DNA of 64,000 nucleotides from Methanocellales archaeon (GTDB taxonomy: Archaea; Halobacteriota; UBA148; JAUWXC01). Position numbers and translations under genes: made by a program. The stretch spans positions 124,001-188,000 of the forward strand of contig JAUWQV010000003.1 in NCBI GenBank assembly GCA_030610945.1, in the 5' to 3' direction. Numbering within the stretch: the stretch's first letter is position 1; each line of letters opens with the position of its first letter. This document shows positions 1 to 64,000 of the stretch, piece by piece. The notes below the pieces were generated by a model. It did no database searches, was not told the origin of the DNA, and saw only the letters and a list, made by a program, of their open reading frames with translations.

Positions 1-713
1 CCATTGGAGACATCATTTCCAGCGCGCTTGACCACGATGATGTGTTTTACGCTGGGCGCATCTCTCAGCGCTTCATCCGCGTTTTGCTTAAGCGAGATCA
101 GTTTGCCCCTCCGGTAGAAGCCGTCAACCGTAATGACGACCTTTGCCTCTGCATCCTTCGTCCTTTCCATCATGGCATGCGGACTGAACCCGGAGAACAC
201 AACTGAGTGAATTGCACCTATCTTGGCACATGCCAGCATGGCTATGGGCAACTCAGGAATCATCGGCAGGTAAATCGTAACTCTGTCGCCTTTTTGAATG
301 CCAAGACCTTTTAAGGCGTTAGCGAACTTGTTGACCTCCACATAGAGGTCCCTATAGGTTAGTTTTCGTACCTCTCCAAGCTCGCCCTCCCAGATATAAG
401 CGACCTTATTCTCTCGCGGCGTGCCCATGTGTCTGTCCAGGGCATTATGAACGATGTTGATCTTACCATCAACGAACCACTTAGCATGTGGAGGATTCCA
501 CTCTAGGACTTTAGTCCATGGCGCAAACCACTCCAACTCTTTTGCGGCATCTTCCCAGAACCATTCTTTATCTTTCGCTCTCTCAAGCAGTTCATCATAA
601 TCCTTTATGTCGTGCTCGTTCATCCATTTCTTGACGTTGCTGTTCTCCACCAGCTCAGCTGGCGGTTCAAAGATTCTCTTTTCTTTCTGTAGAGCTTCTA
701 TGTCTTTAGCCAT
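1..713 (-). CDS. acs: Acetyl-CoA synthetase (AMP-forming), N-terminal part; runs off the left edge
   Basis: Minus-strand reading from ATG at 713: [18 protein letters not shown]...[66 protein letters not shown]...[36 protein letters not shown]; typical Acs N-terminus. Confidence 0.93.
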
Positions 714-840
714 TTTACATCTCCACCCCTCTTACTCTTCCTAATCCTCCATACTTAATCATTATAAATTTTTGGGTGTTAAAGTTTACTCCAAGTCGTT
801 ATGCGGCGCACGCACTTTGTACATGAATAAAAGGGGGCAC

Positions 841-2292
841 TCACTTGATATCCGAGTGTAAGCTGTGCATTTGATGCATGATGTCGTCGATGTCATCAGG
901 CATTTTGCCCGCCCACTTGGAAACAAAATATATCGCAAGGAATGCCAGCGGCACGGATATGATCGATGGATTCTGTAGTGTGTGCATGCCCATGATGTTG
1001 GTAGTGATTATCAGAATGGCTGACGCTCCGCCGAGGATGAGGCCTGCAAGCGCACCCTTATCAGTCATGTCCTTCCACCAGATACCCATGAACAGCATTG
1101 GGAAGAAAGTGCTTGCAGTAATGGCAAATGCCAATCCAACGAGGAATGCAACGTTGTAGCCTTTAAATGCGAGACCCAATCCAATTGTAAATAGTCCTAT
1201 CGCTATCGTCGATACCTTTGCAATCCATACCTGCTTTCTGTCTGAAGCCTCCGGATTGATAAGGCCCACATATAAGTCATGGGCTATTGCACCAGTGCAG
1301 GCGATGAGCAACGCTGCCGTGGTCGATACGATGGCTGCAAATGCCCCTCCCACTATAATGCCCATCAGCGGCTCGCCACCAAGTGCCTGCCCTAATAGCG
1401 GCAGGACCGTGTTCTTGCCTGCAGCATCACCCAAGATTGCCCTACCAGCAAATCCTACGATTGGGGTCATCATGTAGAATGTTCCAATGATGAAGAGCAC
1501 CCCCACTGTAGCCCATCGAGCTGCTTTGCCAGATGGATTGGTATAGTACTGAATTAGGATGTGAGGTAGCCCAGCAGTGCCCAGGACCAAACCTAAAGCC
1601 AGTGCAAAACTGTTTAAAGGATCCAACCATATTCCTGGCTCAATACGGGCGCCAATGTCTCCGAGTAACGCGTTGTAACTCCATCCATAGTGCATCAAGG
1701 CCAATATCGTGGTAATGAACATCGCACTCCACAGCACAATGCACAGGAAAATCTGATTATAGGTGGTACCTCTCATACCTCCTACTACCACATACAGAGT
1801 CATTAGGATGCCTGAAACCACCACTGCAAAGGTGTAGTCCCAACCAAGTAGTACCCCTAATAAATCACCTGCTCCAACCATCTGTGGTACAACATAGAAC
1901 ATCATCGAAATCAATGTGAATACTATACATGCCATTCTAAGTGACTTTGAGTGCCATCTACCAAATGCAAAATCTGCAACGGTGTATCTTGCAAATCTTC
2001 GAAGAGGGGCGGCAATCCAGAGCAACAGCACCACATATCCTCCGAAAAATCCTGACGCATACCAAATGCCGTCATATCCGTACAGCCAGACAAGTCCCGC
2101 TACACCCAAGAACGATGCAGCGCTCATATAACTACCTCCGAGCGAAATGGCATTCTGGAAGGCAGTAATCCCTCTATTCGCCACATAGAATTCTGCCGCC
2201 GAACTGCCAAATCGCCTTGCAAAGATTGCAATGCCCATGGTTATAATCACCATAAGCACTACCATTCCAATTGCCGTTGGAATTTCTATCAT
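841..2292 (-). CDS. actP: Sodium:solute symporter (SSF family), probable cation/acetate symporter
   Basis: 483 aa multi-TM protein with SSF motifs (GGSYMSAASFLG, PQMVGAGDLLGVLLG, VVGGMRGTTYNQ); next to acs. Confidence 0.85.
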   Translation of the reverse strand: MIEIPTAIGMVVLMVIITMGIAIFARRFGSSAAEFYVANRGITAFQNAISLGGSYMSAASFLGVAGLVWLYGYDGIWYASGFFGGYVVLLLWIAAPLRRFARYTVADFAFGRWHSKSLRMACIVFTLISMMFYVVPQMVGAGDLLGVLLGWDYTFAVVVSGILMTLYVVVGGMRGTTYNQIFLCIVLWSAMFITTILALMHYGWSYNALLGDIGARIEPGIWLDPLNSFALALGLVLGTAGLPHILIQYYTNPSGKAARWATVGVLFIIGTFYMMTPIVGFAGRAILGDAAGKNTVLPLLGQALGGEPLMGIIVGGAFAAIVSTTAALLIACTGAIAHDLYVGLINPEASDRKQVWIAKVSTIAIGLFTIGLGLAFKGYNVAFLVGLAFAITASTFFPMLFMGIWWKDMTDKGALAGLILGGASAILIITTNIMGMHTLQNPSIISVPLAFLAIYFVSKWAGKMPDDIDDIMHQMHSLHSDIK

Positions 2293-2582
2293 ATGGATGC
2301 CCCCTCCAGTGTAGTTACCTTGATAACATAATACAGCACTATACTCCAGCTAGCAATGTAGAGCAATAACACTGAGTACAGATATGTCACCGTAAAATTT
2401 CCTATAACCTTAAATGTCATGAAATCGGGCGCAAATGTGTTTAGCACTGTTATTGCCATGAAGATGACGAGAAACATTATCCCCAGTGACGTACTCAGTT
2501 TCCATTGCCGTGATATCTGTTGAGATGTCTCTTCCTGCTTTTCCTTACTTGTTTGTACTATCTTTTCACTCACCCATCTCAC
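2289..2582 (-). CDS. Small membrane protein, probable partner subunit of the SSF symporter (DUF485/YjcH-like)
   Basis: 97 aa, two predicted TM helices, overlaps the symporter start by 4 nt. Confidence 0.65.
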   Translation of the reverse strand: MRWVSEKIVQTSKEKQEETSQQISRQWKLSTSLGIMFLVIFMAITVLNTFAPDFMTFKVIGNFTVTYLYSVLLLYIASWSIVLYYVIKVTTLEGASI

Positions 2583-3067
2583 CTCACAACCAGTACGGGT
2601 GCATGGGCAGCTTTTATAACCATCTCGGCAACGCTCCCGATCGTTATTCTATTCAACCCGGTTCGCCCTATCGTGCCCATCACTATCAAGCTCACGTTCT
2701 CCCGCTCAGCGGTCTCGACAATGTGCTTTGGTGCGCTCCCGCGTTCCATCAACGTCTTTATTTTGACTCCACTCTTTTCCCCATACCATCTCGCGACTGT
2801 AAGCCCCTTTTTACCATGTTCCGGTACTTCGGATACTCCCAATTCTACCTTTTCCAAAGGTGATAGCGCAACCGTATCGTCCACGTAGATCGCTATCAAC
2901 TCTGCTTTCATCAGTTTCGCCAGTGCAACTGCATATTTCGTAGCCTGGACGGATGGCGCTGAACCGTCCGTAGCCAGTAGTATCTTCTTTACATCCAAAA
3001 CTGCCTTTGTTATATTGGCTTTAGACATCTGTTCTGCTGTTTTATCTATGGGATTTGAATCCATCAA
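2579..3067 (-). CDS. Universal stress protein, UspA family
   Basis: KKILLATDGSAPSVQATKYAVALAK...GSVAEMVIKAAHAPVLVVR. Confidence 0.9.
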   Translation of the reverse strand: MMDSNPIDKTAEQMSKANITKAVLDVKKILLATDGSAPSVQATKYAVALAKLMKAELIAIYVDDTVALSPLEKVELGVSEVPEHGKKGLTVARWYGEKSGVKIKTLMERGSAPKHIVETAERENVSLIVMGTIGRTGLNRITIGSVAEMVIKAAHAPVLVVR

Positions 3068-3182
3068 CTTCCCTCCAATTTATCATGATTATTCATGATG
3101 TTTAACTCCAAACCTAAAAAACGCCATTAACATATATACCTTACGGTTCGTCTAAGAACCATTCGACAATCAACGAATTCCA

Positions 3183-3392
3183 CTAGTTATAAGACCTAAA
3201 ATGTGGTGTTCCGAACTCCTTCTCCTGCAAAAATCGCACAATTTCGCCTGCCTTGCGCTCATCATTCGCACGCGCATACACCCTCATTCTGCGAACCTTT
3301 ATTTTGCGTCCGCAGGGACAGCCCCGAGTCTTCTGATGCTCCTCGGCGTAAAGAAAGCGCGCGCAGTTAGGGCACCTAATCGCCAGATACAT
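3183..3392 (-). CDS. Small zinc-ribbon protein (DUF1922-like)
   Basis: 69 aa with CPNC...CPCGRKIKVRR; overlaps the end of the HD-domain gene. Confidence 0.65.
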   Translation of the reverse strand: MYLAIRCPNCARFLYAEEHQKTRGCPCGRKIKVRRMRVYARANDERKAGEIVRFLQEKEFGTPHFRSYN

Positions 3393-4092
3393 CCAGTGCC
3401 TCTTTGACTAACTTGCGCACCGCGTCTCGCCCGTCTTTCTGCCTGGTCATCACGATTTTATACGGCGAAATATTATCAAAGAGTTTCCTGAGCGCTTCTT
3501 GGCCCGTATTGCAACCCAATTCCTTCAGGCGCGCATTGGAGATTCTTTTTGCACCTTCCATGATGCTGTTGTTCAATTCCGCATCGAGCGTATCAGCAAG
3601 ATGCACGGCTAACGCCTCTAAAGTGAGCGGCCTGACCGTGCTCCCTTTGCCATGATGCGCTGCTACGATGTGCACCACGCTGATTGGAAAATCCCTCCGG
3701 TACAATTCCACGGTTGCGAGGATTATGTGGTCCAAAATCTTGGCGCCGTCAGAGGCATCATATCCGTTCTCGCGCTCCTCATACGTCATCGGCTTCATGA
3801 TGTCATGTAACAGTGCACCTGCCAGCACGACGTCCTTATTTATATCCGCGTTGTGCACCGATGCCAGAACATCAGCTATTGCAGAACTGATTTTAACCAC
3901 CGAAATCGTGTGCTCTATCAATCCCCCGGAGTAGCAGTGATGCATGTTTGTGCTTGCCGGCGATTTCCTGAACTCAAGACCGGAATGCCTCCAGTCAGGG
4001 TTTGTCGGCAGGGGATTCTGAATCATCCTGATAGTCTTTTCCTTTAGGTCCGGGTCAATTATTCCATTTGCCAGCTCAATAAATCGCTCCAT
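3376..4092 (-). CDS. HD-domain metal-dependent phosphohydrolase
   Basis: HHCYSGGLIEHTISV...LAGALLHDIMKP...VAAHHGKG motifs. Confidence 0.85.
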   Translation of the reverse strand: MERFIELANGIIDPDLKEKTIRMIQNPLPTNPDWRHSGLEFRKSPASTNMHHCYSGGLIEHTISVVKISSAIADVLASVHNADINKDVVLAGALLHDIMKPMTYEERENGYDASDGAKILDHIILATVELYRRDFPISVVHIVAAHHGKGSTVRPLTLEALAVHLADTLDAELNNSIMEGAKRISNARLKELGCNTGQEALRKLFDNISPYKIVMTRQKDGRDAVRKLVKEALDVSGD

Positions 4093-4103
4093 CGTTTTCC
4101 ACC

Positions 4104-6470
4104 TTAATATGAATCAAACGTTGCCTGTTTCGGTTTTCCTTTCAACTCGGCATCAGAATGCCCAAAGTAACGTAGTATCCGTGATGTAGCTGGAACTATT
4201 TGATTGTTGATATAGTAGTCTGCGTCAATCTCATATCTCTTATCATCTCCAAATAGATATCCATTTTCATACCTGCTGAACAGGTCAATTGGATATGCCC
4301 TGTCGCCGATGCTACCAGACCCCTTGATGATAACATATGCGATTTTTGTCCCCACCTCTATTGGTACTTTAGCTCTCTTCGCTGCCCTGACATGTGCCTG
4401 TATGGACTCGTAGGAGGATATTTTCTTGGTCAGCGTCTTATGAATCACCAGTTTATCCAGAGGAATTTTACCCTCCCTCACACAAGACACGACCTCCTGT
4501 ACAAGTCGCACTGCCTTGCCTGGGTCGCGTTCTTTTAGAATTGCCCTGAGAACGTCCGCCTGGATTTCCTTTGCCAGGGTGCACCAGTCCCCCCGCCTGA
4601 CCTCCAGACCTTTGATTATGATCTCACCATCTGATGTAAGCCCTGCATAGCGCTTCTTTTTCTCTGTGAAGAATATGACGCTATAAACGCGTTCAATGTC
4701 AAGCTCCAGAGGGAGCTCTCTTGACATGACCCCGGCAAGTTCCTTTGCTTTTTCCATGAGCTGGCCATCATCCGTCTTCACGAACAGGCTGTCCGTATCG
4801 CCATAGATAACCTCCAGCCCCATTTCCTCTGCTTTCTTAATCGCCTGCTTGATGAAATGCCGGCCCCATGCCGCCGTAGCCTCTGCGCATTCCCTTCGAT
4901 ACCATCGCGCCGGAGTCCAGCCAGTATATCCATAAAATGCATTCGTCAGGATTTTGATCGCCTGTTGTCTGATGTCGAGCAATTGATATTCGTGCGTATC
5001 CTTGCGTAACGTTTCCAACTCGCGCTTCAGCGCACTCCGCTTGCTGACCAATTCCTGTAGAATTCGCTTGAAAAAACCGTCCGGCTTTTTCCGGAATCTA
5101 TATCCGACCTCCGGCGCTTCATGACCGTCCTCGCCTGTCACCGTATCCGGCGAGATGTTGAAGGATATCATAATCGAGGGATACATCGACGAGAAGTCCA
5201 AGCAGGCAACGTTCTCGTGTATTCCCTTCTTCGGCTCCAGAACAAAACCACCAACATATTTTTCACCGACTTCCCTCCCCCTGGATGGTACCAGCTCCCC
5301 GATCTTGTAAGCCTCGGCGCACAGGAGCGACTCTACCTGCCGTCCGCGCCCCATCTTCGATACCTCATCCAAGGGTTGCCTGGTCATCCTGGCAAACTCA
5401 TATTGTAGCGGAAGCAGTTTTTTAGCAATGCCAAGTGTGCTGATTACATCATCTTTTGCATATCTCAGGAGAATCTTGCGCTTCTCAGGGTCATCCCAGT
5501 ATTTGTGCATCTCTGCCGCAGGCAGGTTCGTTCGCTCTGACTTTTTTATCACGCCCAAAAACTCTGCAACGTCCTCCAGCGTCTTGATCTGGACACCACC
5601 CAAATCCCTGTCAACAACCCTATACAAATCCACATTAGACCTGCCAACAACCGAAACCCTATTAAGGGGGCCTGGCTGAAGGCGTGGCGCAGTTCCATCC
5701 CTGCCGATGTTGAGCTGCACCTTATGCAGTTTTGCCCTATGAAGCATGTAAGGCCAGTCGAAGTTGTCTGAGTTGTAGCCACATATGATGTCAGGGTCGA
5801 AATCCTCAATAAATTCCACGAATTCCTTCAGCAGGGCTGCATCGTCTTTGTCCATCGTTAAGAGTTTAGCATCACCCTTGCTCGTGGCAATTGATATGAT
5901 TATGATAGGGTCGCGCTCTGGGTTGGGCAGACCCCTGGGATTCGTCATCTCGCAGTCGAATGCCATGATGCGCAATTCCGGATTTTCATCCCTCTTCTGA
6001 TACCTGACTTCACGCGCCTCAAATCCCGTCCCCGATCCAACGTCAACATATTCGCCCTCTGCAACGATTCCGTCAAGGGGGGCTAACCCGCGATCGATGA
6101 TGTAGCGCACTGCAAAAGGTATGTCTGCCTCCCTGATGTCAAAGCCGAGATTGCCAACTGCATCTCTCAAACCTGGCACGTGCTGGGGATGTGCAACCGT
6201 TATCTTAAAAGCTTCAATCTCTACTCCAAAATCCCTCTTCTTGACCTTTTCAACCTTCTTCGGCTGAATGGTTTCATCATATCGCGTTGCCCTGACTTCC
6301 ATTATGTCATCAGCGCTTCTTTTCCCGATTGCATAGAAATATGGCTTGAAATTTGGGTCAAAGACCACTACATTTTTTCCCGTATCGTCCTTGCACCATA
6401 GCCTTATCACTGCCTTGCCGTTTTTTGTGACGTAATCTGCATCGAGCAGCCAAGCGCGCATCTGAGCCAT
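4104..6470 (-). CDS. polB: Family B DNA polymerase
   Basis: Exonuclease motif (MAFDCEMTNPRGLP...) and polymerase motifs DFSSMYPSIM, NAFYGYTGW, YGDTDSLFV. Confidence 0.96.
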   Translation of the reverse strand: MAQMRAWLLDADYVTKNGKAVIRLWCKDDTGKNVVVFDPNFKPYFYAIGKRSADDIMEVRATRYDETIQPKKVEKVKKRDFGVEIEAFKITVAHPQHVPGLRDAVGNLGFDIREADIPFAVRYIIDRGLAPLDGIVAEGEYVDVGSGTGFEAREVRYQKRDENPELRIMAFDCEMTNPRGLPNPERDPIIIISIATSKGDAKLLTMDKDDAALLKEFVEFIEDFDPDIICGYNSDNFDWPYMLHRAKLHKVQLNIGRDGTAPRLQPGPLNRVSVVGRSNVDLYRVVDRDLGGVQIKTLEDVAEFLGVIKKSERTNLPAAEMHKYWDDPEKRKILLRYAKDDVISTLGIAKKLLPLQYEFARMTRQPLDEVSKMGRGRQVESLLCAEAYKIGELVPSRGREVGEKYVGGFVLEPKKGIHENVACLDFSSMYPSIMISFNISPDTVTGEDGHEAPEVGYRFRKKPDGFFKRILQELVSKRSALKRELETLRKDTHEYQLLDIRQQAIKILTNAFYGYTGWTPARWYRRECAEATAAWGRHFIKQAIKKAEEMGLEVIYGDTDSLFVKTDDGQLMEKAKELAGVMSRELPLELDIERVYSVIFFTEKKKRYAGLTSDGEIIIKGLEVRRGDWCTLAKEIQADVLRAILKERDPGKAVRLVQEVVSCVREGKIPLDKLVIHKTLTKKISSYESIQAHVRAAKRAKVPIEVGTKIAYVIIKGSGSIGDRAYPIDLFSRYENGYLFGDDKRYEIDADYYINNQIVPATSRILRYFGHSDAELKGKPKQATFDSY

Positions 6471-6502
6471 CTATACAAGATAGGGAAGGATGCATTAAAT
6501 AT

Positions 6503-8605
6503 TTGTGGGACAAAAAGGTTACACATTTATGTACGCAAGCCGCGTTTTCTAGTGCGATGAACGACTACCTAAAATACTTCCCAAAGACGTCATTTTATCC
6601 CAATCAAAAAGAGGCGATAGAAGAGATTTATGATGCGCTCTCAGAGCAAAAAATCGCCTTATTTGAAGGTGCATGCGGCACAGGAAAAACGCTGAGTGCA
6701 CTCGTTCCCGCACTGCACGTCGCAAAGCAACACGGCAAAACCGTGGTAATAGCCACGAATGTTCACCAGCAAATGCTGCAATTCATAGATGAAGCAAAAG
6801 ACATCAAAAGCGTAGTAGATGTCGACGTAATCGTGCTGAAGGGCAAACTGCACATGTGCCCTGCTGAAAGAAGTTATGAAGAGTGCGACGTGCTCAGGGA
6901 GAATACATACGAATTGCTCAAATTGGAGCAAAATGCGAATCAAGATATCGATGATGCTCGCATGAGAATTCTTAAGGAGCGATCATGTGGGCACCTGCTT
7001 AATACGCTCAAGAGAGAGGATGACAGTTTTTACGAATGGCTCTTTTCAGAAGTTAGAACGCCAGAGGAGGTTGCGGAGAGGGCTTCCAAAGACGGAACAT
7101 GCGGATATGAGTTGTTGAAGAGGGGGATGATGAATGCGGACTTGGTTATCTGCAACTACCATCACCTCCTGGACCCAGAAATCCTGACGATGTTTCTATC
7201 ATGGTTAGGCTGTGGACTGGAAGATATTATAGTAATATTTGACGAGGCACATAATCTGGAGTCGGCAGCCAGGGCGCATTCATCACTGATACTGACTGAA
7301 CGCACCATAGAAAGAGCACTGAACGAACTGACAGACATGGGCGATCATGACGCCAAAGAGATTAAAAATCTCCTTCTTGAATTGAGAGAGGCACTGCAGG
7401 AAACATATGAATCTCAGTTCGCCTTTGGTGAAAGGGAGCGCATCGGTGCCGAGTGGCATGATATTAAGATACGAGAACCTGCCGACACTGAGGATGGTCT
7501 GACTACAAACCTGCGTGCTCGACTGCCCGACATTGTCGATTTAATCGAAGATGTGTGTACCCTTGGTGCGAAATTTGACACGATATATCGCAACCAGTAC
7601 AAAGAGGGGTTGTCTGATGGCAGAAGGGTTTCTCATCTGCTAAATGTGGCAACGTTCCTCAAAAGATATTTTGAGTTGGCAGGCGACGCTGGATATTATC
7701 CGCTGATAAATGTAAGGCGTGAAGGGGGCGAGATATCAGGAAGAATCGAACTTTTTGCATGCATCCCAAAGAATGTGACCAAACCATTGTTTGACTCATT
7801 ACATTCGGCGGTCCTAATGTCCGCCACTCTGCGACCATTTGATGTCGTCAAAACGACGCTGGGCATTGACAGAGAGACAAAAAATATCGTGCATACGTCG
7901 CCATTTCCCAAGGAGAGAAGGCGCACCATGGCAGTGACGATTCCTCCGCTATTCCTGCGAAACAGGGATGACCAGGAGGTTATAGGCATTGTCACAAGTG
8001 TATTAGAAGATATCATAGAGCAATCGAATGGAAACGTCTTGATTTTCTTCCCGAGTTTCAGCGAGGCGGTTCGGTATAAGGAGTTATTAGATGTCGATGT
8101 TCCTGTATTCCTGGATGAAATGGGCGTCTCAGCTACCAACGTCAAGGAGGAGTTTTTCAGAATCGGCGAGTCCGGCGACAAGGCTGTGCTGCTCTCTTAT
8201 CTGTGGGGAACGCTGACAGAGGGTGTGAACTATAGGGATGATAGAGCGAGAGTTGTGGTCATCGTCGGAGTGGGGTATCCTGCCCTGGGCGACAGGATTA
8301 AGGCGATTCAATATTCGTATGACCATGAATTCGGCACTGGAAGGGGGTGGCGTTATGCGATTGAGACCCCCATGATTAGAAGAGTCAGACAGGCAATGGG
8401 GAGAGTAATCAGGTCGCCGGAGGATTACGGCGCAAGGATGTTATTAGATGTGCGATACACGAGTGAGTCCCCGAAAACGATGGGCAAATATTCCGTATAC
8501 CCAAGTCTTCCGCCAGATGAGAAGGAGGAAATAATAGATGTGGCACCTGGGAAGGTCAAGTATGCGCTGATGAATTTCTTTGAGGATGTTCGGAGGGCAG
8601 GCTGA
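6503..8605 (+). CDS. DinG/XPD-like superfamily 2 DNA helicase
   Basis: GACGTGKTLSALVPAL (Walker A), FDEAHNLESAAR, spaced cysteines consistent with an Fe-S domain; true start may be ATG 6557. Confidence 0.88.
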   Translation: MWDKKVTHLCTQAAFSSAMNDYLKYFPKTSFYPNQKEAIEEIYDALSEQKIALFEGACGTGKTLSALVPALHVAKQHGKTVVIATNVHQQMLQFIDEAKDIKSVVDVDVIVLKGKLHMCPAERSYEECDVLRENTYELLKLEQNANQDIDDARMRILKERSCGHLLNTLKREDDSFYEWLFSEVRTPEEVAERASKDGTCGYELLKRGMMNADLVICNYHHLLDPEILTMFLSWLGCGLEDIIVIFDEAHNLESAARAHSSLILTERTIERALNELTDMGDHDAKEIKNLLLELREALQETYESQFAFGERERIGAEWHDIKIREPADTEDGLTTNLRARLPDIVDLIEDVCTLGAKFDTIYRNQYKEGLSDGRRVSHLLNVATFLKRYFELAGDAGYYPLINVRREGGEISGRIELFACIPKNVTKPLFDSLHSAVLMSATLRPFDVVKTTLGIDRETKNIVHTSPFPKERRRTMAVTIPPLFLRNRDDQEVIGIVTSVLEDIIEQSNGNVLIFFPSFSEAVRYKELLDVDVPVFLDEMGVSATNVKEEFFRIGESGDKAVLLSYLWGTLTEGVNYRDDRARVVVIVGVGYPALGDRIKAIQYSYDHEFGTGRGWRYAIETPMIRRVRQAMGRVIRSPEDYGARMLLDVRYTSESPKTMGKYSVYPSLPPDEKEEIIDVAPGKVKYALMNFFEDVRRAG

Positions 8606-8621
8606 AAAGACCAAAAACTTC

Positions 8622-8963
8622 TCAGATTATTTCAATCGCGAGTTTTGATGTTCCTTCTGGATGTAAAAGCATCTCCTTGCCTTCCCGTAACTTTAAGAAT
8701 CTGGCAATATCTGCAGGGATTCTGACAGCCAAAGAGTTTCCTGACCGCACGACCTTTATTTTCTTGGCAAGCCCCCATATGCCCAGCTGTTTGGCCTTCT
8801 TCTCTATGGCATCCATAACCGCTTCATCCATAAAAGATTCCCCACATTCACTGCATATCTCTGCTTTGTATCTCCCGAGAGATATTCCAAACATCTCTTC
8901 CTCAACCTCACCTTCTTTCAAATTTCCTTTTTCACAGATTGGACACTTTTTCATGGTCACCAC
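8622..8963 (-). CDS. Putative antitoxin: YgiT-type zinc finger fused to AbrB-like DNA-binding domain
   Basis: CPICEKGNLKEGEVEEE...CSECGESFMDE followed by VVRSGNSLAVRIPADIARFLKLREG. Confidence 0.7.
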   Translation of the reverse strand: MVTMKKCPICEKGNLKEGEVEEEMFGISLGRYKAEICSECGESFMDEAVMDAIEKKAKQLGIWGLAKKIKVVRSGNSLAVRIPADIARFLKLREGKEMLLHPEGTSKLAIEII

Positions 8964-9160
8964 CTCGGTTTTACCGTGATTACGTAAATTTCGTTTTTAA
9001 TTTTCCTATAAACAACTTCGAAGTATGAATAGGAGGAAATGATTTTGCCATTTTGAATGCGTTTGGCACCTTTGATTATGGCTTCTTTGACCTCTCCCCC
9101 CGATATGCCGCGCCCGATCATTCTAAGTCTGGCATGCTTGCTATACCTGATGTTTAACAC
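8957..9160 (-). CDS. Putative toxin, DUF4258-like small basic protein
   Basis: MLNIRYSKHARLRMIGRGISGGEVKEAIIKG; overlaps the downstream antitoxin by 7 nt. Confidence 0.7.
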   Translation of the reverse strand: MLNIRYSKHARLRMIGRGISGGEVKEAIIKGAKRIQNGKIISSYSYFEVVYRKIKNEIYVITVKPRW

Positions 9161-9221
9161 GTAATACTAGTAGTATTAATGATACTTAAATCTTCTGAGA
9201 GCTTTGTGATTAAAATAACCA

Positions 9222-10385
9222 TCACCTCAGCGCCCTCGCAAAAACTCCCGACAATTTCAATAATCTCGGCTTTGCCAGAATCAATTTCTTCACCACTGCC
9301 GAGGGATAATCCATATCACCATATTGAGATATGATGTCCAAAATCTCTGGATCCTCAAGCGTCTTGACTACTTTATCGTAATCTACATCACTCAACTTCC
9401 CCATGGCCTCATGAATCTTCATCCCAATCGATAGCTCTCGCCCTATGGCAGACCTCCAGCGCTTTTCATACTCTGCCAGGCGTTTCGCTGACGTATCGCC
9501 CTCTTTTACAGCGGCGGCTGCCACCTCTCCCGCAATCTTCGCGCACAGGGCACCGGTGTATATGCCCCCTCCGGACGTGGGTTTTACCTGCGCAGCAGCA
9601 TCGCCGACGAGCATTAGTCCTTCGGCAACCATTCGCTCGGGTGGACCAAGTGGAATTGCGCCTGCTTCGAAGTTGAGGCGAGAGTTGCGATACCTCTTCG
9701 ATACGATGGGGTGCGATTTCAGCATCTTCTTGAGATGTTGCAAAGGATTGGCAGTCGCGCATAAGCCGATTCTTGCAACATCATCCTCGAGTGGAACTGC
9801 CCAGGCAAAAAATCCTGGCGCCACCGAGCCAACAAACACTTCGACAAAGTCCTGATCGCGCACATCATATAATCCCTCAATTTGCACGCCGCCAAGAACC
9901 TTTTTTGCCCTGCCCAAGCCAGCCCATTTTGCGACCCTGCTGCTGACACCATCTGCACCGATGATGATTTTTGTGCTTACCTCCAAACTCTCGCCTTGGG
10001 CGATGATGTTGAGTTTTCCGTTCTTCAGGCCAGTCGCTTTAGCCTTGACCAAGAGGTCAGCACCTGCCTTAACCGCCTGTCTCGCAAGCTCCCTGTCGAA
10101 AATCTTCCTATCTATCACATATGCCTTGGTCTCTTTTCCATCGACTGTTATGCCTGTTCCATCCGGCGAATAAATGAAGGCGCCCCTTATCCTGTTCTGT
10201 ATCCACCTTCCCAACCCAATCTCGCATTCATCCAAAGCCCTGGTGCTGATGAGGCCGGTGCATGCCTTGTTGCCAATTTCCTGGTGCTCCTCGATGAGAA
10301 GGACTGATGCACCACCTTTCGACGCATACTTAGCTGCCATTGATCCAACTGGACCAGCCCCAACGACCACCACATCATATTCCAT
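9222..10385 (-). CDS. Geranylgeranyl reductase family FAD-dependent oxidoreductase
   Basis: DVVVVGAGPVGSMAAKYASKGGASVLLIEEHQEIG; GADGVSSRVAKWAGL; GLMLVGDAAAQVKPTSGGGIYTG. Confidence 0.88.
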   Translation of the reverse strand: MEYDVVVVGAGPVGSMAAKYASKGGASVLLIEEHQEIGNKACTGLISTRALDECEIGLGRWIQNRIRGAFIYSPDGTGITVDGKETKAYVIDRKIFDRELARQAVKAGADLLVKAKATGLKNGKLNIIAQGESLEVSTKIIIGADGVSSRVAKWAGLGRAKKVLGGVQIEGLYDVRDQDFVEVFVGSVAPGFFAWAVPLEDDVARIGLCATANPLQHLKKMLKSHPIVSKRYRNSRLNFEAGAIPLGPPERMVAEGLMLVGDAAAQVKPTSGGGIYTGALCAKIAGEVAAAAVKEGDTSAKRLAEYEKRWRSAIGRELSIGMKIHEAMGKLSDVDYDKVVKTLEDPEILDIISQYGDMDYPSAVVKKLILAKPRLLKLSGVFARALR

Positions 10386-10430
10386 GTATCAGGCACACCC
10401 TTTTAAGTGTAAAATATATATTCTTCATCT

Positions 10431-10604
10431 ATGCAGCCTATTATTGAAATCGTCGCATTTATATGTGCGCTTGAAACGAGTTACCTCATCATAAGAGAGA
10501 TATTCGGGAATAAAATCGATTTAGTAGAGCAGACAATCCTGACAGGGGGGCTGGGACTAGCGCTATTTGTCATCGTGAGGTTTATTATCGAGTGGGGCGC
10601 ATAA
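10431..10604 (+). CDS. Small membrane protein, 57 aa
   Basis: Read directly (below ORF-track cutoff): MQPIIEIVAFICALETSYLIIREIFGNKIDLVEQTILTGGLGLALFVIVRFIIEWGA*. Confidence 0.55.
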   Translation: MQPIIEIVAFICALETSYLIIREIFGNKIDLVEQTILTGGLGLALFVIVRFIIEWGA

Positions 10605-10623
10605 CATAGCGAGGGGTAAAAAG

Positions 10624-10953
10624 ATGTCTGTTAAAAGTAAGATTCTCGGTATTTTCAAAGGCGCAGACAAAGACGAAAAGAAAATGCCTAAAGTTGACTA
10701 TTTGTGTAAAATTGTTAAATGCCAGGGTAAAAAAATTGGCGAGAGCATAGCCGTTGATGAAGAGCAATTGCTAGTAATAAATAAAAAGGAGATTCTTGCA
10801 ATTCCATTGGGTAAGGTTGTCGAGGTCTCAGAGGAAGAAATCATCCTTGATAAATTCAACAAAACAAAGGCTAAAAAAGCTGGCAAATCATGGAAGAAAA
10901 ACGAGGCGGACAAGCTTAAATTCGACGAGCAGGGAATGATGATAAGCGAGTGA
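10624..10953 (+). CDS. Conserved archaeal protein of unknown function
   Basis: 109 aa Lys-rich ORF, tightly upstream of pth2. Confidence 0.65.
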   Translation: MSVKSKILGIFKGADKDEKKMPKVDYLCKIVKCQGKKIGESIAVDEEQLLVINKKEILAIPLGKVVEVSEEEIILDKFNKTKAKKAGKSWKKNEADKLKFDEQGMMISE

Positions 10954-10957
10954 GTCC

Positions 10958-11305
10958 ATGTTTAGTTATAAACAGTGCATAGTCATCAGGTCTGATTTGA
11001 AACTCTCGACTGGGAAGTTGGCTGTACAAGTGGCACACGCCGCCATAGGAGCGTATGAGCGGGCTGAGCCGAAAATACGAAGGGCATGGAAGGGCGAGGG
11101 GCAGAAAAAGGTCGTTTTGAAAGTAAATGAGTTAAAGGAGTTGTACGAGTTGGAGAAGAAGGCGAAACGCCTTGGTTTCCCTGCAGCACTGATTACGGAT
11201 GCGGGGCTAACCGAAATTCCCCCTGACACGGTTACTGCACTGGGCATCGGACCTGCAAAAAGCGAGGAGTTGGACAGACTCACAGGGGATTTGCCGTTAT
11301 TGTGA
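10958..11305 (+). CDS. pth2: Peptidyl-tRNA hydrolase, Pth2 family
   Basis: YKQCIVIRSDLKLSTGKLAVQVAHAAIGAYERA...DAGLTEIPPDTVTALGIGP. Confidence 0.95.
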   Translation: MFSYKQCIVIRSDLKLSTGKLAVQVAHAAIGAYERAEPKIRRAWKGEGQKKVVLKVNELKELYELEKKAKRLGFPAALITDAGLTEIPPDTVTALGIGPAKSEELDRLTGDLPLL

Positions 11306-11313
11306 GGGAGAAG

Positions 11314-12189
11314 ATGGTCAAGATTGGATTTGTGGGCGCAGGAAGAATCGGTTCTACCTCAGCCTACGCCACCATGTACGACGTGGACTGTGATGAAATA
11401 GCGTTAGTAGACCTAGTCGAGGATTTAGCAGCAGGCGAGGCGATGGATCTGGAGACAGCGGCAATTGCGATGGGTAAAAACGTTATTGTGGAGGGCGGAA
11501 AGGATTACTCGCTCCTGAAAAACTCGGACATTATCGTGGTATCGGCTGGCATCGCAAGAAAAGTTGGAACGACCCGGCTGGATTTGACCAAGACGAACGC
11601 AGGCATTGTCCAGGACATCATAAAAAAGATAGGCCAACATGCCCATGATGCAATTCTTATTCTAACAACGAATCCAGTTGATGTGATGACATACGTTGCA
11701 TACAAAGCATCTGGAAAGCCAAGAAATGAGGTTATGGGCATGGGCGCATCCCATGATACTGCCAGGCTAAGAGAACAGATACTGCGATTGGGCATAGAGG
11801 AGACTAATGCAATGGTAATCGGCGAGCACGGGGATAGTATGGTTTGCTTGAAGGGGCAGACGAAAATTAAAAGCAAGGAGTGGGGAGTTGTCATAAAAGC
11901 CACGAAGGAAAGAGGGATGGAAATCATAAAGAGGAAAAGTGCCACCTATTATGCTCCTGCTTCCTGTATCGCAAAAATCGTGAAGGCGATAGTGAGTGAT
12001 GAAAATGCTGTTATGCCGGTAAGCGCTGTGCTGGAAGGAGAATATGGGCTGCGCGACGTCGCGATAGGCATGCCGGCAATAATTGGCAAACATGGAGCAA
12101 AGGTGCTGGAGTGCGAACTAAGCAAAGAAGAGATGGTAACGCTGAAAGAGTCGGCAAAGGTCGTCAAGAAAACACTGAAGGAGATTTGA
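11314..12189 (+). CDS. mdh: Malate dehydrogenase (LDH-like family)
   Basis: MVKIGFVGAGRIGSTSAYATM...TTNPVDVMTYVAYKASG...MVIGEHGDSMV; ATG 11314 preferred over the ORF-track start at 11302. Confidence 0.92.
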   Translation: MVKIGFVGAGRIGSTSAYATMYDVDCDEIALVDLVEDLAAGEAMDLETAAIAMGKNVIVEGGKDYSLLKNSDIIVVSAGIARKVGTTRLDLTKTNAGIVQDIIKKIGQHAHDAILILTTNPVDVMTYVAYKASGKPRNEVMGMGASHDTARLREQILRLGIEETNAMVIGEHGDSMVCLKGQTKIKSKEWGVVIKATKERGMEIIKRKSATYYAPASCIAKIVKAIVSDENAVMPVSAVLEGEYGLRDVAIGMPAIIGKHGAKVLECELSKEEMVTLKESAKVVKKTLKEI

Positions 12190-13490
12190 TGGGCAGTCCT
12201 GCGTTCCCACTCGAGCAAAAGGTTGGCATCGAACTTTATCTGACAAAAAATCCCGGCATAGGCGGCAAGATTCGCCAGCAAATAGAAGATTTCTATGTAG
12301 AGGAAATCACGAACAGGGAAGAGGGGGCAGAAGGAAAATATTTGATTCTCGAGCTGACTAAACGCGATTGGGATACGCACCACCTGATAAGGGAATTATC
12401 CAGAGCGCTTGGCGTTAGCCAGAAAAGGTTCGGCTTTGCAGGAACAAAAGACAAGAGGGCACTTACAAAGCAAAAGATTAGTATCTGGGACGTAAACGAG
12501 GATGCGCTTAAGAGAATTAATCTGCCAGGCGTTGAGCTAAGGGTTGTCGGCAGGTCCAACAAAAAAGTGGTCTTGGGCGACCTGCGGGGCAACAAGTTCA
12601 GGATTGTCATCAGGGATGTAGAGTTCTCCTTAGATGTCGTGAAAGAAAGGGTAAAATCCATCACGGACGAGATTGCCCAGATGGAAGGCATTCCAAACTT
12701 CTTTGGCATGCAACGATTCGGTGTGCAGCGTCCCGTAACCCATTTAGTCGGAGAGGCGATTGTCAGGGGTGATTTAAAGAAGGCTGTGCTGACATATCTC
12801 GCGGAAGTCTCCCCTAACGAGCCGGAGGATGTGCAAAGCGCAAGAAGTGCACTCGCAAAGGACTTAAATTTCCATGAAGCGCTAAAAGAATTCCCGCTTT
12901 TTCTGAGGTATGAAAGGGCGATGCTGAATGTACTAGTCCAAAACCCAGAAGACTATCTTGGCGCTTTGGGAGCTTTGCCCCAAAAACTGCAACAGATGTT
13001 CGTTCACGCGTATCAATCGTGCATATTCAACAAAATACTGAGCGAAAGACTCAGGAGGAATTTGTCGTTAAACAGTGCCCTGCCCGGTGATATCGTTTGT
13101 TTTCCCAATAAGACTGGGCTGCCGAATGTCTTGCGAACTCAGAGAGTCAAGGAAGATAATGTTAAGGGTATGAATAATTTAATCACAAGAAAGAGGGCTT
13201 TCGTTACCGCGCCGCTATTTGGTTATGAAATGAGACTCGCAGACGGCATACCAGGCGAGATTGAGCGGTCAGTTATCGAGAGCATGAAAATAGAGAAAGA
13301 TGATTTCAGGATACCTGAGGCACCGGAACTGGCATCCAAGGGTAGAAGAAGGGAGATATTATGCTACCTTTGCCCGAGTTATGAAGTCAAACAAGAAGTA
13401 GTGCTGCAATTCTCACTGCCGAAAGGCAGCTATGCGACGACTGTGCTGCGCGAGTATATGAAAACAGACCCATTAAGTGCTGGATATTAA
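12189..13490 (+). CDS. truD: tRNA pseudouridine(13) synthase TruD
   Basis: KQRFGFAGTKDKRALTKQKISI-type motif, PNFFGMQRFG; start at ATG 12189 overlapping the mdh stop (TGATG). Confidence 0.93.
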   Translation: MGSPAFPLEQKVGIELYLTKNPGIGGKIRQQIEDFYVEEITNREEGAEGKYLILELTKRDWDTHHLIRELSRALGVSQKRFGFAGTKDKRALTKQKISIWDVNEDALKRINLPGVELRVVGRSNKKVVLGDLRGNKFRIVIRDVEFSLDVVKERVKSITDEIAQMEGIPNFFGMQRFGVQRPVTHLVGEAIVRGDLKKAVLTYLAEVSPNEPEDVQSARSALAKDLNFHEALKEFPLFLRYERAMLNVLVQNPEDYLGALGALPQKLQQMFVHAYQSCIFNKILSERLRRNLSLNSALPGDIVCFPNKTGLPNVLRTQRVKEDNVKGMNNLITRKRAFVTAPLFGYEMRLADGIPGEIERSVIESMKIEKDDFRIPEAPELASKGRRREILCYLCPSYEVKQEVVLQFSLPKGSYATTVLREYMKTDPLSAGY

Positions 13491-14393
13491 CCGTCCATAT
13501 GGGCTTTCTTCGAGATACCGCAGGTAATACCGAGCGTAATCTGCCCCTTCCAAGGTCTCGCCGCCAAAAAGCAATTGGGCAAGCGTTGGTGTGTTCATGT
13601 ATTTCACCCTCGGCGTTCCCTCGATGCCCCCCAGTTCAGCGGCAATGTCAATCGCATCATGCAGGTTGCCAAATTCGTCAACCAATCCAAGGGCCCTCGC
13701 ATCGGCACCAGTATAGATTCTGCCATCTGACAATTCTTTTACTCTGGATATGGACATATTCCGGTCTTCTGCAATCTCGCTCACAAATCGCTCGTACGCG
13801 CTCATCACAACATCATTTGCGTATTGCTTCTCCTCGCCAGTCAAGCCCCTCCAGTCCGCACCCATATCCTTGAACTCACCAGATTTTACAGGGTAGAATT
13901 CGATTCCCTCGTTGCCATAATACTCTGATTTATCTGTGAACACCCAGATTACGCCAATGCTTCCCGTCATCGTATCTGGGTTGGCTACGATGACATCCGC
14001 AGGTGCTGAAATATAATAAGCACCTGAAGTGGCAATATCGCCCATTGACACGATTATTGGAATGCCCTTATCCTGTGCCCTTTTAATCTCAGTTACAATC
14101 TCCTGCGCTGCAGCCGGCGTCCCTCCAGGGCTATTAATCCTTAAGACTATCGCGCTGATTGAAGCATCCTCGGTGGCTTCCCTGATGTTCTTGCATATGT
14201 TCTCTGACGTTGCATATCCTATGCCCAAAGGCACATTCCCAGTTATCATCCCTCCCTGGACATAAATCACGGCAACCTGTTTTCCCGCCCGGATATCCTT
14301 CATGGGCCCAATGTACACCAGAGCGGCAACAAGTACTGCGCAAAATACGATGGCTATTGCCAGACATGCCAGCACTTTTTTTCTATGTTCCAT
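13473..14393 (-). CDS. sppA: Signal peptide peptidase SppA (S49 family)
   Basis: RINSPGGTPAAAQEI...SMGDIATSGAYYISAPADVIVANPDTMTGSIGV; start ATG 14393 gives MEHRKKVLACLAIAIVFCAVLVAAL signal anchor. Confidence 0.92.
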   Translation of the reverse strand: MEHRKKVLACLAIAIVFCAVLVAALVYIGPMKDIRAGKQVAVIYVQGGMITGNVPLGIGYATSENICKNIREATEDASISAIVLRINSPGGTPAAAQEIVTEIKRAQDKGIPIIVSMGDIATSGAYYISAPADVIVANPDTMTGSIGVIWVFTDKSEYYGNEGIEFYPVKSGEFKDMGADWRGLTGEEKQYANDVVMSAYERFVSEIAEDRNMSISRVKELSDGRIYTGADARALGLVDEFGNLHDAIDIAAELGGIEGTPRVKYMNTPTLAQLLFGGETLEGADYARYYLRYLEESPYGRLISST

Positions 14394-14394
14394 A

Positions 14395-14468
14395 TGGGCC
14401 CGGCCGGATTCGAACCGGCGACCTCCGCCATGTGAAGGCGACGTCATAACCAACTAGACCACGGGCCC
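14395..14468 (-). tRNA. tRNA-Val (CAC)
   Basis: RC GGGCCCGTGGTCTAGTTGGTTATGACGTCGCCTTCACATGGCGGAGGTCGCCGGTTCGAATCCGGCCGGGCCCA; loop TTCACAT. Confidence 0.95.
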
Positions 14469-14476
14469 GCGGCCAA

Positions 14477-14561
14477 CGTCGAGGGAGGGATTTGAACCCT
14501 CGAGTCCCTAAGGGACACAGGTTTAGCAAACCTGCGCCATACCGGGCTAGGCGACCTCGAC
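14477..14561 (-). tRNA. tRNA-Ser (GCT)
   Basis: RC GTCGAGGTCGCCTAGCCCGGTATGGCGCAGGTTTGCTAAACCTGTGTCCCTTAGGGACTCGAGGGTTCAAATCCCTCCCTCGACG; long variable arm, loop TTGCTAA. Confidence 0.95.
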
Positions 14562-14623
14562 TAAAGAGTATATCGCGTTTAGATATTTGTGTATTGCTAC
14601 ATATAGAGGTTGTTCTAATTGTG

Positions 14624-14934
14624 TGGCAGGCAGGCTATCGGTCGTCGTTCCCATCATGTCCCAGCAACCCGAGACCCATCCTCTGCCTCGCAACCCTGTA
14701 AGCGCCGGTCATTCACGGTAAGTCTGCTCCCTTCCGGACCTAAACCAGTACCCGTGACCAAGATTAAAGACAAACCCTTCGGTTAGCCCTCAACCAAAGC
14801 CGACCCAACAGGACGGGGCATCATAGTAGGTTCTTGGACTGAATCACAATGGAAACGTCTTCCTCAAGCTTCGCCCCTCGCATATCGACGATTTCGAGTT
14901 ACAGGCGACGCCGAATCGCCCAGGCTAGCCCGCC
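14624..14934 (-). ncRNA. ffs: Archaeal SRP (7S) RNA
   Basis: RC starts GGCGGGCTAGCCTGGGCGATTCGGCG, has the domain IV signature GGTCCGGAAGGGAGCAG, and 3' TAGCCTGCC pairs with the 5' end; ends approximate. Confidence 0.9.
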
Positions 14935-14997
14935 AATTTAAAACATAAATGCTAAGAAGCAATAAACTTATCGCAGTATACGCGATATGGAATCAAC

Positions 14998-15240
14998 ATG
15001 ACAGAAGAACTGGTCGGCTACGTTTCCGGAAACAGAAAAAGGGAGCAAATCATACAGGCACTTTCAAATACCAACCTTGGAGCAGACAAAATCGCCAGAA
15101 TATCGCGCATACCCGAGCGGCTTGTCGTGAGAATTTTAGAGGATTTGAAGAAGAAGGGGTTAGTCAAGGTCGACGAAAAAGTATATGCGCTGACCGAGAC
15201 CGGCATTGATGTAGAGAACAAAATCAAGAGTTTGCGCTAG
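14998..15240 (+). CDS. Winged-helix DNA-binding protein
   Basis: 80 aa; IIQALSNTNLGADKIARISRIPERLVVRILEDLKKKGLVKVDEKVYALTETG. Confidence 0.8.
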   Translation: MTEELVGYVSGNRKREQIIQALSNTNLGADKIARISRIPERLVVRILEDLKKKGLVKVDEKVYALTETGIDVENKIKSLR

Positions 15241-15313
15241 GGGCTGTAGGGTAGCCTGGTTATCCTAGGGGACTGGGGGTCCTCTGACTGGAGTTCAAAT
15301 CTCCGCAGCCCCA
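15240..15313 (+). tRNA. tRNA-Pro (GGG)
   Basis: GGGGCTGTAGGGTAGCCTGGTTATCCTAGGGGACTGGGGGTCCTCTGACTGGAGTTCAAATCTCCGCAGCCCCA; loop CTGGGGG. Confidence 0.93.
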
Positions 15314-15389
15314 CTGATACCATAATTACGTCTAATGTCGATGTGTAATTCGTTAAATTTATAACCTATCCCGGCATCTACGCACTCTA

Positions 15390-16106
15390 ATGAATGAAAA
15401 CGTTAGTGACATTCGCAAAAGACTGGCCGAAAAGATGGCTGGTGAAATAACCCTCTCAAACAATCCCGGTGAAACGCTGAAGAAGTGGAGAAAAAACTTT
15501 GAGATATCGCAAACAAATTTGTCAGATTTTTTAGATATCTCCCCTTCTGTAATCAGCGACTATGAATCGGGGCGGCGAAAATCGCCCGGAACCTTGATTG
15601 TCAGCAAAATCATAGAGGGCATTTTAGAATTAGATGCACGAAATGGTGCGAAAAAAATCAGGTCCTATCAAAACATCCTGCGCAGCGAATTTAACGTCGA
15701 TATTATCTACGACATCCACGAATATGCCACGCCCATAAGACTCGACAATTTCGCTGAATCGATTCAAGCGGAAAAAATTACGGGGAATTTCAACAAAACG
15801 ATCAACGGGCACACCATGATAGATGGCCCAAGAGCAATCCTGGAGTTATCGTCAAACGAGTTCTTCAGGCTTTATGGATGGAGCACTGAGAGGGCATTGA
15901 TATTTACAAAAGTGTCGACCGGCAAATCCCCCTTGGTTGCAATCAGGGTCACAAACCTTAGACCTGGCGTTGTAGTCTTGCACGGATTAAAAACGCCAGA
16001 AGTGGACCCGATTGCCATAAAGATTGCAGAAATAGAAGGGGTGCCACTAATGGCAACTTGTCTTCCCACAAACAAGCTAATCGATGTTCTAAGAAATTTA
16101 GGGTAG
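15390..16106 (+). CDS. XRE-family HTH transcriptional regulator upstream of HMG-CoA synthase
   Basis: [38 protein letters not shown]. Confidence 0.9.
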
Positions 16107-16117
16107 AAGGGGGTAAA

Positions 16118-17155
16118 ATGATCGGAATCACAAGTTATGGGGCATACATTCCACGCTACAGAATCAAGGTTGAGGAGATTGCAAGAGTGTGGGGAGATGA
16201 CCCGGAGCATATCAAAAAAGGGTTGCTAATACACGAGAAATCGGTACCGGACCTTGATGAAGATGCTGCTACGATTGCGGTGGAAGCTGCAAGAAGCGCC
16301 ATCGGTAGATGCAACATCGATCCTAAAGAGATAGGAGCGGTTTACGTTGGCTCAGAGAGCCACCCCTATGCTGTAAAGCCCACTGCCACGATAGTCGCAG
16401 AGGCGATTGAAGCAACACCAGACCTAACTGCTGCAGACTTTGAGTTCGCCTGTAAAGCTGGCACGGCTGCGATTCAAGCCTGTATGGGCGAAGTATCGAT
16501 GGGGATGATTAAGTACGGGATGGCAATAGGTGCTGACGTCTCACAGGGCGCACCGGGTGATGCGCTGGAATACACAGCAGCTGCAGGAGGTGCAGCGTAT
16601 ATTATCGGAAAAAAGAATCTTATCGCTGAGATAGAAGATACGTCCTCTTTTACCACAGATACGCCTGATTTCTGGCGTCGCGAAGGGGAGAGTTATCCCA
16701 TGCATGGCGGGAGGTTTACCGGTGAGCCGGCATATTTTAAGCATATAATGTCTGCAACAAAGAGTCTAATGAAAAAAGTCGGTACCAAGCCCGGCGATTA
16801 CGATTATGTAGTATTTCATCAGCCAAATGGCAAGTTTCCGCTGCGCATGGCAAAGATGTTGGGATTTGTAGAAGAGCAAATCAGGCCTGGACTGGTTGTA
16901 TCAAAACTGGGCAACACATACGCAGGTTCATCCCTGATAGGACTGGCAGCAGTTCTGGACCAGGCTAAACCAGGATCAAGGATATTGATGACGTCGTTCG
17001 GCTCGGGTGCAGGCAGCGATGCGTTTAGCATGACAGTCACCGACGGAATCGAAGAGACACGGGGCAAGGTGCCAACCGTTGCAGAGCTGTTGAAAAATCC
17101 CAAATACATAGACTATGCATTGTATGCAAAGCATAAAGGCAAGATTGTGGTGTGA
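16118..17155 (+). CDS. Hydroxymethylglutaryl-CoA synthase
   Basis: [28 protein letters not shown]...[16 protein letters not shown]...[20 protein letters not shown] 16118 preferred over the ORF-track start. Confidence 0.94.
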
Positions 17156-18333
17156 ACATGAGGGATGTAGCGATAATCGGTGTTGGCTGTACAAACTTCG
17201 GCGAGATGTGGGAGCGGTCATTTAGAGACTTGTTCGTCGAGGCCGGTTTGAATGCCCTGGAAGATGCTGGCACTAGGGGGGAAGATATTGAAGCCCTATA
17301 TGTCGGGAATATGAGCGCTGGTAAGTTCATTGACCAGGAGCACATCGGTGCTCTGATAGCAGATTACGCTGGACTGGCTGGCTCCTTACACATACCATCC
17401 ACGAGAGTGGAGGCGGCATGCGCCTCAGGAGGCTTGGCGTTGCGAGATGGTGTGATGGTCGTAGCATCTGGACTACACGACATCGTGATTGCAGCCGGTG
17501 TGGAAAAAATGACCGACGTTGAAACAGGGGTGACGATAGATGCACTGGCTTCAGCCGCTGACAGGGAATGGGAAGGTTTCATGGGTGCAACGTTCCCTGG
17601 ACTGTATGCCATGATGGCGCGCCTGCACATGCATAAATACGGAACTACGCGAGAGCAACTGGCAACGGTGGCTGTGAAAAATCACCATAATGCAACAATG
17701 AACCCCAAGGCACAGTACAGGAAAGACATTACAATTGAGGAGGTTATGAATTCTCCCTTGGTAGCGGATCCACTCAGGGTTTACGACTGCTCTCCGATTA
17801 CTGATGGCGCAGCAGCAGTAGTGCTTGCACCGGCAGAATTGGCTCGAAAATTAAATGATGCGCCAATATATGTGCACGCATCAGCGCAGGCGAGCGATAC
17901 CATTACCCTACATGACAGACGGGATATTACAACCTTAGATGCCACAGTGTATGCCGCCAAGCGAGCATATGAGATGGCTGGCATCTCGCCAAAGGATGTT
18001 GATGTCGCAGAGGTGCACGATTGCTTCACCATTGCCGAGATATGCGCCATAGAGGACCTGGGATTTGTGCAGAAGGGGGATGGCGGCCCTGCCACTGAAG
18101 AGGGCATGACTGCACTGGGTGGGAAGATTCCGATAAATCCCTCCGGCGGTTTAAAAGCATGTGGGCACCCAGTTGGCGCAACTGGAATAAAACAAGCTAT
18201 TGAAATTGCGGAACAGCTCAGGGGCGATGTAAGGGAGCGGCAAGTAAATGGAGCAGAGATCGGTTTAACTCACAACGTTGGAGGGACCGGAGGGACGGCG
18301 GTAGTCCATATATTGAGCGTTAACAAGAGGTAG
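17152..18333 (+). CDS. Thiolase-family acetyl-CoA acetyltransferase
   Basis: [22 protein letters not shown]...[20 protein letters not shown]. Confidence 0.94.
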
Positions 18334-18334
18334 C

Positions 18335-18739
18335 ATGGCAGTAGCAAGATTATGGAGACATATTCCGGCAAGATATAACCTAATTGGAACAGAGTGCCAA
18401 ATCTGTGGCGGACTCTATTTCCCGCCAAGAACAACATGCCCAACATGTAGAAGAGATGGCAAAATCATAGAGCGCAAGTTCAAGGGAACCGGAGAAGTTG
18501 TCACATATACGATAATTTACTCGGCGTCAAGTACATTTCGCAGGCAGACTCCCTACGTTCTTGCCATAATCAGGTTAGACGAAGGTCCACAGCTGACTGG
18601 ACAGATAGTCTGCAATCCAGATGAGGCTGAAATTGGCATGAAGGTGCGACCGATTTTCAGAAAACTGGGCGAAGATGGATCTAGCGGCATCATTTATTAT
18701 GGCACGAAATTTACGCCCTTAAGAGAGGCATCCAAATGA
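18335..18739 (+). CDS. DUF35 OB-fold/zinc-ribbon protein
   Basis: [22 protein letters not shown]; 134 aa between thiolase and HMG-CoA reductase. Confidence 0.92.
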
Positions 18740-20007
18740 GCACATCAAGAATTACCGGATTTTACAAATTAGATGTACAAGAGCGGTTAAGCGTGGTGAA
18801 AAAACTCACACACCTAGATGAGGTATCTATTGACAGTATCAGTAAAACTGGAGCACTGAGCGTAGACCAGGTAGACAAGATGGTTGAAAATGCAATAGGC
18901 ATCATGGAAGTGCCTTTGGGTATTGCCACCAATTTCCTGATTAACGGAAAGGATTACCTCATCCCCATGGCAACAGAGGAGCCGTCGGTCATCGCAGCAG
19001 CCAGCAACGCTGCCAAAATAGCAAGAGAGAAGGGTGGTTTTTCTGCCAGCACTACAGAGCCGATAATGATAGGGCAAATCCAGATGATGTGCGAGACGCC
19101 AGAAGAGGCAAAGAGTGCTATTCTGGGTGCAAAAGAGGAGATTTTGGCATTGGCCAACGAGCAGAATCCAGTTTTGGTGAAGTTCGGCGGCGGGGCAAAG
19201 GACATAGAGGTAAGGATTATTGAAACTCCTGCTGGCAAGATGGTGGTCACGCATTTGATGGTCGACTGCAGGGATGCAATGGGCGCCAATGCAGTCAACA
19301 CGATGTGCGAGGTGGTAGCGCCTTTAATCGAAAAGCTGACCACTGGTAAAGTATACCTCAGGATAATTTCAAATCTCGCGGTCAAACGACTAGCAAGAGC
19401 AAAGGCGACTTTTTCCAAAGAGGCGTTAGGCGGGGAGGATGCTGTGGATAGCGTCATCATCGCGCAGAGATTTGCAGAAGCGGACGCATACAGGGCTGCG
19501 ACGCACAATAAAGGCATAATGAATGGCACCTCTGCAGTAGCGCTGGCGACCGGGAATGATACCAGAGCAATAGAAGCGGGTGCGCATGCATATGCATCCT
19601 TTTCCGGCAGATATAGACCTCTAACGACCTACGAGAAAAATAAGGATGGTGATTTAGTCGGCGCCATTGAACTGCCCATCGCTGTCGGAACTGTTGGCGG
19701 CGCCACAAAGGTGCATCCCACCGCAATAGCCAATATGAAAATTTTGGGGGTAAAAACCGCCTCTGAACTGGCGCAGATAATGGCATCAGTCGGCTTGGCT
19801 CAAAACCTTGCTGCGTTGAAAGCACTTTCCACGGAGGGCATACAAAGAGGACATATGTCCCTTCATGCGAGAAACATAGCAGTCGTGGCAGGCGCAACCG
19901 GGGATTTGGTTGAGGAAGTTGTGAGAATTATGACAGAGGAAGGGAAAATACGAGTAGAAAGAGCCAAGGAGATTCTTAAGGGACTCTCCAAAAAGGGACA
20001 AAAATGA
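18736..20007 (+). CDS. hmgA: Hydroxymethylglutaryl-CoA reductase
   Basis: [41 protein letters not shown]...[20 protein letters not shown]. Confidence 0.95.
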
Positions 20008-20795
20008 GGGACAAAATCACCGTTCCAGATATAATTGACATGAAGAAGTCTGGAAAGAAAATTACGATGCTCACCGCCTACGACTCGCTTTTGGCAAGCA
20101 TTCTGGACGAGGCAGGAGTTCATATCCTGCTGGTGGGCGATTCATTGGGCAATGTAGTTCTGGGATACGAGAATCCTATTCCGGTGACGATAGAGGATGT
20201 CACCCATCATGTACAAGCCGTATCCAGAGGCACGAAGAATGCGCTAGTAGTGGGAGACATGCCCTTTGGCACATATTTCACCGTAGAAGATGCGCTGAAA
20301 AATGCTGGAAAGTTGATCCAGGCAGGAGCAGAAGCCGTCAAGCTTGAAGGTGGTGTAGCAATCGAAGACCAGATTAGGGCGCTGACGGAAATGGGCATAC
20401 CGGCCATGGGACATGTTGGATTAACACCGCAGTCCATACACCAGATGGGCGGCTATAAAGTCCAGGGCAGGACGCCCGAAACGGCAAAAAAGATATTGAA
20501 CGATGCGAAGGTTGTCGAGCAAGCAGGAGCCTTTGCAGTTGTGTTAGAAGGAATGCCATCAGACCTCGCGAGCAAGATAACAGACGAATTAAAAATCCCG
20601 ACAATCGGCATAGGTGCAGGACCCCACTGCGATGGACAAGTCCTGGTGACACATGACACTCTGGGCTTTTATGAAAAGACGCCCAAATTTGTGAAGAAGT
20701 ATGCAAGTCTCAGGGAATTGATATTGAGCGCGGTAAAAACGTACAAAAAGGAAGTCGAAGAAGGCAGGTTTCCAACCGAAGAGTATAGTTATTAG
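20004..20795 (+). CDS. panB: 3-methyl-2-oxobutanoate hydroxymethyltransferase
   Basis: [43 protein letters not shown]...[22 protein letters not shown]. Confidence 0.95.
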
Positions 20796-20801
20796 ATTTA
20801 G

Positions 20802-20865
20802 AACAGATGCTCCACAATATTTTTGGAGATTGTGCTCTCGCCTAACACAGTATAAAAGGTTCGCC
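20802..20865 (-). pseudogene. Relic of the pyrI 3' end (direct-repeat copy of 22139-22186)
   Basis: Minus-strand reading ...TFYTVLGESTISKNIVEHLF* resembles the intact PyrI end ...[19 protein letters not shown]; nucleotides AACAGATGCTCCAC(A/G)ATATTTT...GCTCGC shared. Confidence 0.75.
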
Positions 20866-21063
20866 CTGCAAGCGCACCCAAATTTTTGCTTTGCAAAAAC
20901 TTCTTTTATCCACAACGTTAGAAGAAAAATCATGCCTTACTCTAAGACCTCCGCTTGTGCACATTATCATGATGGTCGTAACAGTAGATTACCAGCCAGC
21001 AGATTCCTACCATCTTTACTACATTTGATTCTGTCACTATTTTTTCATCTGGGTGACCACGAA

Positions 21064-21999
21064 TTATTTATCTCTTCTTTTTGTGGGCGTCTTTTTGTAT
21101 TGTTTAATCAAAAACTTTACTGTTTGTTTTAAATCTTGATTTTTTGAGTATTCCTGCAAAGTCGCATAATACTCTTCTCTGTCTTGTATTGAAATAGTTA
21201 TTGGAGGATATTTATTCTTAAGAAGAATGAAATTTAATAACAATCTTCCTACCCTTCCATTACCGTCTTGGAATGGATGTATGTATTCAAATTGGTTGTG
21301 GATTATTGCCGATAAAACCAGAGGCTTAAACTTGCTTTTATTTTCTTTATACCAATCAACCAAATCTTTTAATGCATCCATTAATTCATTAGCAAGAACA
21401 CCTGTATGTATGACTTCTCCTTTTGAACTTGTTATAACAACTTCCACAGTTCTAAATTCTCCTGCACAATCTTTTGAGCCTTCAAAACATAGTCTATGGA
21501 GCTTTTTTATTAATCCTAAAGACAAATCCTCTTTTGTTTTTCTGATGTATTCAACAGCTTTTGCCACGCCTTTTGTTTCCAGTTCCTCTGCATTTGTTGC
21601 TTGTTTTTTGCGAAGAATTTCAGGGACTTCGTCTTCTGCAATCGTTGAACCTTCTATCGCGTTTGTGTTATAAACAAATTCTTCTGTGAATCTTTGCCAG
21701 TCTTTCTGGTCAAGATGAATTATTTTTAGTTTCTCATCATACTTGTTAAGTGCTTCAACTTGTTTTATAGTTAAACTGAACAAAAACACTCGTGTAGTTA
21801 ATTCCTCTAAAACTTCAAGAATACTTTTTTCTGCTTTTTTCTTTGCCTTCTCCAATCCGTCCCTGCTCAAATCTTTGCCCAGATAACGCCTTATTTTTTT
21901 TACCTTGTCTTGATCCCTGTAAGAATGAACAAGATAGTATTTTACCCCATACTTCGTTTTTCTTTTTTCAACATACATATTACCACAATAGGTGCCCAC
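21064..21999 (-). CDS. Fic-domain protein (probable AMPylator)
   Basis: HPFQDGNGRVGRLLLN active site; NTNAIEGSTIAEDEV matches the class II inhibitory-helix pattern (S/T)xxxE(G/N). Confidence 0.9.
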   Translation of the reverse strand: MGTYCGNMYVEKRKTKYGVKYYLVHSYRDQDKVKKIRRYLGKDLSRDGLEKAKKKAEKSILEVLEELTTRVFLFSLTIKQVEALNKYDEKLKIIHLDQKDWQRFTEEFVYNTNAIEGSTIAEDEVPEILRKKQATNAEELETKGVAKAVEYIRKTKEDLSLGLIKKLHRLCFEGSKDCAGEFRTVEVVITSSKGEVIHTGVLANELMDALKDLVDWYKENKSKFKPLVLSAIIHNQFEYIHPFQDGNGRVGRLLLNFILLKNKYPPITISIQDREEYYATLQEYSKNQDLKQTVKFLIKQYKKTPTKRRDK

Positions 22000-22134
22000 A
22001 TTTATGAAACTTTCCTATCTTGTGGTCACCTCAGCTATTCAGAGGAGACTTATGTTCCTGAACATAATTTTGGAAGAGCATCTTTAAGAGGTCCACAGAT
22101 GGATTCTTGCAGGCACCGGGAGTTAAAGGTGACT

Positions 22135-22599
22135 TCACAACAGATGCTCCACGATATTTTCAGAAATTACGCGCTCGCAGTAAACACATCTCAACTGCAC
22201 ACCCTTCTCGCGCTTGTTGACAGTGAACTTGGATATCACTGGCTCATTTGTGTTTGATATGCAGTTCGGGTTGGCACACCTCACCAGGCCCTCGATTACG
22301 CTTGGCAGCGCTACTTTGTGCTTCTCCTTCACTTTATATTCGCGAACGATGTTAATCGTGGCAGACGGAGCAATGAGCGCAATCTTATCTACTTCATGAG
22401 GTGCCAGCTCCCTGCCCTCTACCTTGACGATGTCCTTTGTCCCCATTGCCTGGCTGGGCACGTTCGTGACCGCGCTTATCACCGCATCTGTTTGCCCAAT
22501 AATGCCAAGAATTTTAAGAACGTTAAGCGCCTGCCCAGCTGCGATGTGGTCAATAACCGTTCCGTTCTTAATTGGCCTAACACGCAGCTCCTTCTTCAT
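22135..22599 (-). CDS. pyrI: Aspartate carbamoyltransferase regulatory chain
   Basis: [25 protein letters not shown]...[14 protein letters not shown]...[19 protein letters not shown]. Confidence 0.96.
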
Positions 22600-23513
22600 C
22601 TCGCCCCCAACACGAGGGACATGACCGCCATCCTCACGGGCACACCATAGAAGGCCTGCTGGAAATATCTTGCATGCTTCGTCGCATCCACATCTGCATC
22701 TATCTCGTTTACTCTAGGAAGAGGATGCATGATAATCATGTCATCCCTGGCATCTTTTAGCAACTCTGCCGAGATGCGGTAGGTCCCAGCAACCTTCTGA
22801 TACTCGCTCGGGTCTGGAAACCGCTCTTTTTGAATTCTGGTCATATAGAGCACATCTGCATTGGGGATTACGTCTTCCAGTTTAGTGGTCTCAGACACGT
22901 CGATGCCTCTCTTTCTCAAATCGCCCTTGATTTCGTCTGGCATCTTTAACTGCTCGGGGGATACCAAGGAGATATTAGCGCCGTATAACGATAACGCGTA
23001 AGCAAGGGAGTGAACGGTTCTGCCATACTTAAGGTCGCCAATCAGTGCGATGTCTAAATTTTCAAGATGGCTCTCTCGCTTTATCGTGTACAAATCCAGC
23101 AAGGTCTGCGTAGGATGATGGCCTGCTCCGTCACCAGCGTTTATGACCGGGATATTTGATATCTCTGCAGCCATCCTTGCCGAGCCTTCTTTGGAATGCC
23201 TGAGCACGATGGCATCCGCGTATTCGCTCACTACTCTGATCGTATCAGCGAGCGTTTCGCCTTTGGAGGCAGAGCTGGTCTCGGTAGAAATCATGTTGAC
23301 CGTCTCGCCGCCCAAGCGCTTCATCGCAGTTTCAAAAGATAGTCTGGTGCGCGTACTCGATTCGTAAAACAACAGTGCCAAAATCTTTCCAGCCAACAAA
23401 TCAGACTTTTTACCTTTGGCAAAAGACTCAAGCTCTTCGGCTTTTTTAAGAATAGCGTCAATCTCTGCCCTGGAGAAATCTCTCATCGAGATGATGTGCT
23501 TTTTAGTGAACAT
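22596..23513 (-). CDS. pyrB: Aspartate carbamoyltransferase catalytic chain
   Basis: [22 protein letters not shown]...[21 protein letters not shown]...[11 protein letters not shown]. Confidence 0.96.
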
Positions 23514-23550
23514 CGAATTGATTATAGCGGGATTTTACTTAAAATTATTG

Positions 23551-23991
23551 TCATTTGTGCATTCGTACTGCACCAAAAATAGATCTCTTAAGCGCCCCTG
23601 GTATGACCAGCACAGGGCAATCAGCACTACACATTACCTCTCCTATTACCTCCTTTTTTTCAAAGCTGTACCAAGATGGCTTTTCACCGGCACCCACCAC
23701 TACCAAGTCTGCTTTTATCCTACCAGCCACCTCTACTATGCCTTGCGCAACGTCTTCAGTGGACTCAAGGAGAGGATTTGCCTTTACTCCCGCCTTTTCA
23801 GCGGCATCGACAAAAATCTTAAGCGCTTTTTTGCCCTCTATCTCCAATTCCTCATTCGAAACCAATGAGAAACGAGGCAATAAATGCAGCACGGTCATTT
23901 TAGCATCAAAGGTTTTAACGACCTTCATTACATGGTGCACTACTGCTGAGGCGGGTTCAGGTCCTGCGGTGCATACCAATACGTGCTTCAT
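23551..23991 (-). CDS. UspA-family protein
   Basis: MKHVLVCTAGPEPASAVVHHVMKVVKTFDAKMTVLHLLP...VVVGAGEKPSWYSFEKKEVIGEVMCSADCPVLVIPG. Confidence 0.75.
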   Translation of the reverse strand: MKHVLVCTAGPEPASAVVHHVMKVVKTFDAKMTVLHLLPRFSLVSNEELEIEGKKALKIFVDAAEKAGVKANPLLESTEDVAQGIVEVAGRIKADLVVVGAGEKPSWYSFEKKEVIGEVMCSADCPVLVIPGALKRSIFGAVRMHK

Positions 23992-24266
23992 AGGGTCACC
24001 TTAAGATAGGTAACTTGTTCGAGTATTTATTTCATTCCGTTTTAGCAAGAGCAAGGCATAAAGATTATATACTAGATCAGTCCCAGTTGAATACGGGGAT
24101 GGGAGATGCGGTGTATTTGGTGTGGTATAAGATATACTGAAGAGTTTGGAGACGTTGCCGCTGGTTTTTGCGGATCTGCATGTGAGCATAGGTGGTCTCA
24201 ATCGTTCGAGCGCCACCACATAAGTGTCACATCGGATTTCTCAGATATAAGAGTCAGCGGGTGATA

Positions 24267-25016
24267 TCACAGCCTCGCTATCGTGATAAATCCCGTATGG
24301 GCCACACGCGTAGAGGGACGCGTACCTCTCTTAGTGAAGTCTAGATTTCTTTCAACGCACTCAAGAGTCTGCACTTCAGAAAATCCTTCCCTCTCGATGG
24401 CAACTCTTATATCCTCGGTCTGTTCAAAAAATGGCGAATATGTCGCCAGAAAACCGCCGGGCTTTAGTACTTTTTTTATGTGTGGTATGACCATGGCAGC
24501 ATCCTTCATATCCAACGTAATTAAATTAAAATTCTTTTTCAAGTGTGGCACCTCAGATACGATGTCGGCGTGCCTCAGTTCGACGTTTCGCAGCCCAGCA
24601 GCCTCAATATTCTTTCTGGCAATTTTAACAAATTCCCCGTTTCTTTCATAAGTGACCACTTTTTTAGCGATAGTGCCAAGGTAGATGGCGAGGATTCCCG
24701 AGCCTGTGCCAGCGTCGAGTACATTGTCTTCTGGACACAAACCGGTATATGCGAGTATAATTCCAATATCCTTCGGCATCATTGGCGCACCCGTCCTTTT
24801 ACAGTGCCTGAAAAAATCTGGCGCCCTTGGCTTTATAATGGCATATTCATAACCAAGATGCGTCATGAGTGTGCCTCCAAATGTTTTCTCGCGCAACTCA
24901 CCTAGATCGAGGATTCCGTGGTCGGTATGAAATTTTTTATCAGAAGCCTCCACGAGATACTCGCGCTTCTTGCCTTTAAGCAGAACTAGACTCTTATCAG
25001 CTACCACAACCATCAC
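24267..25016 (-). CDS. trmI: tRNA (adenine-N1)-methyltransferase
   Basis: DIGIILAYTGLCPEDNVLDAGTGSGILAIYLG...KTFGGTLMTHLGYEYAIIKPRAPDFF. Confidence 0.88.
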   Translation of the reverse strand: MMVVVADKSLVLLKGKKREYLVEASDKKFHTDHGILDLGELREKTFGGTLMTHLGYEYAIIKPRAPDFFRHCKRTGAPMMPKDIGIILAYTGLCPEDNVLDAGTGSGILAIYLGTIAKKVVTYERNGEFVKIARKNIEAAGLRNVELRHADIVSEVPHLKKNFNLITLDMKDAAMVIPHIKKVLKPGGFLATYSPFFEQTEDIRVAIEREGFSEVQTLECVERNLDFTKRGTRPSTRVAHTGFITIARL

Positions 25017-25354
25017 TTTCGCAGCTTCATTATTGCTTCTGCCAGATCGCCTTTGGCATCCTTCAGGGCTGCCCTCGCTTCATCAGCAGATACCCCTGTC
25101 TGCCCAGCCACGAGTGTTACATCTTCTTCAGGTACTTTCAACTCGCGAGGATGTGTTTCCGGTGTGCCAGTGATTTGATATGTTCTCATGCCCTGAGCAC
25201 CCATTATCGTGACCTGAGCATCGCTAAAAACTATCTCGCTGTCTGCCGTCTTGATGATAACCTCCTCAACACCGCTAAGTTCCTCGATGTTGATGCCCAT
25301 CTGTTTCATCATCTGCTGCAACCTGCGTGGATTCATGCCTCTCATAGGAATCAT
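25013..25354 (-). CDS. nac: Nascent polypeptide-associated complex protein
   Basis: MIPMRGMNPRRLQQMMKQMGINIEELSGVEEVIIKT... plus C-terminal UBA domain. Confidence 0.94.
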   Translation of the reverse strand: MIPMRGMNPRRLQQMMKQMGINIEELSGVEEVIIKTADSEIVFSDAQVTIMGAQGMRTYQITGTPETHPRELKVPEEDVTLVAGQTGVSADEARAALKDAKGDLAEAIMKLRK

Positions 25355-25431
25355 AATACTTACTCCATCTGTATAGGAGAAAGAGTGTACGCACTATTAA
25401 ACATAACCCTTTATAGAGTGGCCTGAAGATT

Positions 25432-26874
25432 ATGGAATCAGTGACTGAAATCATCACGTCAAAACAGATAAGGGTAATAGATATCAACTCAGAATACGTT
25501 GGCATCCCTCGCCTGGTGCTCATGGAAAACGCCGGCAAAGCAGTTGCAAATGCTGTGCGAGAACGCTTTGATAAAGGTAAAATCACGATTCTTGCTGGGA
25601 GAGGCAACAATGGCGGAGATGCATTCGTTGCCGCCAGACATCTGAAGGGCTTTGATGTTCAGGTGATGCTGCTCGGTAGCGCCGAGGACATAAAGACGAA
25701 AGAGGCAAAGATTAATTGGGATAGATTGAAAGATACCAAAGTGACGCTTGCGGAGGTGCGTAGCCCAAAAGACCTCGATAAGACTCGCATCATGGACTCG
25801 GACGTGATTATCGATGCGATATTCGGAACGGGCATTAGAGGAAAAATCAGAGAGCCGGAAGCGACCGCAATAGACTTGATTAATGCATCCAACGCATTCG
25901 TGATATCGATTGACGTTCCAAGCGGGATGAATCCGGACACGGGTAAAGGTGAAAAAATCGCCCATCCGGATTTGACGATTACCTTCCACAAAATGAAAAG
26001 AGGATTGATAGGAGTGCCTAATGTAAAAGTAGTAGATATTGGCATACCAGAAGAGGCGGAATTGTTGGCAGGGCCTGGAGACTTTCAGATGCTAGCGCCA
26101 AGGAACTCAGAAAGCCACAAAGGCGATAATGGGCGTATACTCGTCATAGGTGGCGGTGCATACGTCGGCGCGCCTGCACTAACAGCGTTAGCAGCGCTCA
26201 GAGCGGGCGCAGACATAGTGACAGTTGCCGCGCCGTCAAGCGTTTCAGATATCATTGCGTCATTTTCTCCAAACCTGATTATCTCATCCCTGACGTCGGA
26301 TGTCCTCGTGCCCGATGACATACCCATCATAACCGAACTGATAGCCAAGCATGACGTGGTAGTAATCGGCATGGGCCTGGGCAAGAGCGAGCCTGCAACC
26401 AGGGCGGTTAGAGCAATCGTGCCACTGTGCAAAAAGGTTGTAATCGATGCAGATGCATTGAGTGCACTTGAGTTTCCATTACAGGGGGCAATAATAACAC
26501 CTCATGCAGGGGAGTTTGAATCGCTCAGCAATATGCACCTGCCAAAAGACTTGAAGAAGCGAACTGAAACAATCAAGAAGTTCTCCAAAGATAGCGGTGC
26601 TGTAGTGCTGTTGAAGGGCAAGATAGACATAATATCTGACGGAGAGAGGGCAAAAATAAACAAAACCGGCAATCCAGGCATGACAGTTGGTGGAACAGGT
26701 GATGTGCTTGCTGGCATTGTAGGGGCGCTGTACGCAACGAATAGCGCCTTCGAGGCGGCCCTTGTAGGAGCGTTCATAAATGGCAGAGCAGGGGATTTCG
26801 CATTTAACAAATATGGATTCGGCCTGTTGGCAACAGATGTTATAGACAACATTCCGAAAGCGATGAAACCATGA
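25432..26874 (+). CDS. nnr: Bifunctional NAD(P)H-hydrate epimerase/dehydratase
   Basis: N-terminal ILAGRGNNGGDAFVAARHLKG (epimerase); C-terminal NKTGNPGMTVGGTGDVLAGIVGAL (dehydratase). Confidence 0.93.
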   Translation: MESVTEIITSKQIRVIDINSEYVGIPRLVLMENAGKAVANAVRERFDKGKITILAGRGNNGGDAFVAARHLKGFDVQVMLLGSAEDIKTKEAKINWDRLKDTKVTLAEVRSPKDLDKTRIMDSDVIIDAIFGTGIRGKIREPEATAIDLINASNAFVISIDVPSGMNPDTGKGEKIAHPDLTITFHKMKRGLIGVPNVKVVDIGIPEEAELLAGPGDFQMLAPRNSESHKGDNGRILVIGGGAYVGAPALTALAALRAGADIVTVAAPSSVSDIIASFSPNLIISSLTSDVLVPDDIPIITELIAKHDVVVIGMGLGKSEPATRAVRAIVPLCKKVVIDADALSALEFPLQGAIITPHAGEFESLSNMHLPKDLKKRTETIKKFSKDSGAVVLLKGKIDIISDGERAKINKTGNPGMTVGGTGDVLAGIVGALYATNSAFEAALVGAFINGRAGDFAFNKYGFGLLATDVIDNIPKAMKP

Positions 26875-27563
26875 AGTTTAGAATTGTGCTCGTAGAGCCG
26901 AAATATGAAGGAAATATCGGCTCGGTTGCCAGAGTGATGAAGAATTTTGGTTTTAAAGAGCTGGTACTGGTAAAACCGCCACCACTGGGTGATTTTTGCA
27001 GGGCAATGGCCTCGCATGCAGGGGATGTCCTGGATAACTGCAAGACCTTCGATTCATTTGTAGATGCGGTTAAAAATTCGAACATTATGGTTGGCACAAC
27101 TGCAATTACCGGAAAAAGTGATGATGAACACACTCGGATGCCGTTCTTTACACCCAAAGAGCTAAAGGAGAAATTGTGTGGAAAGGTAGGAGAGATATCA
27201 CTGGTTTTTGGTAGAGAAGATGTGGGGCTGAGCAACGAGGAGATTAAGAAATGCGACATGATTGTGGGTGTTCCAACGTGCATAGAATATCCAGTGATGA
27301 ACTTATCCCATGCAGTAGCCATAATTTTGTATGAGTTAAACAATGTCCCTCCGGGGAAAATCGAACTTGCCAAGCATGACGATTTAGAGCGATTGTACGA
27401 GCACTGCCAATTTATCTTAAATCAAACAGACTATCCTAAGCACAAGCGAAACAAAACACTCCTGATGCTGCGCAGAATATTCGGGAGGGCAACGCTCACA
27501 GGACGGGAGGTGCAAACCTTTAGAGGGATATTAAGGAAAATAGAGTTCCACATTAAAAGATAG
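26871..27563 (+). CDS. SpoU/TrmH-family RNA methyltransferase (TrmJ-like)
   Basis: RIVLVEPKYEGNIGSVARVMKNFGF...LVFGREDVGLSNEEIKKCD...YPVMNLSHAVAIILYEL. Confidence 0.92.
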   Translation: MKFRIVLVEPKYEGNIGSVARVMKNFGFKELVLVKPPPLGDFCRAMASHAGDVLDNCKTFDSFVDAVKNSNIMVGTTAITGKSDDEHTRMPFFTPKELKEKLCGKVGEISLVFGREDVGLSNEEIKKCDMIVGVPTCIEYPVMNLSHAVAIILYELNNVPPGKIELAKHDDLERLYEHCQFILNQTDYPKHKRNKTLLMLRRIFGRATLTGREVQTFRGILRKIEFHIKR

Positions 27564-27593
27564 ACAAATATGATAAGTATGTCACAGGGTATT

Positions 27594-27845
27594 TTAGTCA
27601 CAATAGCGCACGACGAGATAGCATAATGCCATGAAAAGTACCATCGCCATCGCCAAAAGTGTGTCGGAATTAATGATGGTTGAATAACTGACGAACACAT
27701 AGCCAAGCCCGAAGAAACAAGAAGTAGCAGAAACAAGGAGAAATAACATTAAAAGTGTAGGACTTAACTTTTTTCCACATATCACAAAAGCCATGATATT
27801 TTGTATTAGTTTTGACAATATATAGTTTACCATAAAAAACAACAA
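27594..27845 (-). CDS. Small hypothetical membrane protein
   Basis: 83 aa with two or three hydrophobic segments; no overlapping better candidate. Confidence 0.4.
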   Translation of the reverse strand: MLFFMVNYILSKLIQNIMAFVICGKKLSPTLLMLFLLVSATSCFFGLGYVFVSYSTIINSDTLLAMAMVLFMALCYLVVRYCD

Positions 27846-27894
27846 TAACCTTAACCTCGTAATCTACATATCAAATGAGGAGATATGGTAAGTC

Positions 27895-28947
27895 ATGAGC
27901 GATAAACAGAAAGATGGCATAAAATATCTAATTGATAAAAAGTGGCTAATCGCAAGTGCTATATCCGTGCTCATTCTGCTGCTACTTACCGCCTATTTCT
28001 TTTCCCCCCTGATAGACGGCTTGGTATTAGGGCTTGTCTTCGCTTATGTTGCCAGGCCCATAAAAGAGAGAGTGAGTAAAAAGCATGTATATCTGTCTTG
28101 TCTCATCGCCACGTGCTGCATCATTATACCATGCATGCTAATTCTTGGACTGGGCACGATAGAGACGATAAATCAGCTCATCTGGATAGCCCAACACCAA
28201 TCCGAGATAGTAGATTCGTTCATCGGGACACTCGCCGCGATGAATTTGCCTCCGCCGGTGTACAGCGCGATTTTGGATTTCGCGCGAAACTATGCCAGTT
28301 CGTTCATAGCAGCAATCAGCCAGATTTCGACGCTGAGGCATGCCAGAAGCTTGGCGATGATAGGCACAAATTTCCTGGTATCAATCTTTGTGTGCTTTTT
28401 CCTACTTGCAGATGGTGAGCGGTTTGCAGAAGCGGTTATAGACATCTTGCCGTCAGAAAAAAAGAAGATACTCAAGTCATACCTCCTGCATGCTGATATG
28501 ATATTATTTGGCATCTATACTGGCAATTTTTACAATGCAATCGTTGTGAGTGTAATCTCCCTATTCGTGTTTTTCTTTTTTGGCATACCGCATATTTTTG
28601 TGTTATCCTCTTTCATATTTTTGGCTGCACTGCTCCCCATAATCGGCGGTTGGATGGTGCTTATTCCTATAACAGGATTTATGTACTGGAATTTTGGGAT
28701 TCAAAGAGCGCTGGGATTTTTGCTCGCCTCCATGATTGCCATATATGCGCCGTCTGAATTCTTCCTGAAACCATATATCGTGAGCGTAATGTCCAAAACC
28801 CATCCACTTCTAATGCTGCTGGCATTTCTGGGCGGAGGACTGGTTGCTGGCATTGCTGGCTTCTTCTTGGCACCGATGGTGGTTGGCTTACTTATAGCAG
28901 CATACAGGACATTAATCGAAGAAAGAGATAATATCCCTGCATTGTAG
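27895..28947 (+). CDS. AI-2E family transporter (permease)
   Basis: 350 aa multi-TM protein with the characteristic C-terminal layout (LPIIGGWMVLIP...GGGLVAGIAGFFLAPMVVGLLIAAYRTL). Confidence 0.82.
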   Translation: MSDKQKDGIKYLIDKKWLIASAISVLILLLLTAYFFSPLIDGLVLGLVFAYVARPIKERVSKKHVYLSCLIATCCIIIPCMLILGLGTIETINQLIWIAQHQSEIVDSFIGTLAAMNLPPPVYSAILDFARNYASSFIAAISQISTLRHARSLAMIGTNFLVSIFVCFFLLADGERFAEAVIDILPSEKKKILKSYLLHADMILFGIYTGNFYNAIVVSVISLFVFFFFGIPHIFVLSSFIFLAALLPIIGGWMVLIPITGFMYWNFGIQRALGFLLASMIAIYAPSEFFLKPYIVSVMSKTHPLLMLLAFLGGGLVAGIAGFFLAPMVVGLLIAAYRTLIEERDNIPAL

Positions 28948-29040
28948 GGCGAATGTCATTGGCGCGCAACCCACATACCTGGCCGGCACAAGCGATAAAT
29001 AAAGTTAAGAACGATGCAGAGTGAAAGATAGGGTGAAATC

Positions 29041-30915
29041 ATGCAATTATTACTCATCCACTCGGATTACATCGAATATGAGGTAACAAAGGAGAGCCCT
29101 ATTGCAGAGAAGATAGATGAATCGCTCAAGAAGGGTCGGCTGGAGGATGCCATAGGAGCGTTCATCGCAGTTGAGAAGGTCGACGAAACAAATCCAAAAA
29201 AAGCGGCAGAGCAAACTGCAGATGAAATTAAAAAGGTTGCCAATCAAGTCAAGGCTAAAAATGTCATGCTCTACCCCTATGCACACCTAAGTTCCGATCT
29301 TGCGTCGCCAAAGGTTGCAGTGGAAGTGCTAAAGAGCATTGAAGAGCTTTTGAAGCCCCATCTTAGCGTTGTACGAGCGCCATTTGGATGGTACAAGGCA
29401 TTTAAGCTCAGCTGCAAAGGACATCCTTTATCAGAGTTATCCAGGAGCATCAAACCCACGGAGAAAGAGAAGGTTTCAGAAGCCCTGAAGGCAGAGAAGA
29501 TTGAATCACACTGGCGGGTATTAACGCCGGATGACGAACTTCTGGAAATAAACGAATTTGACTTTTCCAAACACGAGAAACTCAAAAAGTTCGCTGATTA
29601 CGAGATAGCGAAGAGCAGGGTTGTTGAGCGGACACCTCCGCATGTCGAGTTAATGCGCCGCTTTGAATTTGCAGACTATGAGCCCGGCTCGGACCCTGGC
29701 AACATGCGGTTCTACCCAAAAGGGAGGCTTGTGAAAAGTTTGTTAGAAGACTATGTGCTCAGGCGTACTATCGACTATGGCGCCATGGAAGTCGAAACCC
29801 CAATCATGTATGACATGGAACATCCCACGCTGCGGAAATACTTGGACAGGTTTCCAGCACGCCAGTATTCGATGGAATCTGACAAAAGACGACTGTTCCT
29901 GAGATTTTCCGCGTGCTTTGGCCAGTTTCTCATGAATCATGACATGACGATTTCGTACAGAAACCTGCCGTTAAAGATGGTCGAAATGACCAGGTATAGT
30001 TTCAGGAGGGAACAGAGAGGCGAATTGGTTGGACTGCGCCGCCTCAGAACCTTCACGATGCCGGATATGCACACTTTATGTGAAGACATGACGCAGGCTG
30101 TCGAGGAGTTTAAGAAACAATACCAGATGTGTATGGATATCTTGGCTGACATAGGACTTAGCCAAAAAGACTACGAAGTTGCCATCAGATTTACTAAGGA
30201 TTTTTATGATGCAAACAAGACGTTCATCCACAGCCTAGCCAAGATTGTAAACAAACCAGTGCTGGTCGAGATGTGGGATGAGCGTTTCTTCTACTTCGTG
30301 CTCAAATTCGAGTTCAACTTCGTCGATGCGCTGGATAAGGCAAGCGCCATGTCAACGGTGCAGATAGACGTGGAGAACGCTGAGCGGTATGATATCAAAT
30401 TTATAGATGCTAATAACAAAGAAAAAAGACCAACTATCCTGCATTGCTCGCCGAGTGGCGCCATAGAACGATGTATGTATGCGCTGCTGGAAAAGGCATG
30501 GATGGATGCCCAGCATGGAAAAATGCCAATGCTACCGCTCTGGCTATCGCCAACACAGGTCAGGATAGCCCCAGTAGCAGACAGACACTTCAAATATGCT
30601 GATGAAATTGCAACGCAACTGGAGATGCAACATATCAGGGTCGACGTCGATGACAGAGAGGGGACACTAAGCAAAAAGATCAGGGATGCGGGCATGGAGT
30701 GGATTCCATACGTAGCGGTAATTGGTGATAATGAAATGCAAAGTGGCATGCTTAAGGTTACAATCAGGGAAGAGTCCGGACCTAAAAAAGCGCAAAATGT
30801 AGATATGTCCCCAACTGAACTATCTTCCCGAATTTTGGCAAAGACCAAACATATGCCCTATAAACCGCTTCCTCTATCCAGATACCTATCCTCCAGGCCA
30901 AAATTTGTCGGATAG
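29041..30915 (+). CDS. thrS: Threonyl-tRNA synthetase, archaeal type
   Basis: Archaeal editing domain N-terminus ([20 protein letters not shown]) and class II core ([29 protein letters not shown]...). Confidence 0.95.
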
Positions 30916-30962
30916 AACGAAGGATTTAATATCCCACATATAATATCCTAAAGAAGAGGAAC

Positions 30963-31244
30963 ATGATAGGCCCAACCGAATTGATGATTATACTTGCTAT
31001 AGCAGCAGTTTTATTCGGCACCAACAAGCTGCCCGAAATCGCACGTCAGATGGGCAAGGCGATGGGGGAGTTCAAGAAGGCGCAGATGGAATTTGAATCA
31101 GAGATTAAATCAGCTACATCCATAACGCCCAAGCCGGTTGAATCCAAAGCGAAAAGTTCTGGCGACTTTGATATCGAAGATGAACTCAAGGATAAAGTAG
31201 TCGGACAGGTTACCTCCAAGTTGAAGTCGAAGGTTTTAAAGTGA
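30963..31244 (+). CDS. tatA: Sec-independent translocase TatA
   Basis: MIGPTELMIILAIAAVLFGTNKLPEIARQMGKAMGEFKKAQ. Confidence 0.92.
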   Translation: MIGPTELMIILAIAAVLFGTNKLPEIARQMGKAMGEFKKAQMEFESEIKSATSITPKPVESKAKSSGDFDIEDELKDKVVGQVTSKLKSKVLK

Positions 31245-31245
31245 C

Positions 31246-31626
31246 TTATCTTATCACGGTTACCGGGCAGGGGGCATAGCGAGTTACAGCCTCAGCGACA
31301 CTTCCCAACTCCATTCGTTTAATTCCTGTGATACCTCTTGACCCCATAATTATCTGGTCAATATTTCCCTTTTCTGCCTCTTCAATAATGCCCCTGGAAA
31401 TGATAGAATTAATGTATGACTTGGTGTTGCATTCAACACCAATTCCTTTTGCTATATCTCTGACTTGCGCGAGCACGTTCTCACTCTCTTCTTGCGCAAC
31501 TGGCGATGTGATGACGTGAAGGGCAGTAATGCTGGCGCCAGAATCTTTAGCAAATTGTAAGGCGTACCTAGCCGCTTTCTCTGCCTCAGATGACCCATCA
31601 ACAGCCACTAACAATTTCATCGTCAT
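31246..31626 (-). CDS. UspA-family universal stress protein
   Basis: KLLVAVDGSSEAEKAARYALQFAKDSGASITALHV...IMGSRGITGIKRMELGSVAEAVTRYAPCPVTVIR. Confidence 0.93.
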   Translation of the reverse strand: MTMKLLVAVDGSSEAEKAARYALQFAKDSGASITALHVITSPVAQEESENVLAQVRDIAKGIGVECNTKSYINSIISRGIIEEAEKGNIDQIIMGSRGITGIKRMELGSVAEAVTRYAPCPVTVIR

Positions 31627-31686
31627 TTGTATTCCTCCTATTTTAGTTTCTCAATAACGTCAATTAAAGCTTTCTAAAATGTGATA

Positions 31687-32083
31687 TCATCGTATCACAG
31701 TTACCGGGCAGTTAGCATGCCTGACTACATTTTCGGCAACGCTCCCCATTGCCATCCGCTTAATCCCGGTAAGCCCTTTAGACCCGATTATTATAAGGTC
31801 GTAACCTCCTTCCTCAGCCTCTTCGATTATTCCCCTGTGAATGATGGGATCGATGCGTGACTTGATCTTGCAATTCGCCTTTGCCTCTTTCGCTATTTTC
31901 TCAACATGGGAGAGAACCTCTTTGCTTTTTCTTTCGTCCTCACGTTCAATAGGAGGCTCAACTCCAATGACGTTAAGCACGGTAACACTTGCACCATAGG
32001 CCTTGCCAAGTTTAAAGGCATACTTGGCCGCTTTTTTTGCCTGGGACGATCCATCAACAGCCACTAATAATTTTTTAAGCATA
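31687..32083 (-). CDS. UspA-family universal stress protein
   Basis: MLKKLLVAVDGSSQAKKAAKYAFKLGKAYGASVTVLNV...GSKGLTGIKRMAMGSVAENVVRHANCPVTVIR; tandem paralog of 31246-31626; ORF-track start at 32121 likely too long. Confidence 0.92.
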
Positions 32084-32137
32084 TGCCTACACTTCCATCC
32101 ATCTTTAAACATACTCGGCACTAATAAAGTTACCGAA

Positions 32138-32211
32138 TGGGGGCGGTAGGATTTGAACCCACGATCGGCTGGTCTGGAGCCAGCTGCCCTTCCGGACTAG
32201 GCCACGCCCCC
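32138..32211 (-). tRNA. tRNA-Trp (CCA), no intron
   Basis: RC GGGGGCGTGGCCTAGTCCGGAAGGGCAGCTGGCTCCAGACCAGCCGATCGTGGGTTCAAATCCTACCGCCCCCA; loop CTCCAGA. Confidence 0.92.
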
Positions 32212-32217
32212 ATAAGA

Positions 32218-32317
32218 TAGTCCCGGGCGGATTCGAACCGCCGTCGCGGGCTTTCTTCACAACCCTCGAAAGGGTTGTGCCAAAGGCCCGCAGGATTGAC
32301 CACTACCCTACGGGACT
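32218..32317 (-). tRNA. tRNA-Gln (TTG) with a canonical 37/38 intron (about 32253-32279)
   Basis: RC AGTCCCGTAGGGTAGTGGTCAATCCTGCGGGCCTTTGG[CACAACCCTTTCGAGGGTTGTGAAGAA]AGCCCGCGACGGCGGTTCGAATCCGCCCGGGACTA. Confidence 0.92.
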
Positions 32318-32339
32318 ATACTTCGTTTAAGCGAATGCA

Positions 32340-32413
32340 TGGGCCCGGCCGGATTCGAACCGGCGATCTCCGCCATGTAAAGGCGATGTCATAACCAACT
32401 AGACCACGGGCCC
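32340..32413 (-). tRNA. tRNA-Val (TAC)
   Basis: RC GGGCCCGTGGTCTAGTTGGTTATGACATCGCCTTTACATGGCGGAGATCGCCGGTTCGAATCCGGCCGGGCCCA; loop TTTACAT. Confidence 0.95.
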
Positions 32414-32458
32414 TTGCCCAAAGAGATGATATACGATTACTCATAAATCTTTTGGGTT

Positions 32459-32545
32459 TCATACTGGCAGAACAAAGTAAATTGTGGCAAGCGAGAGAAA
32501 TGCCATTATAAGCAGGACTGCCACTATTCTCTCTTCTTTCTGCAT
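32459..32545 (-). CDS. Putative 28-aa membrane micropeptide between tRNA-Ala and tRNA-Val
   Basis: MQKEERIVAVLLIMAFLSLATIYFVLPV*; starts at the tRNA-Ala 3' end. Confidence 0.4.
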   Translation of the reverse strand: MQKEERIVAVLLIMAFLSLATIYFVLPV

Positions 32546-32547
32546 CA

Positions 32548-32675
32548 TGGACCGGTCGGGATTTGAACCCGAGGCTTATAGGCGCAGTCAAAGCGCTCTC
32601 TACCAATAAGGATGTCATGCTCTTTCAGACCATGACATTTGCCAAGGTAGCGATCTACCCCTGATCTACCGGCCC
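32548..32675 (-). tRNA. tRNA-Ala (GGC) with two introns: 37/38 (about 32606-32639) and variable loop (about 32576-32597)
   Basis: RC GGGCCGGTAGATCAGGGGTAGATCGCTACCTTGGCA[34 nt]TGGTAGAG[22 nt]GCCTCGGGTTCAAATCCCGACCGGTCCA; G3:U70 alanine identity pair; 72 nt mature. Confidence 0.9.
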
Positions 32676-32783
32676 GAGTGTATTCTTTAATGGCAAGATT
32701 TTACAATAAATCTATCGGTGAGGGACTTTTTATATAAAGAAAACTTTAACTATATGCTGCCCTAACTCTGTGGCAATTCATCT

Positions 32784-32875
32784 GGGCCCGTAGCTTAGTC
32801 TGGTTGGAACTCGTAAGAGCAATATGCGCACGGCTGATAACCGTGAGGTCGGGCGTTCAAATCGCCCCGGGCCCA
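32784..32875 (+). tRNA. tRNA-Ile (GAT) with a D-arm intron (about 32809-32825)
   Basis: GGGCCCGTAGCTTAGTCTGGTTGGA[ACTCGTAAGAGCAATAT]GCGCACGGCTGATAACCGTGAGGTCGGGCGTTCAAATCGCCCCGGGCCCA; 75 nt mature. Confidence 0.9.
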
Positions 32876-32916
32876 CTATTTAGATAAAAAATAAAAAAAG
32901 AAGGAAAAAAAAGTAG

Positions 32917-33225
32917 TTACTTCAAAACGTCAGATGGATTTCTTGATAGTTGGTTATATTTCAGGTGGCGAACGCCAACCTTCTTAACCTTTGGTTTCCA
33001 GACCGTTGATGGTAACCAGCTCGGTGCACCACTTGGGGCACTGACTTTCTCTCTCGAACCAGTAAATACATGAAGTCTTTTTGTACCCTTCTCTCTGAGG
33101 ACTATTTTTGTCTTTCCTCTGCTTGCGCATTTTAGAGCAGCATCTCGTGGCTGAAAACCACTGAATGTTCCCAATTCTTTACCATTCTCTATCAAACCAA
33201 AATTCTTTTTAGCTCTGTTTGCCAT
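32917..33225 (-). CDS. Chromosomal protein MC1
   Basis: NFGLIENGKELGTFSGFQPRDAALKCASRGKTKIVLREKGTKRLHVFTGSREKV resembles methanogen MC1; start at MANRAKK preferred. Confidence 0.88.
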   Translation of the reverse strand: MANRAKKNFGLIENGKELGTFSGFQPRDAALKCASRGKTKIVLREKGTKRLHVFTGSREKVSAPSGAPSWLPSTVWKPKVKKVGVRHLKYNQLSRNPSDVLK

Positions 33226-33345
33226 ATTCAATCTCCCCAAACTTTACTTAGTAGATAGAGATATAATCCTCTCCTATTTCAACGTTGCGTTTTTTCTTGA
33301 TGCCAAACCCGTATATTCAACGTGATTTTGAATTCTGCAATCAAA

Positions 33346-34650
33346 TCACCATGTAAAAAGGCCAAAAAAGTACAAAATTAGTGGAAGCAGTAATATACCC
33401 ATGGCATGCGTTCTTCTCACCTTAAGATAAGGCGAGAGCATCCCAATAACCATGGCGATTGCGAAGATGATAACCCCAAACAAACCCGTGAACAAAACAA
33501 CCATTACTCCTAAACAAAGCAAAATTGCTGCACTGAGCTTTGAATAGTTCATGCGGACTAGAAGTTTAGATGCACGGTCACCTATAAAAATCGTGGCGAA
33601 GTAAGATAGAATTGAAACTCCTACAATGACCATCAAGAGAAGCACTATTAATGATGTGCTCCATGCATTTGGCTCCATGACGCTTTTGATGGCAACCATG
33701 GCGCCGCTGCGCGGTCGCTGAATAATATATAGCGCGATTATGCCAAAAATTGCGTTCGCCGTGTTGACCCCGCTGACTGCGACTATAAACTCTCTTGAAG
33801 AGCCTTCTCCTTTTTCCTTGACCAATAACCGAGTCACCACTGTCGCCACTGCAGGCGATACCCCGGGCAGCCATGCCACCATGGACCCAGCTAAACTTCC
33901 CGTGAATATACCCCTTGTGACCCTTCGTTTTGACAGTTTAAATTTCGTCTTCACCTGTTTAGGAATCGTGGACTTGGTGACCAAGCTGATTATGAGCATG
34001 CTTGCCCCAAACATTCCTGAGAGCAGTGGAAATAATATAGAAGGTTCGCCAATGGATATTATAGGGCACATCAAGCCGCTCCTAGTGAAGGAAAAGATGC
34101 CCAGCATACCAGAGAGAAGAAACACCAGTGCAGCATATCCTTTGTATTTGAGCTTCGACTCCCAGGGGTCTATTCTCTCACCGCTCTCGGTCCCTATCAT
34201 AATTAGTGCGATGGATAGCAAAATCCAGCCCATATATTGGTTGAGAATGGGATAGATATGCTTGAAGAGGATGCTGAGCGGTAGTATGAGTCCCAATGCC
34301 ACTATCACCGAGCCGGCGCTGCCCAACGCAGATAATCTGATTGCTTCAATGCCTCTTCCCTCTAACAACATCCTATGCCCTGGCAGGACCGCAAGCGCCG
34401 TCTCTGCCTCAGGTGCGCCAAGGAATATTGACGGGATGAAATCCAAAAAAGTGTGTGCTACCGCATTTGCTAGGATTATAATAATGATACAGACCGGCGA
34501 AATGCCATGCTGGAGCAGCGCTGGAGAGAATGTGACGAGCAGTATTGCGACGTTGTTGACGTGAAGCCCTGGGATTAACCCGGTAATGATGCCCAGAGCG
34601 CATCCCACAAGGGCGGATGCTAACAAGAAATGCAACGCAATCTGGGGCAT
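33346..34650 (-). CDS. DUF112/TctA-like membrane protein
   Basis: 434 aa multi-TM; GIITGLIPGLHVNNVA, FLDFIPSIFLGAPEAETALAVLPGHRMLLEGRG. Confidence 0.8.
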   Translation of the reverse strand: MPQIALHFLLASALVGCALGIITGLIPGLHVNNVAILLVTFSPALLQHGISPVCIIIIILANAVAHTFLDFIPSIFLGAPEAETALAVLPGHRMLLEGRGIEAIRLSALGSAGSVIVALGLILPLSILFKHIYPILNQYMGWILLSIALIMIGTESGERIDPWESKLKYKGYAALVFLLSGMLGIFSFTRSGLMCPIISIGEPSILFPLLSGMFGASMLIISLVTKSTIPKQVKTKFKLSKRRVTRGIFTGSLAGSMVAWLPGVSPAVATVVTRLLVKEKGEGSSREFIVAVSGVNTANAIFGIIALYIIQRPRSGAMVAIKSVMEPNAWSTSLIVLLLMVIVGVSILSYFATIFIGDRASKLLVRMNYSKLSAAILLCLGVMVVLFTGLFGVIIFAIAMVIGMLSPYLKVRRTHAMGILLLPLILYFFGLFTW

Positions 34651-34683
34651 GAATTGTTTTCATCACACTTATAGATGAAAAAG

Positions 34684-35832
34684 TTACCTCACTAAAATGT
34701 TCTTAATTCTTTCCAGCCCTTCGGATATGCGCGCCTGCGAGGTTGCATAGGATATCCGCACGTAATTGGCGCCAGAGGGTCCGAATGCGCCGCCTGGAGT
34801 AACCGCGACATACGCTTCGTTCAGCAATCGCTCCGCAACACACATTCCGTCTCCATACTGACCAACATTTACGAACACATAGAACGCACCCCTTGGTCTT
34901 GCACATTCAAATCCCATTGACTTAAGACCGTTTACCATAAGGTCTCTGCGCGCTCTAAACTCGCTCACCATCCCGGCAATGCAATCCTGCGCCCCTGTCA
35001 GCGCTGCCACCGCGCCATACTGCGCAAAGGATGTTGCACAGCTCGTAGAGTGCTGCTGTATCTTGAGCATGGCATCCAAGATCTCTGGCGGAGCGGTTGC
35101 GTAGCCCAGCCGCCAGCCGGTCATCGCATACGCCTTGGAGAATCCGTTGACCGTAATCGTTCTCTCATGCATACCATTGAAGGAGGCGATGCTGAGATGT
35201 GTCCCTTCATAAATTATCTTTTCATATACCTCGTCTGAGAGCACGAATATATTATAGTCTTTGGCGATATCTGCAATCATCTTGAGCGTGTTTTCGTCAA
35301 AAACTGCCCCGGTTGGATTACCTGGCGTGTTTAGGATGATTAGTTTGGTTTTGTCAGTGATGAATTCCAAGAAGTCGTTTGGTATAAAACCTCTTTTCTC
35401 ATCCGTTCTGACCCATACTGGCCTCGCACCTGCAAATTTTACGCAGGACTCATATGAAACCCAGGCAGGGTCGAACAAGATTGCCTCGTCACCCTCGTTG
35501 AGTATGGAAAGCGCGGCTTCAAAAATCGCCTGCTTTGCCCCCAGCGTTACGATGACGTCGTCCGCGGATGCGCTAATGCCGTTCTCCTTGAATTTATTTG
35601 CAATCGCCTCTCTTAATTCGGGTATGCCGGCGCTCGGCGTGTAATGCGTTTTTCCCTCGTCCAGCGCCTTCTTCGCAGCATCCATGATGTGTTGTGGAGT
35701 GGCAAAATCAGGCTCACCAACGCTGAAACTGATGACATCCTTTCCAGAACGTTTTAACTGGTTGGCTAAGTCCGATATTCTAAGCGTCGCGGATTTTTCT
35801 ATCCTGTTGACCCGTTCTGATAGCATATTCAC
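34684..35832 (-). CDS. Class I/II aminotransferase (aspartate aminotransferase-like)
   Basis: SVGEPDFATPQHI...LNTPGNPTGAVF...LSDEVYEKIIYEG...NGFSKAYAMTGWRLGYA. Confidence 0.93.
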   Translation of the reverse strand: MNMLSERVNRIEKSATLRISDLANQLKRSGKDVISFSVGEPDFATPQHIMDAAKKALDEGKTHYTPSAGIPELREAIANKFKENGISASADDVIVTLGAKQAIFEAALSILNEGDEAILFDPAWVSYESCVKFAGARPVWVRTDEKRGFIPNDFLEFITDKTKLIILNTPGNPTGAVFDENTLKMIADIAKDYNIFVLSDEVYEKIIYEGTHLSIASFNGMHERTITVNGFSKAYAMTGWRLGYATAPPEILDAMLKIQQHSTSCATSFAQYGAVAALTGAQDCIAGMVSEFRARRDLMVNGLKSMGFECARPRGAFYVFVNVGQYGDGMCVAERLLNEAYVAVTPGGAFGPSGANYVRISYATSQARISEGLERIKNILVR

Positions 35833-36248
35833 TCACGCATTCGCTGCACCATCTTTACCGCTGATTCAACCGCCCGCTTCGCATAATCAATGCGCTCGTG
35901 TGCCTCCAACCTGCTCATTCCAGGACCAGATATGCCCAGCGCAACGGGTTTCTCAAAATCCAGCGATAAATCTGTGAGTTTTCTGGATGTTTGCTGCATG
36001 ATGACTTCGTCGTGTTCTGTCGTGCCTTCAATAACACAGCCAAGGGCGACAACGGCATTAATATCCTTGTCCTTGACTAATTTCTTCACTGCCAGAGGCA
36101 TGTCGTAAACGCCGGGTACGAGAATGGTTTGCACCACAGATGCGCCGAGAAACGCAGCGTGCTCTTTCCCCAGTAATTCCATCTGATGCGTCAAATCTCT
36201 GTTGAATTCCGACACGACAAATCCAAGTCTAATTTTATCCATTTTCAA
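35829..36248 (-). CDS. ribH: 6,7-dimethyl-8-ribityllumazine synthase
   Basis: GFVVSEFNRDLTHQM...VPGVYDMPLAVKKLVKDKDINAVVALGCVIEGTTEHDE. Confidence 0.93.
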   Translation of the reverse strand: MKMDKIRLGFVVSEFNRDLTHQMELLGKEHAAFLGASVVQTILVPGVYDMPLAVKKLVKDKDINAVVALGCVIEGTTEHDEVIMQQTSRKLTDLSLDFEKPVALGISGPGMSRLEAHERIDYAKRAVESAVKMVQRMRE

Positions 36249-36256
36249 TCCTCCTG

Positions 36257-36745
<489 letters not shown>

Positions 36746-36774
36746 TTAAGAGTTTCTTTCCAAAAATGAGATGA

Positions 36775-37899
36775 TTACTTCAGCGCATCTTTTGCAGCAG
36801 CCACGCCACCTTCTGCGTTAACACCGAGTTCGGACAGCGTGGACTCCAATGCCTCCAAAGTGACCAAAATCTCTTTTGTGGACACGTTGCCCATGTGTCC
36901 TATCCTGAATATCTTGTCCTTGAGATGCGCCTGCCCGCCTGCTATGAGCACTCCTCTTTTCTTCATGCCGCCGCGCAGCTGTTTATCAGTTATGCCTTCA
37001 GGCATTTTTACTGCGGTAACTGTATTTGAGTACGCGCTGACATCGTTCAAACGCGGGAATAATTGCATGTCCATCGCATTCATCGCCTTTCTAACGGCTT
37101 CCGCGCACTTCCTATGCCGCTCGATTCTTTCGTGCATGCCCTCTTCCTTTATCATGCGAAGCGCTTCATGTAGTCCAAAGAACAGAGACACGGCTGGAGT
37201 ATATGGCGTCTGCGCCAGCTCCTTTGCGGCATATTTTCGGTATGCCTGGAGGTCAAGATAGTATGGGGATTTTGCCTTCATGCGTTCCCAGGCTTTTTCG
37301 CTGACAGCGAGGGCTGCTAACCCTGGAGGTGCGGCAAGACATTTCTGCGAGCCGACGATGGCAATGTCCACGCCCCATTTATCCACTGGCACATCCACGC
37401 CGCCTATTGAGGAAACCCCATCCATGATGAATAATGCATCGTACTTCTTGGCCAGCGCTCCAACCTCTTTAGCTGGGTTTAGCATGCCAACCGAAGTCTC
37501 GTTGTGGACCATGGTTACGGCTGACGCGCCCTTTTCTAATGCACCCTCTACATCGCTTAGTTCTATGGGATTGCCCCACTCATACTCCACGGGTATCGGA
37601 TTTCCATACAGCGCGACGATTTCCTTGAAGCGCTCGCCGAATTTGCCGTTTACAATCGTAACCACATCGTCGCCATCTACAACGTTGCTGACTGCTGCTT
37701 CCATTCCGGCAGTTCCAGAGCCGCTAAGCACGAAAACATCGTTCTTCGTTTGAAAAACCTCTTTCAATATCGCAATACACTCCCCGTATACCTCCGCAAA
37801 TTCTGGGCTGCGGTGATTAATCATCGGCCTAGACATCGCCTTCAATACTCTGGAATGCAAAAGCACTGGTCCCGGTATCATCAGCAGTTCTGAATTCAT
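36775..37899 (-). CDS. Class V aminotransferase (serine-pyruvate/alanine-glyoxylate type)
   Basis: MNSELLMIPGPVLLHSRVLKAMSRPMINHRSPEFAEVY...FIMDGVSSIGGVDVPVDKWGVDIAIVGSQKCLAAPPGLA. Confidence 0.93.
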   Translation of the reverse strand: MNSELLMIPGPVLLHSRVLKAMSRPMINHRSPEFAEVYGECIAILKEVFQTKNDVFVLSGSGTAGMEAAVSNVVDGDDVVTIVNGKFGERFKEIVALYGNPIPVEYEWGNPIELSDVEGALEKGASAVTMVHNETSVGMLNPAKEVGALAKKYDALFIMDGVSSIGGVDVPVDKWGVDIAIVGSQKCLAAPPGLAALAVSEKAWERMKAKSPYYLDLQAYRKYAAKELAQTPYTPAVSLFFGLHEALRMIKEEGMHERIERHRKCAEAVRKAMNAMDMQLFPRLNDVSAYSNTVTAVKMPEGITDKQLRGGMKKRGVLIAGGQAHLKDKIFRIGHMGNVSTKEILVTLEALESTLSELGVNAEGGVAAAKDALK

Positions 37900-37974
37900 T
37901 GTTATGGAATGCGCCCGTAAAGATATAAAAAAGTAACTTATTAAGGCAGACATAAGAATATAAGATGAAAGCAG

Positions 37975-38433
37975 ATGAAAACGAAGTTCGAGTTCAAAAA
38001 GGATGCGTACTCCGCAAAGAAGGAGGCGTTTAAGAAGGCTATAAAGAAGTATGGTCTTGTGTGGAAGAAGGGCAGCAGACCGTATACCGGTTCCTGGACG
38101 TCTAAGACCGAGAAATTGTATGCGGAGTGGGATACAGATAAAAATGCGGGTTTATTCGTCTACGAGGGCAAGAATGCAGATTTTCTGAGAGAGTTAAGGT
38201 CGTTTGTCACATCCATCGGCGGGAAGATGACAAAGGGCTATGTGCCAAGCAAAGAGGATATCGCTGCCATTGTAGAGCAAAGACTCAAGTATGTAATCCA
38301 TGAGGGACGATATCCAGTGGCATTAAGGGAAAAAAGCGCCCCAGAGAGCTATATCAAAGCAGCAGTAGCAGATTGGAAGAAACTCAAAAAGGGGATCAAG
38401 GCAGAAGTGGAGAAAGAGATGAAAGAGCGATAG
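37975..38433 (+). CDS. Hypothetical Lys-rich protein
   Basis: 152 aa intact ORF with no motif I recognise. Confidence 0.6.
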   Translation: MKTKFEFKKDAYSAKKEAFKKAIKKYGLVWKKGSRPYTGSWTSKTEKLYAEWDTDKNAGLFVYEGKNADFLRELRSFVTSIGGKMTKGYVPSKEDIAAIVEQRLKYVIHEGRYPVALREKSAPESYIKAAVADWKKLKKGIKAEVEKEMKER

Positions 38434-38475
38434 AAGGGCTTATCTAAGTAGTAGTGATAGATATAGAGGGAGATA

Positions 38476-38877
38476 GTGAGTGACATGCACAAGGGAAAAG
38501 TAGCCATTATTATGGGTTCTGAGTCTGATAGGAAGGTTGCCGAGGATGCCGTACGCGTGCTGGAGGAGCACGGCATTGCGTATGACGTGCAGGTCATTTC
38601 AGCGCACAGAAATCCGGTAGTACTGGATGAGTACATCAAGAAGTCGGATGTAGATATTTTCATTGCCATTGCAGGACTATCTGCAGCACTTCCGGGCGCC
38701 ATCGCCTCCAGAACCAAAAAGCCAGTGATAGGCGTACCTGTTAATGTCAAGTTGGATGGCCTGGATGCGATGCTTTCGATGATGCAGATGCCCTCCGGCG
38801 TTCCTGTGGCGACCGTCGGCATCGATAACGGAAAGAATGCAGCCCATCTGGCGCTTAGAATTCTGGGAAAAGTTTAG
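38476..38877 (+). CDS. purE: N5-carboxyaminoimidazole ribonucleotide mutase-type PurE
   Basis: [40 protein letters not shown]...[26 protein letters not shown]. Confidence 0.94.
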
Positions 38878-39236
38878 TCCTTTTTTTCTGCAACCTGCTC
38901 TAATATTATATCTGTGATTTTGTCGTTGTAACCGATTGGTTCACAGTAGATTATTTCAGCACCGTTAATGGTACTACGGCCCTCTTTGATGCCGAACGCT
39001 TTTGGGATAGTTTCCTTGGTATGTCGCCCGTGTGCGATGAACATTGGAACAACAAACACACGGTTACATTTGATGTTTTGAAGTATTTCTTTGATTGCCA
39101 GCATGCTGTGAAGGGAACATGTATATACATGGCTGAAGATGCCCAGTTCTTGTATGCGCGCGGCATGGTGCCGAACTACATCTTCACTCTCTCCGTCACT
39201 ACTTCCATGCCCTACCAACACCAAAACATCGTTCAT
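38874..39236 (-). CDS. cfbA: Short CbiX/CfbA-type sirohydrochlorin chelatase
   Basis: 120 aa; [25 protein letters not shown]...[23 protein letters not shown]. Confidence 0.85.
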
Positions 39237-39239
39237 GAT

Positions 39240-40505
39240 TTATTCCTTAAAGATGTCACGCATGATTTTGATTGCACAAAGCTCACCACACATGGAACAT
39301 GCATCGCTGGATGTTTTTCGGCCGCGCCGAATCTTTCTCGCCTTCTCAGGGTCTATTGCAAGATTAAACTGTGCATCCCAGTCGAGGTTTTTGCGTGCGC
39401 GCGCCATCCTATCGTCCCATGTTTTTGCTCTGTCCTTCTGCCCATCCTTGGTTAAATCCGCGACATGCGCTGCAATCTTGGTTACTATGGTGCCCTCCTT
39501 AACGTCCTCGATAGTTGGCAGGGCAAGATGTTCTGTGGGGGATACCATGCACAGGAAGTCTGCCCCGTACATGCCTGCTACAGCTCCCCCAATAGCACCT
39601 GTTATATGGTCATAACCTGGCCCTATATCAGTCACAAGTGGCCCCAACAGGTAAAGCGGTGCATAATGCGTTAGACGTTTCATCGCTATTACGCTCGCTC
39701 CAACATCATCCAATGGAACATGCCCAGGCCCCTCTACAATCGTCTGCACGCCTTTACTCCTTGCCCTGCACACAAGCTCGCCGAGCGTGACAATCTCAGT
39801 AAACTCCGGTGCATCACTGGCATCCGAGATGCATCCAGGCCGCATGCCATCGCCGAGACTGATCGTAACGTCATATTCTCTTGCGATTTCCAGCAGATAA
39901 TCGTACTCTGCATAGAATGGATTCTCTTGTTCGTGCTGTGCCATCCAAGCAATCATGAATGCGCCCCCTCTGGACACGACATCCAAGATGCGCCGTCTTT
40001 TCTTGAGGTGTTCTACAGCGCTTAACGTGACGCCGGCATGGATGGTCATAAAGTCGATGCCATCAGTGGCATGCTTCCGAACGGCATTGAACATGTCATC
40101 AGAATTCATATCTGGGTTCTGTGCAGCTTGGTAAATGGGGACTGAGCCCACCGGCACGCTGACAGCATCGAGAATCCTTCTCCTGATGACGTTCAGGTCG
40201 CCGCCGGTTGAAAGGTCCATAATCGTGTCTGCACCGTGTTTTACCGCTATTAATGCCTTTTTTATCTCTTCTTCCATATCGACGAAATCGATGGACGTGC
40301 CCACGTTAGTGTTGATTTTGGTACGCACCAATTCGCCAATGCCAACGGGCATAACATCCCTGGTAGCGCTCTTCAAGATGGCTAATCGTCCATCTGCGAG
40401 CAATCTTCTAACTTTTTGGACGTCGATGCCTTCGGCTTGTGCGACTGCTTCCATTTCTGGCGTTATCTGTCCTCTGCTGGCGGTTTCGATTAAGGTCATC
40501 GTCAT
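39240..40505 (-). CDS. thiC: Phosphomethylpyrimidine synthase
   Basis: [22 protein letters not shown]...[12 protein letters not shown]...C-terminal [11 protein letters not shown]. Confidence 0.95.
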
Positions 40506-40534
40506 ACCATTTATTTATGTGATATTAATCGCGA

Positions 40535-41212
40535 ATGATTTATCATATGGTCAATGTGCATAAAATTACTGGCTCACATGGGGCAAACGCCTATCTGATT
40601 GATGCTCAGCATCCAATTTTAGTGGACGTTGGCGCACTCAACATGTTTGACGCGCTGAAAAAGTTTCTGAATCCAACTGATTTAGAGTACATCATTCTAA
40701 CACACTGCCATTATGACCATACCCTCGGCGCTACCCAGCTGGCAGAGCAGACTGGCGCAAGCATCGCAATCCATGAAGAAGACGCGAAGCTGCTAGATGA
40801 TGACTGGGCGACTGCTTCTGCCATGTTTGGAACGCATGCACCGAGCATAGAACCAGATATGTTGCTGAAGGGGGGGAAATCGCTTGATTTAGGTGATATC
40901 TCGCTTAGGATAATTCACACACCAGGGCATAGCCTGGGAAGCATCTGCCTTTATGGCTCCGGTCTTCTATTTTCCGGTGACACAATCTTCGTGGCAGGCG
41001 GCATCGGGCGTACGGACTTGGGGGGGGACGCACATGCATTGGTTGATTCAATTAAACTGCTGACAGCACTAGACGTTGACATTCTCTACCCAGGACACGG
41101 AGACATCACAAATCAGAATGTTAATGCCCAGATCAGAGCATCACTTAAATATGCAAAGATCAATCGTAAAGCCTATAATTCAAAAGGTTTTTATGCCTTT
41201 TGTATACTTTGA
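40535..41212 (+). CDS. Metallo-beta-lactamase-fold hydrolase
   Basis: LTHCHYDHTLGATQLAEQTG...HTPGHSLGSICLYGSGLLFSGDTIF. Confidence 0.92.
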   Translation: MIYHMVNVHKITGSHGANAYLIDAQHPILVDVGALNMFDALKKFLNPTDLEYIILTHCHYDHTLGATQLAEQTGASIAIHEEDAKLLDDDWATASAMFGTHAPSIEPDMLLKGGKSLDLGDISLRIIHTPGHSLGSICLYGSGLLFSGDTIFVAGGIGRTDLGGDAHALVDSIKLLTALDVDILYPGHGDITNQNVNAQIRASLKYAKINRKAYNSKGFYAFCIL

Positions 41213-41268
41213 TATAACCATCAACTACATATGATTATTAGCTCTAGTCAAAAAAGGAATGGGGTTAG

Positions 41269-41790
41269 ATGCGCTCGTCGAATTGGGAGGAAAACATAGC
41301 CAGTTTCGTACTGACATTCATCATCTTATTCGTGCTCTGGGCAGCCTTGTCGACGTTTTTCGATGTGGTACATCTGTCCCTGGGCGTGGTATGCTCTCTT
41401 CTTGTTGCATATATCTCTCATGACCTGCTGATAAAACCCAAGGGTACCAAACACGTTTTCGTCGTTCTGAAAACGGCTGTTAGATTTTTTTTGTATTTCT
41501 TTTGGCTTACCACGCAAATCATTAAAGCCAGCATCGATGTGATGATGATCATACTCAATCCCAAATTGCCAATATCCCCAGAGATCATAAAGTTCGATTC
41601 GAGACTGACGAACGATGTGGCACTCGCCACATTGGCCAACTCAATCACGTTGACGCCCGGCACCCTGACGCTGGACATAGACGAGAAAAAGACGTACTAT
41701 GTTCACTGTCTGGCGAAAAGGCATGGAGACGCGCTCCTTAAAGGAAAAATGCAATCGCTTGTAGCACGTGTTTTCGGAGGCGAAGAATGA
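41269..41790 (+). CDS. mrpE: Mrp/Mnh antiporter subunit E
   Basis: SFVLTFIILFVLWAALS...LANSITLTPGTLTLDIDEKKTYYVHCLA. Confidence 0.92.
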   Translation: MRSSNWEENIASFVLTFIILFVLWAALSTFFDVVHLSLGVVCSLLVAYISHDLLIKPKGTKHVFVVLKTAVRFFLYFFWLTTQIIKASIDVMMIILNPKLPISPEIIKFDSRLTNDVALATLANSITLTPGTLTLDIDEKKTYYVHCLAKRHGDALLKGKMQSLVARVFGGEE

Positions 41791-42053
41791 TCGACCCATT
41801 TTTGCTCACGGCACTGCTGCTGGTTTTTGCATCGGTATTGTGTCTCTATAGAACCATCAAAGGACCGACCGTACCCGACAGGATTGTCGCCGTCAACGTA
41901 ATAGCTACCTGTACGATAGTCGTGCACGTTCTCATCGCCTTTATAGGTAATCAGCCGATGTTCGTCGACATCGCCTTGACGTATGCGCTCTTGAACTTCT
42001 TGGTCACGCTCGTTGCCGCTCGATATCTTGCCACAGGGAGGGTATTCGCATGA
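41787..42053 (+). CDS. mrpF: Mrp/Mnh antiporter subunit F
   Basis: YRTIKGPTVPDRIVAVNVIATCTIVVHVLIAF; 88 aa. Confidence 0.92.
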   Translation: MIDPFLLTALLLVFASVLCLYRTIKGPTVPDRIVAVNVIATCTIVVHVLIAFIGNQPMFVDIALTYALLNFLVTLVAARYLATGRVFA

Positions 42054-42394
42054 GCGTTTCGTCAATTCTTTCAACTATTTTCCTCCTCACAGGGGCCTTC
42101 TTCTTCATCGTGGGCTCGATAGGTTTGAACAGATTGCCAGATGTGTACACGAGATTGCACGCTACCACGAAATGCGACACTCTTGGACAGGCGCTGGCGT
42201 TGTTAGGAGTGATATTTTATGAAGGGGCGACGTTTACGAGCGTGAAGGTTTTGCTCATCATCATATTCGTCTTGATAGCGAATCCAACTGCTGCTCACGC
42301 TCTTGCTAAAGGAGCATACATGTATGGCGTAAAGCCGTGCGAGATCACGAGCTTGGATATGTACAAAGAGAAAGTAAAGAGGCGGTCTAAATGA
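42050..42394 (+). CDS. mrpG: Mrp/Mnh antiporter subunit G
   Basis: FIVGSIGLNRLPDVYTRLHATTKCDTLGQALALLG. Confidence 0.92.
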   Translation: MSVSSILSTIFLLTGAFFFIVGSIGLNRLPDVYTRLHATTKCDTLGQALALLGVIFYEGATFTSVKVLLIIIFVLIANPTAAHALAKGAYMYGVKPCEITSLDMYKEKVKRRSK

Positions 42395-42636
42395 TCTGGT
42401 TACTTAATCTCGCGCTTCTGATACTTTTGGTGATCACTGCCATTGCAGTGGTCGTTAATAAAGATTTGCTCGCTGCAGCAATTACATTTTCTGTCTATAG
42501 TTTTATCATGGCGATGTTGTACACGCAGCTCAACGCTCCTGATGTAGGGCTGGCGGAAGCTGCCATAGGGGCAGGAGCTACGACTGTTCTGTTTATAATA
42601 GCTATATCAAAAACGGCTAGGAGGGAGGAGGATTGA
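42391..42636 (+). CDS. DUF4040/MbhD-like membrane subunit (MrpA C-terminal-like)
   Basis: 81 aa; AAAITFSVYSFIMAMLYTQLNAPDVGLAEAAIGAGATTVLFI. Confidence 0.85.
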   Translation: MIWLLNLALLILLVITAIAVVVNKDLLAAAITFSVYSFIMAMLYTQLNAPDVGLAEAAIGAGATTVLFIIAISKTARREED

Positions 42637-42899
42637 AGCTTGCCCCCCTTATCGTGGTGCTAATTATCGGCGCAACGCTCGCCATAGCGGTGGCGGGCAT
42701 GCCAGCGTTTGGCAGTTCAGATGCACCGGCATACACACATGTCGTACCAAGATATCTTGAAAAGGGTGTAGAAGAAACTGGTGTTAGCAATATAGTGACC
42801 GCAATCGTCGTGTATTACAGGGGATATGACACATTTGGGGAGGTCACGGTTATATTTACTGCTGGCATAGCGGTCATAGCACTTCTCGGGAGGGAGTGA
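42633..42899 (+). CDS. MbhE-like membrane subunit (MrpA C-terminal-like)
   Basis: 88 aa; TGVSNIVTAIVVYYRGYDTFGEVTVIFTAGIAVIALLGRE; TTG start overlapping the upstream stop. Confidence 0.85.
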   Translation: MKLAPLIVVLIIGATLAIAVAGMPAFGSSDAPAYTHVVPRYLEKGVEETGVSNIVTAIVVYYRGYDTFGEVTVIFTAGIAVIALLGRE

Positions 42900-42900
42900 A

Positions 42901-43341
42901 TTGCCTGAGTTGTTCGAGGATGTGATTGTACGAACGATTGCGAGGTTGCTGACGCCGTTCATACAGTTGTTTGCTCTTTACATCCTCATGCACGGCCATG
43001 CCACACCAGGTGGAGGTTTCCAAGCGGGCGTGATCATGGCAGCCAGTTTCATATTAATTGCCATAGCACTTGGCTTGCAGGAGGCAAAGGACAGGGTCAA
43101 GCAAAAGGTGAGATTGCCCATGGAAAGCTTTGGCCCTCTGACCTTTGTGGTGATAGGCATCATATGCATAGCCTGCGGCGGCTACTATCTACAATATACG
43201 ACAGTACCGCTTTTGCCCTCTTTGCAGGCAGTAGGTGCGATCTTGATCTCAGCTGTTGAGGTGGGCATTGGCGTTACGGTCATGGCGATGGTGACAACGA
43301 TATTCTTCTCCATGGCAGGTGGTAAACATGATACCAATTGA
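42901..43341 (+). CDS. mrpB: Mrp/Mnh antiporter subunit B
   Basis: LLTPFIQLFALYILMHGHATPGGGFQAGVIMAASFILIAIALG; TTG start. Confidence 0.92.
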   Translation: MPELFEDVIVRTIARLLTPFIQLFALYILMHGHATPGGGFQAGVIMAASFILIAIALGLQEAKDRVKQKVRLPMESFGPLTFVVIGIICIACGGYYLQYTTVPLLPSLQAVGAILISAVEVGIGVTVMAMVTTIFFSMAGGKHDTN

Positions 43342-43702
43342 ATTTGAATTTTTGCTCAGGCATTATAATTACTGGACGTCTGTCGTCCTCGTCATGATAG
43401 GGCTCTACACCATGATCGTGAAGAAGAATCTGATCAAGAAATTAATGGGACTGAACCTCGTCGAGACGGCCACATTTCTCTTTTACATCTCCATGGGCGA
43501 CATAGAAGGAGGCGTAGCACCCATCGTGGCACATGGTGAGCATGCAACCGATGTCGTGTATATAAATCCATTACCATCTGTGCTGATACTCACGGCAATA
43601 GTCGTCGCCCTATCTACGACAGCGCTCGCACTTGCCTTAGTGATTAAGATATACGAAAAATATGGAACGCTTAACTCGGAAAGAATTCTGGAGCTGATGT
43701 GA
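43328..43702 (+). CDS. mrpC: Mrp/Mnh antiporter subunit C (NuoK-like)
   Basis: YNYWTSVVLVMIGLYTMIVKKNLIKKLMGLNLVETATFLFYISMG; start ATG 43328 or 43319. Confidence 0.9.
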   Translation: MIPIEFEFLLRHYNYWTSVVLVMIGLYTMIVKKNLIKKLMGLNLVETATFLFYISMGDIEGGVAPIVAHGEHATDVVYINPLPSVLILTAIVVALSTTALALALVIKIYEKYGTLNSERILELM

Positions 43703-45180
43703 TGAGGCTATCCTCTCATCTACCTATTATCGTGATCTTGATACCATGGATTACTGCATATATTATGCCAATAATAGGCTATAAATGGAAAAAATGGTGC
43801 AATTCTTTTGCAGTAGTCGCATTGGCTCTTTCTTTTATAATATCACTCATACTCGCGAGGTTTGTGCTGGTAAATGGACCCATGCACTATTATATGGCAG
43901 GATTTATGCCCCCCTGGGGTATTGAGCTGGTAGTGGATTATCTGGGCGCATACATGTGCGTCGTCATATCGTTTATCACCCTACTAGTCGCACTGTACTC
44001 TAAAGAGTACATTACCAAAGAACTGTCAGAACAAAGAAGGCCCCAGTATTATACCCTGCTTTTGTTGTTAACCGGCTCTATGATGGGCGCCTCTGTTACA
44101 GGAGATTTATTCAACCTGTTCGTTTGCTTTGAAATCCTGTCAATATCGTCTTATGCGCTCATGTCCATCACTGGAGAGGGTAAAGCGCTCTTGGCGGGAT
44201 ATAAATACCTGCTAATAGGCGCTATCGCGTCCAGCTTTGTGTTGCTTGGTATAGGGCACCTGTACATATCTACAGGCACTCTGAATATGGCGGATATGTT
44301 CGTAAGACTGCCGCCTCTCTACAGTTCCTGGACCGTTCTCGCTGCGTTGGCGCTCCTCATCGTGGGCTTTAGCATAAAAACCGCGTTGTTCCCGTTGCAC
44401 GTATGGTTGCCGGATGCGTACACCAATGCACCGTGCTCTGTGCCAGTCCTATCAACCTTGGTCATAAAGGTGGGCGCTGTAGCGATCATCAGGCTTCTAT
44501 TCAACATATTCCAACCCTCATTTGTCATAAATACAATCCCAATGACGGCTGCCCTCTCATATATGGCAGCAATTGCGATAATTGTGGCCTCGTTGTTTGC
44601 GATATCTCAAACGGATATAAAGAGGATGTTGGCATATTCGTCTGTGTGCCATGTGGCATACGTTATACTCGGCATTGGAATAGGCACGGAACTTGGCCTG
44701 ACAGGAGGAATGCTGCACATACTCAATCACGCCGTCACAAAAGGATGCCTGTTCTTTTGTGCAGGTGCGATTATCTACAAGACTGGAATAAGGAATATCA
44801 GGGAGTTTGGCGGTCTGGGGAGGAAGATGCCGGTTACGATGGGGGCGTTCACCTTGGCTGCGCTCTCGATGGTGGGCCTTCCTCCAACAAACGGATTTAT
44901 GAGCAAGTTTTACATCGCACTTGCTGCTATGACCGCAGGAAGACCTGAGTTGGCAATCGTTATACTATTGAGCAGTTTGCTGAATGCCATATACTTTATA
45001 AGGGTGATAAACATCACATACTTTGGCATTCCAGAAGAGGAGATTGATATCGACGAAGCCCCGCCCACGATGTTGTATCCAATAATAATGTTAGCGGCGT
45101 GCTGCTTGATCTTGGGCTTTGGTGCGGAGCTACCACTTACGATACTGAGACCTGCAGCTCAAGCGCTGTTAGGAGTGTAG
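43699..45180 (+). CDS. mrpD: MrpD/NuoN-M-like antiporter subunit, copy 1
   Basis: 493 aa; ALFPLHVWLPDAYTNAPCSVPVLSTLVIKVGAVAIIRL; KRMLAYSSVCHVAYVILG. Confidence 0.92.
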   Translation: MMRLSSHLPIIVILIPWITAYIMPIIGYKWKKWCNSFAVVALALSFIISLILARFVLVNGPMHYYMAGFMPPWGIELVVDYLGAYMCVVISFITLLVALYSKEYITKELSEQRRPQYYTLLLLLTGSMMGASVTGDLFNLFVCFEILSISSYALMSITGEGKALLAGYKYLLIGAIASSFVLLGIGHLYISTGTLNMADMFVRLPPLYSSWTVLAALALLIVGFSIKTALFPLHVWLPDAYTNAPCSVPVLSTLVIKVGAVAIIRLLFNIFQPSFVINTIPMTAALSYMAAIAIIVASLFAISQTDIKRMLAYSSVCHVAYVILGIGIGTELGLTGGMLHILNHAVTKGCLFFCAGAIIYKTGIRNIREFGGLGRKMPVTMGAFTLAALSMVGLPPTNGFMSKFYIALAAMTAGRPELAIVILLSSLLNAIYFIRVINITYFGIPEEEIDIDEAPPTMLYPIIMLAACCLILGFGAELPLTILRPAAQALLGV

Positions 45181-45226
45181 AAAATAAAATATAGCATCAA
45201 GGATAACTAATCACGAAGGTACATAT

Positions 45227-46717
45227 ATGGAAGAAATAACTATATCCGTATTACCTGTAATAGCGGTACTTTTGCCCCTGTTGAGCGCAGGACCGGTGTT
45301 TTTTGCGAGGGGGGCAATTTCCGAGGACTTTAGAGATTATCTTGCGATAGGAGTAAGCGCGATAACCTTCTTGGCCGTCATGGCAATGATCCCCACCCTA
45401 ATGGGCGGCAAAATAATCGAATACGTGCTCATATCCCAGGAGGTAACCCCAGTCGAGATCGCATTTAGGGTTGACCATCTTGGTCTGATAGTTGCGATAG
45501 CATCCTCATTCGTCTGGATGCTTGCTATGATATACTCAAGAAGATACATGGCTCACGAGCATGCGAAGGACAGATACTACGCGTTCATGGTGTTAACCCT
45601 TGGTGCCATGATGGGCATCGTGCTCACGAAGAATTTGTTCGCGTTATATGTATTCTTTGAGATGCTGGCGCTGTCGTCGTACGTGCTCGTTATCCATGAG
45701 GAGACCAAGGAGGCTCTATCGGCAGGCAAGAAATATCTGTTCATTTCCATCGGATTTGGGCTTTTCCTCTTGCTAGCGATACTTATGACATACATGATAG
45801 CCGGTACGATAAATCTGGACCAAATCGGCATTCTGCCCCATGAAGGCGCATCAAAATTGGCATATGGAGCGCTCTTCTTCGCGTTCATAGCTGGCTTTGG
45901 CGCAAAGGCTGGTATGTTTCCTGTGCATGTATGGCTCCCTGATGCACATCCAGTCGCGCCAGCCCCAGCATCTGCACTACTTTCCGGCGTGATGATCAAG
46001 GCTGGTGCGTATGGCATTATTCGCGTGGTCTACAATGTATTCGGTCCCGAACTTGTGTCTGAGATAGGAGTCAATACAATACTGGCCATACTTGCTGGAA
46101 TAACGATATTCCTGGGTAGTGCGGTCGCGATTTCTCAAAAAGAGATAAAGAGGATGCTTGCGTACTCGAGCATAAGTCAGATAGGCTACGTCATCCTCGG
46201 CGCCACACTGCTGACCCATGAAGGATTAAAGGGCAGCATTCTTCACATCTTCAACCATGCATTCATGAAGGGGTGCCTGTTTCTATGCGCCGGTGCCATC
46301 ATCCATCAAACAGGGCTCAGAAATATCGACGATTTCGGCGAATTAGGGCAGAAGATGCCGGTTACGATGCTCTGTTTCACGGTAGCCGCGCTCTCGATGA
46401 TAGGCATCCCACCCCTGAACGGTTTCGTCAGCAAGTGGATACTTTGTTTGGGCGCACTCGAAGCAGGCAATATCGTCCTCGTATTATTCGTAGCAGTGCT
46501 ATTGCTGAGCAGTCTGATGAATGCCATCTATTACATGCCCATCATCATCAAGGCGTTCTTTGGTCCTAAGTCCAAGAAGCAGGTGAAAAATGTCGATCCT
46601 GGATTAAGCATGTTAATACCGATCGTAGCTCTTGCACTCGGTTGTCTGCTATTCGGAATATTCGCAAATCTACCGCTGTCAATCATAGAGTTGGCGGTTC
46701 ACGCACTACTTGGATAG
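45227..46717 (+). CDS. MrpD/NuoM-N-like antiporter subunit, copy 2
   Basis: 496 aa; GMFPVHVWLPDAHPVAPAPASALLSGVMIKAGAYGIIRV; KRMLAYSSISQIGYVILG. Confidence 0.92.
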   Translation: MEEITISVLPVIAVLLPLLSAGPVFFARGAISEDFRDYLAIGVSAITFLAVMAMIPTLMGGKIIEYVLISQEVTPVEIAFRVDHLGLIVAIASSFVWMLAMIYSRRYMAHEHAKDRYYAFMVLTLGAMMGIVLTKNLFALYVFFEMLALSSYVLVIHEETKEALSAGKKYLFISIGFGLFLLLAILMTYMIAGTINLDQIGILPHEGASKLAYGALFFAFIAGFGAKAGMFPVHVWLPDAHPVAPAPASALLSGVMIKAGAYGIIRVVYNVFGPELVSEIGVNTILAILAGITIFLGSAVAISQKEIKRMLAYSSISQIGYVILGATLLTHEGLKGSILHIFNHAFMKGCLFLCAGAIIHQTGLRNIDDFGELGQKMPVTMLCFTVAALSMIGIPPLNGFVSKWILCLGALEAGNIVLVLFVAVLLLSSLMNAIYYMPIIIKAFFGPKSKKQVKNVDPGLSMLIPIVALALGCLLFGIFANLPLSIIELAVHALLG

Positions 46718-46729
46718 AGGAGAAAAACA

Positions 46730-48223
46730 ATGGAGCCAGTATACTCGATAAGACCAGCTCTTGCAATTGTCATTTCGCTGACTTGTGCGGGGTTGATCGG
46801 TCTCACAGGCAAAAGGCATAGGAACTTTAGAGAATTCTGGACCCTTTCCGCAGCTGTATCCAAATATATTATAGTTATATCGATGTTTCCCCTTGTTTAC
46901 CATGGCGGCGAATACATATTCTCCACGTTTGAAATCATACCCGGTGTGGGTTTTGATTTGAGGGTTGATGCCTTCAGCATGTTCTTCGCATTTTTATCAT
47001 CCTTCCTGTGGATCGTGACATCGGTGTATTCGATAGGCTATATGAGGTCGCTCCATGAGCACTCACAAACCAGGTATTACTTCTCGTTTGCCGTGTGCAT
47101 AGCATCTACTATCGGCATAGCCTTTGCAGATAACCTGTTCACCTTGTTCATATTCTATGAAATGCTGACTATAGCGACATATCCTCTGATTATCCATGAG
47201 GAGACGCCAGAGGCGATGGCTGCCGGCAGGAAGTATCTGATATATCTTTTGAGTGCAAGTCTATTCGTCCTGCTTGGCATGGTTATAACATATTCCTTAA
47301 CTGGAACTCTTACCTTTTCTAATAATGGTATATTAGCTGGTCATGGCACGCCTGAGATGTTGAAGACGCTATTTGTGCTTTTCATAATCGGTTTCGGCAC
47401 AAAGGCTGCCATCATGCCCCTCCATGGCTGGCTGCCGAGCGCTATGGTGGCACCCACACCTGTCAGCGCCTTGCTGCATGCTGTAGCGGTCGTAAAGGCA
47501 GGCATTTTTGGACTCATACGGGTGATATATTTCATTTATGGCACGGATCTCATGAGGGAGCTTGGTCTTGGTTTGCCCCTTGCCGTCGCGGCATCAATCA
47601 CGATTATCGTAGCGTCGCTGTTTGCGCTGGCGCAGGACAGTCTCAAGTTAAGGTTAGCGTATTCTACAGTGAGCCAGTTATCCTATATTGTCTTGGGTGT
47701 TGCACTGCTGACGACAAGCGCTGCCACTGGAGGAATAATACACATCGCGAACCAGGCGTTCATGAAGATAACGCTGTTCTTCTGCGCTGGTGCGATCTTC
47801 ATCCAGACCGGCAAAAAGAACATCAGCGAGATGCACGGCATTGGAAAGACCATGCCCCTCACGATGATATGCTTCGCGATATGTGCCATGGGTATGGCTG
47901 GCGTTCCGCCAATGGCTGGCTTCATAACCAAATGGTATTTGTGTTTAGGTGCCTTAGAGGCAGGACAACCAATATTCGTAGCCGTGCTATTAACGAGTGC
48001 GTTGCTGAACATAGCCTACTTCTTCCCTCTTATCTATAATGCATTCTTTATGGAGCCGGAAAAGGGAGCCAAGAAGGATAACGACCCTACCTGGTGGCTA
48101 TTGCTGCCCATCGTGATATGTGCGCTAGCATCCATATTCTTAGGGTTGATACCGAGAGCACCATTCACACCCCTCAGGCTAGCATCGGTCGTAGTTGAAC
48201 AGATCATGGGAGGTCTGTTATGA
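46730..48223 (+). CDS. MrpD/NuoM-L-like antiporter subunit, copy 3
   Basis: 497 aa; AIMPLHGWLPSAMVAPTPVSALLHAVAVVKAGIFGLIRV; LRLAYSTVSQLSYIVLG. Confidence 0.92.
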   Translation: MEPVYSIRPALAIVISLTCAGLIGLTGKRHRNFREFWTLSAAVSKYIIVISMFPLVYHGGEYIFSTFEIIPGVGFDLRVDAFSMFFAFLSSFLWIVTSVYSIGYMRSLHEHSQTRYYFSFAVCIASTIGIAFADNLFTLFIFYEMLTIATYPLIIHEETPEAMAAGRKYLIYLLSASLFVLLGMVITYSLTGTLTFSNNGILAGHGTPEMLKTLFVLFIIGFGTKAAIMPLHGWLPSAMVAPTPVSALLHAVAVVKAGIFGLIRVIYFIYGTDLMRELGLGLPLAVAASITIIVASLFALAQDSLKLRLAYSTVSQLSYIVLGVALLTTSAATGGIIHIANQAFMKITLFFCAGAIFIQTGKKNISEMHGIGKTMPLTMICFAICAMGMAGVPPMAGFITKWYLCLGALEAGQPIFVAVLLTSALLNIAYFFPLIYNAFFMEPEKGAKKDNDPTWWLLLPIVICALASIFLGLIPRAPFTPLRLASVVVEQIMGGLL

Positions 48224-50796
48224 GCGATATATCTCACGAAGTTGCTCACGGGATGGTGGAAGCGGCGCATCTGCATATATCAGCGGTTCCAGTGTGGGCA
48301 ATAGCAGTTCCATTGATTGGTGCTATTCTAGCATACGTCATCGGGAGGCGGTCAGAGAGGGCAAGGGATGTTTTAGCGGTAGCGATAACCATACTCACCT
48401 TTGGCTTAGTGGCCTCTATGTGCCCCGTCATGCTGTCTGGAGACAAAATCGCATACACACTTCACTCACCTTTCACCCTATACGAACCTACATTTGTAGT
48501 GGATCCTTTTGCCTTCTTAATTGCCCTGGTCACATCCTTCGTCTGGATGCTTGCCACAATCTATGCATTAAGTTACATGACTCATGAGCATGCCAGAAAC
48601 AGATTTTACCTATTCTCATTGCTCTCCTTGGCGGTTGACCTTGGAGTTCTCCTGGCTGGCGACTTGTTCACCATGTATATCTTCTTTGAATTACTGGCAA
48701 TATTCTCTTATGTGCTGGTTATCCATGTGGAAACGCCAGAGGCGATGGCTGCTGGCAGGAAGTATTTATTTATAGGTATCACTGGGGGGCTATGCCTTTT
48801 GGCGGCTATTTTCCTGTTGTACCACTATTCTGGAACACTCGAAATCACCTCACTTGCCCAAGCACTAGAAGGAATAGGATACCTAAGGTACCTAATCTGC
48901 GCGTTAATGCTCATAGGTTTTGGCGCAAAGGCTGGTATGTTTCCTGTGCATGTATGGCTCCCTGATGCACATCCAGTCGCACCGACCCCGGCGTCTGCGC
49001 TACTTTCCGGCGTAATGATCAAGGCTGGTGCATATGGCATCTTCAGGACTGTCAATATGATATTTACGCCACCTGCTGAAGTGGCAGAATACGGTGCAAC
49101 CGTCATTGAACATGCTGCAACCTGGGCTACGGCCACCAACATTGGGTATGTGGTGATATGGATAGGAATAATCACAATGTTTATGGGTGTTATTCTGGCA
49201 TTAATGCAGGAGAACTCAAAAAGGATGCTGGCATATCACAGCATCAGCCAGATGGGGTACATCATACTGGGGGCTGGATGCGCTGCTTATCTTGGAGTAG
49301 AGGGAGTGCTGGGTTTTGCTGGTGGCCTATCCCATATTATAAATCACGCCCTGTTCAAATCGTGTTTGTTCCTGACAGTTGGAGCCGTGTACTATAGGAC
49401 AAGCGAATTGAACATGTATAAACTGGGCGGACTGTGGAGAGAGATGCCCTTCACAGCATTAGCCATGTTCGTTGCAGTCATGGGCATATCTGGAGTGCCA
49501 GGATTTAATGGATTTGTGAGCAAGTCCCTGTTACATCATGCCATCGTTGAGTCCTATCATCATCATGGCGACCCCTTGTTGGGCTTTGCAGAGATTATAT
49601 TTGTGGTAACTGCTGGTGGCACTTTTGCCTCGAACATAAAAATGTTCATATTCACTTTTCTGGGCAAGAAACCAGATAATATCAAGAAGTTAGGAAAAGT
49701 AAAACCAGCCCCACTACCGATGAAGATTGCAATGGGCGCCTTAGTAGCATCGATTATTCTAATAGGCATAATGCCCAATCTGCTGTTGAGTATAGTAGTT
49801 CCTGCTGCAGGCCTTCATGCTTTCTCTTTGCATGGAATAGAGCACCTGGCAGAATACCTGACTCATCCTCTCCACTTCTTTACAGTAGAAGGTGTGTTGG
49901 TTGCAAGTACAGAGTTGATGATAGGTGGCATCATATTCGTAACGGGTATACGCTTTGGGTGGTTCCACTGGGAGCACAAGATTCCGCGCTGGTTTGGAGT
50001 TAATTACTGGTATGGAAAAATCGCAAATGCCTTCATCTGGCTCTGCCAGAAGCCCATTACCATCTTTGACAGGGTTGTAAATGCGGTATATATGGTGTCA
50101 GCAGAGAAATTTCTCTGGTTCTGCAAATATCCTTCCACGAGATTGGATGAGGGCATCGACCAGGGATACCTGAGAGTAGCTAATGGTTTCCTAGGGGTTG
50201 TGGGACCTTCCACCAAGCTTGATGAGGATATAAATAAGGCATATGTAAAGGGTGCTAAAGGATTCCTCAGACTCGCAGGACCCGCTACGAAATTTGACAA
50301 GGACGTGGATAGGGCATATATAAAGGGTGCTAAAGGATTCGTTGACTTTGCAAAAGGGCCTGCCACGAGATTTGACAAGAGGGTGGATAAAGGTTATGTA
50401 AAGGGCACAGAAGGAGCCGTCGCATTAGCTAGAAGTCCTGTTGCAAGAGGCAGAAGAGTGCGCTTTACAGGGACGTACGACAAACTCACCACATTTGGCG
50501 CAGACCCAATTCCGACAATTGTAGTCCTCGTCTCCAACTGGTTTATACAGATAAACATGGCGCTCGTCGGGGTTGTTGCGTATCCTTACGCTTTCGTTAA
50601 CTATATCCTGGACTTAATAAGCAAAAAGCCTGGAGAACCCATCACGAGCATTGGGGAAAAGACACATCAATTTAGGGAAACGTATAAACCGACCATGCCT
50701 CATGTCGAGAGCATTGGATTTGCATTATTCATAGTGGCGGTCATGCTCACGATATATATCATATACATCGCGCTGGAATACCTCCTCCACTTTTAG
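48220..50796 (+). CDS. NuoL/MrpA-like antiporter subunit with extended repeat-containing C-terminus, copy 4
   Basis: 858 aa; GMFPVHVWLPDAHPVAPTPASALLSGVMIKAGAYGI; KRMLAYHSISQMGYIILG; tail of tandem ~25-aa units then a final TM segment. Confidence 0.92.
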   Translation: MSDISHEVAHGMVEAAHLHISAVPVWAIAVPLIGAILAYVIGRRSERARDVLAVAITILTFGLVASMCPVMLSGDKIAYTLHSPFTLYEPTFVVDPFAFLIALVTSFVWMLATIYALSYMTHEHARNRFYLFSLLSLAVDLGVLLAGDLFTMYIFFELLAIFSYVLVIHVETPEAMAAGRKYLFIGITGGLCLLAAIFLLYHYSGTLEITSLAQALEGIGYLRYLICALMLIGFGAKAGMFPVHVWLPDAHPVAPTPASALLSGVMIKAGAYGIFRTVNMIFTPPAEVAEYGATVIEHAATWATATNIGYVVIWIGIITMFMGVILALMQENSKRMLAYHSISQMGYIILGAGCAAYLGVEGVLGFAGGLSHIINHALFKSCLFLTVGAVYYRTSELNMYKLGGLWREMPFTALAMFVAVMGISGVPGFNGFVSKSLLHHAIVESYHHHGDPLLGFAEIIFVVTAGGTFASNIKMFIFTFLGKKPDNIKKLGKVKPAPLPMKIAMGALVASIILIGIMPNLLLSIVVPAAGLHAFSLHGIEHLAEYLTHPLHFFTVEGVLVASTELMIGGIIFVTGIRFGWFHWEHKIPRWFGVNYWYGKIANAFIWLCQKPITIFDRVVNAVYMVSAEKFLWFCKYPSTRLDEGIDQGYLRVANGFLGVVGPSTKLDEDINKAYVKGAKGFLRLAGPATKFDKDVDRAYIKGAKGFVDFAKGPATRFDKRVDKGYVKGTEGAVALARSPVARGRRVRFTGTYDKLTTFGADPIPTIVVLVSNWFIQINMALVGVVAYPYAFVNYILDLISKKPGEPITSIGEKTHQFRETYKPTMPHVESIGFALFIVAVMLTIYIIYIALEYLLHF
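50137..50445 (+). repeat. Tandem ~25-27 aa protein repeat region in the last antiporter subunit
   Basis: TRLDEGIDQGYLRVANGFLGVVGPS / TKLDEDINKAYVKGAKGFLRLAGPA / TKFDKDVDRAYIKGAKGFVDFAKGPA / TRFDKRVDKGYVKGTEGAVALARSPVA, with a degenerate unit upstream. Confidence 0.92.
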
Positions 50797-50951
50797 ATGA
50801 CGCCTAATACGTACAGGAGAAGCATGACAGCGCCGATTATTATGCCTAATACTGCACAGATCTGTCCCACTAAAAAAAGCAGGTATATCTTAGCTCGCAT
50901 CTCCGGCTTTTTGAGAAGTTCCCTTAACCACTCGTCACTCAAGTCAAACAT
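50793..50951 (-). CDS. Small membrane protein downstream of the A-ATPase operon
   Basis: Read directly: MFDLSDEWLRELLKKPEMRAKIYLLFLVGQICAVLGIIIGAVMLLLYVLGVI* (52 aa). Confidence 0.6.
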   Translation of the reverse strand: MFDLSDEWLRELLKKPEMRAKIYLLFLVGQICAVLGIIIGAVMLLLYVLGVI

Positions 50952-50956
50952 CCCAC

Positions 50957-51349
50957 TTAATGATGAGCATGTCTGCCCTCTACTGCATAAAACACCAGGA
51001 AAGCTGTCGCGACCATCATCACGACAAATGTTATGTATCCAATTACAGATGGCAAGTGCTCCATATATTCCGCTACTGCTTTTCCCCTAAGAATAAGAAT
51101 GGCAATTGCGGCTATGATGGTGATTAGAACTGTAAATTCGATGTCCTCTGCTTTGCCAGCATGTCTCGTGTAAGCTGCCAGTAGCACTATGGTTACCAGC
51201 AGCGCTGCCCAGAAGGCCCAGTATAGCAGATATAAAATTGTGGATGATACAGATGATCCCTGATGTACCTCATGCGAAACCTCAGCGGCAGCAAAGATAA
51301 CTGGCGAGAATATATTAAAAACCGTAATAGTGGATAATATCTTCATCAC
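50957..51349 (-). CDS. Small membrane protein with His-rich C-terminus
   Basis: 130 aa, three or four hydrophobic segments, ends VEGRHAHH; co-directional with the ATPase genes. Confidence 0.65.
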   Translation of the reverse strand: MMKILSTITVFNIFSPVIFAAAEVSHEVHQGSSVSSTILYLLYWAFWAALLVTIVLLAAYTRHAGKAEDIEFTVLITIIAAIAILILRGKAVAEYMEHLPSVIGYITFVVMMVATAFLVFYAVEGRHAHH

Positions 51350-51387
51350 CTTCTTTTTTAAAAGGATATTGCTCTCTTTTACTATTT

Positions 51388-51987
51388 CTATATTTCTTCC
51401 AGTAATGCCTTGATTCTCTTTCTCCTGAAGAAGTCCTCTCGTTCTAATTCCTCGAGATGCATCTCGATGAAGTTTTGCGTTGCGCTGAGCTTGGGTATGA
51501 ATATGTTCTCCAGCGCGTTGACCCTCCTTTTGGTCTTCTCTACCTCCTGGGCCAGCATTCTTATTGCGCCATCGCTCTCTGCCAGTTTGAGCACGTGCTT
51601 CAATACTTCCTCAAAGCAACTCGCTGCCTCGTCTAACTTTGCTGACGTGCCAGCGTAGCCATATCCTCTCTCTTTACCCGCCTGAAGGGACACTTCCTCT
51701 ATGATGGGAATCTTTGCACCCATTATACTCTTGGTGTCGACTTCCACATCTGCCATCTCTGCAACTGAATAGGATGCATTCTCTACACCAGAGCACCCCA
51801 TTATCATTTGTGCCTCTGCCAAGGATTCATATGCCCTTTTGACATTTACCTCTAATCCACTCCTGAGATCTCTGCGCGCATCTATCAACTTGAAGAATTC
51901 CATGACCAGTGCATCCCGCTTCTCCTCCAGCAGATCATGCCCTTTCTCAGCCAACGTTCGCCTTTTCCTTAATTTTAAAAGCTCCAT
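51388..51987 (-). CDS. atpD: A-type ATP synthase subunit D
   Basis: LKLRKRRTLAEKGHDLLEEKRDALVMEF...EVEKTKRRVNALENIFIPKL. Confidence 0.94.
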   Translation of the reverse strand: MELLKLRKRRTLAEKGHDLLEEKRDALVMEFFKLIDARRDLRSGLEVNVKRAYESLAEAQMIMGCSGVENASYSVAEMADVEVDTKSIMGAKIPIIEEVSLQAGKERGYGYAGTSAKLDEAASCFEEVLKHVLKLAESDGAIRMLAQEVEKTKRRVNALENIFIPKLSATQNFIEMHLEELEREDFFRRKRIKALLEEI

Positions 51988-52049
51988 CCGAGTCGGTCTG
52001 ACGCCGCTGAGAATCTCCCTAGCCAGTTTTATCCACTCCTGTACTTTAT

Positions 52050-53453
52050 TTAAGCTTTCGTATATTTAGGATGATACTTTTTGATACATTCTGGGTCGAT
52101 TCTCTTTAACTCAGACTCTGGAAGCATTGATAACAGATTCCAAGCAATTTCAAGCGTTCTCTCAATCGACCTGTCTTCATCGATAGCCTGGTTCATGAAC
52201 TCCCCCTCAAAGCGGTCAGAGAATGCCAGATAGGTTCTATCAAGCTCGGTCAAAGCCTCCTCCCCTACGACTGCGACCAAATCCCGTAATTTTCGCCCCT
52301 CGGCATATGCAGAATAAAGTTGGTCGTTTACATCAGCATGGTCCTCTCTGGTTCGACCTTCGCCAATTCCGCCCTGCATCAACCGCGATAGGCACGGAAG
52401 AACATCGACTGGAGGATATATGCCTTTTCTACTAAACTCCCTGGACAGCACGATTTGCCCCTCTGTGATGTAACCTGTCAGGTCAGGGATTGGATGCGTT
52501 ATGTCGTCGTCTGGCATCGTCAGCATCGGCATCTGAGTGATCGACCCTTTCTTTTCTTTTATTCTGCCGGCCCTTTCATAGATTGATGCAAGGTCGGTAT
52601 ACATGTAGCCGGGATACCCCCTTCGCCCTGGCACCTCTTCCCTAGCAGCTGCTATTTCCCGGAGCGCTTCACAGTAATTGGTCAGGTTGGTCAAAATGAC
52701 GAGTATATGCATATCCTTCTCAAATGCAAGGTATTCTGCCGTAGTCAATCCCAACCTTGGAGTAATAATCCTCTCTATAGCAGGGTCGTCAGCAAGATTG
52801 AGGAATAGCACTGCTTTTTCTAAGGCACCTGTCCTCTCAAAGTCCCTAATGAAGAAATTCGCCTCTTCATGGGTAATTCCCATGGCGACAAACACGACTG
52901 CAAACTCCTCTTTTTTCCCCAGAACTTTTGCTTGTCTGGCTATTTGTGCTGCCAGTTCATTATGGGGCAGCCCTGCACCGGAGAATATGGGGAGTTTCTG
53001 GCCCCTGACAAGCGTGTTCATGCCATCGATGGTTGAAATACCTGTTTCGATAAAATCTCGCGGGAATTCCCTTGCACACGGATTAATTGGGGCACCATGT
53101 ATATCTAGCACCTTTTCCGGGATGATAGGAGGGCCGCCATCGATTGGCGTTCCGGTGCCGTTGAATACCCTTCCCAGCATCTCTACTGACACCGGGATCT
53201 TCATGGTTTCGCCAGTGAACCTGACTGCTGTTGTATCTGTATCCAGGTCATGCGTGCCTTCGAATACCTGGATAATCGCTTTATCAGTCTGTGCCTCGAG
53301 CACCTGTCCTCTCCTTCTTTCGCCAGAGGGGGTCTTAATCTCTACAACCTCTCCATACGCCACACCTGAAACGTTATCTACGACCATCAGCGGTCCGCTT
53401 ACCTCTGTTACAGTCGTATACTCCTTGCTTTTTGATATCGCCATCTTGGTCAT
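52050..53453 (-). CDS. atpB: A-type ATP synthase subunit B
   Basis: [44 protein letters not shown]. Confidence 0.97.
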
Positions 53454-55210
53454 CCCTCCATCTCTCTAAACTGAGCCGCCATCTCTTTTTCAATCTCTTC
53501 AAATTGCTTTTGATACTCTGCATCCGGAACAGTGCTCATTCTGGCTAATTTGTCCTTGACTGGCATCTCCCTAATCTTCTCGATTGGAGCGCCCTTTTGA
53601 ATTGCTTTATACATCAACTCGTTGAACTTCAACAGGATTTCGAGCATCCTGTATTGTTTTTCTTTGGGGCAGTAGGTATCCACCTTGTGGAACGCATTTT
53701 GCATGAGGAATCCTTCTCTGATGGACTTTGCCCCATCAAGAGCGGCCTGGTCGCTTGCTGGAAGGGCATCCGGCCCCACTAACTGCACAATCTCCTGCAA
53801 TTCACTCTCTTTCTGAAGTAATCTCATCGCCTCATTTCTCATCTCCCCCCATTTTGCCCCTACCTCTTTCTGCCACCAATCCTTGACATGGTCAACGTAA
53901 AGTGAATACGACTGCAGCCAGTTGATGGCAGGGAAATGGCGCTTGTTCGCCAGGTCAGCATCCAGCGCCCAGAAGACCTTCGTAATTCTGAGCGTGTTCT
54001 GCGTCACAGGCTCTGAGAAGTCCCCACCAGGGGGAGATACCGCTCCGATAACGGAGATCGAACCTACTTTCTCATCCTTTCCATGCAATATAGCGCGTCC
54101 AGAACGTTCATAGAAATCTGCCAGCCTGGATGCAAGGTATGCTGGATAGCCCTCCTCACCTGGCATCTCCTCTAACCTACCGGAAATTTCCCTCATCGCT
54201 TCTGCCCACCTTGACGTGGAGTCAGCCATCAACGCAACATCATATCCCATGTCCCGGTAGTATTCTGCAAGCGTCATTCCTGTATACACGCTTGCATCTC
54301 GTGCTGCGACTGGCATGTTGCTGGTATTGGCGATGAGTACCGTTCTGTTCATCAGGGGCTCGCCGGTTTTTGGGTCTTCCAATGCAGGAAATTCCCTGAG
54401 GACGTCTGCCATCTCGTTTCCTCTTTCACCGCATCCGATATAGACGATTATATCCGCGTCTGCCCATTTTGCAAGCAACTGTTGTACCACAGTCTTTCCA
54501 CTGCCGAAAGGACCCGGAATTGCAGCTGTTCCACCCTTCGCCACAGGGAAGAAGGTATCGATGACTCTCTGACCGGTGATTAAGGGGATGCTCGGATCCA
54601 GTTTCTTGACATACGGCCTTCCTATTCTGACCGGCCATTTCTGGAGCATCTGAATTTCCTTGACTCCTTCAGCCGTTTTTATTTTTGCTATAGTTTGCTC
54701 GATGGTATATTTGCCCTTGGAAGATATGTCAACAACTTTTCCCGCGACACCGGGCGGGACCAATATCCTGTGCTCGATTGTTTTTGTCTCCTGTACGACT
54801 CCCAATATGTCGCCGGGGCCCATGGTTTCGCCTTTTTTGGCAACAGGCGTAAAGTCCCATTTTTTATCCCGCTCCAGTGCAGGCACTTCGACCCCTCTTT
54901 TTATGAAGTCCCCCATCTGAACCTTGATTAAATCAAGGGGGCGCTGAATGCCATCATAGATAGTTCCAAGCAATCCTGGACCCAGTTCAACAGACAGCGG
55001 CATACCGGTCGGTATGACTTTCTCACCAGGGGTGACGCCGCCAGTTTCCTCATATACCTGTATTGTTGCTATATCTTCGTCCAATCCAATTATCTCTCCA
55101 ATTAATCGCTCAGTTCCCACGCGAACTAACTCATACATCCTTGTGCCCCTCATGTTCTTGGCAGAAATGACGGGGCCCGCGACCCTGCTGATGATGCCTT
55201 CTTGTGTCAT
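53450..55210 (-). CDS. atpA: A-type ATP synthase subunit A
   Basis: [47 protein letters not shown]. Confidence 0.97.
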
Positions 55211-55533
55211 TTAACTTCACCTCTCTCCACATCGATGCCAACCGCTCTCCGAATCAATCTGTTTATGGGGTCGGTTGCTCTTGCCCCCTCTTTGCCTGGC
55301 ACTTCAACTACAATTGGAAAAACCTCTTTTTTTACTTGAATCTTGTCCATGTACGGCCTGATGCTTTCTGCCAGGCTATCTAAAAGTATTATCACGCCTA
55401 CCTCAGGGTCGACAAGAAAATGTTTTAACGCCTCTTCCGTTTCCTGGGGAGTTTCTACTACTCTCATCTTTTTCACTCCCGCAAGCGAGAAACCAAGTGT
55501 CATATTTCTATCTCCTATCACAGCCGCTTTCAT
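55207..55533 (-). CDS. atpF: A-type ATP synthase subunit F
   Basis: [39 protein letters not shown]. Confidence 0.94.
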
Positions 55534-56717
55534 ATGCCTTCCTCACATATCACGATATCCTTCATCTTTTCCAATGACATGCTCTCTCTAATTCCATGGA
55601 GCGCCGCCCTGATGTTCCTAACTTCGTAATCCTTTGCTATTATAAACCTCATTATCGGCCCTACATCGAAGGTGTTCTTTCTGGCAAACCCGAAGACCAT
55701 GTGCAATAGGTGCCTATCAAAAATTGCCTCAAACGCGTAGATGCTCCCGCTTTTCTCGTATTCGGACATCGCCTTCTTGAGTAGGGGTACATACTTCGTC
55801 TTCTCAAGTGTTGAGACTATTTCTGCTACATCTCTGGACTCGGCAACCTGAATGAGCATCCATGCTGGAAGAGTTCCGCCTGGCAGCAGGTATTTTCGGG
55901 TTGTTTCAGGTTCAAAACCCTCCTTTTTGCCCCTTATGACCGCTTTTATATTGGTTACATCGACATACGTGTCAACGAACTTGCTTATAGCTGCAACCAC
56001 CGATGCAGGGATTTTAGAGGTAGATTCGCTGAGCCCTTGGAACACACATCTATCCAATGCCAGTTCCAGAGGTAGCATCGATCCAGTCTTCTCGTAATCG
56101 AGTAGGGCATTTGATAGCGTTTTCCCATATGCCGTATCTGACAGTATCTGGACGATTCTGTCCATGCTATCCGCCTCTGCCAATTCTCCTATCAAGTCCG
56201 GAGTGATATTCCCTACTGAAACCATTTTTTTCTTAATCGTATCTGGAGATAGTCCTGCATTTTTGCCCTTTATGGCAACCTTCAACTGCTCCGCCTCGAA
56301 CTTCGTCAGGTATGATTCCAAGAAGGGTTTTATGCACTTTGGCACTCTGGCAATGGTGTTTTTGTACGTTCTGAAAAGAGCCAGCTTTAGCGCCTTCTCG
56401 ATTTCATCTGGGTCATCGCCAGTTACATCGAGTTTATAACTATCTGCAATTCTTGAGATTACCTCGGAGACGTTTTTCGATTCCAAGAGTGGATGCATAT
56501 TGGTCGCAAGAACATAGGGCACACCAATTGCCCTGACCCTTGCGTTTGGATATGCAAAGCGCATGGCATTCACGAGTATTTGCGCTTTAGGGGCAATTAT
56601 CTTCACGATGACGACGGCAAAGACTGCCAGCACTATCACATATAGCCATTCAATTAGTGCTACGCCCAAAAGTTTGTCAAATTGATTTAATAAATTGAGC
56701 AAATCACCGAGCATCAC
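55530..56717 (-). CDS. atpC: A-type ATP synthase subunit C
   Basis: 395 aa, V-ATPase subunit d-like; position between E and F subunit genes. Confidence 0.92.
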   Translation of the reverse strand: MMLGDLLNLLNQFDKLLGVALIEWLYVIVLAVFAVVIVKIIAPKAQILVNAMRFAYPNARVRAIGVPYVLATNMHPLLESKNVSEVISRIADSYKLDVTGDDPDEIEKALKLALFRTYKNTIARVPKCIKPFLESYLTKFEAEQLKVAIKGKNAGLSPDTIKKKMVSVGNITPDLIGELAEADSMDRIVQILSDTAYGKTLSNALLDYEKTGSMLPLELALDRCVFQGLSESTSKIPASVVAAISKFVDTYVDVTNIKAVIRGKKEGFEPETTRKYLLPGGTLPAWMLIQVAESRDVAEIVSTLEKTKYVPLLKKAMSEYEKSGSIYAFEAIFDRHLLHMVFGFARKNTFDVGPIMRFIIAKDYEVRNIRAALHGIRESMSLEKMKDIVICEEGI

Positions 56718-57322
56718 TTCTCACCGTACAAAATCCTTGATATCTCATGCCGCAACTCGTTACTTTGCCGTTCCAATATCGCTTCGAACGTATTGTTCAC
56801 TATGACGTCGCCGGATTTTGACTTGACAACAACCCCGCCGATGGTATCGATGTCCTCTTTGCCAACGCTGATTTTTAGGCCCTTCTTTGGCATGCCAGAG
56901 ATTACTTTTTTAATGGCGCGTTTGTCCTTCTTATTGCATAGGAGGATAACGTCATTTCCTATTAACTTAGCTCCATCATCTATCGAATCTCTTAGAATAT
57001 TTTCATATTTTTTCGTGTTTGCCAACTTGCTCAGCGCTTCCCTTGCCTCTGCGAAGCACCGGGAAATGACCTGGTCTTTAGCACCTATGACGGTTCGCAT
57101 AGCATCGATTCTTGCTCCAGATTTGATTCTGTTAACTGATGTATCAATGTCCTTCTTGCCCCTCTCGATTATCTTAATGTGCTCTTGTTCACCCTGTCTT
57201 CTCGCTTCATCTAAGATCTTCTTTGCCTCTTGCGCAGCATCCGCTTTGATGTGCTGCATCTCTGCTTTTGTATCGCTCTCAATCTTAGATATGATTTTAT
57301 CTACACCATTCATCTGACCCAC
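56714..57322 (-). CDS. atpE: A-type ATP synthase subunit E
   Basis: GVDKIISKIESDTKAEMQHIKADAAQEAKKILDEARRQGEQEHIKIIERGKKD. Confidence 0.92.
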   Translation of the reverse strand: MGQMNGVDKIISKIESDTKAEMQHIKADAAQEAKKILDEARRQGEQEHIKIIERGKKDIDTSVNRIKSGARIDAMRTVIGAKDQVISRCFAEAREALSKLANTKKYENILRDSIDDGAKLIGNDVILLCNKKDKRAIKKVISGMPKKGLKISVGKEDIDTIGGVVVKSKSGDVIVNNTFEAILERQSNELRHEISRILYGEK

Positions 57323-57371
57323 TCATGCTGTGCGCTACGATGTACAGGAATGTTGGTTTCTAACTCTAAAC

Positions 57372-57599
57372 TCAAATCAATCCCATGCCGACCATTATTA
57401 GAATGCCCAACAGCAGTCCGTAAATGGCTTGCGTTTCAGGCAGTACGGCAAATACGACGTTCTTACCAAACGTTTCTGGCTTCTCAGCAGTCGCTCCCAC
57501 TGCGGCGGATGCAGACATTCCCTGTCCTATTGCTGAACCAAGAATTGCAATACCACATCCTACGATTGCAATTCCCATGCCGATTCCAACTTCTACCAT
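57372..57599 (-). CDS. atpK: A-type ATP synthase proteolipid subunit K (single hairpin)
   Basis: 75 aa; GSAIGQGMSASAAVGATAEKPETFGKNVVFAVLPETQAIYGLLLGILI. Confidence 0.96.
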   Translation of the reverse strand: MVEVGIGMGIAIVGCGIAILGSAIGQGMSASAAVGATAEKPETFGKNVVFAVLPETQAIYGLLLGILIMVGMGLI

Positions 57600-57622
57600 T
57601 TTCTACCTCCTTTTGTTTTAGT

Positions 57623-59587
57623 TCACGTCCTTAGTTTAGTGTATCTTCTAATGGACTTGAATGGGATAAAGTACTTACCATCACCACCATAGAATTGCCC
57701 AAAGAACTCCACATAATGCAGACGCAGCGAATGGACGAATGCTCCAAGCGCCTGTAGCACGCAGTTGAATATCTGTCCAAACACGAAGACGATTGCTGCC
57801 AGAACAACTGCGGCAGGATGAATGGCCATTATCAATTCTACGAGGATGTTTATGGTCATCGCTATGCCACTGGTGGCTAGCGCTAATGCGAGAATCCTGG
57901 AATAGGACAGCCAGTTGCCCACAAATCCAGTGAGACCAAAAACGCCAAGCGGACCTTCTTTGATGACAATCAGGATTACCCCGATAAGAACTCCCACGCC
58001 TCCAACGGTCTTTAAAGAAGGCGCTATTGCCGCCCACTTAAAGAAGTCGAGGATCAGTAGGGCAGCACACGGCTGGAGGATGAACATCGATATCTGCCCG
58101 CCTAAAAGGTCCTTGTGCGCCTTTTTTCGCGCATTCTGATAAGCCGCCACAAGTAGCCCCATATTGAGGTGAATGATTCCTATCATCAGGGCAATTACGA
58201 GCACTTTTGTGGGCTCTCTCAATGGATCTATCAGCATGAATGGAGAGTTCATGCCCAAAAATCTGGGAAACGTGTCTCCGCAGTAGCTACCCTGTATCGC
58301 CCCTAATACAGTGGTCGATGCGCCTATCGCCATCAGAATAATGCTCATATCATGCATCGATTCGCTGACCTTGCCTGCACCTCGATATAATAGGTATCCC
58401 CCCAAGACGATAATCATACCATAGATGGCATCTCCAAGCATCAATCCGAAGAATGCGACGAGGACTGTACCAAAGAATATCGTGGGGTCTACTTCCCCAT
58501 ACCTGGGATGTCCGAACATCTTCGTCAACGTTTCAAATGGTCGCAGCCATGAAGGGTTGTCGTATTTAATTGGAATCTTCTCTGGCGCCGCCTCTGGCTC
58601 TCTGAATTCATAAAAAGTGTGCCCGCCTGATGCGTCGTCGCATAGTCTCTTCAACTCATCGACACTTTCGGCAGGAACCCATCCTTCGATAATACTCGTG
58701 TTTATGGTCTTGCCAAACTTAGAAGGTGAGTCCATTCTCTCCTTTTCGATTTTTAGCTCTTCCTGAAGGGTCAAAAGTTTCTTGTTCCACTTACCGTGCA
58801 TGGTCTTGAGTTCTTTGAATAACTCCTTTTTACGACCTCCCAGCCCTTGGATTTCGTCATCTATTTGCGTGATGCGCTCGCCTGGCATGCCTTCTGGGCG
58901 TTCTATCTTAATCGCATTGAAAATACGCCCTCTCAGGACGTCGTCAAGTTCCTCCCTTGCACTGGATGGCACTGCGATGATGACCACGTATAATTCGCCA
59001 ATTTGACGTTTGAGCAATAGAATATCCTCGATTGCGGAGAGCGTCTGTGTGAACAGCTCATAGTCTCCGACCCTAACAGTTCCAGCAACGACATACAGGT
59101 ATTTTGATTCGCCCAGATAGCTCAGGTCAAAATCAAATGGCTTCAATAATTCAAAGGGCGTTCGCTGCGCCTGCAGTGCACCAATTTTTTCATCTGTACC
59201 AGCCAATTCATCCTGAATGGAAATGGCCCTTTCAGCCTTCTCTAAAATGGACTCTGCTTCAACAAATAACTGGTTGGGATCCCTCTCCTCCACAGGAGTT
59301 TTAGCGACGGGTTCTGGAGAGAGGAACTGCTTTATCATGCTTTCTTTAGAATCTTGAAATCCCTTTAATGCGTCCAAGACGCGACTAACCCTCAGCGCAT
59401 ATTCTGCACATTTTCCAGCCAAGGAATGAGACTCTCCTTGATCCAAGGTTGCGATGGCCTCACTCTTTGAATCCTGGACATTTGTAATCTCCATGATGCC
59501 AGCTTCATGGAGGGTTGAGATTAATTTTTCACGATACGCGTCATGAGTAACTATTGTCACACTTTTCATTTCTGCCGGAAAAAACAC
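57623..59587 (-). CDS. atpI: A-type ATP synthase subunit I (a-subunit)
   Basis: 654 aa; C-terminal TM half with GVLIGVILIVIKEGPLGVFGLTGFVGNWLSYSRILALALATSGIAM. Confidence 0.95.
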   Translation of the reverse strand: MFFPAEMKSVTIVTHDAYREKLISTLHEAGIMEITNVQDSKSEAIATLDQGESHSLAGKCAEYALRVSRVLDALKGFQDSKESMIKQFLSPEPVAKTPVEERDPNQLFVEAESILEKAERAISIQDELAGTDEKIGALQAQRTPFELLKPFDFDLSYLGESKYLYVVAGTVRVGDYELFTQTLSAIEDILLLKRQIGELYVVIIAVPSSAREELDDVLRGRIFNAIKIERPEGMPGERITQIDDEIQGLGGRKKELFKELKTMHGKWNKKLLTLQEELKIEKERMDSPSKFGKTINTSIIEGWVPAESVDELKRLCDDASGGHTFYEFREPEAAPEKIPIKYDNPSWLRPFETLTKMFGHPRYGEVDPTIFFGTVLVAFFGLMLGDAIYGMIIVLGGYLLYRGAGKVSESMHDMSIILMAIGASTTVLGAIQGSYCGDTFPRFLGMNSPFMLIDPLREPTKVLVIALMIGIIHLNMGLLVAAYQNARKKAHKDLLGGQISMFILQPCAALLILDFFKWAAIAPSLKTVGGVGVLIGVILIVIKEGPLGVFGLTGFVGNWLSYSRILALALATSGIAMTINILVELIMAIHPAAVVLAAIVFVFGQIFNCVLQALGAFVHSLRLHYVEFFGQFYGGDGKYFIPFKSIRRYTKLRT

Positions 59588-59904
59588 TACGCCACCTCTG
59601 TTATTTTTTCAACGACGTATTTAACCACATTTGAAATTTTTCCCTCTGCCTTTTTCCTGAGCTTCTCCGCCTCATCTTTGCCTTGCTGCCTGAGTTTTTC
59701 TGCCTCTTTCACTGCAGCCTTCTCTGCTGTTTCCCTGTCCTTCTTGATGATTTCCCTCGCTTTTTCTTGATGTTCCAAAATTAGTTTTTCAACATCTTCA
59801 TGTGCTTTTTTGATGGTTTCTTCAGCCTCTGCCTGGGTCTTCTCTACCATTTTTAAGGCCTTTGCCTCTGCCTTTTTAATCTGCTCGATTTCGTTTCGAA
59901 CCAT
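59587..59904 (-). CDS. atpH: A-type ATP synthase subunit H
   Basis: 105 aa charged coiled-coil protein at the head of the operon. Confidence 0.88.
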   Translation of the reverse strand: MVRNEIEQIKKAEAKALKMVEKTQAEAEETIKKAHEDVEKLILEHQEKAREIIKKDRETAEKAAVKEAEKLRQQGKDEAEKLRKKAEGKISNVVKYVVEKITEVA

Positions 59905-60122
59905 CTTTGAGCCCCTGAGTTGCCGATATGCTGATAAATATGTTGAATAAATATGAACGTACGACTTATGATTTAAATTTTTGTTTTTTCAACGGCGACG
60001 AAAAAAAATTGAAGAATATAGTAATCACATTCTCGTGACTCTCGCCTTGGTAAATCCTGAAATGATAGGGGGAAGTAGAACTTAAAGCTCGACACTCTTG
60101 GATTTACGCTTTTACAATAAAA

Positions 60123-60260
60123 TTAGCCCTTTACAGATATGTCTGCGATCAACTGCTGGCTCGCGACGTCGACGATTATGATGGTAGTTGTGTTACCTGT
60201 AGTAGGCAGATCAAATGTTGGACTGCTGTTGAAAGTGCTTCCTTTGTAGAATCCGTACCG
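60123..60260 (-). pseudogene. Possible remnant of a surface/pilin-like protein C-terminus
   Basis: Frame offset from the upstream small ORF reads YGFYKGSTFNSSPTFDLPTTGNTTTIIIVDVASQQLIADISVKG*; no start codon of its own. Confidence 0.3.
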
Positions 60261-60328
60261 GTCTTCTTTTTTAACCGGTCCAGGTCTTCAGCGGTAAGCA
60301 CTGTCTGCGCGTATATTATTCTGACCAT
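60176..60328 (-). CDS. Small protein (DUF5371-like), 50 aa
   Basis: Read directly: MVRIIYAQTVLTAEDLDRLKKKTGTDSTKEALSTAVQHLICLLQVTQLPS*; TATA-like element and GGTGAGG upstream. Confidence 0.5.
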   Translation of the reverse strand: MVRIIYAQTVLTAEDLDRLKKKTGTDSTKEALSTAVQHLICLLQVTQLPS

Positions 60329-60335
60329 TACCTCA

Positions 60336-60351
60336 CCTCATAATGATGAGG
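60336..60351. promoter_or_regulatory. Perfect palindrome between TATA-like box and start of the 60176-60328 ORF
   Basis: CCTCAT-AATG-ATGAGG; minus strand reads TTATATATAGGACCTCATCATTATGAGGTGAGGTAATG. Confidence 0.4.
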
Positions 60352-60437
60352 TCCTATATATAACTTCTGTAAAATGGCGAAAAAATGTGCCATCTACAAT
60401 ATGACTTTATACAATTGTTGATAAATATCCTGCTGAC

Positions 60438-61238
60438 ATGGTAGAACGTATAACCGACAAGCTCAAGGTTGCAGATTACATGACTCATGACGTTGTGACA
60501 GTCTCACCCGATGACACAGTTGAGGATGTCATAGACATCATCTGCAAAACCGAACATGAAAGCTTTCCCGTGGTGGAGAACGGCAAGGTCATCGGCTACA
60601 TATCATCTGCGGATTTACTGCGGCGCAATCCAAAAGACCCTATCTCTAAACTCATGTCAACCGACCTCATAGTTACCAATCCCGCCATGGACCTTACAGA
60701 TGCAGCACGTGTGATGTTTAGAACGAGCTTCTCCAAACTACCCGTTGTAGATGATGAGGGGCACTTGGTAGGGCTACTCAGCAACTCAGATGTCATACGC
60801 TCGCAGATCGAGAGGGCTACACCCGAAAAGGTATGGAAGTTAAAGAGGACATTGGAAACCATCCATAATATAGGGATAAAGGTGGGCCGGAGCGAAGTGG
60901 CAATAAACCAGCTCGTGCCAACGCAGCCGAAAATCTATGCGGATGAACTTGAGGGCCGGATATATGAACTGAAAAAAGGCCTGACTGAGCCGTTAGTAGT
61001 CATACAAAAACCAAACAGGATCGTATTGGTGGATGGACATCACAGGGTTGTGGCAGCTAAAAAGCTTGGCATAGATGTGATGGATGCGTACACACTCACG
61101 CTGGAAAAAGACATTCCGCTGGGAATGGAAAAAACCGCCAGGGATGCAGGGCTTTATTCACTAGACGACATTAAGATACTTGACTATATCAGACACCCAC
61201 TGGTGGAAGCAACCAAATTACGGAGGAGAAAGAGATGA
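60438..61238 (+). CDS. Two-CBS-domain protein fused to a ParB/SerK-like domain
   Basis: KVADYMTHDVVTVSPDDTVEDVIDII...SFPVVENGKVIGYISSADLL; C-terminal LVVIQKPNRIVLVDGHHRVVAAKKLG. Confidence 0.88.
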   Translation: MVERITDKLKVADYMTHDVVTVSPDDTVEDVIDIICKTEHESFPVVENGKVIGYISSADLLRRNPKDPISKLMSTDLIVTNPAMDLTDAARVMFRTSFSKLPVVDDEGHLVGLLSNSDVIRSQIERATPEKVWKLKRTLETIHNIGIKVGRSEVAINQLVPTQPKIYADELEGRIYELKKGLTEPLVVIQKPNRIVLVDGHHRVVAAKKLGIDVMDAYTLTLEKDIPLGMEKTARDAGLYSLDDIKILDYIRHPLVEATKLRRRKR

Positions 61239-61519
61239 AAGACTTGTCGATAATTCAAGAGGTTTACGATGTAATCCTCGACAGAAAGGAAAATTCAAAA
61301 GAAAGCTCTTACGTTTGCTCGTTGCTGGAGGATGAGAATAAGATTCTAAAAAAGGTCAGCGAAGAGTCGGGCGAACTGATAGTCGCAGCCAAGTGTGGAA
61401 ATAAAGATGAAATCATCCATGAATCCGCAGATTTGATATTCCATACATTGGTGCTCATGGCATCCAAGGGCGTGTCTCTCGAAGATCTATCAAACGAACT
61501 GAGAAAACGCAGAAAATAG
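61235..61519 (+). CDS. hisE: Phosphoribosyl-ATP pyrophosphatase
   Basis: IIQEVYDVILDRKENSKESSYVCSLLEDENKILKKVSEESGELIVAAKCGNKDEIIHESADLIFHTLVLMASKGV. Confidence 0.92.
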   Translation: MKDLSIIQEVYDVILDRKENSKESSYVCSLLEDENKILKKVSEESGELIVAAKCGNKDEIIHESADLIFHTLVLMASKGVSLEDLSNELRKRRK

Positions 61520-61522
61520 GCG

Positions 61523-62410
61523 TCAATACACAGCCAGCTCACTTAGGACATCGGTCTTCGTGATAATCCCTATTGGTTCTCCTTTTTCAGTTACCACAAG
61601 CCGCCCTATTTTATGCTCGTCTAAAACTTTAATCGCATCGTTAAGCGTCTGCTCAGCATCAATCGTGATGATATCCCCTGTCATTACCTCCTTGACCAGA
61701 GACTTCATTTTTTTCTCTGCTATCGCCCTTCCAACATCGGTGAACGTCACAATTCCGACTAGTTTCCCCTTATCCTTCACGGGGGCGCCGTGAATGTCAT
61801 GTTCGATTAAGGTACGTGCTGCTTCCTGTATCGTCGCGTTGGGGGCGACAAAGACCATCTTGTCGGGTATGTACTCTCTAATTGGTTTTTTTGGCAAGGA
61901 TACCATCTCTAAGATGGAGCACAGTATGACGTTATCTGTATCATCGCGGCCGCGTACATCTCCTCTGATTCTTAATTTGTTGACTGGCGTGGGTCCAAAT
62001 TGAATTTTGTCCCCTATGTTAAAGTTCCGTATATCCCCAAGAACCTTTATGGCAGCATGACATAGATAGGGATGCCTCACTGTCGTAAAATTAATTTCTG
62101 CAACTGTCGCTCCCTCGACTAATACACCATCCCTATATATTGGGACGGGCACCTCCTCCTCTATATCTTCAATATTAAGCGCCTCGTATGCCTCTCTGGT
62201 TGGTTTATATCCTCCCTTGGGTCCTGGGACGCCCTCCACAAGCCCCAGCGCCTTTAGGGCCTGCATTTGATTCCTAATCGTGCCAGGATTGCGGTCAATG
62301 ACTCCTGCAATTTCCTCTCCCCTTATGGTTCCTTTCTGCCTGGCCAGGTTAATCAATGCTGTCAGAATCTCTCTTTGTATAGGCGGGAGTTCCATGAGTT
62401 TTCTTATCAT
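61523..62410 (-). CDS. HTH + CBS-domain transcriptional regulator
   Basis: N-terminal wHTH (PPIQREILTALINLARQKGTIRGEEIAGVIDRNPGTIRNQMQALKALGLVEG), C-terminal CBS pair. Confidence 0.9.
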   Translation of the reverse strand: MIRKLMELPPIQREILTALINLARQKGTIRGEEIAGVIDRNPGTIRNQMQALKALGLVEGVPGPKGGYKPTREAYEALNIEDIEEEVPVPIYRDGVLVEGATVAEINFTTVRHPYLCHAAIKVLGDIRNFNIGDKIQFGPTPVNKLRIRGDVRGRDDTDNVILCSILEMVSLPKKPIREYIPDKMVFVAPNATIQEAARTLIEHDIHGAPVKDKGKLVGIVTFTDVGRAIAEKKMKSLVKEVMTGDIITIDAEQTLNDAIKVLDEHKIGRLVVTEKGEPIGIITKTDVLSELAVY

Positions 62411-62511
62411 AATGATTAATAGTAATACACATAGGGTATGTTAAATACGTTTCGTGAGATTATCATGTTTCATATGGTATGCGGGGCATCATATGATATC
62501 GCGAGGTTGCA

Positions 62512-63477
62512 TTGATATTTGAGAAGATACCGACGGTTCCCATGGCGGATGAACTGGTCGATAAGGCATTTAGAAGGGCATCGCGTGCAGGAAGAGGGAA
62601 GAGAGGGGACAGGAAAGGAGCGGCAGAATCGATGATAATGACTGCATCGAATATCCTTTCTGACAATTTAATTCACGTTGTAAAGCGATTCCCAAATCTT
62701 GACGATTTGCCGCCGTTTTACAGAGATCTGGCCGATATCCTGGTCGGTGTGGACAAACTCAAGATGTCCTTGGCCTCAGTGCATTGGGCAGGCACAAAGG
62801 TCAGGGAGATATCCAAGGGTCATATCGGAAAGCTGCGGAAAGGGCAAGACCCGTCCGGGGTTAGGAAGGAAGCATTCGGGCGCATTGCCTCGATTGTTCG
62901 AGAAGTGGGGTCAGACCTGGCGTTTTTGAACGATGCAAGGGATAAATTACGAAAGCTTCCAGAGGTGAGCGAAATACCCACGATAGTAGTAGCTGGATAT
63001 CCCAATGTCGGCAAATCGAGTTTTGTCGCTGCGGTCAGCAGTGCAAAGCCAGAGGTAGCAGAGTATCCATTTACGACGAAAGGGGTTTCTATCGGGCATT
63101 TCATGCATGAAAGGTGTAAGTACCAGGTAATTGACCTGCCTGGGCTATTGGACCGCCCCCTGTCAAAGAGGAACAAGATTGAACTGCAAGCCATATCTGC
63201 GCTCAGACATCTTGGCGATGTGGTCTTGTTCATGCTGGACCCAAGCGAGACGTGTGGATATTCGCTGGCATCACAAAAGCACCTGCTGGAGGAAATCAAG
63301 AGTGAACTGAAGATTCCAGTGCTGGTGGTGGCGAATAAGAGCGATTTAACAAGCGATTTGAAAAAGGTAGAGGCAAATATGCTCATGTCCGCGGGGACGG
63401 GCGAGGGCGTAGCAGAGGTAAAGACAAGATTAATAGAGATACTCAAAGAATGCCGGCGCCCAAGCAACCAGCCATAA
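62512..63477 (+). CDS. NOG1-like GTP-binding protein
   Basis: IPTIVVAGYPNVGKSSFVAAVSSAKPEVAEYPFTTKGVSIGHF...YQVIDLPGLLDRP; TTG start. Confidence 0.9.
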   Translation: MIFEKIPTVPMADELVDKAFRRASRAGRGKRGDRKGAAESMIMTASNILSDNLIHVVKRFPNLDDLPPFYRDLADILVGVDKLKMSLASVHWAGTKVREISKGHIGKLRKGQDPSGVRKEAFGRIASIVREVGSDLAFLNDARDKLRKLPEVSEIPTIVVAGYPNVGKSSFVAAVSSAKPEVAEYPFTTKGVSIGHFMHERCKYQVIDLPGLLDRPLSKRNKIELQAISALRHLGDVVLFMLDPSETCGYSLASQKHLLEEIKSELKIPVLVVANKSDLTSDLKKVEANMLMSAGTGEGVAEVKTRLIEILKECRRPSNQP

Positions 63478-64000
63478 ATCCGATTATGGCACCGCTATTC
63501 AAGAACGGTAGCCCTGGCTGTGGCTCTCCTTTTGCGACGAATTTTGTCAATACTACAAAGCCGATCAGTGTGCCGACGATGGCACCAAGCGCTGGGAGAT
63601 TAAGGAATCCTGTAGAAGGGGCTATGAAGACATTGGCGGATACCACGAGAATTGAGGGTATGACTGCATCCCCCAGCCCCATGAAATACGCGCCCCTCTC
63701 ACCCTTTTTAGACCCATTCTTCAAAAATGAGTAGCCTCTGTGCTTTGGAACGACGAACATGACCGGGAGTCTCAGCTCCATTATGCCCTCGGCAAGTGCA
63801 ATCATATGCTTGGTCTTGTAGACCGCTATGGCATCATATACAGCCAAGCCAATCAGCAGAACTAACGTGGGCTTGATGTCCAGCGATATGCCAAATATAG
63901 CTGTGACGCCTGCGCCTATCAAAACACCGACAACATCGATGACGTACCATTCTGGGAATTTATACACCAGCAATGTGAGGGCGCTCGCCCCGATTAGCGA
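63443..64000 (-). CDS. Presenilin-like A22 family membrane protease; runs off the right edge
   Basis: LIGLAVYDAIAVYKTKHM...YFMGLGDAVIPSILVVSA (YD and GLGD catalytic motifs). Confidence 0.88.
   Translation of the reverse strand, partial: SLIGASALTLLVYKFPEWYVIDVVGVLIGAGVTAIFGISLDIKPTLVLLIGLAVYDAIAVYKTKHMIALAEGIMELRLPVMFVVPKHRGYSFLKNGSKKGERGAYFMGLGDAVIPSILVVSANVFIAPSTGFLNLPALGAIVGTLIGFVVLTKFVAKGEPQPGLPFLNSGAIIGFMAGCLGAGIL

Follow-up and report, generated by a model that had tools for sequence, protein, structure and literature searches.

Two predicted introns, at positions 37/38 and 45/46, in the tRNA-Ala(GGC) gene of a Methanocellales-affiliated archaeon with an alpha'2-type splicing endonuclease

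Archaeal tRNA genes that carry more than one intron, some of them at non-canonical sites, have been described in the Thermoproteales/Thermoproteota, and two reviews cite Sugahara 2008 and Fujishima 2010 for them (PMC4090602, PMC4033280). In the same reviews, non-canonical tRNA introns go with endonucleases that have a specificity loop, chiefly those of Thermoproteota and ARMAN, and euryarchaea that have alpha4 or alpha'2 enzymes are described as having few introns, at canonical positions; both of these enzyme types are there confined to strict or canonical bulge-helix-bulge (BHB) motifs. Another paper reports that homodimeric enzymes also cut bulge-helix-loop motifs, whether or not these lie within a tRNA (PMC8707768). 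Position 45/46, in the variable loop, is already recorded as an archaeal intron site (PMC4090602). Among Euryarchaeota, tRNAs with two introns are known from Methanothermobacter thermautotrophicus and Methanopyrus kandleri (PMC4033280). The tRNA-Thr(GGU) of Caldiarchaeum subterraneum has introns at 24/25 and 45/46 that are polymorphic in one population (PMC3293823). Non-canonical tRNA introns are also found in the tiny genome of ARMAN-2, with its epsilon-2 endonuclease and broad range of intron substrates (PMC12397907, PMC6379350), and in the Asgard lineages Atabeyarchaeia and Freyarchaeia, where 92-95% of the tRNA genes are interrupted (PMC11291895).

Here we describe a tRNA-Ala(GGC) gene with two inserts, found in a 64,000-nucleotide stretch of archaeal DNA (the window). 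A two-intron archaeal tRNA with an intron at 45/46 is an already known kind; the lineage and the enzyme type are what is unexpected. A euryarchaeal host, as presumed in a first-pass annotation that was made from the letters of the window alone, is borne out: the organism is Met12-like, is affiliated with Methanocellales and has a miniature genome of about 1 million bases. Like the multi-intron tRNAs of Thermoproteales/Thermoproteota, those of this host have several introns per tRNA, non-canonical sites that include 45/46, and similar introns in different tRNAs and across canonical and non-canonical sites. Thermoproteales/Thermoproteota, however, have an (alpha-beta)2 endonuclease with a crenarchaea-specific loop, whereas the enzyme here is a single loop-less alpha'2 type in a euryarchaeal host. 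M. thermautotrophicus and M. kandleri likewise have more than one intron in a euryarchaeal tRNA, but they belong to a different lineage; the majority of tRNA genes in the present host contain introns, and its sister species differ in their intron content. C. subterraneum shares with this locus the use of 45/46 for a second intron and its presence or absence among close relatives; in C. subterraneum a mobile element was found, together with a scattered tRNA fragment, whereas a non-systematic look beside the euryarchaeal gene turned up no such element. ARMAN-2 resembles our host in genome size and in its non-canonical introns and differs in its endonuclease, the enzyme here being of N-C-N-C alpha'2 architecture with C-terminal catalytic residues and neither an ARMAN nor a crenarchaeal loop. 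The Atabeyarchaeia and Freyarchaeia also combine a very high interrupted share with non-canonical positions, although the share here is lower, about 60%.

The covariance model RF00005 (cmscan) called the tRNA gene at exactly the limits given in Table 1 (44.9 bits, E 1.4e-7). ARAGORN missed it when run on the window and called the unspliced 128-nt gene as Pro, but returned Ala(GGC) once both inserts were deleted; the two-intron gene was parsed by hand and by the empty sites of relatives. Removal of both inserts restores a complete standard tRNA of 72 nt, as in the intronless orthologues, with the G3:U70 pair, discriminator A and the variable loop AGGCC. The first insert separates A37 from U38 and the second separates G45 from G46. 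Exon 1 matches the intronless orthologues of two relatives (G005 and G008) by sequence comparison except at one base of the D-loop.

Table 1. Features of the tRNA-Ala(GGC) locus and neighbouring tRNA genes, in window positions
Feature	Position	Strand	Basis or remark
tRNA-Ala(GGC), two introns, 128 nt	32548..32675	-	cmscan RF00005; orthologues elsewhere in the order
Exon 1, positions 1-37: acceptor 5' strand, D-arm, anticodon arm to A37, anticodon GGC	32640..32675	-	
Intron 1, 34 nt, canonical 37/38	32606..32639	-	absent from G005, G008 and G010; present in G004, G006 and G002
Exon 2, 8 nt, positions 38-45: U38, GGUAG, A44 G45	32598..32605	-	mature sequence as in intronless orthologues
Intron 2, 22 nt, non-canonical 45/46 (variable loop)	32576..32597	-	empty sites of relatives; BHB register test
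Exon 3, positions 46-73: GCC, T-arm, acceptor 3' strand, discriminator A	32548..32575	-	
tRNA-Ile(GAU), 17-nt D-stem (23/24) intron	32784..32876	+	head to head with the Ala gene
tRNA-Gln(UUG), 27-nt canonical 37/38 intron, BHB with 9-bp inner helix	32218..32317	-	missed by ARAGORN

The limits of both inserts are set by relatives and require no folding. Three genomes of a sister family of the order (G005, G008 and G010) have an intronless 72-mer Ala(GGC) in which the stretch in question reads CUACC UUGGCAU GGUAG AGGCC UCGGG. The 34-nt insert alone, followed by the loop AGGCC, occurs in Met12 (G004) and G006, which represent a second family, and in G002, a species of the window genome's own genus. 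Both inserts are found in the window genome (G000), in the closed genome of Met33H (G003, CP061209.1, 987146 bp), where the 128-nt gene is identical letter for letter, and in Yes46-10 (G001). The 22-nt insert is absent from G002, from G004 through G006, and from G008 and G010. A slide of either insert by a single base would alter the mature tRNA. The first-pass annotation had read the gene as a tRNA-Ala(GGC) in which 34 nt are inserted at 37/38 and a further 22 nt in the variable loop, the latter cut at AG^A and AA^G to leave the loop AGGCC and a 72-nt tRNA with G3:U70. The covariance model and the empty sites bear out the first part of this reading, and the naturally intronless 72-mers bear out the second.

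Intron 1, being common to another family, appears to be the older of the two, and intron 2 probably arose within the lineage of the genus, with a precise loss in G002. Five proteins of the region give the tree ((G000,G003),(G001,G002)) with support of 100 and 94% and Met12 as outgroup; on this tree, an intron at 45/46 in the window genome, Met33H and Yes46-10 but not in G002 suggests one gain in the ancestor of the genus and one precise loss in G002, or else transfer. Recombination inside this small five-protein region may be an alternative source of the pattern. The Yes46-10 assembly also includes a 594-bp contig (C20) that carries the Ala/Ile locus as a second, divergent allele. Its Ala gene has a different, unrelated intron at 37/38, surrounded by a fully paired UUGG/CCAA, and no intron at 45/46. 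This allele may be a strain variant or a foreign contig in the assembly.

The 22-nt insert can form a BHB in which the strands GUAG-AG^A-GCGC and GCGC-CUAU-AA^G pair in a 4-bp central helix that includes one G-U. The core of this motif lies in the exact register dictated by the empty sites of the relatives. When the insert was shuffled 200,000 times with the exons held fixed and the cut sites preset from the relatives, 0.07% of the shuffled inserts did as well (p ~7e-4), the criterion being a central helix of 4 bp together with at least four pairs in the inner helix. The copy in Yes46-10 differs from that in the window by two substitutions, both at paired positions and both with pairing kept: CUAU becomes CUAC, turning G-U into G-C, and GCGC becomes GCGU, turning C-G into U-G. 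The outer exon helix of the 45/46 motif is weak, with one base pair in strict register, and in the predicted fold its place is taken by pairing of the anticodon GGC with GCC at 46-48 across an internal loop. On this model the motif falls between a strict and a relaxed BHB. The description 'near-ideal' in the first-pass annotation is thus true of the core, with its 4-bp helix, single G-U and 3-nt bulges, and too generous for the whole hBHBh' motif.

The 34-nt intron has a poorer core than the 22-nt intron, as its centre UUGG/CCUU has two Watson-Crick pairs and two U-U appositions; the exon helix measures 5 bp, and the inner helix is strong, reaching 8 bp in the G002 copy. Bulges of 3 nt on either side of a 4-bp helix are therefore found at the 45/46 intron, with its weak outer helix, and only in part at 37/38. 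The BHB core of the second intron appears in the unconstrained fold of a precursor that lacks intron 1. In the full precursor, a form with a closed anticodon stem and the BHB form are predicted to be about equally stable (-52.1 and -51.4 kcal/mol).

A single gene with tRNA-intron endonuclease domains was found in the window genome. It encodes an EndA of 348 residues with both PF01974 domains, which aligns with the alpha'2 enzyme of A. fulgidus along nearly its whole length (residues 34-337). Residues Y246, H257 and K287 of A. fulgidus, which we take to be the catalytic ones, align with Y, H and K of the C-terminal half of EndA; the N-terminal repeat has retained the Y and the K and lacks the H. 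By these alignments the enzyme is of alpha'2 type, with two fused alpha-like repeats arranged N-C-N-C and the C-terminal one predicted to be catalytic. Against the alpha subunit of A. pernix, EndA has a 9-residue gap exactly at the crenarchaea-specific loop, right after K44, and R at the position of K44 itself; the EndA proteins of relatives across the order are likewise without this loop. One EndA gene is also not what an (alpha-beta)2 endonuclease of the Thermoproteales type would require. A gene for an RtcB ligase is present. Genome size and intron richness had suggested an ARMAN/Micrarchaeota epsilon-2 endonuclease, but the three units, catalytic middle unit and ARMAN-specific loop of that type were not found in EndA, and its closest solved enzymes are those of A. 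fulgidus alpha'2 type. An ARMAN/Micrarchaeota host was likewise rejected, as the genome adjoins the Methanosarcinales/Methanocellales member Met33H.

Taken together, the sequence comparisons suggest that this is very probably a functional, single-copy and essential tRNA-Ala(GGC) gene from which both introns are removed by protein splicing. The sole EndA, acting as a homodimer of alpha'2 type, would cut at the 3-nt bulges that flank short helices, and an RtcB-type ligase would rejoin the exons. The 45/46 intron would be recognised through the 4-bp helix in which GUAG of the exon (positions 40-43) pairs with CUAU at the 3' end of the intron, with the bulges AG^A and AA^G and the inner GCGC hairpin. 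Because GUAG/CUAU pairing takes up the 3' strand of the anticodon stem, this stem would have to open in the precursor, or not yet have formed, at the second cut. Excision, the order of cutting, recognition by EndA and ligation are all predictions of this kind. The weak outer helix at 45/46 argues against the proposal in combination with reviews that limit alpha'2 enzymes to strict or canonical BHBs (PMC4033280, PMC4090602), as do the poor central helix of intron 1 and the precursor fold with a closed anticodon stem, which is about as stable. The 45/46 motif does fit the published description of substrates of homodimeric enzymes (PMC8707768).

Copy number and codon use bear on the need for the gene. 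A pattern search found one such Ala(GGC) gene per genome, except for the extra allele in Yes46-10. Among the tRNA genes identified in closed Met33H there is one each for Ala GGC, CGC and UGC, and the second intact tRNA-Ala(GGC) gene that the first-pass annotation had allowed for was not found there; the gene is also the sole Ala(GGC) gene in the window genome. Of 259 Ala codons counted in nine window genes, 87 are GCC or GCU. A sole Ala(GGC) gene with these codons in use should be essential, with its inserts either removed or tolerated.

Alanyl-tRNA synthetase recognises mainly the G3:U70 pair of the acceptor stem, which counts in favour of toleration, that is, of a 22-nt insert kept unspliced as an extra variable arm formed by the GCGC hairpin. 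The extended arms of class II tRNAs are likewise inserted between 45 and 46, the insert includes a 4-bp hairpin, and ARAGORN takes the 94-nt insert-bearing form as tRNA-Ala(GGC). We nevertheless consider retention improbable, as the loop is the class I AGGCC elsewhere in the order, including the sister species of the genus, and the arm lacks the conservation of class II arms. Furthermore, pairing of CUAU with the exon GUAG would not be needed if the arm were retained, yet it exists and is stronger in Yes46-10, and extended arms in class I tRNAs are known only as oddities such as the nematode nev-tRNAs (PMC4033280). That the copy is decaying or mis-assembled and its role is filled by another, sound tRNA-Ala(GGC) gene might be entertained for a seven-contig genome with an estimated completeness of 82%, but is very hard to reconcile with intact exons, an identical gene in closed Met33H, where no second Ala(GGC) gene was found, and a Yes46-10 copy with two compatible changes.

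Excision of both introns, the reading we prefer, would place the gene among many others of its kind in this host. The covariance model finds 21 of 37 tRNA genes interrupted in the window genome, to which tRNA-Tyr is to be added; the latter was considered as a missing or split gene until a DNA search found a normal gene with one intron at 37/38. Other tRNAs of the window genome carry introns with standard BHBs. In Met33H at least 26 of 43 tRNA genes (about 60%) are interrupted by 27 introns, of which at least seven are non-canonical, these counts being a lower bound as some isoacceptors were not found. The non-canonical introns lie in Ala(GGC) at 45/46, in Ile(GAU) in the D-stem at 23/24, in Arg(CCU) at 29/30 and in the D-loop of four Leu tRNAs. 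This amounts to 0.63 introns per tRNA gene; the archaeal mean is 0.21 and that of Thermoproteales 0.84 (PMC8450103). In the cultured Methanocellales relatives Methanocella paludicola and RC-I MRE50, 4 of 48 and 5 of 54 tRNA genes bear introns (PMC3146512). The tRNA set of the host is among the most intron-rich outside the groups known for such introns; the main text of the Met12 paper makes no mention of tRNA introns (PMC11176372).

The neighbouring tRNA-Ile(GAU) was labelled Ala(agc) by ARAGORN and became Ile(gat) when its intron was deleted; with the Gln(UUG) and Ala(GGC) genes, it illustrates that this program, as run here, misreads or misses several such tRNAs. An empty site for its D-stem intron is present on contig C20 of Yes46-10, and G005 and G008 have an intron at the same site. 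In Yes46-10 and G002, Ile(GAU) has a second, long intron at 37/38, and the two-intron state is therefore not unique to Ala. The first-pass annotation had singled out two introns in one tRNA as noteworthy in a euryarchaeon. The non-canonical site and the euryarchaeal host hold, but the gene is not alone in its kind, given the two introns of Ile(GAU) in sister species and the at least seven non-canonical introns of Met33H. The tRNA-Trp(CCA) gene at 32137-32212 on the reverse strand is without an intron, and G005 of the order has a Trp intron. Archaeal tRNA-Trp genes often hold an intron, in which a box C/D RNA can be nested.

Several introns of these genomes are related to one another. Of 496 intron pairs compared, 35 score higher than the best pair of 20 shuffled sets; a few of the 35 are comparisons of one tRNA between two genomes. 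In Met33H, Ile2(CAU) has at 37/38 an intron nearly identical to the one in the D-loop of Leu(CAA) (score 84 versus 38). Related introns in different tRNAs and at different sites suggest that introns have moved between tRNAs and positions, as in Thermoproteales. In a second case of presence in one genome and absence in a near-identical sister, the 52-nt intron of Arg(UCU) is present in the window genome, has kin in Yes46-10 and is precisely absent from Met33H. For the 22-nt Ala intron, no kin was found among the introns of the genome, the best local score being 18 against shuffled maxima of 25-38.

On balance, we lean slightly towards the view that a loop-less alpha'2 endonuclease serves a disrupted tRNA set near the level of Thermoproteales, non-canonical at no fewer than four positions, with introns that are at present on the move from one tRNA or site to another. 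In that case the rule by enzyme type, in which alpha4 and alpha'2 go with few, canonical introns, would fail, and the genus would be a place to catch gain and precise loss of tRNA introns among near-identical genomes. With zero, one or two introns in the same gene of sister genomes, the lineage offers a direct test of both processes.

Some smaller features of the introns may also be recorded. Related introns of the form CAACCTTTT..AAAAGGTTGATCAAAA occur in Asn, His, Arg, Gly and Thr genes of G000 through G004 (for example at loci L017, L033 and L036), and the motif has four genome-wide matches, each inside a tRNA intron. The interrupted Arg(UCU) copy of the window genome (L036) has mismatches in the T-stem and acceptor. 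The intron of Asn(GUU) is 39 nt long in the window genome (L017) and 12 nt long in Met33H, a difference of one 27-nt block of this spreading intron family, located within the intron.
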